From: Labia minor
Lineage: Eukaryota > Arthropoda > Insecta > Dermaptera > Spongiphoridae
Assembly (NCBI GenBank): GCA_963082975.1
Contig: OY720348.1
Span: 57,067,564-57,131,563 of the forward strand
Length of the DNA stretch: 64,000 nucleotides
Direction: 5' to 3'
In this document: in pieces, positions 1 to 64,000 of the stretch
Numbering within the stretch: position 1 is the first letter of the stretch
Layout of the letters: every line of letters begins with the position of its first letter
Made by a program: the position numbers and the translations under genes
Notes under the pieces: model-generated
What the model saw: the letters and a program-made list of their open reading frames with translations, nothing else
Told to the model about the DNA's origin: nothing
Databases searched by the model: none

Positions 1-1287
1 ACTTATATCAAAGTATGCATCAAAATTTACATATTATCAATCAAATCCAAAATGTTTGATAATATTAGAAGAAATAGTGTTACTTGTTAATTAAGTGTTT
101 TAGTTTGGTATGTATCTTAGTATATATATATATGAATTATAGTACTATAAAGGAAGTTAATTGCATAGAACTAAATGCGCCCAACGTTTTTCGTTGAATA
201 TGAAGCATTCATCCATAAACTTCGTCAGGCTTATAGAAAAACTATTTTATTCTTTTTAGTCCATTGGAATGTATACATATACAATGTATAAAAAAAAAGA
301 TATTTTCTCAATACCATCTGAGGGGAAGGAACCCCTCCTCTCTCATTGGCAATACAACTGATTAATAAGAATTCATCATTAATTTTAATGCTATGAAATA
401 TTTTTAAATACGTTCAAAATGAAAATCTATCCTGAAATCAATATTTATGTTTCAAAATCCGTTGAAAAAAAATTAATCCGAGCAATACAAAAGGAGTTAG
501 TTACTAAAAGTAATTAATCGCTAATTAATTATAATTCAATTATATTTCTTCTATATCTTCTAGGGATCCATTGAAATATCTATAATAATTTTCAAAAGTC
601 TATCTCAATAAAAAGTCGATGAAAAACCGATTTCAATTTGTCAAAAGAGCGAACAGACAGACAAAGACACAGACGCCAAGTGAAGTTAAGAAAAACGTTA
701 TAAAAAGGAATAATTATAAAACAATAATTCTTTAGTATATGTGGATATTCATTAATTTGAATTTTTTTTTTCTAAACTCTTCAATTCCCAATAGATTATT
801 AACTTTTCTATTTATTTTTTTAGTTAATTATTAATATCAAATAAGTTAATTAAAATATATTTTGATGATATTTCATAAATTATAAAAAAAAGCTTAAATA
901 TCATTGCCAAATTAAAATATGAGATGTTTAAAAATAACGCTTTTCTCAGAAACTTAAAAGATTTATTCTTTAAAAGGGAGAAAATTGAATGTTTCATAGA
1001 GTAATTAGATTGTATTTAATTAAATAAGTTCTTTGAAAAAAAAAAAAAAAAAAAAAAATTAAGATATGTTGTTAGATAATTTTTCGAATTTCTATATTTA
1101 CATAAAATAAAAAGAGATTTTTCATAACTTTTATATGAATTCGTTTTAATCTCTTAGAATAAAAACTTTTACAGCTGGCCGTGTGGTATTTTTACGGTTT
1201 TATATCGCACGAAGAGCATTAAATTTACTGGTTAAAATCAAAATATATAACACAGGGAGAAGAGGTAAGAGAATATCTCATTTTCTT

Positions 1288-1327
<40 letters not shown>

Positions 1328-1424
1328 TTTTTTAAGTAATTTTATTCAACTCTCATTAAGTGCAAAAAAAAATTGTTAAACTATTAAAGAAGATAAGTTT
1401 AAAATTAAATGTAGTTGTTTTTGT
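1..1424. other. AT-rich non-coding DNA
   Basis: No reading frame or transposon end was recognised. The stretch is extremely AT-rich and contains long homopolymers (an A run near 1038-1060 and a T run near 1291-1319) and short TA repeats. Confidence 0.6.
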
Positions 1425-1720
1425 TTAAGAGGAGAAGGTAGTGGGGGTTAATCTCGAGGTTCCAATAGGATGCTGATTTGTCAATGAATAATTAACCGTG
1501 CGGGGGTGTATGGCGCCTGTGGTGCTTTCTCGACGGGCGCCTAGCAAGAAAATTCAACTCCCCTTTTAAGAGCCATTAAACCAACTCATTTCGAAATAGC
1601 CGTGATAATGTTATCCTGACTTGTGCTCGTTGATTAGAGATAACGTTCAACATGATGCCCGTGTCCCAACTGGATTTCCATTCCAACAGAATGACATTCC
1701 TGTTTGTTAATTTGACCAAT
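1425..1720. other. GC-richer unexplained island
   Basis: This block is clearly richer in G+C than its surroundings and free of simple repeats. It contains the near-palindromic pair GGCGCC ... GGGCGCC around 1513-1542. No reading frame with coding character was found. It could be a conserved non-coding element or an old unrecognised repeat. Confidence 0.3.
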
Positions 1721-2125
1721 TAATTCAATCATCACGAAACTGTTTCAATAATAAAACATTTATTTCAAGAAATTGATAGTAAAACCAATTATCGTAAATC
1801 TACACTTAATTTAACTTCCCTCTTTATTTGCGCTAACATTAAATCTTATTACTAATCTCATTAGGAATCGATTTTAAAGAAAATATTTTATGCTCGTTTA
1901 TTTTTTTTAATGATAAAATAATATCTTTCTAAATTTTATATCTAATCTATCTACCTTATTTTACTATACTAAAGCAAAAATTGTATATATATATATATAT
2001 ATAAAAATTTATTTATATATTTCTATGTATCTATGTATGTAAATTTGTGCACAGGATTTATGAAATTCATGCATTAGGGAGTTTTGGAGGTAAAAAATCG
2101 ATCTGTATATATATATATATATATA
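1721..2125. other. AT-rich non-coding DNA with TA repeats
   Basis: Nothing coding is seen. TA dinucleotide runs lie near 1985-2003 and 2106-2125, the second abutting the mariner element that follows. Confidence 0.5.
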
Positions 2126-2640
2126 CACGAAGGCAGGTCAATAAGTTCGTGACTGTTTGAATTTCCTGTTTCTTAAATGAAATGGTAACAGTGGTCCTGT
2201 CAGCAAGCAACTATCAGCTGACTCATGTTGAAATGTAAACCAGCTAGGTCTTTTAGTTTTTGTTTGATGACTACGTCGTGATTTGAAAAGAAAATGAAAA
2301 AAGTGAATTTCCATGAAAATCCATGAATTAGGATACGAATTGCTCCCTCATCCGCCCTATTCACCGGATTTAGTCCTGAGTGATTATTTCTTGTTTCCAA
2401 AGCTGACGAGATGGCTGGTCGGAAAGAGATTTGACTCCATCGATGAAATCACTTCACAAACAAATACCTATTTTGATATCCTCGGCATATCTTATTTTTT
2501 GGATGGGATAAAAAAATTGGAGAAAGGTAAGACGAAGTGTATAGAGTTCAAAGGAGACTACGTTGAAAAATAAAATAATTTTTTATCCAAAAACTTCTGT
2601 TTCATTCAAAAAGGCACGGACTTATTGACCTGCCCTTGTA
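2126..2640 (+). mobile_element. internally deleted mariner transposon
   Basis: The ends are imperfect inverted repeats: GGCAGGTCAATAAGTTCGTG at 2132-2151 faces CACGGACTTATTGACCTGCC at 2615-2634, and the right end is followed by TA, the mariner target duplication. Only about 515 bp remain between the ends where an autonomous mariner has about 1.3 kb, so the first two thirds of the transposase are missing. The surviving coding part is described in the next entry. It cannot move without transposase from elsewhere. Confidence 0.85.
2313..2573 (+). pseudogene. mariner transposase C-terminal fragment
   Basis: The 86-residue frame contains the mariner signature HPPYSPDL followed by SDYFLFPKL, which carries the third aspartate of the D,D34D catalytic triad. 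The N-terminal DNA-binding domain and the first two catalytic aspartates are absent because of the internal deletion. The ATG at 2313 is simply the first one after the deletion junction and is not the native start. The frame stays open to the normal transposase C-terminus, next to the right inverted repeat. Confidence 0.85.
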
Positions 2641-5094
2641 GAATAAGATATCAATTAAAAAAAATCTTATTAATTGTTTTTCTTTTTAATTAAAATAATT
2701 ATTAACTTCTTGACAACCGGTGATAATGTTCAAATTAAAACAATACTAAGAATCGAGGTGGGTTTGGCAAAAATTATATATATTTATATAAATATTATTA
2801 CTATTATTATTAATAATATTATTATAAATATTAATGATTTGATTTTTAAAAAAAATTATATTTTAATTATATTTATCTAACTTTCCTGAGATAAACAAAA
2901 AAAAAATGTCCATGAAGTTAGCAACATAATAATACATACCAATGAATAATTATAATTGAAGAAATTTTAAATATTATCTTTATTAATACATATTAATATA
3001 AAATTTAACTTATAATTCTAGCCAAAATTAAATATATCTTGACAATTGCCAATATATTACTATATGATTTTGTAAAAACAATTTCTTTCTTTAATTTATA
3101 TAATGAGAATAACTAATTTCAATTAAAATACTCAACAAATATGACCTAATAATAAATTATAATAATTAAAATGAGAACTTTTACAATAAATTCAATTAAA
3201 TAATTTAAATAAAATAATTGATTGATTAAAAATAAAAATTTATATTTGTTAATAATTGCTGAAATGAATACTACTATTTGTTATATTCATTGTGGGATAT
3301 GTATGGATCTCTGAACCAAAATATGCACTGAATACACAGTGCAGGGCTTCCTAAAATATGTTTTATATGCAAAAATAACTTCTTAGTTTTTTTAAAAAAC
3401 AATTTTCTAAATATTGTTACAATTAGAGATGATTATAAGGTAAGAATACTAAAACGGAGACTATATCCATTTTAAATCCTCTAGCGAATTTATTAATATT
3501 CTCTTGTAATATTCTTAAAACGATATTCACAGCTCATAATGAATAATTTTTTTTAAAGTACCGAGCGGCGGTTCGGTGAACCAGCTACTTAATACTAAAA
3601 CTCATTTTATATATAATGATACTATCATTTCTCTTAAATGATCATCAATCAAATAATTACATGGCTACAAAATTTATCGTTCGATAAGGGATGAAAACCC
3701 TGGAGAATGCCGAGATTACATAATTAAGAATCCTAATCACATTATTTACATCTACAAATGTTTATCCATCACAAAGGGAAGATAGAAATAAACTGGTCAT
3801 CTCAAAAAGAAGCTTCACAAAGTCAAAAGGATAGGATTTTTTTTTTTGCCAACCCTAAAGATCTTGGCAATTTAATATATAAGTAGATAAATCATCATCC
3901 ACTCTCATTCTCCATTTTTCTTTTGTATCTTCGGACTACAATGCATTTTTGTTTCCTCAACGGGTTTTTGTAGTCGTTTTTACTTCCACTCATACAAAGG
4001 ACGAAAACTCAATCCATTTAACTTCTCTCTTGATATTAAATAAACTCAGATATTTATTTACTACAGATGAAATCATGTGTATTCTTTAGAACAAAAATTT
4101 TGTCTTCTTGAACAGTTGATGTTGTCGAGAATGAGTGCTATTGTTGTTTGGTATATTAGCTTTAATTAAGTTCTAGGTGGCTCCTTTACAGTCACTCTAT
4201 TGACATTTGGTTATTTATTAGTTAGTTAATGTACCAGTTGTTGACACTATAAGGACAACTTTATGAGAAAAATTTGATATCTTCTGTTTTTTATCAGATA
4301 TCAATTTGAGTTTTGGGTGATATGATTCATTAGTTAATAATGAAAAATTTATCTGCAAACCAATGCAATTTTCTATTTCTTTTATTTTTTATAATTTTTT
4401 TAATATTAGCATCTAAAAGCACCAGTAATTAACACCCTTAAAATTAGGGCATTCAATTAATAATATTTAATATTAATTTCAATACTAAAATACAAAAATA
4501 ATAATAAAAATTAGTAATTTGAAGAACAAAATAAGAAATCCATTTGTTCGATTCACAGATCTAAGTCTTATTATCCGATATTAAATGTACAAGTGTCAAC
4601 TACTGGTATTTTGTCAACTTCTGTGGTACATTTACCCTATTTATATATTGATATTTCTTTAGAGGATTATACTACCTCACAACATACCATCTTCTAGTGC
4701 GATGTGTCCATGAGGATTTTCTCTTCTATATAAAAGAAAAATATATCATATCAATAGAATCTAAACTGGTCTGGGATGTTTACTACGATCAATAATAGAG
4801 TAATAATACTTACAAATAATTTAAAATTATGTTTCTTTTTCTCTTTCACCGTATCTCTACTGAAGTCAAAAATTCTTAATTATATTTCTCCAACTATTTT
4901 TATCCATCTCCATCTAATTCATAATTTTTCTTAATGTTTGTCTTTTATAGTTAACCAACTTGTCGTTTCCCAATAAGTATCTTCATAAACAAACACATTT
5001 TTACTATTTTATTATCCCCAAAAACTCAAGTATTCATCTATATTATAATATAAGTAGTGACATTTATGGGTGAGAGGTTAGCGATGTTACCTTA
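2641..5094. other. AT-rich non-coding DNA
   Basis: No gene is seen. The segment at about 3553-3594 (accgagcggcggttcggtga followed by accagctacttaa) is the hairpin-ended terminus of family C, here without the rest of the element. The remainder is AT-rich with no recognisable coding content. Confidence 0.5.
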
Positions 5095-5520
5095 TATTCT
5101 TGTAGTTTTCGATAGATCTTGACGTTTTAGACCTCCCTGAGTCGGAAAATACCATTTTTCAAATTATGTCTGTGTGTGTGTATGTATGGATGTATGTAAT
5201 GTTTGTCTGTGAGCAAATTTACTCAGAAACTAATCAAGCTAGGACTTCGAAATTTGGTACACCGATATTATTCACAGTTTGTAGATTTCTATCAAAATTT
5301 CGTCAAAATCGGTTAACCGGAAGCGGTACTTTACCTACACTGGTTGCGTTTACCTTTCAAGTAAAGTTCCAGTTTGTTCGAGATATTTGCTTCATATTTT
5401 GTATATTGTTTTAAAAATATGAAAAAAAATTCAGATACCAAATTTCATCATGATCTGACTACCGGAAGTGACATTTTACCTATACAAGTAGTGTTAGGTG
5501 TAAATTATAAATATATATAA
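5095..5520 (+). repeat. interspersed repeat, family B
   Basis: It begins with text resembling gacgttttagacctccctga and a short TG/ATG microsatellite, followed by motifs such as gaaatttggtacaccgatat, aaaatcggttaaccggaagc and ctgactaccggaagtgaca. These phrases recur in short non-autonomous repeats of many invertebrates. The small open frame at 5166-5414 has no recognisable domain and is most likely chance. Its class is uncertain. Confidence 0.45.
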
Positions 5521-7042
5521 TAGTGTTAAACCATTTTACTTTATAATTTAAATTAATTAGTTTGTTTATTTTTATTGTAGTTAATTATTTACCAAGTTTA
5601 CACATTCTAAATATTCATTCACAACTCTTTATACCTATTTATATGCGGGAAAGTCTAGGGGAGGACACTCCCGATTTTTATTTAATATACTAACCATTCC
5701 GTTATGATTATCTAGTTACAATAACTCATAAGTTAAGAATTAATCATGGCCATAGGGGTAGTTAACTTCTCCCTTGCTGATTTGTACTGATGTCTACCAG
5801 TAAATTATACCCGTGACCGGATTATCATCTGACTACCCTATAACGTAGTTATAAAGTGTCCTTCTCTCTTTATATGCATTAAATGAATCCATAAATCTTT
5901 CGAGGGCTTTTTTTCGAGATCACTAATCCTAACTTTATCCTTAAACGTTAACGCCCGCAATTCTTACATATAAACATTTATTTTTTAAAACCAGACAAAA
6001 GATAAAACTATATATTTTGCAGTTTTTTTTTCTTTTACAATATTATTAGTTGTTAATATTTTATTCTTAATATATACTTATATGTATTATATATTATATA
6101 ATATGTATTAATAATTAAATTATATATAATATATAATATTTTCTAAAACATATTCACCATATTCTTTAATAAATTGATAATTTAAGAAAGATTAATATAT
6201 TATTTCTATTAAAATGAAATAGAATTGTATAGAGAAAATTATATTAATATAAAATTGGATATTTAATTTATTGATAAGGTGATGGTTATTCTATTATATA
6301 TAGCATAACGATCATTAATTCAATTGGCTTGAGGGTGACGTTGTCTATTCCCTTGGCCCCTTAGACTGTACTCCTACGAAAAATAATGTTATAATTTTAT
6401 TGAAATCGTTTGAAGTCATAAATTAAGCTCACCTGTCATTATAACATATAATAGCGTGAAATTTAGCCTCGCATAAAATCAATAGTTATCTCAGCTTCAT
6501 AACATAAATTTCATTGCTGGTAACTTGACAGGTGGGATAGGTAAGGTAAATTTACCAACACGGACGTTCAGGGATGTTTTATGTATAGGCCTAGGAGATT
6601 GCTTTGTTATGGAGAGAGACTGTCGAGTGGAACATGGAAACCGGCATTCAACCATTTCTACCATTGTTTAGGGGAAAGAGGGAGAGAGAGACAGGGGAAT
6701 GGGAGGGGAGGGTAACTAGGTATGGACGTTTAACATTTACACGTTTTACAAACATGAAAGAAAACATTATAACAAGAAATTAAACGCAAATTATTTATTC
6801 ATCAATTTATAGGTTGAAACCTCGGTCGGTTGGAGAAGGGTAAGAATTAATCCATCGGAATCCCTTCTTGTTGTACAAGACGTCTTAACGGGTTAAATGG
6901 TTTGGAAGGGAGTAAACATTGGAATTGAAATTCAAGTAAAAACTTGCAAACTATTATTATTTATAGTCTATTAAATTCAATAAAATTAATTCACATTAAA
7001 GAAATGATTATAATTACATATTTCTAATATGCCAACGGCCAT

Positions 7043-7073
<31 letters not shown>

Positions 7074-7304
7074 GGTAGATAGATAGAAGTTTTTGTATAA
7101 TAAATATCTTATTAAATTTAAATTTTTATATATGATGTATATTACCATAACAAGAGCAAAAGTAAATAATAATTCTAATGAGTGGTTATATATATTTATC
7201 TATTATACGAGCCGGACTTTTGTTAGTGTCAGTGCTAGTGCTGAGCATTTTCAACTCAGTAAGTCAAAGATTATCCATTTATTCAACCCATAATAACAAA
7301 ATTG
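5521..7304. other. AT-rich DNA with a GC-richer block
   Basis: Mostly AT-rich with no gene. A purine-rich, GC-richer block at about 6520-6740 contains a GAGAGAGA tract and has no coding frame. A TA repeat lies near 7048-7073, followed by a short GATA run. Confidence 0.45.
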
Positions 7305-7615
7305 ATGATTATGTATGTTCATTTAGGTTTCTGTGTGAGTTTTAATTGTGAAAAAATTATTTCCGGGCTATTTTCACTTGTTTTTGTGATATTTGAGTCG
7401 ATAGAGTTGATATTTTTAGTCGGATTATGATACGAACCGAACGTGTGTTAGTGTCAGTTCCGAGGATTGTTCAGAGTATCACAACTTAGTAAGTCAAAGA
7501 CTATCCACTCATTCAACCGAAAATAACAACAATGATGATTAATGGTCACATGGACGAAGACCCAAATTGAAAAAAAAACTTGAAAATAACCCGGAAATAA
7601 GTTTTTCCATTAAAT
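7305..7615. repeat. foldback-type repeat, family D
   Basis: The left part reads aaaattatttccgggctatt and the right part ends with aaaataacccggaaataag, an inverted copy of it, so this is an inverted-repeat element. Internal sequence (gaaccgaacgtgtgttagtg, then tcacaacttagtaagtcaaa) repeats material from 7205-7275. Related copies lie near 10890, 33905, 34215, 36700 and 63455. Confidence 0.5.
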
Positions 7616-8406
7616 TCTTACCTTCTTATTCATCAATTCATCTATATATAGTTATCCTACCTTGTCTTTGCTCTATCGACCAGGGCTGAATATAATATAT
7701 TAATTGTTTTTATAGATCAGAGAATTTTTAGTTTAAAATGTTTTAAAATTTTCGGTCTTTTAAATATTTCTTCGAAATTATTAGAATAAATTTCATTAAG
7801 AAGTTTTAATTAAATTTTTTTTCCCTGAGTTTTATTAATCTGATAAACTTGAATAACAAATTTTTACAAATCATTCACCTAAAGATTATTCTATATTTAG
7901 TAAACCTGATATTATTTACAATTCCTCACATTTCTTTTATTGGTTCTTGTAATATTTTATTAACTGAGTGTAAAGAAAATCCTTTTATTAACAGTGCACA
8001 AACATAAATAAACACAGTTTGAATTGTAACACATTTGATAAAAAAAAAACACTTCTAAAAGTATGTTAAGGTTTGGTACCGGAATCAGACAACATTTATG
8101 TCTCCTGGCAGTCACCACTTTTGTTATTGTTTTTTATTGCCTGGAAAATATCAATTTCAACTATCAAATCACGACCATCTATTTTTTTTAATAACATTTG
8201 GTCATATAAATTCTCCGGACTCTCACATATAATTGTATAAAATATAAAAAAAAAATAAATAAATATTATTTATTTTTCTCTATTAGTAAATATAATAATT
8301 TAAATTTATTATGAAAATCTATTTTATTTTATTTTTATTTGATCTATTAATAAGAAAATTTTATTTTTTATTATAACTATTTATTATTTAAACATTATAC
8401 TTATTC
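7616..8406. other. AT-rich non-coding DNA
   Basis: No gene, RNA or transposon end recognised. It is AT-rich with poly-A and poly-T tracts. Confidence 0.5.
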
Positions 8407-8812
8407 CATTCAATAAGTCCGTAGGATAAGTAAGAAAAAAACAAAAAATTTGATTTTATTATTCAAAGTCATTGCATTCACTTTTCGATGCTATTTTTAT
8501 AGTACGATTCGTGTTTTGTCTTAACAAAGAACTCAGTTTCAGCAATTTCTTCATTTGTAAGATCTTCAAACAGAAAATAGTCGCTGAGGGCTAGGCCTGG
8601 GAAGTATGGTGAATGAGAAACCAATTCATAGCCCAAATCCTACAATTTCATTGTTTTGAAAATTAATTTTTTTTTAAATGCCATGTCTCGCAAGCTAATC
8701 GTTTGATCGCTGCTCAATTTTGACATATATGGTATAATTTCGAAATATATTCAATATTTTTGATATTGGTGCCATCTATTCGCTATTCTAAGTATTTATA
8801 GAATGACCAGTT
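8407..8812 (-). mobile_element. degenerate, internally deleted mariner
   Basis: The left end CATTCAATAAGTCCGTAGGA (from 8407) and the inverted right end, ending at about 8805, match at roughly 70 percent. Read on the minus strand, 8480-8650 translates to a mariner transposase C-terminal fragment with the recognisable SDYFLF motif after HSPYFPGLAL. The aspartate expected in the SPDL signature is replaced by glycine. The rest of the transposase is deleted. The element is dead. Confidence 0.7.
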
Positions 8813-9217
8813 ATATAATATATACTATATTTTATTTTTAAAGTAAAATTATATTTCTTTTTATTTAATATTTGTTTGTAATTATTAGTTATATGTAAAA
8901 TAGAATAAAAATAATTTATTTTATTTAGTTCCATTTTTTTTAATTTTGGAATTTTATGAATTAGCACATCGACCTCATATTCCCATTAGAAATTTGTGAA
9001 GTTTGTGGAAGTCCGGTCTTTCTAAGATAATAGCTCATAAAGCTTTATATTTTTCTCTTTAATGAACATCAAAACAAACTTCAAAGGTTTTATTATTAAG
9101 TCAAAAGAAATCATAAATGAAGGAATAGAATCCCAGTGATACACCATGATTGGTCTAAATACCCAAAAGAAATTAATTTAAGACAAGTTCATGAAAATTT
9201 AAAATCTTCAAATATGA

Positions 9218-9250
<33 letters not shown>

Positions 9251-9750
9251 TAATGACTGCAAAGTTGTTTTATAAAAATTTGATTAACTTTTGTAATAAT
9301 TAAATTTATTAAATTTTTCATATAATAATTCTTATTTTTTTTATACATTAAAAATCAATAAATGGTAATAAATAATCTTTAAGCCCAACCCTTAAAGAAA
9401 TTAATCTGTTCAATTTTATCTAGTTAAATTTAGAATAATTTTTTTTTTCTCACAAAAACTCAATAAATAATATTTATAAGAATATAATTTATATATTTAT
9501 AGCGAGTGATAAAACTGGTGACCTCGTTAGACTCACCTCTAACAGATTTCGTTTGTTTTTTATTCATTTACTACTAATTTATTTATTCTAAATCTGTAAT
9601 AGATTTAATGACACCTTTACATGCACCTTCACATGCACTTTTTGTGTAACAATGTATTTATTTATTATAAATTTATATTATATTAGTTTGGTTATGTTTG
9701 AATCAATATATATATACATTTATTTTTTATCTACTATTAGGTTTGAACAA
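8813..9750. other. AT-rich non-coding DNA
   Basis: No coding sequence is seen. A TA repeat lies near 9219-9244. The sequence acaccTTTACATGCACcttcACATGCAC around 9610-9640 is a short direct repeat only. Confidence 0.5.
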
Positions 9751-10088
9751 CTATAGTCGAGGAGGTAAGAGTTGGTGCATGAGTCGACCCCCAGTCTCGG
9801 CCAAACAGTTCCCGCGCTTGCCCCTACCATTCCTACGAAACCTAACCTAACCTAACCTCGATAAACATTGGAAGATGTGGGTGAATCTCAACTAATGAGA
9901 TGTCTAATTCCAAAAAAAAAATAATAAAATAAAATAAAAATCTCTGTCAAAATTACTTTTTTATCACCCGAAACGTTTGAGAGAGTAGAAGACTGTGGTG
10001 GAGGGGAAATCACTCTAGGAGGAGGGGGTAGCCCCGCCTCTCCTGGCCGCCACCCCTGATGCACCAACTCTTACCTCCTCGGCTATAG
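9751..10088. mobile_element. MITE with 32-bp inverted termini
   Basis: The left terminus (9751-9782, starting ctatagtcgaggaggtaaga) and right terminus (10057-10088) are inverted copies with two mismatches over 32 bp. The interior has no reading frame. It contains CCTAACCTAACCTAACCT at 9841-9858, the arthropod telomere pentamer in tandem, and a GC-rich right half. The target duplication cannot be fixed because CTATAG at both ends is itself palindromic. The superfamily is unknown. Confidence 0.75.
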
Positions 10089-11390
10089 ACTATATATTAT
10101 TGTTTGTTTTAAGTAGGTATAACTGTCCTAGTAATCTGATGGAAGATGCATATGATTACGTTTGTTAGATTAGAAATTATAGCGTTATATGTAATTGTTA
10201 TTTTTTGCCTGAGATTTTTTTTTTAAATGGATAAGTTTTGCATTAAATATATTTTATATAGTTTATATTTTTAAGCATTTCATGTGTATACTAATGCTAC
10301 AAAATAGACTGAGAATTAATTGGTTCGACTGATTGTTATTAACATACGTTATTCATGATCATTAAAATTAATTTTTGGGATAAAACCCTTAATAAGGATT
10401 ATGCAAAGCTCCACGTTGCCCATCCGATGTATACTTATAATTACTAATTTTTGACATTTTATTACATAAAAATAATAATAATAATAATAATCCTATTTGT
10501 TATTAATATACAATACAGTATTTTTAACATCGTTCATTTTATTGTAATTTTCAAATAACAATATAAATTGGATAAATTTCATAAAATTGAAAAATAATTT
10601 TATGACATATAAATAAATATCTTGGGTAACAGGTAAAATCTTCTCTATGATCCCAATAGAAAAGATTTCTACTTCAGGGAGTAGCGTCCCTGCCCTCATG
10701 TGAGCTCATGATTTTTTCCACTCTCTTCTAATGTGGAGGAATCATGTCCTTTACCCTAGAATTTTGAATTCATTTCCTTGCAGACCTTCAAACTCTTAAA
10801 AAAAATAAATGTTTATTAGTTAAAGGGGAATTAATTATATCACAAAAAAAACATAAAAAATAGAATTTACTATATATGTATATATGTTCGTTTAGGTTTG
10901 AGTAAAGACTCTGATTATGACAAGTTCATTCTGGGTTGTTTTTTAGTTGTTTAATGAGATTTAAATCTAAACGTTTCGGTGCCTATCTCAAAACTTACTT
11001 GAAAATGACATAAAAAATGGTCTCCGAAACGTCGAGATTAAAATCTCATTAATCAATATTAAAACAAAGAGGAATTTATTTTTCATATATATATAATAAA
11101 TTTAGTTTTATATATAAATTTATTCTCTCTTCCCTTCAAACTCAAAATTGGATGTGTGTACAGGATTATTATTATGTATGTTTTCTACTTTATTGTAAAA
11201 ATTAGCGTATTGATTAATTTAATAAAATTATTAAAATAGGTATTTCAAGATATGCATTTTATCGAAATAATATTAAAAAAAATAGCCATGTTATTATATA
11301 AGATCTATACAAAATTGTCATCCCAAAAATCCATATCATAATTATCTAATTTAGCAATAATTTACAAATTAGAAAGTATTTTTTTTTATT
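10089..11390. other. AT-rich DNA with a family D relic
   Basis: No gene is seen. 10890-11070 is a degraded family D copy: gttcgtttaggtttgagtaa on the left, aacgtttcggtgcctatctc and its partial inverse gaaacgtcgagattaaaatc on the right. An AAT trinucleotide repeat lies near 10470-10490. Confidence 0.45.
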
Positions 11391-11394
11391 CTAA
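11391..11394. other. target-site duplication, left copy
   Basis: CTAA directly precedes the LTR and is repeated directly after the 3' LTR (21180-21183). A 4-bp duplication is typical of errantivirus and gypsy-type integrases. It shows that the element was inserted as a unit. Confidence 0.9.
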
Positions 11395-11522
11395 TGTAAT
11401 ATAGTGGAGATATATTGTCTTGGTGTGATGGAGATGTATTATATTTGATATATTGAAAATATATTATCTTAGTGTAATGGAAATATATTATTATGTTATC
11501 TTTAGAATGTGTGGGAATAGAT

Positions 11523-11530
11523 TATATAAA
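11523..11530 (+). promoter_or_regulatory. possible TATA box in U3
   Basis: TATATAAA stands out in the early LTR and would start RNA near 11555. That start would put several ATGs ahead of any coding exon, so the downstream TCAGT initiator is the better candidate. In AT-rich DNA this match is weak evidence. Confidence 0.25.
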
Positions 11531-11768
11531 ATACATTATGTCATAAATTAAGAATGGGTTAGAATAAGAAGAAGGAAGTTGAGTTTGCATTTCATAAGCC
11601 GTGGGAAAAATATAATCGTTGTCCACTGATCAAAGGTGATCGTTATGTAAGAAAAGAAAGATTACTAATGGGTGCAACGGAGACAGAGGATGAGAGAAGG
11701 AGATGGCGAAAGGGGAAGGAGGGGAGGCTCAAGGTGAGATGAACCAAAAGCGGCAGAGAGTGTGGCAG

Positions 11769-11773
11769 TCAGT
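11769..11773 (+). promoter_or_regulatory. possible initiator, transcription start at about 11771
   Basis: TCAGT matches the insect initiator used by TATA-less gypsy-type promoters, with the A (11771) as +1. It lies 52 nt upstream of the candidate env exon ATG at 11823. One tiny upstream frame intervenes (ATG 11779, stop 11794-11796). This would give an R region of about 470 nt. Confidence 0.4.
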
Positions 11774-11822
11774 GAATAATGTACACGAGAGAATAAGTGA
11801 TTGAATTATCGATAATTATAAG

Positions 11823-11877
11823 ATGTGTGTGTTAATTTTGATCTGTTTAGTGAATCTGTGCTCCTGGCCAGGAAAGT
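11823..11877 (+). CDS. candidate env signal-peptide exon within the LTR
   Basis: An ATG with A at -3 opens an 18-codon frame plus one base, running into the splice donor at 11878. The encoded residues are almost entirely hydrophobic (Val, Leu, Ile, Cys) for the first dozen positions, followed by polar and small residues, as in a secretory signal peptide. If spliced to the acceptor at 18392, the single leftover base is completed by the two bases before the env frame, and there is no stop between. Unspliced RNA hits TAA at 11883-11885, inside the donor itself. The main env frame has no signal peptide, so this exon would supply it. Splicing is inferred, not shown. An alternative leader is at 12253. 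Confidence 0.6.
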
Positions 11878-11883
11878 GTGAGT
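11878..11883 (+). promoter_or_regulatory. candidate splice donor for env mRNA
   Basis: GTGAGT is a near-consensus 5' splice site. Joined to the acceptor at 18392 it would remove a 6,515-nt intron holding the primer-binding site, gag and pol. A shorter alternative is splicing to the pyrimidine-rich AG at 12274-12275, which would remove only the AT-rich part of the LTR from the leader. Confidence 0.55.
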
Positions 11884-11975
11884 AAAGCAAATTTAATTAT
11901 ATCAAATGCATTTGAATAAATTCGTATGAAATTGATTAAATAAATGAATTAATTTGGATAAGATATATTAAATAA

Positions 11976-12201
11976 GTTAATGTAAAATTGATTGAATAAA
12001 TAAAGTAAATAATATGAATTATAATTAACCGAATTAATATAAAATTAATTAAATAAGCAAGTTGAATTAAATGAGTTATAATTAAAAGAATTAATGTAAA
12101 ATTGATTGAATAATTAAATTAAATAATATAAATTATAATTAACTGGATTAATATAAATTTAATAATTGTAACTAAATGAAATAAATTATATTTGAATTAA
12201 A
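11976..12201 (+). repeat. degenerate 57-bp tandem repeat in the LTR
   Basis: About four units begin at 11976, 12031, 12088 and 12145, each with a variant of GAATTAATGTAAAATTGATT followed by TTATAATTAA. They are nearly pure A+T. The same array is in the 3' LTR (plus 8,872). It lies in the presumed R region and would be part of the leader RNA or of an intron. No function is evident. An insulator or nuclear-matrix-like role is possible. Confidence 0.6.
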
Positions 12202-12216
12202 TTAAATGATGTTTTT

Positions 12217-12222
12217 AATAAA
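12217..12222 (+). terminator. polyadenylation signal AATAAA (5' LTR copy)
   Basis: AATAAA is followed by a possible cleavage zone near 12235-12245, which defines the end of R. The active copy would be 21089-21094 in the 3' LTR. AATAAA occurs elsewhere in this AT-rich LTR, so the choice rests on its position close to the LTR end. Confidence 0.5.
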
Positions 12223-12252
12223 CAATTAACACATTCGTCGTATATAGGTGGC

Positions 12253-12286
12253 ATGATCTCGTACCTTCTTTCTAGCATTGGTGCAA
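12253..12286 (+). promoter_or_regulatory. alternative U5 mini-exon and splice donor
   Basis: ATG at 12253 opens 11 codons plus one base up to a GTAAGT donor at 12287-12292. The phase also matches the env acceptor. The peptide is mildly hydrophobic but short for a signal. In unspliced RNA it is a 25-codon upstream frame that ends with TGA at 12328-12330. It is a weaker alternative to the exon at 11823. Confidence 0.3.
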
Positions 12287-12309
12287 GTAAGTACGCGGCC
12301 CATTACAAC

Positions 12310-12325
12310 TGGTGTCAGGTGTGGG
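12310..12325 (+). promoter_or_regulatory. primer-binding site, probably tRNA-Leu
   Basis: TGGTGTCAGGTGTGGG starts two bases after the LTR. TGG pairs with the tRNA CCA tail, and the following bases fit the acceptor and T stems of a leucine tRNA (many elements use the close variant TGGTGTCAGAAGTGGG). The exact isoacceptor cannot be determined without the host tRNA set. Confidence 0.75.
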
Positions 12326-12569
12326 GTTGAGGGTTTAGGGGTAGAGAGTAAAATAATTAAGCAAAATTTTGAGGATTGCATCGATAAAATTTAATTAAAA
12401 TGGGAATATTTTGTTAATAGTTTAATTCCTTTCAAACCAAAGATAAAGTAAAATTCTGAGAGCAGGGATACGGAAATTTGGGAGTATTTAAGTGAGGGAG
12501 AGTACGATAAAATTAAACCCTAGACCTGGTGTTTGCTCAACATCGAAGTTGAAAGCACCCCCACGAAAC

Positions 12570-13493
12570 ATGGAGGAACAGATCCATAATTTGGAACAAC
12601 AATTAGGACAATTGCAGGCCCAGTTATCAAATCTGACTGGGGCGGTTGGTCCCGTGGAGGTACGCGTCAATCGAGACCCTAATTGGGGAATAGTGGAGGG
12701 GATGTCGCCCTGGACGGGGACAGGACAGATTGACCTATTCCTCAATAAATTTGAGCAATTGGCCAAAATGGGTAACATACCCGAGGACCAGAGGAGGGAG
12801 GTCTTGGAATGGAAGCTGGAGGGAACGGCGTTGAGAGTCGTCAGAAATTTACCAGGAGATATCACTTGGGAAGGGGTGAAGGAACAACTGAGAGCGAGGT
12901 TCAAGCCGGAAGACACGGCCACCCAAAGGATGAGAATGGTCCTGACTATGGGTCAAACTCCGCAAGAGAGTGCAGCGGATTATCTGGATCGATTACGAGA
13001 TGCAATGGCCGGGATAGATTGGGCGGGTACAGGAATTACCCTATTGGCTCGGTTTCTAGAAGGGCTCAGAGGCGAACCGGGTAGACAAGCCCGAGTAGCA
13101 GCCCCCACGACCGAGGAAGGAGCCTTACAGATTGCACAACGGTGGGAAAAAGAGGGAAGGAATGTCCCGGAAACCCGCTTTACCTACCCATGGAGACGTA
13201 GAGACAACACACGGTTCACGAGTAACCCTGCGATTAGGGGCAGGTGTTACAATTGTAATCGGGAGGGACACATGGCTCGGATGTGCCCCATAAAGAGGGA
13301 ACCGAATAGTACCATTGGGGGTACAGAGAAAAGAGGGAACATCAAACCTCGTGAAGGATGCTATAGGTGCGGGAGTAGGGAGCACTTTATAAGGCAGTGT
13401 CCCCGACCTCCCCAGGTAAAGTGTGTGGCCGAAGAAAACATCCATACGCAAGTGGCCCCAAAAGAGTTCGGACTCCCTCCGCCCCAAGAGTGA
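12570..13493 (+). CDS. gag: Gag polyprotein with two CCHC zinc knuckles
   Basis: Gag is the structural protein that packages the RNA and forms particles. The frame opens at 12492 after a stop. The first ATG in good context (A at -3, G at +4) is at 12570 and gives 307 residues. A leucine- and glutamine-rich coiled-coil-like start is followed by a capsid-type retrotransposon Gag region (about residues 45-190, with the motif LNKFEQLAKM and a conserved WxxLKxRF-like end). Near the C-terminus are two nucleocapsid knuckles, C-X2-C-X4-H-X4-C, at about residues 226-239 and 264-277. The stop at 13491-13493 lies just downstream of the frameshift signal, inside its stem-loop. Assignment as Gag is firm; the exact start is inferred. 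Confidence 0.92.
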   Translation: MEEQIHNLEQQLGQLQAQLSNLTGAVGPVEVRVNRDPNWGIVEGMSPWTGTGQIDLFLNKFEQLAKMGNIPEDQRREVLEWKLEGTALRVVRNLPGDITWEGVKEQLRARFKPEDTATQRMRMVLTMGQTPQESAADYLDRLRDAMAGIDWAGTGITLLARFLEGLRGEPGRQARVAAPTTEEGALQIAQRWEKEGRNVPETRFTYPWRRRDNTRFTSNPAIRGRCYNCNREGHMARMCPIKREPNSTIGGTEKRGNIKPREGCYRCGSREHFIRQCPRPPQVKCVAEENIHTQVAPKEFGLPPPQE

Positions 13494-13500
13494 GTCCGAA
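13457..13500 (+). promoter_or_regulatory. -1 ribosomal frameshift signal between gag and pol
   Basis: The heptamer C CCA AAA (13457-13463) is in the gag frame and fits X XXY YYZ. After a 3-nt spacer, TTCGGACTC (13467-13475) pairs perfectly with GAGTCCGAA (13492-13500), a 9-bp stem with a 16-nt loop. The right arm can alternatively pair with TTCGGA at 13505-13510, which suggests a switching or pseudoknotted fold. Pol lies in the -1 frame, as required. Confidence 0.8.
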
Positions 13501-16500
13501 GAGATTCGGATCTCTCCTGGTAACCGCAATCAACACCAATGCGGATAAGGCTACTAGAGTGAGACTGAGTATAGGGGGACGGGAATTGGAGATGCTAGTG
13601 GACACGGGGTCGGAAGTGTCGATCTTAAAAGCTCCTATTCCAGATATCCCTGTAATGGGATATCCGCGAAATGCGTGTGGAGTTACGGGAGATCTGTTGC
13701 CCATTAGTGGTCAACAAACGCTTCCGATACTGGTGACGAAGAGAAGAATCATGCATCCATTCATTATTTGCGATGTACGGATAGCGGGAGATGGGCTCCT
13801 GGGAATGGATGTGTTGACCGCTTTGGGAGCGGTGATTGATGTGCAGAAAAGGGAGTGCCGTTGGAACGGCACAGCACGAGGTAACGGGAAGGGGAAAAGG
13901 GGCGTTGGGAATGGGAGTAATTTGGAGATTATTCCCCTGGAACGACCTAGAGGAGTAGTCAGCACTGAAACTGATGACACGGAATTTGGAGCCATTAGTG
14001 GCATTCCGCCTGTCACCGGGATAGATGAAGTGCAAGAGGAGGTCGTGAGAGCGCGAGTAATTGGCACTAGAAAAGATGACACGGAATTTGAAGCCATTAG
14101 TGGCATTCCGCCTGTCACCGGGATAGAAGGAGGGCCAGAAGAGGTCGTGAGGGCAAGGGTAATTAGCACTGGGAAAGAGGACACGGAATTTGAAGCCATT
14201 AGTGGCATTCCGCCTGTCACCGGGGTAGAAGGATTGCCAGAGGAGGTCGTGAGAGCAAAACAGAGGAAAGTAATTCCGGCGTGGTCCGAGGTAGTGGTCT
14301 GGGCTGAGGTAGATAATGCACAAGATGGCTCAGAAATGGTAGTGGAACCGGTTATATTGGCGCAACCAGTGTTACGGGTAGGGCGGACTTGTGTGAGAGT
14401 CGAGAAAGGAAGTGTACCGGTCAGAGTAATAAACTTATCTAGTAGGAAGGCAGTGATAGATCGTCGCCAACAACTTGCCAAAGCCAGCACGATACCAATA
14501 TTAGACCAAAGTTGTATTTGCCGAGTGCAGGTGGTTGAACAAGAGACCAAACATCAATGGGTATCTAAGTTCAAGGAAAAGTTGACCCACCTGCCTGAAA
14601 ATCACCAACATCAGATGTTCGAGCTATTGAACGAATATGCTTCATTGATGTATGAAGAGGGAACAACGGGATTGGGTTGTGCACTAGGTGTGAAGCATAA
14701 AATTGTCACTGAAGGATCAGCTCCCATCTTTAAACGACCCTATAGAGTGCCGCATGCGATGAGACCCGAAGTAGAAAAACAGATCGGGAAGATGCTAGAA
14801 GAAGGAGTGATTGTAGAATCAGATTCGCCATGGTCAGCACCCGTAGTACTAGTACCCAAAAAGAGTACAGACGGGAGGGTTAAATATCGATTTTGTACTG
14901 ACTACCGAGCTCTGAACAGTGTAACGAAGATTCCGGTGTATCCGATACCTAATATCACGGAGACGCTAGAATCCTTAGGAAATGCACAATATTTCACTAC
15001 CCTAGACCTGGCAAGTGGGTACCACCAAATTCAGGTAGCTCCAGAAGATAGAGAGAAAACCGCATTCACTACTTTTATGGGGCATTTTGAGTACGCAAGA
15101 ATGCCGTTCGGTTTAGCCGGGGCTCCAGCTACTTTCCAACGCTTGATGGATCGGGTGTTGGCTGGAATTAAGGGAAGCGAATGTTTCGTATATCTAGATG
15201 ATGTGGTAGTATTTGGTACAACATTTTCGGAACATCAAAGAAGGTTGCGAAACGTATTCGAATGCCTCCGACAGGCAAGACTGCAAATACAACTAGAGAA
15301 ATGTCATTTCGCGGTGGGAGAAGTTGGGTACCTGGGGCATCGGGTGGGGAAAGATGGAGTTCGACCCGATCCAAAAACAGTGGAAGCGATTAATAACTAC
15401 CCACAACCGAAAAACGTAAAAGAGATACAACAGTTTCTGGGACTCTCAGGGTGGTACAGGAGGTTTATCCCTGAGTATGCTAATATTGCGAAGCCATTGA
15501 CGGTCCTCACAAAGAAAGACCAGAAGTTCCAATGGGGTAAGGACCAGGAACAAGCGTTTCTTTCTCTCACAAAATTCCTGTGTAGTGACACCGTACTCGT
15601 TTATCCAGATTTCACACTACCGTTTATCTTGGCCACAGACGCCTCGAACGAGGCTTTAGGCGCAGTGTTATCACAGCGTCGAGACGGATATGAAAGGCCG
15701 ATTGCGTACGCCAGTCGAACGTTGAACAAGGCCGAAAGTAACTACACAGTAACGGAGAAAGAACTACTTGCTGTAGTGTGGGCGACGCAACAATTTCGGT
15801 GTTACCTATATGGGAGGAAATTCCAACTGATAACTGACCACGCGGCCTTGAAATGGATGTTAAGTCTGCATGATCCGTCACAGCGGTTGACACGATGGGC
15901 GCTACGACTGGCGGAATATGACTATACAGTAGAACATCGACCGGGGAAGTTACATCGGAATGCGGATGCTCTCAGCAGGGTGAAAGTTAGTGAGGAAGGC
16001 CCTGAGTCGAAGGTGCATACGATTCGAACTTTATTGAGAACCACAGCGACCGAAAAAGAATGGCGCGAATCACAAGATCAAGATGAGGACTGTCAGCGGT
16101 GGGCACGGAGCGGCAAAGCCCAAGCAAGATCCGATGGGTGTTTGTACGTAGTAGATGATCACCAAACCCGTCTAATGGTACCCCGAGAAAAGGTGCCCAT
16201 GATATTGGAAGAGAATCATGATAGACCCACAGCGGGGCATAGAGGGGTACAGGGAACCTTATCACGAATCCAGCGACAATATTTTTGGGAGGGAATGGAA
16301 CGGGACGTAGAGTCCTGGGTGAAACAGTGTAGTATATGTACCCAGATGAAGTCGCCAACTGGACTTCGAGCTCCCGTTCAACCACATGAGATCCCCAGAA
16401 GGCCCTTCCAAATGATAGCACTAGATGTCGTGGAATTCCCGAAGTCCACCCGAGGTAATAGATACCTTTTGACGGTACTAGATCACTACTCCCGGTACTT

Positions 16501-18367
16501 GGAAGCGATACCCATACCAAACCAAACAGCGGCCAGAGTGATCCGTGCGCTCACGGAAGAAGTAATAAGCCGGCATGGGATCCCAGAAATCATCTTAACC
16601 GATCAAGGAAGAAATTTCACCTCTAAACTATTCCTGGGACTATGTCAACGTTTAGGAATAAAAAAGGTACAAACAACAGCCTATCATCCAGAATCGAACG
16701 GACGAGTGGAAAGGGTACACAAAACAATAAAGGAGATGCTTCGACCGTGGGTGAGAACAGACGGTAAAGACTGGGATGTTTGGTTGCCATACGCGTTAAT
16801 GGCTTATCGGAGCGGACCCCATTCCAGCACTGGGTTTTCGCCGAATGTGTTAGCATTCGGCCGGGAAACAGACATTAATATCACCGTAAAAAATCAACAT
16901 CATCAAGAAGAGCCAGATAGATGGGCATATCTAAACGACTTGTGTGACCGGATAGAACATCTACAACAACGGTCGATAAATCAGTCGGAAGCCAGGTTAC
17001 AGGCGAGCAGGAAACAGGCTAATAAACATCGAAAATTCCGAAGGTTCGAGGTAGGGGATGAAGTATATGTATACAACCCCGTTCTGAAAGAGTCAGAAGC
17101 TCGGAAATTTTATAAGCCTTGGAAGGGCCCCTACACAATAGCGACAAAAAATTCCGAAGTGGTATATGGAGTGTGGTGGAGCCCCACTAAGATTGTCAAC
17201 ATACATGTGAATCGTTTAAAACCAGCCAATATAGAACGCCGCGGAGTGAACCGTGTATATGAACACACGGGAGATATGTTGATGGCACCCAAAAATTACG
17301 CCCTAGCTCATTGCGTATCGGCCGACTTACGCATGTCCCAAGGTGTTGCAAAAACTATACGAGACACCTATCCGAGGCACCCTTGCGAAAAGATCCCAGA
17401 ACCAACCATCGGAGAGATCCTAGTACAATACCACCCAGATAGAGTAATACTTCACTGTGTCACGAAAACAAAAGCGAGTGACAAGCCGCGCCCTGAAAAC
17501 GTGAAAATGACAATCAAGAACCTTCTACTGAAGGCGACCGAGGTAGGAATCCCAGCATTGGCGGTTCCGCGCTTAGGATGCGGAATGGACGGCCTCAAAT
17601 GGGTACAAGTCAAGAAGTGGCTAAAAGAGCTAACCCCCGACTACCCGGTGAGAGTACACGTATACACACCAGCGGCCATTGGAACCCCAACGCCAACTGA
17701 TGATGAAGAGGAGAAAAACCGAATTTGGGAGAGCGATTCGGATGACGATGTGTGGTCAGGGGAAGAGGACATTTCATTGAGTCCGTGGCGAGAACAGAAT
17801 GACTCCCAGCCCAATTGGAATGGAGTAGGACAACTAGATTATTCCGCAAGACCCAGCGAGATAGAGGAGATCGAGCCAGAAGGGGAGAAAGAAACACCCC
17901 CTGTAATTAATTTAGAAAGCCAAGATGAAATAGACATCGCAGAGGCACTAAGGGAAGAGGAATCCCTCAGAATTGACAGAAGAGATCCAGAGTCTGGGCG
18001 ACAGGAGACAGAGACCGGTGAGCACGTTACTCAAGGGGAAACAGGACAAACTTCGCAGGATGAAGAAAGTCAAAGGGAGGAGGGGTGGGAGGATATAGAT
18101 TCCCCGGCTAGCCCGGAGAAATCACCCAATGCTCGGGACCAGAATGCACACCCTCCTCACACACCACCCAATAGAGATGTCCCGGTTAGGGGTAGCGTGG
18201 AGGCCCAACCCAGTACCAGTAGCCCGGGGACAAGACCTCCCACAACAGCCGGGGCGACAAAGAACCCTAATACGAGTAAACCACCCGTTGGAGTCCCACC
18301 AAAAAAGAGAGGGGTAGGGCGTCCTAAAAAGAGAACCATTTGGAATTTCCATAAAAAAAAGGAGTAA
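13463..18367 (+). CDS. pol: Pol: protease, RT, RNase H, integrase, macro domain, AT-hook-like tail
   Basis: Residues are numbered from the codon at 13397; translation probably enters by -1 frameshift at 13463. The protease has DTG at 69-71 and GLLGMD at 133-138. A linker with three 34-residue repeats follows (193-291). The reverse transcriptase (about 433-650) has LDLASGYHQ with D537 and YLDD at 599-602. RNase H has D748, E789 and D814. The integrase has an H-H-C-C zinc site (H941, H948, C978, C981), D1010, D1069 and E1105 (35 residues between the last two), and a GPY/F-like module. A TARG1-type macro domain spans about 1287-1425. The tail is acidic, then Pro/Ser/Thr-rich, ending in a basic GVGRPKKR motif. 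All catalytic residues are present and there is no internal stop. It makes and integrates the DNA copy. The tail and the macro domain are extra to the usual gypsy Pol. Confidence 0.95.
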   Translation, partial: RVRTPSAPRVSPKRFGSLLVTAINTNADKATRVRLSIGGRELEMLVDTGSEVSILKAPIPDIPVMGYPRNACGVTGDLLPISGQQTLPILVTKRRIMHPFIICDVRIAGDGLLGMDVLTALGAVIDVQKRECRWNGTARGNGKGKRGVGNGSNLEIIPLERPRGVVSTETDDTEFGAISGIPPVTGIDEVQEEVVRARVIGTRKDDTEFEAISGIPPVTGIEGGPEEVVRARVISTGKEDTEFEAISGIPPVTGVEGLPEEVVRAKQRKVIPAWSEVVVWAEVDNAQDGSEMVVEPVILAQPVLRVGRTCVRVEKGSVPVRVINLSSRKAVIDRRQQLAKASTIPILDQSCICRVQVVEQETKHQWVSKFKEKLTHLPENHQHQMFELLNEYASLMYEEGTTGLGCALGVKHKIVTEGSAPIFKRPYRVPHAMRPEVEKQIGKMLEEGVIVESDSPWSAPVVLVPKKSTDGRVKYRFCTDYRALNSVTKIPVYPIPNITETLESLGNAQYFTTLDLASGYHQIQVAPEDREKTAFTTFMGHFEYARMPFGLAGAPATFQRLMDRVLAGIKGSECFVYLDDVVVFGTTFSEHQRRLRNVFECLRQARLQIQLEKCHFAVGEVGYLGHRVGKDGVRPDPKTVEAINNYPQPKNVKEIQQFLGLSGWYRRFIPEYANIAKPLTVLTKKDQKFQWGKDQEQAFLSLTKFLCSDTVLVYPDFTLPFILATDASNEALGAVLSQRRDGYERPIAYASRTLNKAESNYTVTEKELLAVVWATQQFRCYLYGRKFQLITDHAALKWMLSLHDPSQRLTRWALRLAEYDYTVEHRPGKLHRNADALSRVKVSEEGPESKVHTIRTLLRTTATEKEWRESQDQDEDCQRWARSGKAQARSDGCLYVVDDHQTRLMVPREKVPMILEENHDRPTAGHRGVQGTLSRIQRQYFWEGMERDVESWVKQCSICTQMKSPTGLRAPVQPHEIPRRPFQMIALDVVEFPKSTRGNRYLLTVLDHYSRYLEAIPIPNQTAARVIRALTEEVISRHGIPEIILTDQGRNFTSKLFLGLCQRLGIKKVQTTAYHPESNGRVERVHKTIKEMLRPWVRTDGKDWDVWLPYALMAYRSGPHSSTGFSPNVLAFGRETDINITVKNQHHQEEPDRWAYLNDLCDRIEHLQQRSINQSEARLQASRKQANKHRKFRRFEVGDEVYVYNPVLKESEARKFYKPWKGPYTIATKNSEVVYGVWWSPTKIVNIHVNRLKPANIERRGVNRVYEHTGDMLMAPKNYALAHCVSADLRMSQGVAKTIRDTYPRHPCEKIPEPTIGEILVQYHPDRVILHCVTKTKASDKPRPENVKMTIKNLLLKATEVGIPALAVPRLGCGMDGLKWVQVKKWLKELTPDYPVRVHVYTPAAIGTPTPTDDEEEKNRIWESDSDDDVWSGEEDISLSPWREQNDSQPNWNGVGQLDYSARPSEIEEIEPEGEKETPPVINLESQDEIDIAEALREEESLRIDRRDPESGRQETETGEHVTQGETGQTSQDEESQREEGWEDIDSPASPEKSPNARDQNAHPPHTPPNRDVPVRGSVEAQPSTSSPGTRPPTTAGATKNPNTSKPPVGVPPKKRGVGRPKKRTIWNFHKKKE
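13973..14269 (+). repeat. 34-codon tandem repeat between protease and RT
   Basis: Three in-frame copies start at 13973, 14075 and 14177 (102 bp apart). Each encodes DTEF-AISGIPPVTG followed by EEVVRA; the third copy is slightly shorter. The second and third copies are more alike than the first. The repeat lies in the linker after the protease, where length can vary without harming catalysis. It could be a binding or cleavage-site repeat. Function is unknown. Confidence 0.9.
17255..17671 (+). other. TARG1/OARD1-like macro domain inside Pol
   Basis: The domain covers about residues 1287-1425 of the pol frame and follows the integrase C-terminal module. It has the TARG1-type succession GD, LAHCVSADLRMSQGVA, a VTKTKAS block, PRLGCGMDGLKW and a C-terminal VHVYTP strand. 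K1357 and D1398 match the catalytic Lys84 and Asp125 of human TARG1 and are separated by the same 41 residues. TARG1 removes ADP-ribose from acidic residues, and related macro domains remove it from DNA. The sequence therefore predicts an active hydrolase, not only a binder. Its closest source, host or viral, cannot be told from one sequence. Confidence 0.85.
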
Positions 18368-18368
18368 T

Positions 18369-18392
18369 GTTTCTTTGTTTCTTCTCTCACAG
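18369..18392 (+). promoter_or_regulatory. splice acceptor for env mRNA
   Basis: A long pyrimidine tract directly after the pol stop ends in CACAG (AG at 18391-18392). It lies 17 nt before the first env ATG. The frame is open from the acceptor into env, so an upstream exon ending in phase 1 can be fused to it. Confidence 0.75.
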
Positions 18393-20206
18393 GCCAAACT
18401 AACGATGCGATGGGGAAGCAGGCGAGGGAGAGGGAGGAGATAATGCCACTGGGAGTCTATTTTGAACCAGTCGACGATGTGATAATTACGGGAGATGAGT
18501 GGCGGATTGTAACGGAAGTCGACGTGAAAGAGATTCAAGGGAAGGTATCGGTCATCAGGGATTCTCTGGAGAAATTACAGGATGACCGATACGCTCTCTT
18601 AGAAGGAGAACCTTTGAAGACAATAGATTTTAAGGAGGATATGTCCTATATTAAGACCAGTTTCGAGATGACGGAGGGGATTATTTCACATTTGAGTGAA
18701 ATGCTACCCCCGGCGCGAAGTCGACGTGGTCTGGTGGACGCGGGGGGGCACGTTTTAAAATTCATTTTCGGAACTTTAGATAATGAAGATCTGGTGGAAT
18801 TGAATACCAGATTACAAAATTTAAATGAAGTTAATGAACAAATGAGTCATTACTTCGATGATCAAATCACAGCATTAGACCAACTCGACCATAAAACTAA
18901 TCAAAATTTCGACTTGATTAAACAACATGCTAGAACATTATTGGAATTAGCCACTTTGATAGACCGAAATTTTAATTGGACACTTGGACGGCAAAACGCA
19001 GCCGAAAAATTTTTTCAAGAAGCGTTAGAATTAATGACTAAGACACGACGCCTGGGGCAAGCAGTGACGTCAGTTCGAAACTGGTTAGAGGATGTCCTCG
19101 GGATTGTTCAATCGGCGGCAGCGGGACGCCTCGATGCGCGATTGATCAACCCAAAAATGTTATTAGAATTAATGATAGATATAAATAAGAAACTCCCCGA
19201 AGGACAGGAATGGCTGACCCCGCTAGAATTACGATTTGTTTATAAGTACTATGACACATCATTAGTGAAAGTGTATAGTGTCAGGAACGCTATCCGTTTC
19301 GTGATCTCACTTCCGTTGAAGACAGTATCCCAGTCAGGAACAATATATTTCGTTCATGTTGTGCCGACAGCTCGGGGGGGAGTGAGGACCAAGCTAGTGA
19401 AAATTTCCCCGTGGATCCTCGTAACGCATGACCACCAAAAATATACCACGCTAGAACATAGATATGTGGACAGCTGCCGGGGACGGGAGCCGATGGTGTG
19501 TCAACAGCCTATTCCACTCGTAGCCCGATCCCAACTCAGTTGTGTCAGCGCCCTCTTCTTCAAACACGCGGAGCATCTAGACAGTTACTGCTCATGGGAA
19601 GTGTTATTAGGGGCGATTACTGATTTTTGGGAACCATCATATTCTGGTTCCCATTGGTATTATAGTATATCACGACCTCAAGTGGCCCGGCAAAGTTGCC
19701 GTACCAATAGCAAACCTAGATTCGATGATATCCAACTACATCAACAAGGCATCGTTACCGTTCCGGAGGGATGTCAGCTATATACAAATCAACATCTGTT
19801 GATGTCTAGGAGCGCGGGTCAATCGAGAGTCACGATAACAACTCCAGTGATATTTACCGGCCATAAAGAAGAACCCCTAATAACAGAGACATCACGTAAG
19901 GAGAACACAATAATGGCGGAGGGACTGAAAAGCTTGGAGTCGATAAGAGCTGAGTTGGGAAGGACCTCGATGAGTGTTCCATTATCCAGGTTGCGGGAGG
20001 AGGCGAGGTTGATACAGAGCAAAAGGAAACAGCATCTTATCGCTGGCGGGACCGGTGGTGGAGCAGTTTTAGTGAGTCTGTGTGGACTGGTGGGGTATCT
20101 TTGGTGGAAGAAGTGTACACGGAGGAAGAGGAAGGCCGGGAAACTGCAGAATCAACTGGGAAGTGATGTGGACATAGACAAAACAGAGGAGGGGTCGAAC
20201 TGTTGA
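18393..20206 (+). CDS. env: Env-like fusion glycoprotein (baculovirus F type)
   Basis: The first in-frame ATG is at 18410 (598 residues), with open frame back to the acceptor. Residues 103-106 are RSRR, a furin site. They are followed by a Gly/Ala-rich fusion peptide and the GGHVLKFIFGTL-type start characteristic of baculovirus F and errantivirus Env. Residues about 125-185 look like a heptad-repeat coiled coil. There is one N-glycosylation sequon (N189). Cysteines cluster at 356-455. A Gly-rich transmembrane helix (about 545-566) is followed by a basic tail. Such proteins mediate membrane fusion for particle entry. The N-terminus (MGKQAREREE) is charged, so this frame alone has no signal peptide; one may come from the LTR exon at 11823. 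It shares its frame with pol, separated by a single stop codon. No disabling break is seen. Confidence 0.9.
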
Positions 20207-20210
20207 AAAG

Positions 20211-20246
20211 GATTGTTTCGGGAAAAAACTTTACCCCGAAACAATC
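20211..20246 (+). promoter_or_regulatory. perfect 12-bp hairpin in the 3' untranslated region
   Basis: GATTGTTTCGGG (20211-20222) pairs perfectly with CCCGAAACAATC (20235-20246) around a 12-nt loop. One mismatch and several A-T pairs extend it outward. It lies 4 nt after the env stop and 6 nt before the polypurine tract. It could stabilise the RNA, aid export or packaging, or mark the polypurine primer. Known errantivirus 3' ends do not by themselves explain it. Confidence 0.8.
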
Positions 20247-20252
20247 TTTTTT

Positions 20253-20266
20253 AAAGGGTGGGGGAG
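20253..20266 (+). promoter_or_regulatory. polypurine tract
   Basis: AAAGGGTGGGGGAG lies immediately before the 3' LTR and is interrupted by one T. It is the expected primer for plus-strand DNA synthesis. Confidence 0.85.
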
Positions 20267-21179
20267 TGTAATATAGTGGAGATATATTGTCTTGGTGTGA
20301 TGGAGATGTATTATATTTGATATATTGAAAATATATTATCTTAGTGTAATGGAAATATATTATTATGTTATCTTTAGAATGTGTGGGAATAGATTATATA
20401 AAATACATTATGTCATAAATTAAGAATGGGTTAGAATAAGAAGAAGGAAGTTGAGTTTGCATTTCATAAGCCGTGGGAAAAATATAATCGTTGTCCACTG
20501 ATCAAAGGTGATCGTTATGTAAGAAAAGAAAGATTACTAATGGGTGCAACGGAGACAGAGGATGAGAGAAGGAGATGGCGAAAGGGGAAGGAGGGGAGGC
20601 TCAAGGTGAGATGAACCAAAAGCGGCAGAGAGTGTGGCAGTCAGTGAATAATGTACACGAGAGAATAAGTGATTGAATTATCGATAATTATAAGATGTGT
20701 GTGTTAATTTTGATCTGTTTAGTGAATCTGTGCTCCTGGCCAGGAAAGTGTGAGTAAAGCAAATTTAATTATATCAAATGCATTTGAATAAATTCGTATG
20801 AAATTGATTAAATAAATGAATTAATTTGGATAAGATATATTAAATAAGTTAATGTAAAATTGATTGAATAAATAAAGTAAATAATATGAATTATAATTAA
20901 CCGAATTAATATAAAATTAATTAAATAAGCAAGTTGAATTAAATGAGTTATAATTAAAAGAATTAATGTAAAATTGATTGAATAATTAAATTAAATAATA
21001 TAAATTATAATTAACTGGATTAATATAAATTTAATAATTGTAACTAAATGAAATAAATTATATTTGAATTAAATTAAATGATGTTTTTAATAAACAATTA
21101 ACACATTCGTCGTATATAGGTGGCATGATCTCGTACCTTCTTTCTAGCATTGGTGCAAGTAAGTACGCGGCCCATTACA
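20267..21179 (+). repeat. 3' LTR, 913 bp
   Basis: It has the same length and, by eye, the same sequence as the 5' LTR. It starts directly after the polypurine tract and is followed by the CTAA duplication. It provides the polyadenylation signal (AATAAA at 21089-21094). Confidence 0.95.
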
Positions 21180-21183
21180 CTAA
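21180..21183. other. target-site duplication, right copy
   Basis: CTAA after the 3' LTR, matching 11391-11394. Confidence 0.9.
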
Positions 21184-21899
21184 TTATCATTTTTTTTTTA
21201 ATTTTACTTCATATTTGAAAATTTATTATTTATTTTAATGATATTTAATTTAAATATGATAAAAATACTAAAAAAAAATTGTGCAAGTATAAAAAAAAAA
21301 TTAATCTAGAAAAACATTTTAATTTCCTTTAATTTGAATAAAAAAAAAATTATAGAGATTAAATAAAAATTGTATTAAGAAGTTTTTATTAATATTTAAT
21401 TAAAATTATTTGAGTTATTTAATACAAATAAAAATAACTTTATATGAGAGTAAAAATTAAATTTCATTTAATGATAAGTTATCATTATTATCATAAGTAG
21501 AATTATATATGAAAAATCATTTAAATACGTATAATAATAATTGATTTAACGATTTCGTTTTCTGATAATATACGTTTATGTTCTGACAATGTTCCTGAAG
21601 AATATTACATTTATCCTTGTAGATATAAAGGTTGAAGAGGGGGGATTTCTTACAACAGAAAAGGCTACTTTATAAACCCAGAGAAACAAAAACTTTGAAT
21701 TTTTATTTATGAAAACTTCTGTTGTAAGGAATGTGTCAATGAAGTGAAGTTGTGAGGGATGTCAACTGGCACGTCACTACCACCACAAATTCAGGAACAA
21801 TTATTTAGTAAGAAAATATTAAAAAAGTTTTATAAACAAACAATGACTTCATAAAACCATTGTTTCATTGATGGATTCTATATATATATATATTTATAA

Positions 21900-21931
<32 letters not shown>

Positions 21932-22060
21932 TATAAAGGAGGGGATAAACTGGCCTGTAAAGTATGAGAATTGGTGAATATTTAATAGAGAAAATGGAAA
22001 GTCAAGTTAAAAGGACGTGTTATTCTTTTACTAAATAATTATTAACTCAAATAAAAAAAT
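21184..22060. other. AT-rich non-coding DNA
   Basis: No gene is seen. TTCTTACAACAGAA near 21648 and TTCTGTTGTAAGGAA near 21717 form an inverted pair that may bound a small MITE. A TA then TG microsatellite lies near 21880-21931. Confidence 0.4.
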
Positions 22061-22950
22061 CTGGAGTGTCTCCACTCGACTATCTCGCAAATTTAAATTG
22101 GATTGATTATAATATATATTATATATTTAAATTAAATTAAAAAATTTTTTAAATTAATAAATAATATGTATTAAACCAGCGCTTGTTTGACTCTTTGTTA
22201 ATGACATCACGTCACGTGCTGGCGCGTGATTGGCAATCAGTGTTAAAAAATCTAAAAAATTAATTCCAGTACTTTCAGCGATTGAGTTAAACTGAAATTC
22301 TATATATAGCAGTTTGTATATAATTTTTGATGATATGAAAAACTACCAAACATATATCTTTATATCACGTCACGTGCTGGCGCGTGATTGGCAACAGTGT
22401 TAAAAAATCTAAAAAATTAATTCCAGTACTTTCAGCGATTGAGTTAAACTGAAATTCTATATATAGCAGTTTGTATATAATTTTTGATCATATGAAAAAC
22501 TACCAAACATATATCTTTATATCACGTCACGTGCTGGCGCGTGATTGGCAATCAGTGTTAAAAAATCTAAAAAATTAATTCCGGTACTTTCAGCGGTTGA
22601 GTTAAACCGAAATTCTATATATAGCAGTTTGTATATAATTTTTGATCATATGAAAATCTACCAAACATATATCTTTATTTTTACGGTCAGTTTAGTTGAA
22701 AAAAAATAAAAACGTGGTAGGTAATGACCTTTTTCCGAATGAGCTAAATTTCTCAAAGGTTTGAATAATGCCAGAGTACCAAATTTCATTATTCTATCTC
22801 AAACCGTTTTTGCGTAATCTTGACTACATACAGACACACAATACACAGACATTTTTCTCAACCTTACTGAAAATGACGCAGGGACCTTCAAAACGTATAA
22901 AAACATTAAAATCTCGACATTAAAAATTTTAATAGTGAGATAGCAAAAAT
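22061..22950 (+). repeat. family A repeat, copy 1, with internal triplication
   Basis: It begins CTGGAGTGTCTCCACTCGAC and ends near gtgagatagcaaaaa. A central block of about 158 bp, starting CACGTCACGTGCTGGCGCG, is present three times in tandem (22208, 22366, 22523). The other copies of the family have it once. The subterminal ACTATCTCGC and the terminal GCGAGATAGT of the family are inverted copies of each other. Confidence 0.85.
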
Positions 22951-23011
22951 CAATTTCCATAAAAGGGTTAATTATATATATAAAATGGCTGATTTTAATA
23001 ATATATATATT

Positions 23012-23046
<35 letters not shown>

Positions 23047-24008
23047 CGTTTGTTTGTTTATTTTAAAATAAATAGAAATTTGAATAGTCTAATAAACGCA
23101 AAATTTAATATGATCCCCCCTCCCTCCTTCTCCCTATTAAGGAGATTCCATTTATTATCTTTTATTTCTGCTGCGAATAGTACACCTTCGTGTCGAGTTG
23201 CCAGACTTCCACCCCTTCATCTCATCCCTCTGCAATTTGAATAACAATCTGATCTCCGTATCTCTCTTGGCAGACAAAAGTTCCATAGAGTCTTTGTTTA
23301 CGTGATCCGCATAACAATTTTAACAAGAGATGCCATAACTTTCGAAAATGCCAGTTCTGTTCTTACGGGAGGTTGCCCATGAAGTGTCCCATAAGGTAAG
23401 GGGCCAGGAGACCAGGAGATACGCTCCAACATGGTTTTATTTTAATTAATAACATAAAAAAAAATACTAACGCATATAAGCAAAGAAAATGTTTTTTAAT
23501 TATCTGATAGTTGATTGGATCGTCACTGACATGTGACAGTAAATTTTAGATAATCTTTCTGTATAGTTGGGTAATTAAAAAAAAAAAATATTAGGCTAAA
23601 TTGTGTGTTTGTTTTTCGTTTTTATTTTATAATTATCTGAATTAATTTATTTTTTTTTTTAATTATTTTGTGACTTTTAAAATGTTTTCCCTTCTATAAA
23701 TTCTAGAAGAGTTGTCTCTATTTTGTTTTTATTATATGATTATTATTAATATATAGTATTATTATTATTATTATTATTATTGTTATTATTTCACCAGCGT
23801 ATAAAAGATCGTATTCCTTTAAAATAGACAGATAATAAAACAATATACGCTCAAGGCGTTAAGTACTAGGGTGGGAGTGCGTATATTTGGACCATCAAAT
23901 TGTGAGTGTTGTTTTGTTGTTATCCTCTAGAGTATTTCTTTGTCACGAGATATCATTTTAATAGCTTGTTTTCCTTTAAATAACCAACATATCTAATCAA
24001 TAATTCAA

Positions 24009-24045
<37 letters not shown>

Positions 24046-24123
24046 CAATAATAATTTAAAACAAACTTAGAAAATCTATTTTTTAGAATTAAATAAATAA
24101 GAGCAACCATAAATAAAAAAAAT
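22951..24123. other. AT-rich DNA with pyrimidine-rich block
   Basis: TA repeats flank the left part and lie at about 24010-24040. 23110-23420 is less AT-rich and C+T-rich. It includes a 16-codon frame from ATG 23348 that ends at AAG/GTAAGG, which resembles a first exon and donor but has no further support. An ATT repeat lies near 23760-23785. Confidence 0.4.
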
Positions 24124-24674
24124 CTGGAGTGACTCCACGCGAGTATTTCGCAAATTTGAATTTGATTAATTAACATATATTTTATTTAATTTAAATTTAA
24201 TTAATTATAAATTATAAATTAAAATTAATAAATAATATTTATTAAACCAGCGCGTGTTTGGATCTTTGTTGATGGCACCACGTCACTTATTGGCGCGTGT
24301 TTTGCTGTCGTGTTAAAAAATTAATTCCGGTACTTTCAGGGATTCAATCAAGCTGAAATTCTATATATATAGCAGTTATATACAATTTTTAGTCATGTGA
24401 AAATTTATCAACCATATATCTTTATTTTTACGGTCAGTTTAGAAGAAAAAAAATGAAAACATGGTAGGTAATAAATGACCCTCTTCCGGATGAGCTACAT
24501 TTCTAAAAAGTTGATAAACAAACTACGTATTTTGAATAATGTCCGTGTACCAAATTTCATTATATTAGCTCAAACTGTTTTTGCGTAATCTTGTCCACAC
24601 ACAGACATTTTTCTCAATCTCAGTGAAAATGACTCAGGGACCTTCAAAACGTATAATGACGAGAAAGTAAAAAT
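24124..24674 (+). repeat. family A repeat, copy 2
   Basis: A full-length but diverged copy runs from CTGGAGTGACTCCACGCGAG to gacgagaaagtaaaaat. It contains the single central block (aaaaattaattccggtactt) and the terminal phrase gactcagggaccttcaaaac. Confidence 0.85.
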
Positions 24675-26924
24675 ACAAAAAAAAAAAATAACCAGAAAAA
24701 TAAATAAATAAATAATAACTTTTGCACATATAGAAAATGTTATTATATATTGTTATATAATTTGGGGGATATACTTTTTATCAACTAATATATGTATTTT
24801 TTTTTCTCTGTGAATCTAAGAAAATAATATTCCTCCACAACCTGAGCCACCTCCATCCAACTCATATTCTCTCCCAACTCCCTAACGTTACCCTATATAT
24901 TATCTACAAACCGGTCATAAAAAAAGTATTCTTAAAAAATAAATAAATTTGTAAGTTATAAATCTTATTATATAAAATTATTTTTATTATATCAGTCTTA
25001 AAAATGAACTTATTAATAAATTAAATAAAAAAATGGCAGAATAAATGACAACAAAGTAATATAATTATTTATTCTTATCTGTGAATGATTATCCTAAATT
25101 AGTGTCAATTTAATAAAACGATTATATAATACTTTAGTAAACAAAATCAGTCCCTTAACTTATTTTTTTCTTTTCTAATGTTAATTAATGTATAATCATG
25201 TATATTTATAAAAAAATAAATTTTTCTAAAAATTGTTTCATATAAAATTTTCTATTTTCTTTTATAAAATATGGTATATTTACTTTTTTGATATTTATTG
25301 AGTTATTTAAGAATGTATTCAAATAGAAGTTTAAATACAAAATTTGATTAGGATCGGTTTTACCGTTTGAACAGATACTGAAACGTAGGGATATTTAAAA
25401 AACGCATACCATTGAATGTTTTAACAGAATTTAACAGAAAACAATTAGTATACACACAATATTTATAATATATTAGTATAAACAATATATAAATTGAGTA
25501 GTGATTGAGTAATTACACAGAATAAGGGAAAGCGACATAACCACACTCTTTGTTAGTGGCTAACCATTGAGAAATCTACACCTTCATTGATGGTTATTCT
25601 TGAAGGACGTGGAAGAAACTTGAATCTATTCAAAGTTTAACCTTTTTACATTCTATATAAAGGCATTAAGTTGAAACCATTCAAAACATATAAGAGTAAC
25701 ATACATTGTGTTTGTTGATTGAGATCGTAAAGCCAAATCATAGATTTTACACAATTTTTGAGATTTGACAGGATAATTAATAATTTGAAATTCAAATTTT
25801 AATACTATGATAAAAGTGACACGACTGGGATTGGGAAGTTAATCCTGTACAGCTCACGAGTAAACCAATATATAATATTATACTACCGTTTGCATAAATT
25901 TGCATTAAAAAAATAAAACAAAAAACCAAAAAAAAAGTCTAATAACAGAACTCAAAAAAGAAATATATATTTTGACTAGCTGTTCAGATCCGGGTCTTTC
26001 GTTTCAATTTTCTTTCACTTTATTGTATTTTACTTTACATATTTGAAGGTAAATTTTTTCTTTTTCTTTTGTAAGATGTTTACTTTTAAGAAGTTAAAAA
26101 AAATATAGTTTAATCGGTCCAGCGGTTTGAATGTGATTCGATAACATTTAAAACTGAAGTAAAAAATTCTATTGTTATTATACATACATCTAATAAGGTA
26201 TATGCTATCAAATTAGAAAGCTAAAGAAATGATTATGTGCGCCAATCTCATTACGAAAGAAAAGAATGAAAGGATTCCGGGTAAACATTGTAAGCAATGA
26301 TTACGGACAATAAACCTAGATGGTATTTGTCGTGCTGATCCATTGAAGTCAATGGTTATCTCCATTTTATTAACACCCTAGAAAAAATGATGCATTAAAT
26401 CTCGGAAGGTATTTGTAATACATAAATAGATATATGGTTCATGTAAACGCTTCATTTCTTATATTATATTTTTTTTTTATTTTGTGTTCGATTAAATATA
26501 TTTTTCAATTATATTAAAAAGTTTACAGAGTATTAATGAATTTGCAAATAGAATTCTTAGAAAAATCAGAGGCTGTAACTGAAATGGTAGCAATAAGCAG
26601 AGGCGCATATGACAATTACCAATCTTAAGCCCTTCATTGGTGATATTTATAATGTTTTGTTTTATTGAAACAATATACTTTATTATGCATTTTTCTATTT
26701 CTCGTAGTGTCTCTTTTTGTCCAGGTAGGTTTATAAATATTTTTACGTTAGGTGCTTTTTCGCGCCCCCTTTCAGTTGGCCCCCATGGCACGTGACATAA
26801 CTTAGTTACGCCTCTTACAAAAAGTTACAAAACTTTCAAAAGAATTTTAAGATCATAAACACAAATATCTATAGAGAACCAATACCCAAAAATCTTAATA
26901 CATAAAATCATACAAATACAATCT
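24675..26924. other. AT-rich DNA with small transposon relics
   Basis: 24826-24905 resembles the inverted 3' tail of the LINE family (gagccacctccatccaactc). On the minus strand 26580-26820 reads as a fragment with PNVKIFINLPGQKETLREIE after a GGGGGCGCG-rich end, which looks like a transposon-derived end, class unknown. The rest is AT-rich and empty. Confidence 0.4.
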
Positions 26925-27442
26925 ACCATATCTATCTATCTCTATGGCTCTACGGAGCTCGAAAATTATTCACCGCAGCGACCTCATTTCTCCAAATATC
27001 CCTATCCTGAGCCCTAACCATCCAACTTCTACCCTCTCCCATCTCTATCCCTTTCTACATTGTCCACTCACCGCGTCATTGGTCTTCCCATAAAATTACA
27101 ATGTTAAAAATAATAGAAATCGTGAGAAAGACTCAAAGATGTGAAATAAAGGAAAATATATTTTGGCTTATTTCACATCTTTGAGACTTTCTATCTATCT
27201 ATCTATCTATCTCTATGGCTCTAAGGAGCTCGAAAATTCTTGACCGCAGCGACCTCATTTCTCCAAAAGTCCCTATCCTGAGCCCTAACCATCCAACTTC
27301 TACCCTCTCCCATCTTTATCCCTTTCTACATTGTCCACTCACGGCGTCATTGGTCTTCCCATAAAATTACAATGTTAAAAATAATAGAAATCGTGAGAAA
27401 GTCTCAAAAATGTGAAATAAGGGAAAATATATTTTGGCTTAA
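26925..27442 (-). repeat. tandemly duplicated LINE 3' tail
   Basis: Two direct copies about 271 bp apart (tctatggctc at 26941 and 27212) carry the inverted 3' tail of the LINE family seen at 28587 and 45456. Each is preceded by a TATC tetranucleotide run. Between them TTTCACATCTTTGAG (27171-27185) is the inverse of CTCAAAGATGTGAAA (27132-27146), so the duplication joint also contains a short foldback. Confidence 0.7.
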
Positions 27443-28586
27443 ACTTCAACCCTGAAATAAACAATCAAAAAAAAATATTAGAAAATGAAAATCCCAAATA
27501 GGCCTAAAACCGAATAACTTCCTATAATACTAAATTAATAAAAAATCTAAAATCATTGTTTACAAAATTGATTTGTAAAGAGGATGGTCAAGGATATTAG
27601 GGAACACCAGTAAAAAATAAGTTTTATGCCCCCTATCTGTACAGGTTTTCTATACCAACAAAAAATTTCAATTTCATGAATATTTTCAAATTTTATATAC
27701 AGAAAGTAACTATTTTAAAATAATATTTTTTTTAGAAATAATCACTATCAAAAAACATCCGAATTGTTGTATTTATAGAGAGGACATTACAATATTGAGT
27801 AATATCTATAATAACTTATTAAACAAATGTTAATTATACCTTTAATAATTTAACTATAATATTAGAAAAAAGTAAATTATCTCTTCTGTGTAAATTAAAA
27901 AAATGAACTTATTAAGGAATAACTACTATTTTATCTACTATATAATCGTTATTAAATATAAAAAAAACATAAAAATAATATTATTAAAAGATAGTTGTAT
28001 AAAAATAGTTTAAATAATAAACCCAAATAGAGAGAGAGAGAGTTTATTTTTCAATTAAAAGAACAAACTAAGCATTTATAATTTATTTCAATAGAAAGAA
28101 TTACTAAAACAACATCTTATTTTTGTACCTAAACAAACTTGCTATTCCAGAAATATACATTATAATTTAAATTTGTTATATTAATGAAGCAAAGAGGACA
28201 ACTATTTATTTTAATTGATATCTGCTTAGTGAGTAGAAAAACAATATCTATACGTTTATCCTTAGAATTTTGTATATTTTTGTATGATTACAATTGTCGT
28301 ATAGGTCTTGAGGAAGGATGCGATTAGCATCTGAAACGCCGAAGATCAGGCTGTAATAAATTTGTATTTTATTTTTTTCTCATGGCTGTCTATCTTAATA
28401 TCTATCATAGAAATTACCAGCCATCAAAATAAGATTATAAATATTAATAATTTTTTTTTTTATTATATCAGTAATATCCAGTAGTATTTTAATTATTATA
28501 CTAATATATATATATAAAATTAAATATATTTAAATAAATATATGGTATATATATATATATATATTCTCTATGCATCTCCATATAGT
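27443..28586. other. AT-rich non-coding DNA
   Basis: Nothing coding is seen. A motif at 28304-28345 (GATGC, five bases, GCATC, then GAAAC) resembles ends of some retroelements. GAGA and TA microsatellites lie near 28031 and 28540-28563. Confidence 0.45.
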
Positions 28587-28860
28587 TAGGGATATAAAAT
28601 CGAGAAGGAAAGGTACGTGGCTAGAATGGGAGAAGAAAGAATGGCGAAAAATATATTCGTGGGGAGACCGATTGGGAAATATCCACTTGGAAGATCAAGG
28701 ACACGCGGTAGGTGGGTAATGTAGGAAAGGCCGTGAGAGAAATAGGAGTGAGTCGGAGTTGGATATTTATGGCTAAGGATAGGGACACTTGGAGAAATGT
28801 GGTTGCTGCGGCCAAGAACTTCCGAGTTCTGTAGAGCCACAGAGATATATATAAGTAAGT
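28587..28860 (+). mobile_element. non-LTR retrotransposon 3' fragment
   Basis: Diverged sequence encodes, with frame breaks, the familiar C-terminal text of LINE reverse transcriptases (a GTWLEWE-like remnant of AGHVARM, then GRPIGKYPLGRSRTRGRWV, then RDTWRNVVAAAKN). It ends in a short gtaagtaagtaa tail. Only the 3' end is present, as expected for 5'-truncated LINE copies. Confidence 0.65.
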
Positions 28861-29470
28861 AAGTAAATAAACAAAAAAAAAAATAAAAAAAAAGAAGAGA
28901 AAGAGAGAAAAAAGAAATTAAAAATCCAAATGTAAGTAGTAGCACAGAGTCATAAATGGGAGTGGGGGGCGGGAGACGAGGTAGGTGGTGAAGTAAACTT
29001 AATTGAAAAAGATGTAAACTGAAGCGAAGCGTCAGATAATAAAAGCGGTGCAGGAAAAGGTGAAAACAACTGCAAGAAACCAAATTAGTTGGCGAAGCTC
29101 AACTTTCACGAGGGTTTGAGTGGGTGAGGCAGAGGGTGTAGAGGGTGGAAGGGGGGGGAGAGGTGGAGGAGGCGTGTCGGGGTTTGCGTGAGAATGGTCC
29201 GGCCTGGCATGTGAGCCGAGGGTCTTTTTTGACCAACCTCGACACTGAAATCCCTTCCAAATATGTAAACAAGCGCCTGCTGTATTTGCGAGAGCAATGT
29301 TTGTTCGTTTCCAACGGAGGAAATATCGAAACCAGAATAAATCAAATGACTAAAACCATAACCAAATGGGAATGTCTTTGGATTTATTATAGAAATTTAA
29401 ATAAATTGATTTGATTAATCGAATACAGGAAGTATACTAGATATGCTTCGATTGAAGTTTCTATCCCAAT
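28861..29470. other. GC-richer, purine-rich island
   Basis: 29096-29345 is markedly less AT-rich, with a G-rich stretch and the sequence ggtccggcctggcatgtgag. Open frames exist on both strands but none has a known domain or convincing codon bias. It may be a regulatory island or an old repeat. Confidence 0.35.
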
Positions 29471-30018
29471 TTTTTACTTTCTCGCCAGAGATAGTATTGC
29501 GATCCCTGAGTCATTTTCACTAAGGTTGAGAAAAATATCTGTGTGTGTGTGTGTGTGTATATGTATGTATGTATGTGTGTATATGTGTATATGTAAATAA
29601 GATTATGCAAAAACGGTTTGAGCTAGAATAATGAAATTTGGAATTCAAAATTCGTAGTTTTCTATCAACTTTTGAGAAATGTAACTCTTTCGGAAGAGGG
29701 TCATTTTGATTTTGATTTTTTTTCCTCTAAAGTGACCGTAAAATTAAATATACATGTTTGATAGTTTTTGACATGATTAAAAATTGTATAAAACTGCTAT
29801 ATATAGAATTCCAGCTTGATTGAATCGCTGAAAGTACCGGAATTAATTTTTTAACACTGCAAATCACGCGCTAGGTCGTGACGTGGTGTCATCAACAAAG
29901 AGTAATAAATATTATTTATTAATTTTAATTTATAATTTATAATTTAATTTAAATCTATAATATATGTTATAATCAATCCAATTTAAATTGCGAGATAGTC
30001 GAGTGGAGACACTCCAGC
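29471..30018 (-). repeat. family A repeat, copy 3
   Basis: The inverted copy starts with tactttctcgccagagatag and ends gcgagatagtcgagtggaga followed by cactccag. It contains a TG/TATG microsatellite at 29540-29595 at the place where other copies have CA repeats. Confidence 0.85.
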
Positions 30019-31950
30019 TTATTATTTTTTTATTATTTTAATAAATAATAATTGGTTTCGGCTCTTCTTTTTCTAAAATAGATCGATATTAATTAAATTT
30101 ACTTTTAGCTTCTGTACAAATATAGAGCAGACCAATTAAAGAGTTGAATGAGCAAAGGAAAGTCGTTGATAAATACACTCAGGAATAGATTTAGAAATGT
30201 TGAAGTCTTAATGGGTGAAGATCTTAAAAAGATATAAAATAGCCGGTGCGATTTGTCAATTGATACTATCAAGCTTTTAGTGTAAGTTCATTAGAGGATG
30301 TACGTAGTTACATCGAATGATGGATTTTACCTCCAGATAAGACAAAGTGCGAAAGAGAGAGGGGCGGTATTATTATATGTTATATTTTATAGATTGGATC
30401 GATAAAACGGAAGCGAAACCATCTCCATCAGTGCATTATGCAAAAGAGCTCAAGGGGGGGGGGTGAGGAGGGGGGAGAAGGGGACTGAGTGAGAAATTAT
30501 CAGTTTATTTATTTTTGGAAGTGGAAGAGTGGCGGGTACTCCTCTGGTGCTACTAGGATCGGTGTCAACCGACCAAATAGAATAATTAGTCAGGGCCGGG
30601 GCTTGAATCTGATTGGCTCCAACGGATTCGACTGGGGGCGATGTTTTGATGTGCTGCTTTGAGTTGTCACAACAGTTTGCTTGGATCCCCGGTGGCGTTT
30701 GCATTCAATCAAAGAGCCATCCACTGATTATGACTGGTTTTATCCGATTTTTCTTTTGACCGTCCTTGCTACTTAACAAAGTTCGAACAAATCATAATAA
30801 TAATAATAATAATAATAATAGAATTGAGCAATGACATCCATTCAATGTTATAAACCACCAAAGGGCAGGTGGTGGTGAATGGGAAACGTGGTGGTGGTTT
30901 TGAAGCATTCAATAATGGGGAAGGGAGCAACCCTTGGTTGATGTCGCGTGACTGACGGAGGTGGCATATTCACAGTCTAATCCCTCCCCCCCCCCAATAC
31001 CCACGCTCCACCGAAAAAAAACATACTTACTTGAAGCACATATTATTTCTTCAACAACCCCCTCCCCCCACCCCCCTCCTTCTCCCTCTCGCCAACACAC
31101 AAACAAACACACTTTGGCACTCCTTATGCCCTCCCACTCGCACTACACACGCAATGTTATTTAAGATAAAAAAAAAAAAAATAAAATAAAATAAAATAAA
31201 AAAAAAAAGGAAATGACGGGAACATATCTAGTTATATTGTTCCCACCCGCCATATTGGGCGACTATCTTGATAAACCAGCACGTTTTAATGAATGAAAAA
31301 GGTTAGCACGAAGTAAAAAAAAAAAAAATACAAAAACTGGGCCCCGGAGGAGTGCATAGAGCAATGCTAATTACATCGCATGTTGCTGAAATTAGTTTGT
31401 AAAAAATTATTCATACTCCAAATCTCAATTGAGGCTTAAGAAAAAAAAAAAAATTATAGTAATAAAGTCGATTTGTAATGGAATTTTTATTAGATATCAT
31501 AATAAAAATTACTGAGGACATGATATTAATATATTAATTTTTTTATCATAAATTACCTTTCAATTTAAATATTAATTTACAGTGACTCATTCAATTATAA
31601 ACAAGAAAAAGTAATGATTAAAGAGTTTTTTTTTCTTTTTTTTATCAAAAAAATGCTTTTAATCTTTAATTTAACTGTTGACACTTGAGAATAGATTTAA
31701 CACATACATACACGCACCTACTTAAACCTATATAGAAAATACCAGTCATAAGTAGTGAAAGGGGTGGATGGTTGGTCGATTGAACATTTCTTTGTTCTAT
31801 ACCGTTGACTATATTTTAACTTTTAATGAATTTTTTTTTTAATTTTAATTCAATGTAGAATACATAGTAAATGAAATAAAAGGATAAATAACTCTACCTG
31901 AGATATTATATAATCGAAAATGTATATATAAGTATATATATATATATATA
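30019..31950. other. intergenic DNA with GC-rich island
   Basis: 30420-31135 is unusually G+C-rich for the window, with G8 and C8 tracts and a CACACA-like right part. Open frames there are short and unconvincing. AAT repeats lie near 30796-30820. From 31136 on it is AT-rich with poly-A and ATAAA repeats. No gene was recognised. Confidence 0.4.
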
Positions 31951-32372
31951 CTAGGAAAAATTGTATATATATATATTTGTATTTTTGAAATATTAAACCA
32001 CTCTAAGATTTTTTTTTTAAATTCACATAAGAGATAATTTTTATAAAGAAAAATCGATCTGTATTGGTTTCAGCCTCGGGAAATATTATCTTTATTAGTT
32101 TTTTCTTAAATTAAAATTTAAATGACGTCAGCAATTACGTCAGATAGCGCTTCCTTAAATACAAAATATTATAAATGTAAATAAAATTAAATTACCAAAT
32201 GTATATTATGTTATATTCACAGGCCATACTTTTCTGTCTTTCAGTGCATTAATACTTTGAAAGGGTCTAGGTTTTATGACAATTTTTTTTTATTTATGTT
32301 TTTTTAAATTATTTTAACCAAGTATTAATATTACCAACCAAATCCGATAATAAGGAATAATTTTGTTTTACC
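31951..32372 (+). repeat. family C repeat, copy 1 (3' truncated or rearranged)
   Basis: It shares with other copies the phrases aaaaatcgatctgtattggt, tttcagcctcgggaaa and tttctgtctttcagtgcatt. The right hairpin is missing; instead it ends with ccaaccaaatccgataataa. Confidence 0.7.
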
Positions 32373-33397
32373 GGCTATATACTATATATGAAAGGCAAGA
32401 AACTGTCCTTTTGCTTACCGATGAGTTTGTTGTCTAAATTTAATTTTCTATTCAGAATAAGGGAATATTTTTCTTAACTTTTAGAAATAATTAATTTGAT
32501 GATTTCTATGATTAGACTTAGACTCGGGCCGGGGAGAGGGCAGGAGGAAGAAAGTTGGTGAAACCCAAAGAGGGAAAATATGCAAATTGTCAATTGAAAA
32601 TTTTTTTAGAGAGCTTTTATTAGTTTATTATTATTATTATTTTTTAATTTAAAACAAACTTCAATAATGTCTAAAGAGGCTTAAAATTGGACTAAACTTA
32701 AATTAAAAATTCTGAAATTAAGTTATTTGGAAATTTTATAGAATATAGTAAGAAGTTTTTTGAAATTCATTAATACACTAATTTAATTATTGTCATGTTT
32801 GTATTTTAAAAATATTTTTAGAATCACTAAAATATTCTCAAATAAAAAGTACAAATGATTTTTAAAAGTTAATTAATAAGAATGCACAGTAATATTATAT
32901 AATAAAAGTATATATATATAAATACTTAGGGTGTATCTGTAGAATCTTGGCTTCATTCATTCACCATATTATTGAAGAAGATAGTTTATTAATATGTAAA
33001 TAGAAAAAAAGATAAATAAATGATAAATCTTACATGTTAGTGAATCTTGCTGCTGCTATAAAATAAAAGATGAACAATAGGCCAATAGAGAAAAGTGAGT
33101 TCCTAGATTACCATATAGTTTCAATAATATTTGTAAATAATTGTAAAATTATAAATCAAAATATTTTAATTCATTCATATTCAAATTAAATTTTTTAATT
33201 AATATCCAAAGGGTGAATTAGAGTTGTTATGTCTGGGGAAAAGTTTTATTTTATAGGAGGAAACAAAAAACGTGTAGGATTTATACTAAATAAATAAGTA
33301 TCATAAAACTATTGTCGGGACTGTATAGAGACAAGTCTGATCTAATAAAAGTAAATGATGTTTAAAATATTATATATATACATATAAATTTTTATTG
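32373..33397. other. AT-rich non-coding DNA
   Basis: No recognised feature apart from short TA runs. 32520-32580 is slightly GC-richer and purine-rich. Confidence 0.5.
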
Positions 33398-33893
33398 TAT
33401 CTTATTATACCAGCAAAAATTGTAAATATATTTTTGAAATTATAAACCGCTCGAAGGATTTTTTTATGAAATTCACACCATAGATAATATTTATAAAGAA
33501 AAATCGATCTGTATAGGTTTCAGCCACGGGAAAAATAATCTTTGTTAGTTTGTTATTAATTTAAAATAGGAATTTTAATAATAAAAAAATGGCACTAGGC
33601 AACCGCGGACAGCGCCTCCTTAAATACAAAATATTTTGTAATCAAATTACAAAATTTATATTATGTTATATGTATTTTCTGTCTTTCAGTGAATTAATAT
33701 ATACGTTTAAGGACTGTATGTTTTATGACTATTTTTTTTAATTTATTTTGTTTTAAATTATTTTAAATTGTTTCATATATTTTGTTGTTTATTTATATTA
33801 AATGATAATCTTAATCTTAAAAATTCATAGTTCATAAGGAATATTTTTTTTGTAAAGTACCAAGCCGTGGCTAGATGAACCAGGTACTTATAT
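33398..33893 (+). repeat. family C repeat, copy 2
   Basis: It starts TATCTTATTATACCAGCAAA and ends with the degenerate hairpin end accaagccgtggctagatga followed by accaggtactta. The interior matches the copies at 48403 and 57565. Confidence 0.8.
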
Positions 33894-33899
33894 ATGTAT

Positions 33900-34365
33900 T
33901 TATATATATTTATATTATGAGAAATTATTTCGGGGTTATTCTCATGTTTAATTGTGAATTTATGGTCTCAACGTTTCGGTGCCCACTTTGGTGCCATTTT
34001 CAGAGAGCTTATTTAGGAGGGAATTTTTTTAGCATTCTGAGTCTGAGTTTATGTGTCGTTGTTGGGATTTTAGGTTGAAAAGGTAGGATATATTATTCAT
34101 GTTTTATTTTATAGCTCGAGACAAAAAACCTTAACATGCAGAATTTATTCTAAACAAATAAATATCATACTGATGGGACTGAAAAAAGATAATAATAAAA
34201 GTAAAATAAGTTTAATATATATATATGGAAAATTATTTCCAGGTTATTCGGCATTATTGTACGAGACCATAATTTCACAATTAAACGTGAAAATAACCCG
34301 GAAATAATTTCTCATAATAATAAAAACTTGCACGGAAAATTAAACGAACATACCTATATATAATG
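33900..34365. repeat. family D foldback element, diverged
   Basis: The left part (33915-34085) reads gagaaattatttcggggtta ... caacgtttcggtgcccactt. The right part (34216-34365) reads aaacgtgaaaataacccgga then aataatttctcataa, the inverse of the left end. The centre is rearranged. Confidence 0.6.
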
Positions 34366-34888
34366 AACATTTAAATATGAATTTTTCTTTCAAATTAAAA
34401 TTATACTTTTAAAAATATTTTTTTTTCTCGTAGAAAAACTGATTTTTTACTTAAATCCAATTTCGGTGTTATTTTTAGTCTCCAAATTAATAACATTTCT
34501 AAAAATTACCTAGTACTTTTATCTCAGTCATAAATCATAGAAATGATAAATATTCCTGTCTAATTCGTTTCATTCTCTATTTGAAAATGAATTCATTTAT
34601 GACGAGAGTTCGTAGTCTTCTAACATATTGTTGACTCAATGTTTTTGTCATATATTTCATTATTATTATTATTATAACTATATCGAGCGTTCATTAATAT
34701 ATTAAAGTGATACATATATATTATGAAAAGATGAATATGACACATAGAATGAATGTTTTACAAATAAATTAATTAATGTTTCTTTACATTGAATTTCAAT
34801 GTATTAATAAAATGTCAAACTATAAAATAAATTACTAACATTTGAGATTATTGAATTTTATGAAAACTATTTGTAAATATATATATAA
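34366..34888. other. AT-rich non-coding DNA
   Basis: No feature recognised. Confidence 0.5.
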
Positions 34889-35259
34889 ACTTTTTAAAAA
34901 AATGCTTTTATTTAAATTCACTTAAAAGGAGAAAATAATTTCTCCACATACACCACGATTTCTTTATATTTAATCATATCTAAAAAATGAAAGCATGGGC
35001 GCCAAACATGCAAGGGAAGGAAAAGAATACGAAGGACATTTCATTGTATATGCATAAACATTTCTGGATTTTTTTTCCCTTTTCCACTATAATTGATAAC
35101 TATGTCTATTTGAAGTAGAATTTACGTTTTTCCTTGCATGTTTGGCGCCCACGCTTTCATTTTGTAAATATGATTAATTATAAAGAAATAGTGGCGCATG
35201 TGGAGAAATTATTTTCTCCTCTTTAGTTCATTTAAATAAAAGCGTGTTTTTAAAAAGTT
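34889..35259. mobile_element. foldback MITE with arms of about 130 bp
   Basis: The left arm (34889-35025) and right arm (35130-35259) are inverted copies, including gggcgccaaacatgcaaggg against ccttgcatgtttggcgccca and ggagaaaataatttctccac against its inverse. The roughly 100-bp centre is unrelated. No reading frame. It would form a very stable hairpin if transcribed. Confidence 0.8.
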
Positions 35260-35594
35260 TTTTTTATATTTTTTTTTCTAATTTTTAATCTTGATAGAAA
35301 TTTCGCCCGGTTTTTGATTTCAGGTTGCGTGAATGTTGAAAGAATCTAATTCAAGTCGATTCTTCACCTCAAAAACTATATATCAAATCGGTGGTATAGG
35401 GGACTGATTATTATTATTAGATTAATGGTTTATATATATATCTTTTCAAAAACAATATCGCCATTACTTTATTTGATATTCATTTAAATTAAAAAATAAT
35501 GTATCTTATTTTTACAAAATAATTAAACTTGATTTAAATTAATTTAATTAAAATGATAACTTTTAGAATAAATTATTTAATTCAAATGAGTTAC
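35260..35594. other. AT-rich non-coding DNA
   Basis: No feature recognised. Confidence 0.45.
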
Positions 35595-35655
35595 GAGGGT
35601 AAGTCCGTGACTTTTTGAATGAAACCCAGGTTTTTTGATAAAAAATTAAATTAGC
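35595..35655 (-). mobile_element. mariner terminal relic
   Basis: gtaagtccgtgactttttga then atgaaac and ttttgataaaaaatt matches the inverted right end of the mariner at 2126-2640. Only this end survives. Confidence 0.6.
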
Positions 35656-36699
35656 TCTTATTAACATAGATAAAGATAATTATTATTCTTCAATATTATG
35701 CAATAAGTAATTTCTAATTGATAAAAATAATACCTCCTAGTTAACCTATGACTATGACCTAGGATGAACCAGAATATTGCATTGTCATCGGAGTTACATA
35801 TATATGCGAAATTTCAGCTCATTCGAACATTGGGAAGTGGGTCAAACTCGCGTTGCAAGATTTGACGACAGGGCACGGTTTGTAATTAAATATAAGCGTG
35901 TAAAAATAAATATTTTCTATTGTGATAAAAATTTCATTTTTACGATCAATATAAGCATAGAAAGAAAATATTTCTTTTCATTAGAATTAAATTTAAATTA
36001 TCTCAAAAATAAAATCCTACAACTTTTTATAGATATACTTGATTGGACGTGAAAAAGGTAAATAAAATTACTGGAGGAAAAATATGTCAAATAACAAATC
36101 GAAAATGATCTATGAACTTAAAACTTTATTCGCCTGGAAGTGATGCAACCAATTTCTTCTTAATAAATCTATTATCTAATTTACAGGCGTGCATAGAAAT
36201 CACTACCTTCTTTATTAGTATTTATTCAATCATCAATTTATTATAATATAATATATATTTGAACTTGTTACTAGTGCATTCTTGAGCCACCTCCATCCAA
36301 CTCTTATTCTCTCCCAACTCAATCTCAATTGATATTTAATATTTACCCAGTACTTAATTAATTAGTCAAGATAAAATTTGAATATATATGTTTACATTTA
36401 TATGCATATCATATTATTAATAAATTATTAATAAATATATTATTAAAATAAATTATTTAATTATAAAAATATATTTGATTGATTATTAATATTTTAAATC
36501 AAAAATTTGTGAGAATTGCTAGTTTTGATATTTCTGGATTTGTTGTAGGATATAAACAGGTTCTCACAGATTGTGGATATATAAGGAAGTAAATCTAGTA
36601 ATAAAAATTATTTCTAGGTTATTATTCGTACTTATATATTGTATATCGTTAGTTAAAAATGTATATATATATATATGTATAATTGTTCGTTTAGATTCC
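35656..36699. other. AT-rich DNA with LINE-tail relic
   Basis: 36280-36330 (ttgagccacctccatccaac) is a short inverted LINE tail. Otherwise AT-rich with TA repeats near 36662-36675. The open frame at 35777-36052 has no recognisable domain. Confidence 0.4.
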
Positions 36700-37045
36700 C
36701 GTGAAAGTTTTTATAATTATGAAAAATTATTCCCGAGTTATTTTCATGTTTAATTGTGAGATTTTAGTCTCAACGTTGCGTCGCCTTGGGCTGACGTCAG
36801 GACGTGTGTCTGTGGTAATGTTAGTGCCAAAAATTCTTCGGAACACAGAAAGTTCAAAATCTTCCACCCATTCAACTTAAATTCCAAACATAGACTCTCG
36901 ATCACACAGATTAATCTCAAAAAATTCTCCTCTAAATAAACTCTTTTGAAAATGGTACCAAAATAGACACCGAAATGTCGAGACTCAAATCTCACATTTA
37001 AACGTGAAAATAACTCGGAAATAATTTTTCATAATAATATTTATA
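36700..37045. mobile_element. family D foldback element, best copy
   Basis: The left end (aaaaattattcccgagttat, then tttcatgtttaattgtgaga) is inverted at the right end (ctcacatttaaacgtgaaaa, then taactcggaaataattt). The arms are about 65 bp. The interior includes ctctaaataaactcttttga and a run shared with 33990-34030. No coding frame. Confidence 0.7.
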
Positions 37046-37899
37046 CCATATATATATATATATATATATATACACTTGATAAAGTAAATCAAAATATCCA
37101 ATGCGTAATTGCTGTGAGTATTATATCATATTATGTGTAGTAGTATGTATATATATTAGTATATTCTTTATTCTTGTATGTTATACAACCAAAAAGTAAC
37201 CCAAGAAATTTTTATTTATTTATTTACAAAAAAAAAAAAAAAAAGAAATCATATTTAAATCCACCGAATATAATGGTTAAAATAAAATACCACTGTTCTA
37301 AAATTACCAAAAAAAAAAAAATAATAATTCGCCAATTCCCTTGACCCAGCACTGTTTTTGAAATCTAAATTAACTCAATTAAAAAATCGAAATAGATTCT
37401 TTTTTTTTTAATTATAGGTTTACCTTAATTATAAACGAATGTCTATATCTAAAAAAACCTTATGTTATTTAAAGAGGTAAAAATATAATTATTCATAAAA
37501 ATGTATTAAATTATTTTTATTATTACTATTAATTTATTTACTCTAGAACAAACTATAAAAGAAAAAAAAATACATAAATATGAAATATAATTAAACATTA
37601 ATGTATTCTTTATATAGAAGAATGTTTGATCATTGGGAAGACATCCTAAATGCATTTCTTGCAGATTTACTGAAATGATTTATCTTATAAACGGAATTTA
37701 AAATAATACTAGAAAATAGAGAAAAAGAAAGTAGATGGAATGACTCCTTGAAGTATTCAGTCTTTCTAATATTTTAGCGAACATCACAACATTAAAATAT
37801 GTGAAAAAGAAAATAAATAGAATTATGTAAATAATAGTGTCAGAATTAGATCTAGCAGACTTGATATTATATATATATATATATAATATAAATATAAAA
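37046..37899. other. AT-rich non-coding DNA
   Basis: TA and poly-A tracts; no feature recognised. Confidence 0.5.
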
Positions 37900-38332
37900 A
37901 AGTTTTATAAATTAACGTCATGGACTAAAAAGAATAAAATAATTTTTCAGTCATAAAACATAAACCCCTTAAACGTACGTATTAATGCACTGGAAGACAG
38001 TAAAGAATGGCCTTAAAAAAATATTTATTTAGAGATAAAACTGACATTTCAGCTATGCTGCTTTTATGCTTTTCTTAGATCAAACCTGGTACATTATTAG
38101 ATCATACCTGGTTCACCCAGCCGCTGCTCGATCATTAATAAAAATGATTTCTAATTATCGGGTTTGGCTGATACTAATAACTACTAATGAATACTACTAA
38201 ATAATACTAATAACTGTTTCACCGAGTCACCCTTCAAATAATTTAGAAGAACATAAATGACTAATAAAACATATACTCCTTAAAAGAATATACAATTAAT
38301 GCACTGAAAGACAGAAAAGTAGGCCTATTAAT
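37900..38332 (-). repeat. family C fragments, inverted
   Basis: Two partial inverted pieces share cgtattaatgcactggaaga and gcactgaaagacagaaaagt with the other copies. Between them lies the inverted, degraded hairpin end (acctggttcacccagccgct). Confidence 0.6.
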
Positions 38333-38902
38333 ATCTTATATATAAAATTCTCGTGTCACAAAACTTTGAAATAATACTCCTCCGAAACGGCTGGACCGAT
38401 TCTAATGAAATTTTTTATGCATATTCAGTAGGTCTCAGACAGGCATGTCAGACTTCTTTTATTAAACCGCTAATTGGTAAGGTGTGTCCAGGTGGAGGTA
38501 TTTAAATAAAATTAGTTTAGTTACAATGCTAGATCATAGAGGTGGCGATAATTTGGCGGTAATTTAAATTCTGAGCAATGTGCAGATAAAAATCTTTATA
38601 TATATATATATATATTGATATATATTTTAATATTTTATTAAATAATTTTATTTTATTAAATTAAATTTTATTATTAAATTTTATTTTATTAAATTAAATT
38701 TTATTATTAAATTTTATTTTATTAAATTAATAATTATGTCAATTAATTTTTTCTGCATAAATAAACATATATAAAAAACTATAGAGATGAGACAGGGTAG
38801 GAGTTAGATGGTTATAGCTTAGAATAGGGACACTCGGGGGGGTACAGGGGGCGGAGCCCCCGTCTAGGTGTGGAGAGCGCCGAAGGCGCTCGGAGCAGCT
38901 AG
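38333..38902 (+). mobile_element. non-autonomous Helitron-like element
   Basis: The 5' end TCTTATATATAAAATTCTCG leads into ctccgaaacggctggaccga, a phrase typical of short arthropod Helitron-like elements. The 3' end has GAGCGCC-GAA-GGCGCTC, a perfect 7-bp hairpin (38875-38891), followed 7 nt later by CTAG (38899-38902). GGGGGCGGAGCCCCC (38847-38861) is a second palindrome. There is no reading frame. Part of the interior (38785-38845) resembles a LINE tail and AT-rich filler. Confidence 0.6.
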
Positions 38903-39200
38903 TAAATTATATATATTTTCGTAAATTTGATTTATTTATATGTATATAGATAAATAAAAGTTTTTGTCTGCACGATGCTGTGACTTTAAACATTTTTCTT
39001 CTCGTTTCATGACATCAAAAATCCAAGAGTGACTTTAGAATTTTTCATGTCTGTCTGTCTCGAAATTTTGACGTTATAGACTCAATTGGGCTGAGTCTAT
39101 AAGATCCTTATTTATCAGATAAACAGACAGAACGACAGAAAAATTTTAAATTCTGAGCAATGTGCAGACAAAAACCTCTTTTTATATATAGATTTTATTT
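38903..39200. repeat. inverted-repeat element with central hairpin
   Basis: gtttttgtctgcac near 38969 is inverted as gtgcagacaaaaac near 39160. At the centre ATAGACTCA and TGAGTCTAT (39074-39098) form a perfect 9-bp hairpin. The right end repeats 38567-38603 of the adjacent element (aaattctgagcaatgtgcag). Confidence 0.55.
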
Positions 39201-39800
39201 CGAAATTAAATTATAAATATTGTGTATTTATCTGACAAAATGAATTTTGTCTAATTTGAAATTGGTGGGGAAAAAAATAAATTAAATAATTTCAAATATT
39301 TTAAAGAAACACAAATAAAAAAAATATATTAAAAACTATTGAATTCGTGCATACATAATAATACATACCTTATATTTTATTTTTAATTTATATTTCAAAA
39401 TTAAATTAAAAATATTATAGAAACCCTGTCTAACGTTGCTCACTTTTTTATAATTAATATTTAAGTAATTATTAATCTACTATAGCCTATGTGTAACATT
39501 AATGTATAAGCTATTTTATTGTAAAGTTTAACCCATTTAGTAGATTAATTTAGTAGGTTAATCCATTTAGTAGATTTTACGTGAAACGCGTTGGACATCC
39601 ATCCATCTTCACAAACATAGCCAATTATAATATATATAAGATATAAGATATTTACTATATATATTTATAAATATATTTAAATGTTTTTAAGGGATATTCT
39701 TTATTCATTTTTTTTTAATTCCTACTCTCTCTCTATATATATACTAGGTATATTTATATATTTATCTTGTACAAATATTCGATCGTTGATAAAATATTTT
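39201..39800. other. AT-rich non-coding DNA
   Basis: No feature recognised beyond a short direct repeat ttagtagattaatttagtag (39536-39555) and CT/TA microsatellites near 39726-39742. Confidence 0.5.
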
Positions 39801-40110
39801 TTCTTCATCCACTCAAGTTCAAATAAATATTAAACTTGTAGAGAAGTTGATATTAAAAAATATTAATTGATTAATTAAATTTAATTAATTATAAGTTTAG
39901 TTATATATGAAAGAAAGAATCATCTTATATATGACATATAGCAGGATATAAATTTGTCTTTCAATAATGGCTAAGAGGTTCATCCATTCAAGTTCAAATA
40001 AATATTAAACTTATAGAGAATTTGAAATTATTAAATATTATTTGATTGATTAAATTTAATTAATTAAGTTTAGTTATATATGAAAGAAAGAATCCTCTTA
40101 TATTTTAGTT
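39801..40110. repeat. imperfect tandem duplication
   Basis: The phrases caagttcaaataaatattaa and tttagttatatatgaaagaa occur twice about 165 bp apart (39828 and 39989; 39896 and 40071). A third, partial hit (cctcttatatatgaca) lies near 40372. Confidence 0.7.
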
Positions 40111-40408
40111 TTTCAAGTTTAAAAAGTATGTTTATTAGCCAAAATATACAAATATATGTTTTTTCCCCCATAACATATAAAAGGGATTACATGACTTTTT
40201 CTTACAGCTAATTGGTGACTCCAAGGTCGTAATTATCTATACAATGTTTCTTTTTTATTATTACGCTATTAACTATTTTTAATATTACAATTTCAAAGTG
40301 TAAATTAATTTTTGTTTTTTCTTTGTCTAGGAAAAGACTATATAAAATAAAAACCTAGACTATATAATCCTCTTATATATGACATACTACATGCACAGAG
40401 AATCCATA
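40111..40408. other. AT-rich non-coding DNA
   Basis: No feature recognised. Confidence 0.45.
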
Positions 40409-40870
40409 TATGGGCTGAAAAGTCCCGGGATTTTTCAATAGGTGACGCCACTAGAAAATGACCATGACTCATTTCGAGAGTCTCATCTGTCACTAGTTTA
40501 TGTACGAAGTATCATGACATTTCGTCCATTCGTTTACAAGCTACAGTCGTTTGAGTGACAGTTTTTTTGCCTTCATAAGAAAAATGGAAAAACAGGAATA
40601 TCGCGTCTTGATAAACTGTTGTTCTTGAAGGAGCAGATGTGGGATAACATTCCTGCAACCACTGCAATGATTGTTCACAAGTTTTTCCAATTAAAAAACA
40701 ATGTTTAATCAATTCATTTTTCAAATTATTTTTTTTATACTTAAATAAAATTTTAGCAGTTTTAATTAGGAATTGATTTAAATTTTTTTTTTCTTTTTTA
40801 CTTGTTGAAACGACATTCATCAATATTACAAAGGAATGATAATCAATGAAAAGGAAAATATATCTCATTT
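40409..40870. mobile_element. rearranged mariner relic
   Basis: A terminus-like sequence (aaaagtcccgggatttttca) is followed by ATG at 40584 with a mariner-type start, MEKQEYRVLI, on the plus strand. Immediately after it, the minus strand of about 40616-40720 encodes the continuation typical of mariner N-termini (IKHCFLIGKTCEQSLQWLQE, then TSAPSRTTVY). The helix-turn-helix region has therefore been inverted within the element. The rest of the transposase is missing. Confidence 0.65.
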
Positions 40871-41400
40871 AAAAAAAAAAAAAAAATTCATACTTGAGAA
40901 TAGTTGATTGCTGATACAATAACGAGTCTGGTGACATAAATTGAGGGGGGAGGAGGGATGCGAATTTGCAGGTAGAAGGGTCCATGAATTGCTGTTGAAA
41001 TGACGGGCAGCGCGAGTTAGTTTTGTAATTCGAAGGGAAGCTAACGAGCAGTTCACATCCATCGACTGGGATGAAGAGAAGTAAAGTAGTAAGGGGGGAG
41101 GGGCGGGTTTGCTCAAAGGGTGGCTCGTGCAGGGCTGATTGCCCCCCGAAGAGCCCTAGGGGCACCCAACCACCTCCCAAGTCGTTGCCCAAGTATTTCC
41201 GTGATCTGGTAGCATTAACGCGGACAGGGCTAAATCTTTTGGGAAGAGATGCGCGCGCAAAAAAAAAAAAAAAAAAAAAACAACAACGAAAAAGAAAGCA
41301 AAGGGTTCCCCCATCCCTTGATCGTCCTTGATTCATACCGCAAAGCATAACACAATTCACCACTCTCTGAATATACCTTACCGTAAAATACGCCACGCTT
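40871..41400. other. GC-richer island
   Basis: Less AT-rich than its surroundings, with G- and C-rich tracts and an A20 run near 41261-41280. Open frames on both strands lack domains. Function unknown. Confidence 0.35.
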
Positions 41401-42432
41401 TTGATTTATGCCATCAGAGAGAATTATTTATTTTCCCTGATGATAGTTCTTTTCCAATTTTCCATTTTTTATTTTCATTGACAGATTTTTAGTATACGAT
41501 ATTATAGTATAAAAACAAAATAAATATATACATTTATCATAGGTTTTATAAAACCCAAAAAAAAAAAAAATATTCAATCGTACTAAGAAAATCTTTTAAT
41601 AAAAATAATTTAAATTGATTAAATTTTTAATGTAATTAATTAACGTTTATAAAATTTTATTTAAAAGAAAATTAACACAATACCTCCCTTACTATCGTCG
41701 GTCGGTAAAAATTTTATCTTGAATATAATATTCAATTATTAGTTAGAATATTATTAGTTCTTATTTCAAGAAATAGGAAAAGATTAATTAATAATAATTT
41801 AATTAAGAAAAATAGTATATGTTCTTGTTTCAAGAATTAAGAAAAGTAGATATATTATAAAAATATATTTTTCTTCAATGAGGCAGCTAAGATTTATATT
41901 TTTATCTCAAAATAAAATAATTTGATAAAAGTCTACATATATGGAAACCTTTAATGATCAAAACACATATAGGGTATATATATATATATATACGAATATA
42001 TATACATATATATATATGTAATATCTGATATATATGAACACTCATAGTAAAATAAACACAAAAAGAGCATAAACTTTTTATATTGCAGAATGTTAAAAAA
42101 TATTTTTTTGATGCTGTACCTTTACAAAGAATCAGAATATATATATATATATGAAGTTATTTATGCAATATTTTCCTTTTCACGTAAGTAAAAATTCACC
42201 TTGCCAATCAACACAAAAATTCCCCTCTTATTACCTCATACTTAAAATAGCACCTGAAATCCCACAATTAAATGTAAAATTAATCTCATAAATATAACTT
42301 TTCCTAATAATAAAATATTTCACGGAAACCTAAATATATATATATGTAGGGTTTTCAAATACCGAAGTTGGCAGGCCTAGGATTATCTTGCTGTACCACC
42401 ATGACGACGAAAAAATAACTAGAGTTAATAAC
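41401..42432. other. AT-rich DNA with terminal relics
   Basis: 41677-41710 (tacctcccttactatcgtcg, then gtcggtaaaa) is the exact inverse of the family F start at 46796. 42180-42345 contains a degraded inverted family D end (ttcctaataataaaatattt, then cacggaaacctaaatata). TA repeats are abundant. Confidence 0.45.
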
Positions 42433-42660
42433 CAGTGATGTATTGGTAAAATAAGAAGTAAGGGAACGCATAGTGGGGGCAAAACAAGTCCTATTTTCAC
42501 ATATAAGTTTTCTTATTCTTACTATACAAAATATTAATGAACACAAAACTATACATTTTTACAGTAGATTTAAGTGGGAGTTGTTGGGACATGAAAAAGT
42601 ACTGGAACGCGTTCCGGTTCTGAAAAAGGTCCCCCGCGATCCCCTCCCAATACACCACTG
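42433..42660. mobile_element. hAT-type MITE, 228 bp
   Basis: CAGTGATGTATTGG at the left and CCAATACACCACTG at the right are inverted with two mismatches and have the CAGTG start of hAT elements. The flanks gttaataac and gttataac are near-identical, consistent with a decayed 8-bp duplication. No coding content. Confidence 0.7.
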
Positions 42661-43066
42661 GTTATAACACGATACATGGTTACAAGTCCACATTATTACA
42701 CGACTCCACGCTCTCAATGATTAATTAATTTTTATTGAATGTGTGTTTTATTTTATTTTTTTTTTGTATTTCTAAATGTTTTATGTTTTATTTTATTGTT
42801 TTGTTGAATAAAGAATTTTTATACCGAAATTTCCTTTATCAAGATACCATATATATATATATATATTCTCATTGTATATCATTAGGTGTATATTCTTTCT
42901 TGATGTTTACATTATAAAATTAAGCTAATGGAATGGTTTGGTTCCGCAATTCATTTCTTTTCTGACAATTACTATAATACATCGTCATTAAAAATATTTA
43001 CTATTTCCAAAAATATTTTTCATCTTTAAATTGAAATTGGGACCTTGTATAATTTTTAATCCATTA
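42661..43066. other. AT-rich non-coding DNA
   Basis: No feature recognised; a TA repeat lies near 42849-42866. Confidence 0.5.
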
Positions 43067-43074
43067 CTTTACAT

Positions 43075-43572
43075 CAGAGGTTCTTAAACCTTTGTACTCC
43101 GCGGACCCCCACTTGAAAAAAAAATTTTTGACGGACCCCATCCCAACTTTAGGTACTTTACGTCATTTTATTAGTTAATTTCTGGCTTACGATCTCATAA
43201 TTGTTCTTAACAAGGATATATGATGGATATTCTTAACAAGGATATATGATGGATATTTCTAACAGTGATTGGTGAATAACGATTTTTTTGCATATAGTAG
43301 AACACATTTTATTAGAAATTATAATATTGAAGAAAGAAAATTCAGCTAAATATGAAGATGGAAACGATAGCAATAGTTTTCTTGCACATTTCGTTGAATT
43401 TGGGTATTTGATCTCTGTTTCCTCACAAAGCCATGCCATCGCTTCTTTTATATTAATTAAAGTTTTAACTGACTCATCATTTTCTCGTGCACCTGTACGA
43501 TGGCTTTGCGGACCCCCAGTAAAGGCTTCGCGGACCCCCAGGGGTCCGCGGACCACAGTTTAAGAACCTCTG
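43075..43572. mobile_element. hAT-type MITE with perfect 8-bp duplication
   Basis: The ends are CAGAGGTTCTTAAAC and GTTTAAGAACCTCTG, followed inward by GCGGACCCC repeats on both sides. CTTTACAT flanks it exactly at 43067-43074 and 43573-43580. The frames inside show no transposase. The perfect flank and ends suggest a fairly recent insertion. Confidence 0.9.
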
Positions 43573-43580
43573 CTTTACAT

Positions 43581-44959
43581 AATTCCACTGCATGCATCTC
43601 GTATATATAATTATTTCATTTTACGTTTGATGACAACTATAGGGAAATTATCAATAAGTTCATTATTGGTTTCGGAGAAAAATTAGACCAGGCTGGTAGC
43701 TTGGTGGTTATTTTAATAAAATAAAATAAAAAAATCACTATATAGATAAGAAATCCATGATTGCCAATTGTATAGCGGATAGGTTCCTAAAGTTAACTCG
43801 ACTCTGACCCATCTAACAAAAATTTCGAATTTTGAGACCCATCTTTTACCTGTCTTAGAGAAAAGAGGGCATAAATATTGGTATAATGCTCAGATTCCCT
43901 AGTGGTGACTTCTAGTACTACTTAATGGATTTTTATTTATTTTAATTGAAGTAAAATATATCTTTATAAGTGTTATCAAATATGAATAAAACAGTGGCCC
44001 ACTCAAAATTCGCTCACCAGTGAGTCGTGACTCATTTAATATTTACTGGTATAGCGTATGATGATGAAAACTGTTTTATTCCCGGAAATTTTGACTTTTG
44101 TCGATTTTCAAAGCGTTTCCACTTAATTATTTTTTAATTAGGCCTTAAAAATTTTAAAATCAATCCCAGGTATTGAGAAAATTTAATGCTTCTCCCTAAC
44201 TAAACAATTTTCCATTTTTAAAATTCAGCGATTTTGCCTACCAAAATACCGGATGTAGTTATAATCAGTGTTTTTTTTCTAAGCAGCAAGGATTTCTAAT
44301 AACGTAGCTATTAAGTAGAAAATAAATATGAAAAAGTGAAAATTCGATTATATAAATTGAATTTTTAATGTATTAATTATAAAGTGTTAATATATCTTTA
44401 TCTGCACCCCCCCCCCCCCTTCTTCTTCATTTTATCCTCTCTTTGTATAAATTACAGAAAATTTTTCGAAAATATAAGATTTATTCATTATTTAATTACC
44501 CTCGTTTAATCGGATATCTAGATAATTACTTTTTTCTTCATACTTCCCGTAGGATAAAGAGGAGCCATCGTGAAAATCTATGTTTCATTAAAGCGGAAGG
44601 ATTTAACTTCTTTTAAAAACATCATTAAATATTTTGCACAGATTTCAACGATTTATAAACCAAATGAAAAATTAATTATTTTTTTTTATACATTCTCTAC
44701 TTAGTTAAAATACTATATAATTAATCCAAATTATAGGTGGGAAGAGAAAGACGCCCATGTTAGATTTGTTATCTTTGTTGATTCACTCTCCAATCAATCA
44801 TCTTTCAATGTAATCAATATGGGGAAGGGGGTAGGTGGTGAATCAATACTGGAATATTTTGACGACGTATTACAAGAATACACTATTAATTATTACATCC
44901 GTCGCTTTGCTTAAAGTAATTATTTCTTTGTTTTCAAGAATAACATTTATTTAAATAAT
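43581..44959. other. AT-rich non-coding DNA
   Basis: No gene recognised. A C14 tract lies near 44406-44419. Confidence 0.5.
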
Positions 44960-45455
44960 AGGTGCCTGTAAGTATTTGTTGAGCGACATCTATTGGTGAA
45001 GATGAAAAATATCAATGCAAACAAACTAACATATCTATTAAATCCGATGGTTTTGACATTTCTCTGCATAAAATAACAGTTTTCCATTTAGTATTATTGA
45101 GTTATTCAGTGTATATAGACGCTAATCAAAGAACGCTCAAAATTTCATTTTCAACATTAATTAGAGTATTTTTAGTGTGTTTTTAAGATGTTTTAATCTG
45201 CTACCGAAGCGCATCAAACATTTTTAGAAACATATGGTGATGCTGCTCCGTCATATCCTAATTGTCGGGTTTGATTTAAAAGTTGTGATTTTGATGTCAA
45301 TGACAAAGAACGGCCTGGAGGAATAAAAAAGTTCGAGGATATTTAATTGCATGACTTATTAGACTAGAACCAAGCTCAGACTATCAAAGAACTTTCAGAC
45401 AGCTTAGCATTTGATGAATCAACTGTTGCGAGACGTATAATATTTGAGAAGAATT
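44960..45455 (+). pseudogene. mariner transposase N-terminal pseudogene
   Basis: A terminus-like start (ggtgcctgtaagtatttgtt) is followed by a frame with stops that still reads ATEAHQTFLETYGDAAPSYP, then FDVNDKERPGG and ELSDSLAFDESTVARR. This is the mariner N-terminal helix-turn-helix region (GDAAPS ... ERPGRPKK ... LAxxLxVxxSTVSRRL). Several stop codons and a cut-off at the next element make it dead. Confidence 0.75.
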
Positions 45456-45960
45456 TAAATCAAGGTTGCAATCGGGAAACGCCTGTTATCATGCAGTAAA
45501 GAGGCTTATCTCATCAAAATTATTATTAAAGGGAAATAAAATTAAAATATATAAAATAATTATTTTGTCTGTTGTATTATATGGGTGTGAGGCAGGGTCT
45601 ATGACCCCGGGAGATGAGAGTAGATTCAGAGTATTGGAGAATAGGATTCTTCCCAGCATTTATTGGCCAAAGAAAGATGAGGTCACAGGGAGACTGCATA
45701 ACGAGGAATTGCATGACCTCTTTATGCATCTAGAAATAGTTAGGGTTATAAAAGCGAACAGGCTGCGATAGGCAGGGCACGTGGCTAGAATAGGAGAGGA
45801 AAAAGTTATTGGTGGGGAGACCGATTGGAAAACGTCCGCTTGGAAGACCAAGGACGCGTAGGAAGGGACGTAAGAGAGATTGGACAAGGGCTCAGGATAG
45901 GGACACTTGGAGAAATGTTGTTGTTGCGGCCGAGAACTTTCGATATCGTTGAGCCATATA
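45456..45960 (+). mobile_element. non-LTR retrotransposon RT C-terminal remnant
   Basis: The 101-codon open stretch at 45466-45771 reads GNACYHAVKRLISSKLLLKG, then LYGCEAGSMTPGDESRFRVL, then NEELHDLF and VRVIKANRLR, the C-terminal part of a LINE reverse transcriptase. After a stop it continues as AGHVARIGEE. The tail ends in agatagatagata, a tetranucleotide 3' end as seen in other copies here. It abuts the mariner relic, so one inserted beside or into the other. Confidence 0.8.
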
Positions 45961-46795
45961 GATAGATAGATATAACATATACAATAATAAAATATATAAT
46001 TAATTTACTGATTAAATTAAAATATATTTTAAATAAGAACACAAAACGAAATGAATGTTTTATGTAATATACTGATTGAAACAAAATGGATAAAAACCTT
46101 TTACTACTACAGGGGGCGGAGGCGCTCTGATCAGCTAGTAATTAAATAAATTAAATATATTAATTGATTTAATTGTTTACAATCTAAAATAAACTTTAAA
46201 ATCCAACACTATATTATTATAAGGAATAAAGATAGGAATAATATATACATTGGTATGTGTCCAATTCTTTCATAATTTTTTCTGCTTTTAAAAGATTAAA
46301 GAATGATTGACCTAAATTACTTTATCTAATGAAAAATATATCCTTTAAAAACATTTATTAATTAAAAGTTCAAAACGATTTCTATTGTGATCAATATATA
46401 TATATATTACAATTATACTATGGTATAATATTAAAAAATATTGTTTGATATGGCAGAGATTACGAGGTATATGGTAGTCACATCATTTTTCATGAATAAG
46501 AGGAAAGGATATTTGTTAGGTTTGTTATATTGCATTTTTTGTTTTTATTTTTTGACAATTCTTAATAACACGATATTAGTACTTTTAAAATATTAACGTA
46601 TTTTGATGGCATATCAGTTAATCATGTTCATATATCAATAAAAATATATATATAATAATATTAATATTTATAATATTTAATTAATACACCCCGACCTCCA
46701 ATATCCACTTCAATCAAGTGTACATATTTTTTTTAGAATTATTTTAATAATATTTGTATATATATATAAAAATAAACTGGTAAATTTAATTATCT
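45961..46795. other. AT-rich DNA with a Helitron-end relic
   Basis: 46112-46138 (gggggcggaggcgctctgat, then cagctag) is a decayed copy of the Helitron-like 3' end at 38847-38902. The remainder is AT-rich with TA repeats and no gene. Confidence 0.45.
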
Positions 46796-47185
46796 TTTTA
46801 CCGACCGACGATAGTAAGGGAGGTATTGTTTTCACACCAAATTTCACATGTGGAGATTTTTACATATCTCCACGAATCATGCATTTTCTTAACAGAAAAA
46901 AGTATTTTTAGCATGATGTCTGTCCGTCCGTCCGTCCGTCCGTCCGTCCGTCCGTCCGTCCGTATAGATGTGTACAGCCTGAACGGCTCAACCGATTTTG
47001 ATGAAATTTGGTATATTTACTTAATGCATCAGTGGGATGAATTGATCAACTTTTGGTGCAAATCCGGAAACCGGAAGTGGTAGTATTAGCGATCGACGAT
47101 AGGAAGGGAAGGGTTATTTTCACACCAAATTTCACATGAGATTTTTTTATATATCACCACGAATCATGCACTTTGTGGTGGTTTT
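46796..47185 (+). repeat. family F repeat with CCGT microsatellite
   Basis: It starts taccgaccgacgatagtaag, contains a CCGT tetranucleotide array (46921-46964), and then aaccgattttgatgaaattt and aaaccggaagtgg. At 47088 a second start (tcgacgataggaagggaagg) repeats the first about 90 bp with divergence. This style of repeat is common in invertebrate genomes. Confidence 0.65.
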
Positions 47186-47766
47186 ATTCTCGAGAAAAAT
47201 CATCTTTATTAGTTTTTTTCTTAATTTAAAATTATATGACGTCATCCAGCCATTCATGACGTCACAGTCTGGTCTTACATATATATTATAAATAAAATAA
47301 AATTAAAAATATTTATGTTCTATCCATATCTGTTTTTTATTACATTAATAGATATATTAAAATTATTTGAAATTGTTTCTGTAGCTCGGTCGGTTCGGAC
47401 ATGGCCACAGGTCAACTTATTTTATAGAAAAACCAATTGCGAATCGAGCTTAGGTATTAGAAAATTGATAGATTGGATGATTGAAATGGATCGAGGTGGC
47501 TATGGATAAGAATGTTTGGAGAAATGTGGTTACTGCAGTAGCATTACAGAAATGTATTGATTTTATTAATTAATATCAATTGATATATCAAAGAAATAAT
47601 AGATTTTTTTAATTTTTTTAATGGTGTATCAACCGAAATGCACATAAAACAAATTTGTCAATAAACTTCACCAAGTGTTTAATTAAAAATTATTTTTATA
47701 TTAATTATGTTTAATTTGAGTTTATATAAGAAATAAATCTATTAATTTTTATAACTAAATTTATTT
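47186..47766. other. mixed relics, AT-rich
   Basis: 47190-47330 carries family C interior text (gaaaaatcatctttattagt, tatgacgtcatcc). 47378-47460 has a tRNA-like phrase (tgtagctcggtcggttcgga) but no complete fold. 47500-47540 is a scrap of LINE tail (ggagaaatgtggttactgca). AATAAA on the minus strand at 47760-47765 may serve the exon that follows. Confidence 0.4.
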
Positions 47767-47846
47767 ACATTCCTAGTGAAAGTTTTCAAAAAATAGAAGT
47801 TAAATTTCATATTTCGAGAGACTGGAATATTTAGAGGATGTATTAA

Positions 47847-48172
47847 CTATTGGATGAAATTCACCATTTGCGTTGTTTTGAATTCTCTCTCCAGGGCATA
47901 TGTTTTGTCTGTCCAACGAGACGGTAATTTCTCCCTGATAGACGGTGCATTAAACGCCACTGCACTGTGTGATGAATTGCATCCCTGACACAACAGGGAA
48001 TTCCTTAGCTTCTTGTATAGAGGACATGGACGTAAATACATCCGAGTGTGGCAGGGGTTGCATCCCTTCCTGACCACAACCTCTTTAGTGGAAGAAAAAT
48101 TCTCAACAACGACCACATTTGCTGGTTTAAGTGGTTGAAAGGGCTGTTTCGGGTTTATGACTTTGATTGTGC
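47847..48172 (-). CDS. possible terminal coding exon, Cys-rich C-terminus
   Basis: Read on the minus strand, CTTTGTAG ends at 48173 and looks like a splice acceptor. From 48172 the frame (two bases then 107 codons) is open to a TAG at 47847-47849. The sequence is less AT-rich than its surroundings and has balanced amino-acid use. It encodes five cysteines arranged C-X2-C-X8-C-X11-C-X2-C (motifs CNPC and CQGC) and a basic stretch. AATAAA (47765-47760) follows the stop by about 80 nt, which suits a gene end. No upstream exon could be identified, so the gene would extend to higher coordinates. I do not recognise the family. It could also be an old transposon fragment. Confidence 0.4.
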
Positions 48173-48402
48173 CTACAAAGAGTAATGAGTTATCACTGTA
48201 TTTAAGCCAAAAAACTTAAAAAAAGAGCAAACATCAAGTAATAAAATTTTCTTTCTTTCCTGCAACCCACTGAATATTGATTATATTAATTTGATTAAAA
48301 AGCTAGTTTACAGTTTATCAATTTTATAAATTATTTTTTCTCTATAAACCTTATATCATTTTCTTCAAAGCATATATGTATATATAACGTACCTATATAG
48401 TA
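48173..48402. other. AT-rich DNA upstream of possible exon
   Basis: No further exon recognised on the minus strand here. Confidence 0.4.
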
Positions 48403-48885
48403 TATCTTATCTTATTATACTAGCAAATATTTTATATATATATTTATATGCATATATATTTGTATTTTTGAAATATTAAACCACTCTAAGAATTTTTTTT
48501 AAATTCACATAATAGATAATTTTTATAAAGGAAAATCAATCTGTATTGGTTTCAGTCTCGGGAAAAATCATTTTTATTAGTTTTTTCTTAATTGAAAATA
48601 GGAAATTTAAATGACGTCAGCAACTACATCAGACAGCGGTTCCTTAAATACAAAATATTATAAATAAAATAAAATTAAAAATATTTATGTTGCATTCATA
48701 TCTGTCTTTCAGTGCATTAATACGTATGTTTAAGGGTTGTATGTTTTATGACTATTTTTTTTAATTTATGTTCTTTTAAATTATTTAAACAGCGGCTCGG
48801 TGAACCAGATAATAATATTACCAGCCAAACCCGATAATAAGGGATAATTTTTTTTAATGACCGAGTAACCAGCTAACTATATTAA
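48403..48885 (+). repeat. family C repeat, copy 3
   Basis: It starts TATCTTATCTTATTATACTA and contains aaatcaatctgtattggttt, aaatgacgtcagcaactaca and catatctgtctttcagtgca. The right end (agcggctcggtgaaccagat) has only half of the hairpin. Confidence 0.8.
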
Positions 48886-49156
48886 ATATATATTGTTCGT
48901 TATCTTTAAAAATAATAAAACATAAGTCCTGAAGAAGGTCCTAACACGAAACCGAATCGTGTCACATTGGTTAAAAATGAAATTAGAGTTTGATTTTTAA
49001 ATCATGTGAATTTATACTGGCTAACCGCATAGTACTAATCCATTATAAAATTAAAAATTTCTCAGTCGAATTTAACTGATAAGTGAACAGGTTTTACCAG
49101 TCTAAAAGAACACAACAAAAAAGAAGGCTGTAAAGTTTAAATACAATAATAATATA
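48886..49156. other. short unexplained segment
   Basis: 48925-48965 contains ACACGA and TCGTGT around AACCGAA, a 6-bp hairpin preceded by CTGAAGAAGG. Similar phrases occur in several retroelement ends. Not assigned. Confidence 0.3.
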
Positions 49157-49368
49157 CACGGTGTCTCAAAAAAATGTTTTGAGATGATTGTTTCCTTAGC
49201 CGTTTGTCGTAGAGATTTCTGTGGGGACCAGATGAGGGCTTCCTGCACCTGCTCATCTCTTCCAGGGTTGGTGGATGTCCGTGGTCGTTATGTACATACG
49301 GCTTTATGTTCATAAATAATGTTTTTATATTCATTCAAAGTGATAGTACATTTTTTTGAGACATCCTG
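49157..49368. mobile_element. Tc1/mariner-type MITE, 212 bp
   Basis: Inverted ends CACGGTGTCTCAAAAAAATG and CATTTTTTTGAGACATCCTG are flanked by TA on both sides. The short minus-strand frame (reading LEEMSRCRKPSSGPHRNLYD) appears to be transposase-derived but lacks a catalytic core. Confidence 0.8.
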
Positions 49369-49400
49369 TATAATTAAATAAATATCATAATTAAAAAAAT

Positions 49401-50138
<738 letters not shown>

Positions 50139-52240
50139 AGACTTTAATGTTATAAATATATTCATAAATTCATAAATTTTCATTAACTGTTTTTTTTTAA
50201 ATATTTTTTTTTTTTTCAATAAACTTTTCAAATTTTAATTTTTCGACTGTACACCTAACAAGTAAGAGACTGAATTAACTAGTAAATTATTTTTCCACTT
50301 CTTGATTCAAAAACCTTCAGTTTCGTGAGTTGGGTGTTAATTGTAATTGAAGATATATATCAGAAAAGTGAGAGCGGATGAAAATTGAACTCGATTGTTA
50401 AAATGGTATCTTTTTTAATAAATTAATGGAGGACGGTGACTTCGCTTCTGTTTTTGAAAATATAAAACATTTCTCTCTGTGAGTATAAATATAAACCTGT
50501 TACATTAAAGAGTTTATTTATTTAACCATTATATATCTGACTTTTTAATCCTTTATGTAAATGTGGGACAAAAAGATGCGACAATTAAGAAACCAACCTT
50601 TGAAAAAAATAAAAATAATCTTTTTAAGAAGCTGGGCCATTTATCTGGGAGAAATTGTTGAGTACAAAAGAGAGAACGGGGATCATTTTAAAGCGACTTG
50701 GGGATGCCAGACGCCAGGGCGCTAATCATTAAGCAAAACGACTATATTTTGAAAACAAATGTTCTTTGTCACAAAAGTAGATTTTGTTTTTTAACTAATA
50801 GAAAACAATAAACGCATGTTTATTTATACTTTGCTTTCAAAATTTGTTAAAAAAAAATATTTTCTCCGAATAAATGAAAGTTTAATTAAAGAAGAGAGAG
50901 AAAAAAAAAACAATTTAATTTTCACCTCAATTTTATAGTAAATTTTTAATTTTCTTTTTTTTTTTAGTTAAAATGTTATTGCTTTTAGTAAACTATTTTA
51001 TAATTAAAAAAAAAAAAAAAAGAATAAACATTGAAAAGAGAATATGAAATTATATATACCATAATATCATTATTATTGATATAATCCTTGTCTCCACAAG
51101 TTAAATTGCCAAATAGAGGATATAAAACTTTTAATTAGTTTTACTCTCCTTTTCTTGTTAGAAGTTCTAAAAAAGTATTTGTGAAATTTCGTTTTTATCT
51201 CTTTTCAATATCATGTAAAGTGACTTAAATAAATGAGTAAGGTTTAAATTATTGCCAACAAACTACAGAAATTATTGAGTTTTTTTTGTTTTTTTTCAAA
51301 GAAAAAAAAAACGTATTATTTGTGTAGATTTGACATAGAGATCAATATTATTTTATTTTTTTATAAAGTAACTTTACTTTTATATAATGGCTTTATAAAT
51401 ATTTATATTTCTAGAAATTTAAATAGCAGTAAATTTAAGTAAAAATCACATAAGTATTCTATGTCTGAATTAATCTAGCTGGGGTCTATAAGATGAAGTC
51501 CACCCAGTCCCCCCAACCATGAAGGTCAAATTAAGAAAACTCCTTAAAATAAAAAGTAGTACCTTCACACAAGAAGATCAAGATAGAGCTTGAGAGGATT
51601 AATTCAGTTTAAGCGGCAACCGTCTTAATAGGTGTATAAAAGTCAGAGATAAATTAAATAAGTTTATAAATAATTATAATTTTTATTTAATTTAAAAGAA
51701 AGTTAAAAAAAAACATCAAGAAGAATATGTTTGCATAACCATCAGGGAGACAAAATTTCTATTAACAAAATCATGGATTGAAAAATAGATTGAACGGTTA
51801 TGCAAAAACCAAATTTTCTATTTAAATTTACTTGTTTCTTTAAAATTATTTATTAATTAGTTTATTAAAAGTTCATCTTATTTACATTTATATTATTATT
51901 GATATTTAAGGTGTGTCGGCATCCATGGCCATTAACACCATTCTGTAGGTATTGTTTTAAAGAAAATTTGCCAAAGATAGCATCATATGGTTGGTTATCC
52001 ATCAGATTTATCTGTCATTAGTAGATATGTAAATTATAAAATAAATAAATAAATATTAGTTAAACTATTAAAGTGGCTGTAATGGGGCTCCCAGGGCTTA
52101 AAAATAAAATAAATAAATTTAAATTAAGGCATATTCTGTCTCCAGTTGTCAATCAGCAACATCAGACAAATATTCTGGACTAATAGTTTCCCAACAACAA
52201 ATGACGCTGAGATTAAAGTTATTGGTGGGACTGTAAACTA
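50139..52240. other. AT-rich non-coding DNA
   Basis: No gene or recognisable element. Poly-T and poly-A tracts are common. 50620-50740 and 51490-51640 are slightly GC-richer without coding character. Confidence 0.5.
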
Positions 52241-52752
52241 AGGTTGGGAAAGATGTATGTGTGTGTGTGTGAATGTAGACAAGATTACGCAAAAACGGTT
52301 GGAGCTAGAATAATGAAATTTGGTTTACGGGCATTATTCAAAATTCGTTGTTTTCTATCAACTTTTGAGAAATGTAGCTCTTTCGGAAGAGGGTCGTTAC
52401 CTACCACGTTTTCATTTTTTTCCCCTCTAAAGTGACCGTAAAAATAAAGATATATGTTTGATAGTTTATCACATGATTAAAAATTGTATAAAACTGCTAT
52501 ATATAGAATTTCAGCTTGATTGAATCGCTAAAAGTATCGGAATTAATTTTTTAACTCTGCAATTCACGCGCACGTGACTTGGTGCCATCAACAAAGACGC
52601 GCTGGTTTAATAAATATTATTTAAAAATTTTAATTTATAATTTATAATTAATTAAAGTTATAATTTATAATTAATTAAAGTTAATTTAAATATAATATAT
52701 GTTATTTAATTCAATTCAAATTTGCGAGATAGTCGAATGGGGACACTCCAGA
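52241..52752 (-). repeat. family A repeat, copy 5
   Basis: Inverted copy, from the TG microsatellite (52255-52271) and gattacgcaaaaacggttgg to gcgagatagtcgaatgggga. The extreme outer end beyond the microsatellite is missing. Confidence 0.8.
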
Positions 52753-53680
52753 TTTTTTCTATACTTTTTATAAATAGGGATATTATTCTATGTTCTCATC
52801 AAAAATATGTATAAGAAAGTGGTAGATTTTTTATTATATTAAAAATATTAAGATTATTAAGATTATGTAATTGTGTAGAAACATTAAGGGTTGGCTGGAG
52901 GAATATGGTTGCTGCAAATAACAACTTTCAAGTTCATTAGCGTCACAGAGAAAGAATTTAGAATTTTTCAATTTCTAATTTCCTTCTTCTGTACCCATTT
53001 TAGATTACTATTTGATGTTTATTATACTACAATAATATAGTAATATATTTAAAAATACATTAAAATAGGTAATATGAAATAATATTTATAAAATATAATT
53101 AATATCAAGTAATTCAAAATTTAAAAATAATAAGTAATGTAAGACAAATTTTATTCTTCATTTTTTTCAAAATTATTTAGTAACTAATTCTTATTAATTT
53201 TTAATGTTTGAATTGCCTATTTAAATGTCTTTCTTCCAATTTGTTCTTTGTTTGCCAATAATAATATTAATTGCATTATATGAAACTACAAAACAAAATG
53301 ATTTATTTTATTACGAGTAAGAAGAGAGCTTCACGTCAAAGAGATTCTAAAAGAAATTAAGAATAATAACCATAGAACAAAGTGAAGGGTGCTTTAAAGA
53401 ATTAGATAAGAAACTCACCATCGCAACCTGCTAAAATTTACAAGGGACAAGGGTGGATGTTGCCCGGCATTTTAATGCCATTCGCTGACCTAAATAAAAT
53501 AACCTGAAAAGACATCCCTCTTTATACATAATCCGATTGTTTAAGTGAATGAATACTTAATTAAATGGAATTATAGAAATGAATTCCAGCAAAAAAAAAA
53601 ACTAATTTATATAATTACTCCAATTAAGGAGAAAATAAGAATTGAATTTTTAAGTTCGCATTTAAAACTTCAATTTGAAC
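52753..53680. other. AT-rich non-coding DNA
   Basis: 52895-52955 is a scrap of LINE tail (ggaggaatatggttgctgca). 53330-53520 is slightly less AT-rich. No gene recognised. Confidence 0.45.
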
Positions 53681-54711
53681 ATCTAAACCATAGGTTCCCA
53701 AACTTTCTTGTGTCGTAGACCCCTTGCCATGTTTTTCGGTTTTGAGTAGACTTCCTACTTAACCTGAAATTGATTTTTTGTAAAAAAAACTACCTTTTTT
53801 TAGACCCATATTGAATTGAATTATCTAAACCATAGGTTCCCAAACTTTCTTGTGTCGTAGACCCCTTGCCATGTTTTTCGATTTTGAGTAGACTTCCTAC
53901 TTAACCTGAAATTGATTTTTTGTTAAAAAAAAACTACCTTTTTTTAGACCCATATTGAATTGAATTATCTAAACCATAGGTTCCCAAACTTTCTTGTGTC
54001 GTAGATCCCTTGCCATGTTTTTCGGTTTTGAGTAGACTTCCTACTTAACCTGAAATTGATTTTTTGTAAAAAAAACTACCTTTTTTTAGACCCATATTGA
54101 ATTGAATTATCTAAACCATAGGATCCCAAACTTTCTTGTGTCGTAGACCCCTTGCCATGTTTTTCGATTTTGAGTAGACTTCCTACTTAACCTGAAATTG
54201 ATTTTTTGTTAAAAAAAACTACCTTTTTTTAGACCCATATTGAATTGAATTATCTAAACCATAGGTTCCCAAACTTTCTTGTGTCGTAGACCCCTTGCCA
54301 TGTTTTTCGGTTTTGAGTAGACTTCCTACTTAACCTGAAATTGATTTTTTGTAAAAAAAACTACCTTTTTTTAGACCCATATTGAATTGAATTATCTAAA
54401 CCATAGGTTCCCAAACTTTCTTGTGTCGTAGACCCCTTGCCATGTTTTTCGGTTTTGAGTAGACTTCCTACTTAACCTCAAATTGATATTTTGTAAAAAA
54501 AACTTTACCTTTTTTTAGACCCATATTGAATTGAATTATAAGAGTAGTAATAAGTATAATGTAAGTAAATAGGCTTGAGATCCACTATCGTAGACCCCCA
54601 TTTTCATTTCATGGACCCCAAAATTTTTTATTCGCTGACGTAGACCCCTTGTATGTTGCTATAGACCCCTGGAGGTCGATATAGACCACTTTGGGAATCA
54701 TTGATCTAAAT
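53681..54711. mobile_element. hAT-like element with six-fold internal array
   Basis: The outermost ends are CATAGGTTCCCAAACTTTC (53689) and the inverted GAAT-type end TTTGGGAATCATTG (to 54703). The flanks ATCTAAAC and ATCTAAAT are a 7/8-matching duplication. The left 142-144 bp, including the flanking ATCTAAAC itself, is tandemly repeated six times (starts 53681, 53823, 53967, 54109, 54252, 54394). The units are nearly identical. The right part repeats GTAGACCCC motifs. No transposase is present. Confidence 0.85.
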
Positions 54712-55150
54712 CTATCGCGTTACTCAACTTATAATTTCATGTCCACATCAATCACATTCCTAGGGCCATTCCTATCCTGAACCACTTTTTTCTCTAATGC
54801 CTAATATCAATCTTTTTTGGCCTACCGTTCCTAATAAACCAAATTTTTCATAGTCTTTTCTCATCCGTTAGATTCAAATATGTTATCTCAACTCTATAAA
54901 AGTCACTACCAATGTTATGTTAGAGCATGCATAGAGATCATGTCATTTCTATCATCTCCAGCAATAACATTCCTCCGACCATTCCTATCCTGAACCACTT
55001 TTCCCTCTAATTCCTCATATCAACCATTTTTAGCCTACCCACTCATCGTTCCTAATAAAGCAAATTCTTCATAGTCTTTTCTCATTCATTAGATTCTCTA
55101 TAAAAGTCACTACCAATTTTATGTTAGAAGATGCACAGAGATCATGTCAT
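54712..55150 (-). repeat. duplicated LINE-tail relic
   Basis: Two diverged direct copies about 215 bp apart share cctatcctgaaccacttttt, catagtcttttctcat and aaaagtcactaccaatttta. The text resembles the inverted LINE tails elsewhere (cctatcctgagcc). Confidence 0.6.
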
Positions 55151-55962
55151 TCCTGTTATTCTACTAGAATTTTCTCTTTTTTCTGTTTATATAAATTCTA
55201 CTAAAAACCAATCCTATATTTATTTATAATTTTATATCAATGAAAATAAATATTTTTCTCAACTATATATTTGGTTTTCTGTTATATAGTTAGGAGTAGA
55301 ACGACTCTCGAATGATATAATCATTCCGAGAACATAGAAAGTTGGTAGGAAAACTCCTATAAAATTAAAATGTAAAATAAGCAAAAAACAAAAAAAAAAA
55401 AAATACAAAAAACAAACAAACAAACATAATAACTAACAACCGGCTTTTCATACGAATTATTGTCAGAAAAGAGAAACAAAAGCATTATTATTGTTCTTCC
55501 AGTCACAAGAGAATAGTAAATTTTTGTTAACTCTATACAATGATAAAGTGTACATTAATGTAGCAAGATCATTAAAGACATTGAATCATAATTTAATAAC
55601 TATTATAGTATATAAATTTAATAAATCCATAAAGAATGATTAATGAGTTTTGAAATATAAACCACTAAAATTATTTAATCTATAAATCGCTTTTGTTAGA
55701 GCAGAAAAATTGACTTACAATTACTCAATTTTTTTTTTGTACATAATCCATCTTTATAGCAGCCACACGCTTCTATTAAAATTAAACTATTTCAATCATT
55801 TCGTGTCTTAATTAATTCATGATTTATTTTCTAGAAGAAGAATATTTGCTTCCATATTCTTGACTTTACTATTAGGACAAGTTACAATAAACGTTAAAAT
55901 GAATGGATCATCAACTTAGTTTTTGAAGCACAATGACCCATTTTTAAATTATTCCTAATAAG
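55151..55962. other. AT-rich non-coding DNA
   Basis: No feature recognised. Confidence 0.5.
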
Positions 55963-56399
55963 CTGGAGTGTCTCCACTCGAATATCCCGCAATTTGAATT
56001 GGATTAAATAACATATATTATATTTAAATTAAATTTAATTAATTAAATTATAAATTAAAATTAATAAATAATATTTATTAAACCAGCGCGTGTTTGGCTC
56101 TTTGTTGATGGCACCACATCACGCGCTGGCGCGTGATTTGCAGTCGTGTAAAAAATTAATTTCGGTACTTTCAACAATTCAATCAAGCTGAAATTCCATA
56201 TATATCGGTTTTATACAATTTTTAATCATGTGAAAAACTATCAAACATATATCTTTATTTTTACGGTCAGTTTAGAGGGAAAAAAATCAAAACGTGGTAG
56301 GTAATGATAGAAACCTTCAAATTTTGTATAATGCCCGTGTACCAAATTTCATTATTGTAGCTCAAACCGTTTTTGCATAAAGATTAGACAAGATGTCTA

Positions 56400-56439
<40 letters not shown>

Positions 56440-56545
56440 GACAGACATTTTTCTCAACCTTAGTGAAAATGACTCATGGACCTTCAAAACGTATAAAAAC
56501 ATCAAAATCTCGACATCTAAAATTTTCTGGCGAGATAGTAAAAAT
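55963..56545 (+). repeat. family A repeat, copy 6
   Basis: It runs from CTGGAGTGTCTCCACTCGAA to TGGCGAGATAGTAAAAA, with a CA repeat near 56406-56434 at the usual place. It carries one central block (ctggcgcgtgatttgcagtc). Confidence 0.85.
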
Positions 56546-56967
56546 ATTTTAAAAATGAATTTTCTAGTTTTTATGTATATTAGTACATATTATATAACAA
56601 ATGTCAAGGAAATCCATACAAATTTCATCACCGTAACAATAAATATCAATTGAACTACTTCCATTTCTTAATATTGATTTTAATTTGATTTAAGTTTTGA
56701 TCTTTCCTTTTGAATGTCAACACTCGATGGTTTGTTCCATTCTCTTTGCTCCAAGCCCTTTCAATTTTCTAATTAATCCACTAATCTGTGTAAAGCTCAG
56801 GATAGGGAGGGGTAAGTTCACCAACCTAGTCAAGTTAACTTGACATGGTGTTATTTGATTCAATAATATATTCTGATAGCATTGGGGTCGATACCTCAAA
56901 GAAAATCTCACCCCTATAACGCTACTGACCTCCCTCTTTTTTCTTCTCAATGTCAAAAGGTTAGCAT

Positions 56968-57004
<37 letters not shown>

Positions 57005-57564
57005 TGTATATTTAAATTCAGTCCATTTCCGAGATTTTGTCAAAATTAATCTTCATTATATCAATAATTCGTTGTGGTAGTTTGAGAAATCGATATAAAA
57101 ATAGAAAATAGAAAAATTAAAAAAAAAACTTTAAAATCATCAATTAAAAGGGTTGTTTGATAGGTTAGTGAAATTTTCAATTTCCAAGAATTGAAATTCA
57201 TTTCGTGTGCTCATCAACCATTTGACTACCATTATATTCTCTCAAGTTAGAGATCTACGACTGTTTCCTGTTATCATATCTTAAGAAATTGCTTGAAGGT
57301 AACATGAGGAGGTTATCTGCTTTCAATGATTCATCTAACACAAACTAAATTATGCAATCTTCTCGAAATTTGGAAGATAGAAGTTGACAGTATTGTAAGT
57401 TACTACTCTGAAAATTTCAAAAGTTACTAACTTAACAATTCTTCGATACTATATTATGTAACCTATATATTGATAAATTAAATTAAACCTAAAAAATAAC
57501 AGAATAATAAATTAATGAGACCGTTTTAATTGTATATATTGATACATATATTATATAAATTTAT
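56546..57564. other. AT-rich DNA with possible transposon end
   Basis: 56770-56945 is less AT-rich; acccctataacgctactgac looks like the terminus of a hAT-like repeat but no partner end was found. A TA repeat lies at about 56970-57002. Confidence 0.4.
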
Positions 57565-58092
57565 CTTATCTTATTATACTAGCAAAAATTGTACATATAT
57601 AATATATTTGTATTTTTGAAACATTAAACAACTCGAAGAATTATTTTGAAATTCACACCATAGATAATATTTATAAAGAAAATTCGATCTGTATTGGTTT
57701 CAGCCTCGGAAAAAATCGTCTTTGTTAGTTTTATCTTAATTTAAAATAGGAATTTTAATAATAAAAAAATGGCGCCGGGCAGCGCATACAAAATATTAAT
57801 AATAAAATAAAATTAAAAAGATTTTTATTTTAATAATATTTTGAAATCAAATTATGAAATATATATTATGTTATATCCATAGGCCATACTTTTCAGTGCA
57901 TTAATACGTACATTTAAGGGCTGTATGTTTTATGATTTTTTTTTAATTTATGTTTTTTTAAATTATTTGAAATTGTTTCATATATTTTGTCGTTTATTTA
58001 TTTTAAATAATAATCTTAATCTTAAATATCCATAGATCATAAGGAATAATTGTTTTCAAGTACCGAGCCGTGGCTCGGTGAACCAGGTACTT
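57565..58092 (+). repeat. family C repeat, copy 4, intact hairpin end
   Basis: It starts TATCTTATTATACTAGCAAA (after a short repeat) and ends with ACCGAGCCGTGGCTCGGT followed by GAACCAGGTACTTAA. The terminal hairpin is perfect (ACCGAGC-CGTG-GCTCGGT). It contains no frame. The hairpin near the 3' end and the lack of inverted ends recall Helitron or Helentron-like elements. Confidence 0.8.
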
Positions 58093-59195
58093 AATTATTA
58101 TAATGTAAAAAAATTATCTCAGATCATCATTAGCTTAAATTATAATTAAATTATAACAAAAATATGTATTTAATACAAAAATTAAATTCTCAATTAATAT
58201 TATATTATTCAAATTTATTTATTTATACGTGAATTGAAAATATGAATACATATATAAACGTATAATATAAGAGTAAATGAAATATTGAGCCAAAGTAATT
58301 AAATTACCTGACTTTAATTAAAAAAAAATACTTTAACTCTGAATAAACTTAAATATGTTTCAATGTTTAAATGATTATTGCTAATTTATTTAATGATTTT
58401 TTAAATTTGAATAAAAACAAAAATAGATATTATCTTATAAACTATAGTTTCTGTATATTATATATATATATATATATATATATTATTTAGTATTATATAA
58501 AATCTTAATTTTATTTCATAATAAATAAAAAAGAAAAGAAAAAACGATAAATCAAAAAACTCACGCAAAAGTTCTAACTTTTCTTTTTTTTTTTTTACAA
58601 TAATTAAATCTATTAGTGGAGACCAATAATTTCCTATAATTGTTTTCGAAAATATTTCGGAATTCGTTCAATCGATTTGTACTTCTCAGGAAAAGGAATT
58701 TCCTTTCCCGTCTCGATTTTCTTATATTCAATACTTTTTTTTTTATTTTTTTTTTTCTCTCTCACTTAAATAGCAAACAAATCAATAAAAATGAATAGGT
58801 GTTAGTGGATTTTCTGAATATTACATTGTAAATTATTATTTTGAGCATGTATATAAGGGGAGTATAAAATATATATAGGTGGATTAAATTTTGCTTGAGA
58901 TGCATGTCAAATAAAAAGAGATTCCCGGGGACTGAGCTAGAGGGAAAAGTAAATACTCCGAATATATCCACTTCAAGATGGGGATATGAATTTTATCTGG
59001 ACATGTTGATTTAATTACGAAATTTTAGAAATTTATAAGACAAGAAAATTAAACATGATTATCATTCAATGTCATGTTTACCAAAAAAAAAAAAAAAAAT
59101 TATTAAAATTAAAATAAGTCATTATTTATTTATTTTTATAAAGAAGCATGTGTTTAACAAAATTAATAATAACCTCATTACTCTAATCGTTCCAA
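58093..59195. other. AT-rich non-coding DNA
   Basis: No gene recognised; TA repeat near 58459-58484. Confidence 0.5.
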
Positions 59196-59275
59196 TTTGA
59201 ATTACCTCCATCCAATTCCTGTCCTCTCCTAATTCACTCATACTTCCATCTCGTCCTTGACATTCTTCATAAACT
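59196..59275 (-). repeat. LINE-tail relic
   Basis: cctccatccaattcctgtcc and catcgtcc-like text match the inverted LINE tails at 24826, 36280 and 59970. Confidence 0.5.
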
Positions 59276-59280
59276 ATATA

Positions 59281-59768
59281 TATATCTTATCTTATCTTAT
59301 CTTATTATACTAGTAAAAATTGTATATATATATTTGTATATTTTTGAATTAATTTATTAATTAACCGCTCGAAGGATTATTTTGAAATTCACACAATATA
59401 TAGTATTTATAAAAAAAAATCGATCTGTATTGGTTTCAGCATCGGGTAAAATCATCTTTCCTAGTTTTTTCTTAATTTAAATTTATATGACGTCATCCAT
59501 ATTGAAATTTGCCTCTTGCCAATCTTTTTTCAATTGATATTGTATTAATATTTTTTTTATAATTAAAATATTTTAAAATTTATTATTTGATTTCGAAATA
59601 AAATTAAAAATATTTATTAATCTCTCTCTCAAAAAAAAACAAACAAATATGGCTTGGGAATTGTCTTTCAAACATTGTAAGTATTGTTATTTTTTTTTTC
59701 TCTAAAATATAATTGTATATCAATATTTTTTAAAGGGTTGAGCGATAGTTCGGTGTTCCAGGTAATTA
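59281..59768 (+). repeat. family C repeat, copy 5
   Basis: It starts with TATCT repeats and TATTATACTAGTAAAAATTG and ends with a decayed end (gcgatagttcggtgttccag). The middle has tatgacgtcatccatattga. Confidence 0.7.
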
Positions 59769-60056
59769 CCCACCGATTTAACCCAAAATACCAAAATTGA
59801 TTTATAGCCACTCAGATTAAATCCCAGATTCCCCGAAAAACTCTTTTTGAAGTTTCTGAAATAAAACTCTTAAACTTTTCGGTCCTTATTTCAAAACCTT
59901 AAGTTTTTCTGCAGTATACCCGCTGACCCTTCAGCCAATATCATAAGACTATATATCTGACCGTCTCTATTCTGAGCCACCTCCATCCAATACCTGTCTT
60001 CTCCCAATTCTCTCCTAAATCATTACTTTCCTAATAAATCAACTCCTTATAATACA

Positions 60057-60091
<35 letters not shown>

Positions 60092-61264
60092 TAATGATTA
60101 TATAAATATAAAATTTTGATACATAAATTATATATTTGATTGTATTTAATATAAATATTTTAAACAATTTACAAAAAAAATCTCTTTAAATGAATTATTC
60201 CAAACAAAATATACAGCTTTAACAATTGTGATTGATAGACATCTAATTTTAATATTTTTATTTTAGTTTTTATTTAATATATATATATATATATATATAA
60301 ACGAATGATAAAATAAAGCATTCTTATCTTTTCCTTTTTACACGAATTCGCACTTATGATATGAAAAATGTCAAACTAAATAAAAATTTCAAATTTAAAT
60401 GAAACAAACAAGCTACTGAAGACATTAAAAACCACTGAAATAAAAACTTTTTACTGTGAATGTACATTTAATTTCACTCTTTTTCTAAGTATAAAATAAT
60501 AATTCATCAATACAAACGAACTCTATTTCAGTTACGATGAAATTGTCACTACACGAATAGCGTTTTGAAAATAATTCAATAATTGCACCATTGACTCTTC
60601 TCGGGGTTGAACTTTCTCTATTTACGTATTTCCTTATGGGCAATGAGAAGTTTCTCAACTTATAATGAACTTATGGAGAGAGCCGTGAATGACTTTCTAA
60701 CACCTTTTTATTAAATCCTTATCAAAATATTATTCAAAAAGTTACTACACGCTTCCCTTGCTGAAAAAAACGATTATTTAGATGGGTGTGAAACAATTTC
60801 CGAAAGTTTAAAATTGAAATAGTCGATGGTTAAAAATAAACGATTCTTTTCCTTTTTTTGTTTTTGTTTTGTTTATTTGTCGTCAAAAATTCATATTCAT
60901 AGATAGATCCGCAAAAATAGTGATATTTATTTATTTCTCACTTTTTTTTTTATCTCGTTGAAAATACTGCAATTAAAAGTTCCAGAAACAGTAATTAGAT
61001 ATATACAATCATATATATCATGAGCCAATTTTTCATATCAGCACACCCCATCATTGATCAAACTATAGTTTCCCAATTGGTTTCCCTATAAACTTTTCTT
61101 TTCTTATTGAAGATACTCAATTTAAAAATTTCTGACGCAACAACTACATCTATTTTTATCAACTTAGCGAATCCCTGTTCTAATCTTAATTTGCCAATTG
61201 GTTTAATGTTAAACTTTCTTATTCATTCATCTCATATGTGACATCTATTGTAACTTCTCGGTAC
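59769..61264. other. AT-rich non-coding DNA
   Basis: 59965-60050 is an inverted LINE-tail relic (gagccacctccatccaatac). An AAT repeat (60061-60090) and a TA repeat (60278-60297) follow. Nothing else recognised. Confidence 0.45.
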
Positions 61265-62145
61265 TTATTCAGGTAAACTCATTTTCGTGGATTTGGATAA
61301 TACTTTACCAGTGGGTTCCTTTTGCAATTCCAAATAAACTTTTCTTATGAAATTTTTCCCGACATCGTATAGTTTTTGAGATAAAAATTATTAAAATTTG
61401 CATATAAATCCATTGATATTCTATTTAACTAGCATGTTTTATTCGTTTGGCTACCAGATGGCGCACTAATTATTCACTTATTCACTAATTTTCGGTTTTT
61501 ATAAGTTCGGTTTGGATTTATGAAAATTAAAAAAATAATGAAATAATTTTTCTATATCCAAGCCGAACTTATAAAAACCGAAAATTAGTGAATAAGTCAG
61601 CGGTCGGGGAACTTTTTTAATCATTACCCCAAAATATTTTTGTGTAAGTTTATATTACCCCATGGTGAAGAGCAAAAAAAAAAAAGAAATCGCCTCTTTT
61701 TAGCATCTTTCCCATTATAGCCCTACATTCTAGTGGTGGGGAGTGAGATGGCATGACCTGCATATTGTCACTAAATTGCTTAAGTTGAAAAAAATAATTT
61801 GTAAAAATAATAAGAGGTTTACAAAATAGCAAATTAAAAATATATACTTTTTACTCACAAAAGTTTTATTTTTACTCCCAAAAATTTCATTTTTACTCCA
61901 TTTGGGGTAATTTACCTCGGTTCCCCGACCGCTGGAATAAGTGAATAATTAGTGAATTAGTCAATAAAAGATTACTTAATGGCACATTTCGACGTTCATA
62001 ACTAATCTGTCAAACCTAAAAAATCTTTATTTTAATAATTTTTATCTCGAAAACTATGAGAAAAGTTTATTTGGAATTGCAAAAGAAACTCACTGGTAAA
62101 GTATTATCCAAATCCACAATGAGTATACCTGAATAATTACCACTT
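61265..62145. repeat. large palindrome interrupted by a hAT MITE
   Basis: The left arm (about 61269-61520) and right arm (about 61555 to 62130) are inverted copies. Examples are gtggatttggataatacttt against aaagtattatccaaatccac and cggtttttataagttcggtt against aaccgaacttataaaaaccg-like text. The right arm is split by the MITE at 61598-61934. With that removed the arms are roughly 250 bp around a short centre. Confidence 0.8.
61598..61934. mobile_element. hAT-type MITE nested in the palindrome, 337 bp
   Basis: The ends are CAGCGGTCGGGGAAC and GTTCCCCGACCGCTG, perfectly inverted. GAATAAGT flanks it exactly on both sides (61590-61597 and 61935-61942). It contains tactcccaaaaatttcattt and similar AT-rich filler and no transposase. 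Confidence 0.92.
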
Positions 62146-63320
62146 TTTCTTTCATAGCGGATAGATACAGCGATAAGTATGCAATACCTGTTATTTTATC
62201 TTTCATTTTCATCAATCCTTTAAAGTCATGGACCACGTCTCAGATCCAAATTTGCATAACTGTTATTGATTTGTCGCAAACAGTGACATCTTTTAGTAAA
62301 AACGTAATTGCATACTTAATCACCTAATAATACAATTATAAAATAATATAGTTTAATGGATTTTAATTTTGATCTCATTTTTTTTTTGTCTTCGAGTTCC
62401 TTTTACGTATAATATGAGTCAATTTTTCTCTCTCATTTCTAAATTCTACTCCTTATCAATAAGTTCAAAATAATTTTAAATATATCTTTTTATTCCAATC
62501 TTTTGATAATAGGCTCAACTTTCTTAAAATTTATTTATTTATATTATTATTATTATTAATATTAAAATTTCCAAATCGTAACATTTTATAAATGAACATG
62601 CAATATTTGCATGTTATTTCTATTGAATGTATGTCATTTTTACAGTAGAGTTAGTTATTATGACACATCAATAAAAATTAATTAAAACGAATCATAATCT
62701 GAACAATCTGCATCTTTGTCGTCTCCATTAAAAATATCATTAATCTCGTCAATACATACTAGAAGTTAATTTCATGGAGATATAGGTTACTGAAGGTGGT
62801 TTTTCATCCACTTAGGATCGAGTGGATTGCGTGACGCTTAATTAAAAATTATGCCAATCAATAAAAAAAACATCTAGGATAGAATGCACGTATTCTTAAT
62901 AAAAAATAATAATAATTTTTTAAATTCCTTTAATAAAAAATATTGCAAAACTTTAAAACATATTAAATACATACCGTTTACTCTTAAATTCTTAATTGTT
63001 TTTTTTTTTTATTAATTAAAATGTTACTATTTTAATTATACATTACATTTTAATTTCCATTGATTTATCAATATTTAATTTGATATATGTGTCCATTTAC
63101 AAAATAATATTTTATTATTAAAATTAAAATCCCGGACATTATTAAAAATTAATTAATTTCTAAAATTCATATTTTATTTCTAATGTATATATGTATATCA
63201 AAAAGAACCATCATATAAATAAATAATATATATATGAAAAATTATTTATATAAATATATTATTATTATTGCTTGCGGATAGAGGATCACGCAGAGCTTTA
63301 AAGATAAATTATTAATTAAT
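62146..63320. other. AT-rich non-coding DNA
   Basis: No feature recognised. Confidence 0.5.
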
Positions 63321-63418
63321 GAATTTCCCTAGGCCCGAACTCAAGTCTTCAGTGTGGCAGACTGTTTTGCTAACCACTTTTTTTGTCCCGCTAACCACTA
63401 AACCACTGAAGAGTCTAT
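63321..63418 (-). repeat. tRNA-derived SINE relic
   Basis: On the minus strand TTCAGTGGTTTAGTGGTTAG resembles the 5' part of a tRNA with an A box, and GAGTTCGGGCC resembles a B box (GGTTCGANNCC). AGTGGTTAGC occurs twice. A full tRNA cloverleaf cannot be drawn, so this is a SINE head or tRNA pseudogene. Confidence 0.45.
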
Positions 63419-63454
63419 ATATGTATATATATGTGTGAGTGTGTGTGTGTGTGT

Positions 63455-63660
63455 GTGTGAAAAAGGATTTACGGGTTATTTTCACCTGTTTTTATGAGAT
63501 TTGAGTTTCGACGTTTCGGCGCCATTTTCAAAGGAGTTTTTGAGATTTGAGGCCTGAGTCTGTGTGACCAAGAGTTGGTCTTAAGTGACACAAAAGGGTT
63601 AATATTTTTAGCGCGTATGCCCACGGGAGAGTCCCGCACTTCGGCTATAAAAGCTTTCTT
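63455..63660. repeat. family D half element
   Basis: It begins aaaaggatttacgggttatt, then tttcgacgtttcggcgccat and ggcctgagtctgtgtgacca, matching left halves of other family D copies. A TG microsatellite precedes it. The right half is replaced by ccacgggagagtcccgcact. Confidence 0.55.
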
Positions 63661-64000
63661 CCCCCCAAAAAGGAAAAAAATAATATAATAATAATAATAA
63701 ATTAAAATAATTTTTTTTAAATATAATAATTGATTCAATTAGTTATCAGTAAAAAAATGATTTTAATAAATTTATTTCCATTTTATTATTTTTTTTTTTC
63801 AAGTAAAATTTTAATATTGAAAAATAAATAGCTAAATAATTTATTTACTTTTATGTTGTCTTTTAAAAAGCTTCTTGAGTGAACTGAGTTTTTTTTTTGT
63901 TTGTTTGTTCAGTGTTTGGTTTCGTTATCATGTTATCGTGATCATGGAAATTCATGAAAATACACTCCTATAATATTAAAATATCATGAGAAAAATAGTT
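63661..64000. other. AT-rich non-coding DNA
   Basis: No feature recognised. Confidence 0.5.

What the first reader, a model, noticed from the sequence alone, without database searches (positions are those of the whole stretch)
17255..17671. Retrovirus-like Pol carries a TARG1-class macro domain with intact catalytic residues
After the integrase, the intact pol frame contains a domain whose motif order (GD, AHCVS, RM..GVA, TK..AS, PRLGCGMD) follows TARG1/OARD1. The two residues that do the chemistry in TARG1 (Lys84, Asp125) align with K1357 and D1398 and keep the same 41-residue spacing. Known macro domains in RNA viruses remove host ADP-ribosylation, and TARG1/DarG relatives also act on ADP-ribosylated DNA. 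A retroelement that delivers such an enzyme with its integrase could counter PARP-based defence or clean modified DNA ends during integration. Residue conservation is seen in the sequence; the role is inference. I cannot tell whether similar fusions are already described.
Basis: partly seen in the sequence, partly recalled or inferred. Interest (0 to 1): 0.92.

Follow-up and report, generated by a model that had tools for sequence, protein, structure and literature searches.

The report
Earwig retroelement with ADP-ribose eraser
A young, retrovirus-like mobile element in the lesser earwig carries, fused behind its integrase, a domain that looks like the animal enzyme TARG1, which removes ADP-ribose tags, with both catalytic residues kept in several related element families.

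The parts
11391..11394 (+). target-site duplication CTAA, 5' side (3' copy at 21180-21183)
   Evidence: 7 of 10 other copies examined also show matching 4-bp duplications
11395..12307 (+). 5' LTR, 913 bp, TG...CA
   Evidence: 0 mismatches to 20267-21179
12492..13493 (+). gag frame (Retrotrans_gag, two zinc-knuckle stretches); true start not determined
13397..18367 (+). pol frame, 1656 aa from the first GTG, -1 relative to gag, no internal stop
13553..13837 (+). aspartic protease (RVP; LVDTG at 13595)
14852..15346 (+). reverse transcriptase (RVT_1; YLDD at 15191)
15533..15919 (+). RNase H
16178..16354 (+). integrase H2C2 zinc-binding domain
16397..16690 (+). integrase catalytic core (rve; D-D-35-E pattern 16424-16711)
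17126..17134 (+). GPY of the integrase C-terminal GPY/F module
17255..17671 (+). TARG1-class macrodomain
17465..17467 (+). codon of K1357 (TARG1 K84)
17588..17590 (+). codon of D1398 (TARG1 D125)
17672..18364 (+). acidic C-terminal tail of pol, 231 residues (51 D+E, 28 K+R)
18305..18349 (+). AT-hook-like motif KRGVGRPKKRTIWNF near the pol C-terminus; similar motif in families C and D, not found in B
   Evidence: the name AT-hook is recalled
18410..20206 (+). env frame, 598 aa, Baculo_F PF12259 (E 2.2e-19 in its first half)
20267..21179 (+). 3' LTR

Best explanation
Shown: an env-bearing Ty3/gypsy-type retroelement lineage of the earwig carries a TARG1/OARD1-class macrodomain joined to the C-terminus of integrase within Pol. 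The domain has been kept through diversification into several families and many recent insertions. Inferred: it is a working ADP-ribosylhydrolase of TARG1 chemistry, with Lys attacking the distal ribose and Asp assisting. Because it is made in Pol, it enters the particle and the pre-integration complex with the integrase. There it removes mono-ADP-ribose, or releases chains, from proteins or from DNA ends or bases at the integration site, so blunting a PARP-type response of the host that would silence the element or block its DNA.
Against: No binding or hydrolysis was measured. Several residues fixed in the 120 relatives are changed in elements: His19 in B, C and D; Cys20 in B; Pro78 in B, C and D. 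Family C has replaced the GCG loop before the Asp. In C the macrodomain looks weakly constrained (6 synonymous, 14 nonsynonymous distinct changes, pN/pS 0.64) while the 300 codons before it are not (14 and 3). The domain diverges faster than the stretch before it. Many held copies are near-identical, so the 42 are not independent. PMC7712786 itself allows an indirect cause of derepression.
Confidence: 0.58

Rival explanations
1. Reader, not eraser: the macrodomain, with the AT-hook-like motif of the tail, tethers the integrase to ADP-ribosylated or AT-rich chromatin and chooses integration sites, as chromodomains do in chromoviruses.
For: It sits near the pol C-terminus, where chromoviruses carry a chromodomain (PMC12440569 passages). 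An RGRP/RGRS-type basic motif follows in A, C and D. The ALC1-like class holds readers as well as erasers (PMC7050489 passages).
Against: A pure reader would not need both catalytic residues, yet K and D are kept while other columns drift. Flanks of eight copies, window included, show no fixed target sequence by eye. No motif in 9 of 9 full B tails.
Confidence: 0.2
2. Active hydrolase, but used in the cytoplasm or in the particle: it protects Gag, Pol or element RNA from ADP-ribosylation during assembly or reverse transcription, like the macrodomains of plus-strand RNA viruses.
For: Viral macrodomains act on the host response (PMC7050489 passages). The dyad is kept. The domain is part of Pol, which is packaged (retroelement biology, recalled).
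Against: Fusion directly behind the integrase points to the nucleus; where Pol is cleaved is unknown.
Confidence: 0.14
3. Passenger: a captured cellular domain carried along with little or no function.
For: Faster divergence than the 480 residues before it (A-B 39% against 49%; A-C 26% against 44%); weak constraint in family C.
Against: Open frame, K and D kept across families of about 21-42% mutual identity, and constraint like that of the neighbouring integrase part in family A.
Confidence: 0.06

Closest known systems
TARG1/OARD1 (C6orf130), ALC1-like macrodomain hydrolase of animals
   Same: fold, catalytic spacing, K84/D125 dyad, nearest by PDB sequence and structure
   Different: cellular protein without the retroelement parts; here fused behind a retroelement integrase; 26-37% identical to the 120 listed relatives; several near-fixed residues changed in some families
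DarG antitoxin macrodomain
   Same: same ALC1-like class; next after TARG1 in structure; catalytic Lys
   Different: DarG lacks the Lys/Asp dyad (PMC9411070 passages); bacterial toxin-antitoxin context
Chromoviruses (Ty3/gypsy with a C-terminal chromodomain)
   Same: extra domain at the same end of Pol, behind integrase (PMC12440569 passages)
   Different: the chromodomain is a reader (recalled); here the domain belongs to an enzyme class with catalytic residues kept
Orchid Ty3/gypsy elements with an AlkB m6A demethylase (PMC9289625, abstract and passages)
   Same: Ty3/gypsy element that took in a modification eraser; activity shown there in vitro
   Different: additional open reading frame, plant host, RNA methylation instead of ADP-ribosylation
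Errantiviruses (insect env-bearing gypsy elements)
   Same: gag-pol-env order, F-type env related to baculovirus, insect host (PMC12992720 passages)
   Different: a GPY motif is present, whereas PMC12440569 says errantiviruses lack GPF/Y; the words 'macro' and 'macro domain' do not occur in PMC12440569 and PMC12992720 respectively
Macrodomains of plus-strand RNA viruses (alphavirus nsP3, rubella)
   Different: another macrodomain class, without the Lys/Asp dyad (recalled)

Membership tests
TARG1/OARD1 macrodomain | macro fold | tested here: met
   (predicted model)
TARG1/OARD1 macrodomain | closer to TARG1 than to other macrodomain classes | tested here: met
   NCBIfam, a prokaryotic library, has DarG best but far under its cut-off
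TARG1/OARD1 macrodomain | catalytic Lys84/Asp125 dyad | tested here: met
TARG1/OARD1 macrodomain | branching inside animal OARD1 in a rooted tree | tested here: inconclusive
   A, B, D, E one clade (100/98), beside mostly insect and unnamed rows (85/96); no outgroup, long branches; family C apart
TARG1/OARD1 macrodomain | ADP-ribosylhydrolase activity | not testable with these tools
   needs a purified domain
DarG | Lys without the TARG1 Asp | tested here: not met
   D1398 present; feature from PMC9411070
DarG | adjacent DarT partner | not tested
   not searched for by profile
Ty3/gypsy (Metaviridae) LTR element | PR-RT-RH-IN order between LTRs | tested here: met
Ty3/gypsy (Metaviridae) LTR element | reverse transcriptase phylogeny | not tested
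   no named reference elements fetched
Errantivirus genus | env related to baculovirus F | tested here: met
Errantivirus genus | no GPF/Y motif (as stated in PMC12440569) | tested here: not met
   GPY at 17126
Chromovirus | chromodomain at pol C-terminus | tested here: not met
   Pfam scan of 16997-18364 at E up to 1 gives Macro and, below its cut-off, Integrase_p58_C

The most novel reading that the evidence does not exclude
An insect endogenous retrovirus-like lineage carries its own ADP-ribose eraser on the integrase to undo PARP signalling at the integration site. This would imply that insects use ADP-ribosylation, of chromatin or of the incoming DNA, as a defence against retroelements.
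Probability: 0.35. Interest if true: 0.92.

Novelty: new variant of a known kind. Interest (0 to 1): 0.8.

Why it matters
Additional domains are rarely fixed in LTR retrotransposons, and those that are can reveal host-element interactions (PMC9289625, abstract). A hydrolase of ADP-ribosylation tied to integrase would link PARP signalling to retroelement control in insects and give a direct handle on two open questions: what DNA or protein ADP-ribosylation does at integration sites, and whether invertebrates use it in defence. The domain is small, resembles a well-studied enzyme, and can be assayed at once.

Tried and rejected
Chance or misframed ORF: rejected. DarG membership: rejected on the Asp. 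Genus Errantivirus: not filed, because of the GPY motif. Separate capture by family C: not decided. C keeps the relatives' letters at four columns where A, B, D and E have others (L45, Q48, L58, Y67) and sits on a long branch; on the free trees the element label needs two changes, and 0% of 200 bootstrap trees have one. Yet one clade of all five is not rejected (p-AU 0.55, 0.44). On integrase the free tree also needs two changes, 4% of 200 bootstrap trees have one, and one clade is not rejected (p-AU 0.32); so loss of the domain in the macro-less branch is open too. Net charge as a hint of a DNA substrate: nothing unusual (+6 to +10 against a median of +5 in 51 relatives).

Searches that found nothing: fused Pol proteins (291 and 116 candidates, none under the E-value limit). 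Papers: none held all four terms, 10 held all three and were listed, none on a retroelement macrodomain by title and start of abstract (none of them opened on that question), none of the 12 listed held the enzyme's name, and papers with all three terms would have come first, 6 held all three and were listed, none relevant by title and start of abstract. A TARG1-like exon fragment (L024) was looked at and left.

Full report
What is there. The window holds an LTR element at 11395-21179 (9785 bp). Its two 913-bp LTRs do not differ at any position, and it is flanked by CTAA on both sides. It has gag (12492-13493), pol (13397-18367, -1 frame) and env (18410-20206). Pfam finds zinc knuckles and Retrotrans_gag; protease, RT, RNase H, H2C2 and rve integrase; and Baculo_F in env. 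Patterns for DTG, YxDD, HHCC, D-D-35-E and GPY are present. Behind GPY lies Macro PF01661 (29.4 bits, cut-off 22), then a 231-residue acidic tail.

Host. The lengths of seven G000 contigs equal those of all seven chromosomes of Labia minor in Table 1 of PMC11829193 (main text read, reference list not shown). C10, which holds the window, is X. Ends of C4, C6 and C10 carry TTCGG repeats, as that paper reports. The genome note is PMC11937785 (passages: 604.5 Mb); the words repeat and transpos- do not occur in its main text.

Copies and families. tblastn with the domain gives 125 matches in G000; 32 are identical over 139 aa, the window's own included. Two matches at C2:49803561-49804023 read as exons of the earwig's own OARD1, which is 29% identical to the window domain and up to 58% identical to other relatives (56% to a mosquito OARD1). 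Other families lie at 39% (B), about 26% (C), 32% (D) and 40% (E, degraded). A search with the integrase core scored 150 of 1458 candidates. Set, the 111 best-scoring rows (A 60, B 31, C 18, D 1, F 1; grouped by their identity to the window) have a macro match within 5 kb downstream, mostly at 0.86-0.96 kb; some of these are partial. The other 39 rows have none. Of these 39, one partial row is 67% identical over 69 aa and another 53%; the rest are 44-52%. Four representatives of the macro-less set, of which only about 350 bp each could be fetched, form their own branch (98/100). The free tree needs two changes of the label, and one clade for the macro-bearing rows is not rejected (p-AU 0.32; 13 rows, 108 columns). 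One gain in one lineage fits, but gain plus loss or two gains are not excluded. On the domain tree A, B, D and E are one clade (100/98); C is on a long branch, and a single clade of all five is not rejected (p-AU 0.44; 0.55 with the mistyped row).

Constraint. In 120 relatives (one search listed 120 of 630; many are unnamed environmental proteins) 28 columns are at least 98% fixed. In families A-E five of these are kept in all: G53, K71, D112, W116 and Y137 (the same with three real C copies). Drawing two of 28 at random hits the kept five with probability 0.026. Of 45 held element copies with a recognised domain, 42 cover both sites and 42 keep K and D; three are cut short, one of which still shows the K. 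The copies were picked, not random, and many are near-identical; the short fragment of family F (L047) is not among them. Distinct codon changes among copies: A macro 23 synonymous, 13 nonsynonymous (pN/pS 0.17, 15 copies), A 300 codons before 53 and 33 (0.18); B macro 15 and 14 (0.27, 10 copies), B before 7 and 9 (0.36, 8 copies); C macro 6 and 14 (0.64, 11 copies). The first C count for the stretch before (22 and 180) was spoiled by one shifted copy (L040); without it 14 and 3 over 10 copies. So the domain looks constrained in A and, on small numbers, weakly constrained in C. C has also replaced the GCG loop while keeping K and D. Counts are small and include changes after insertion.

Recent movement. 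Of ten other A copies whose ends were fetched, seven show matching 4-bp duplications (TAAG, ATCT, AATT, CAGA, TTTA, ATTG, ATTG) and three did not resolve at the expected place. By eye there is no common target sequence.

Mechanism. Shown: predicted fold and class, dyad, fusion to integrase, retention. Inferred: activity, packaging with Pol, and action on host ADP-ribosylation around nuclear entry and integration. Published links: TARG1 reverses thymidine-linked ADP-ribosylation of DNA (PMC8501950, abstract); TARG1 and others remove ADP-ribose from nucleic-acid ends (PMC7050489, passages); mobile elements, largely of the gypsy superfamily, are mainly upregulated in Drosophila without PARP-1, a number of them short of significance and possibly indirectly (PMC7712786, passages). 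The tail motif KRGVGRPKKRTIWNF resembles an AT-hook (recalled). Counting tails of 200 residues or more, it or a close form is found in 12 of 13 A, 10 of 11 C, 1 of 1 D and 0 of 9 B, and keeps a targeting role open.

Novelty. Two protein searches with pol pieces centred on the domain found no fused protein (length ranges 470-1498 and 581-1848 aa). Only relatives sharing short words are reached, and transposon proteins are often left out of annotation (recalled), so this is weak evidence of absence. Paper searches list no retroelement macrodomain; only PubMed Central papers under open licences are held. Closest in spirit are the orchid AlkB gypsy elements (PMC9289625, abstract and passages) and chromoviruses (PMC12440569 passages).

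Verdict. The role remains an inference.

Noticed in passing
window 13953-14258: Three in-frame copies of a 34-residue repeat in pol between protease and RT. Family A pol frames of 1594, 1628 and 1662 aa differ by 34, so copy number probably varies between insertions.
   Followed up: partly
window 18305-18349: AT-hook-like RGRP motif followed by WNF in the pol tail of A; close forms in C and D, not found in B.
   Followed up: partly
L017:2398-2805 and other family C loci: Macrodomain of family C has lost the PRxGCG loop but keeps Lys and Asp; weak constraint, possibly changed substrate or loss of activity under way.
   Followed up: partly
L085-L164 (IMG/VR): 210 candidate stretches of viral contigs encode a relative of the TARG1-like domain, the 80 kept on contigs of up to 394 kb. 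Aligned to the window domain, 79 of these 80 have both K and D, though one of the two search patterns itself demanded the Asp.
   Followed up: partly
L024:2371-2661 (minus strand): Isolated TARG1-like exon fragment among local repeats, no second half found within the 5-kb locus; a broken paralogue or another captured copy.
   Followed up: partly
window 11967-12201 and 20839-21073: 57-bp tandem repeats inside both LTRs.
   Followed up: no
L083 (G000 C71, 11,554 bp): A mitochondrial-looking contig of 11.5 kb; the genome note reports two mitochondrial scaffolds, so the earwig mitochondrial genome may be split.
   Followed up: no
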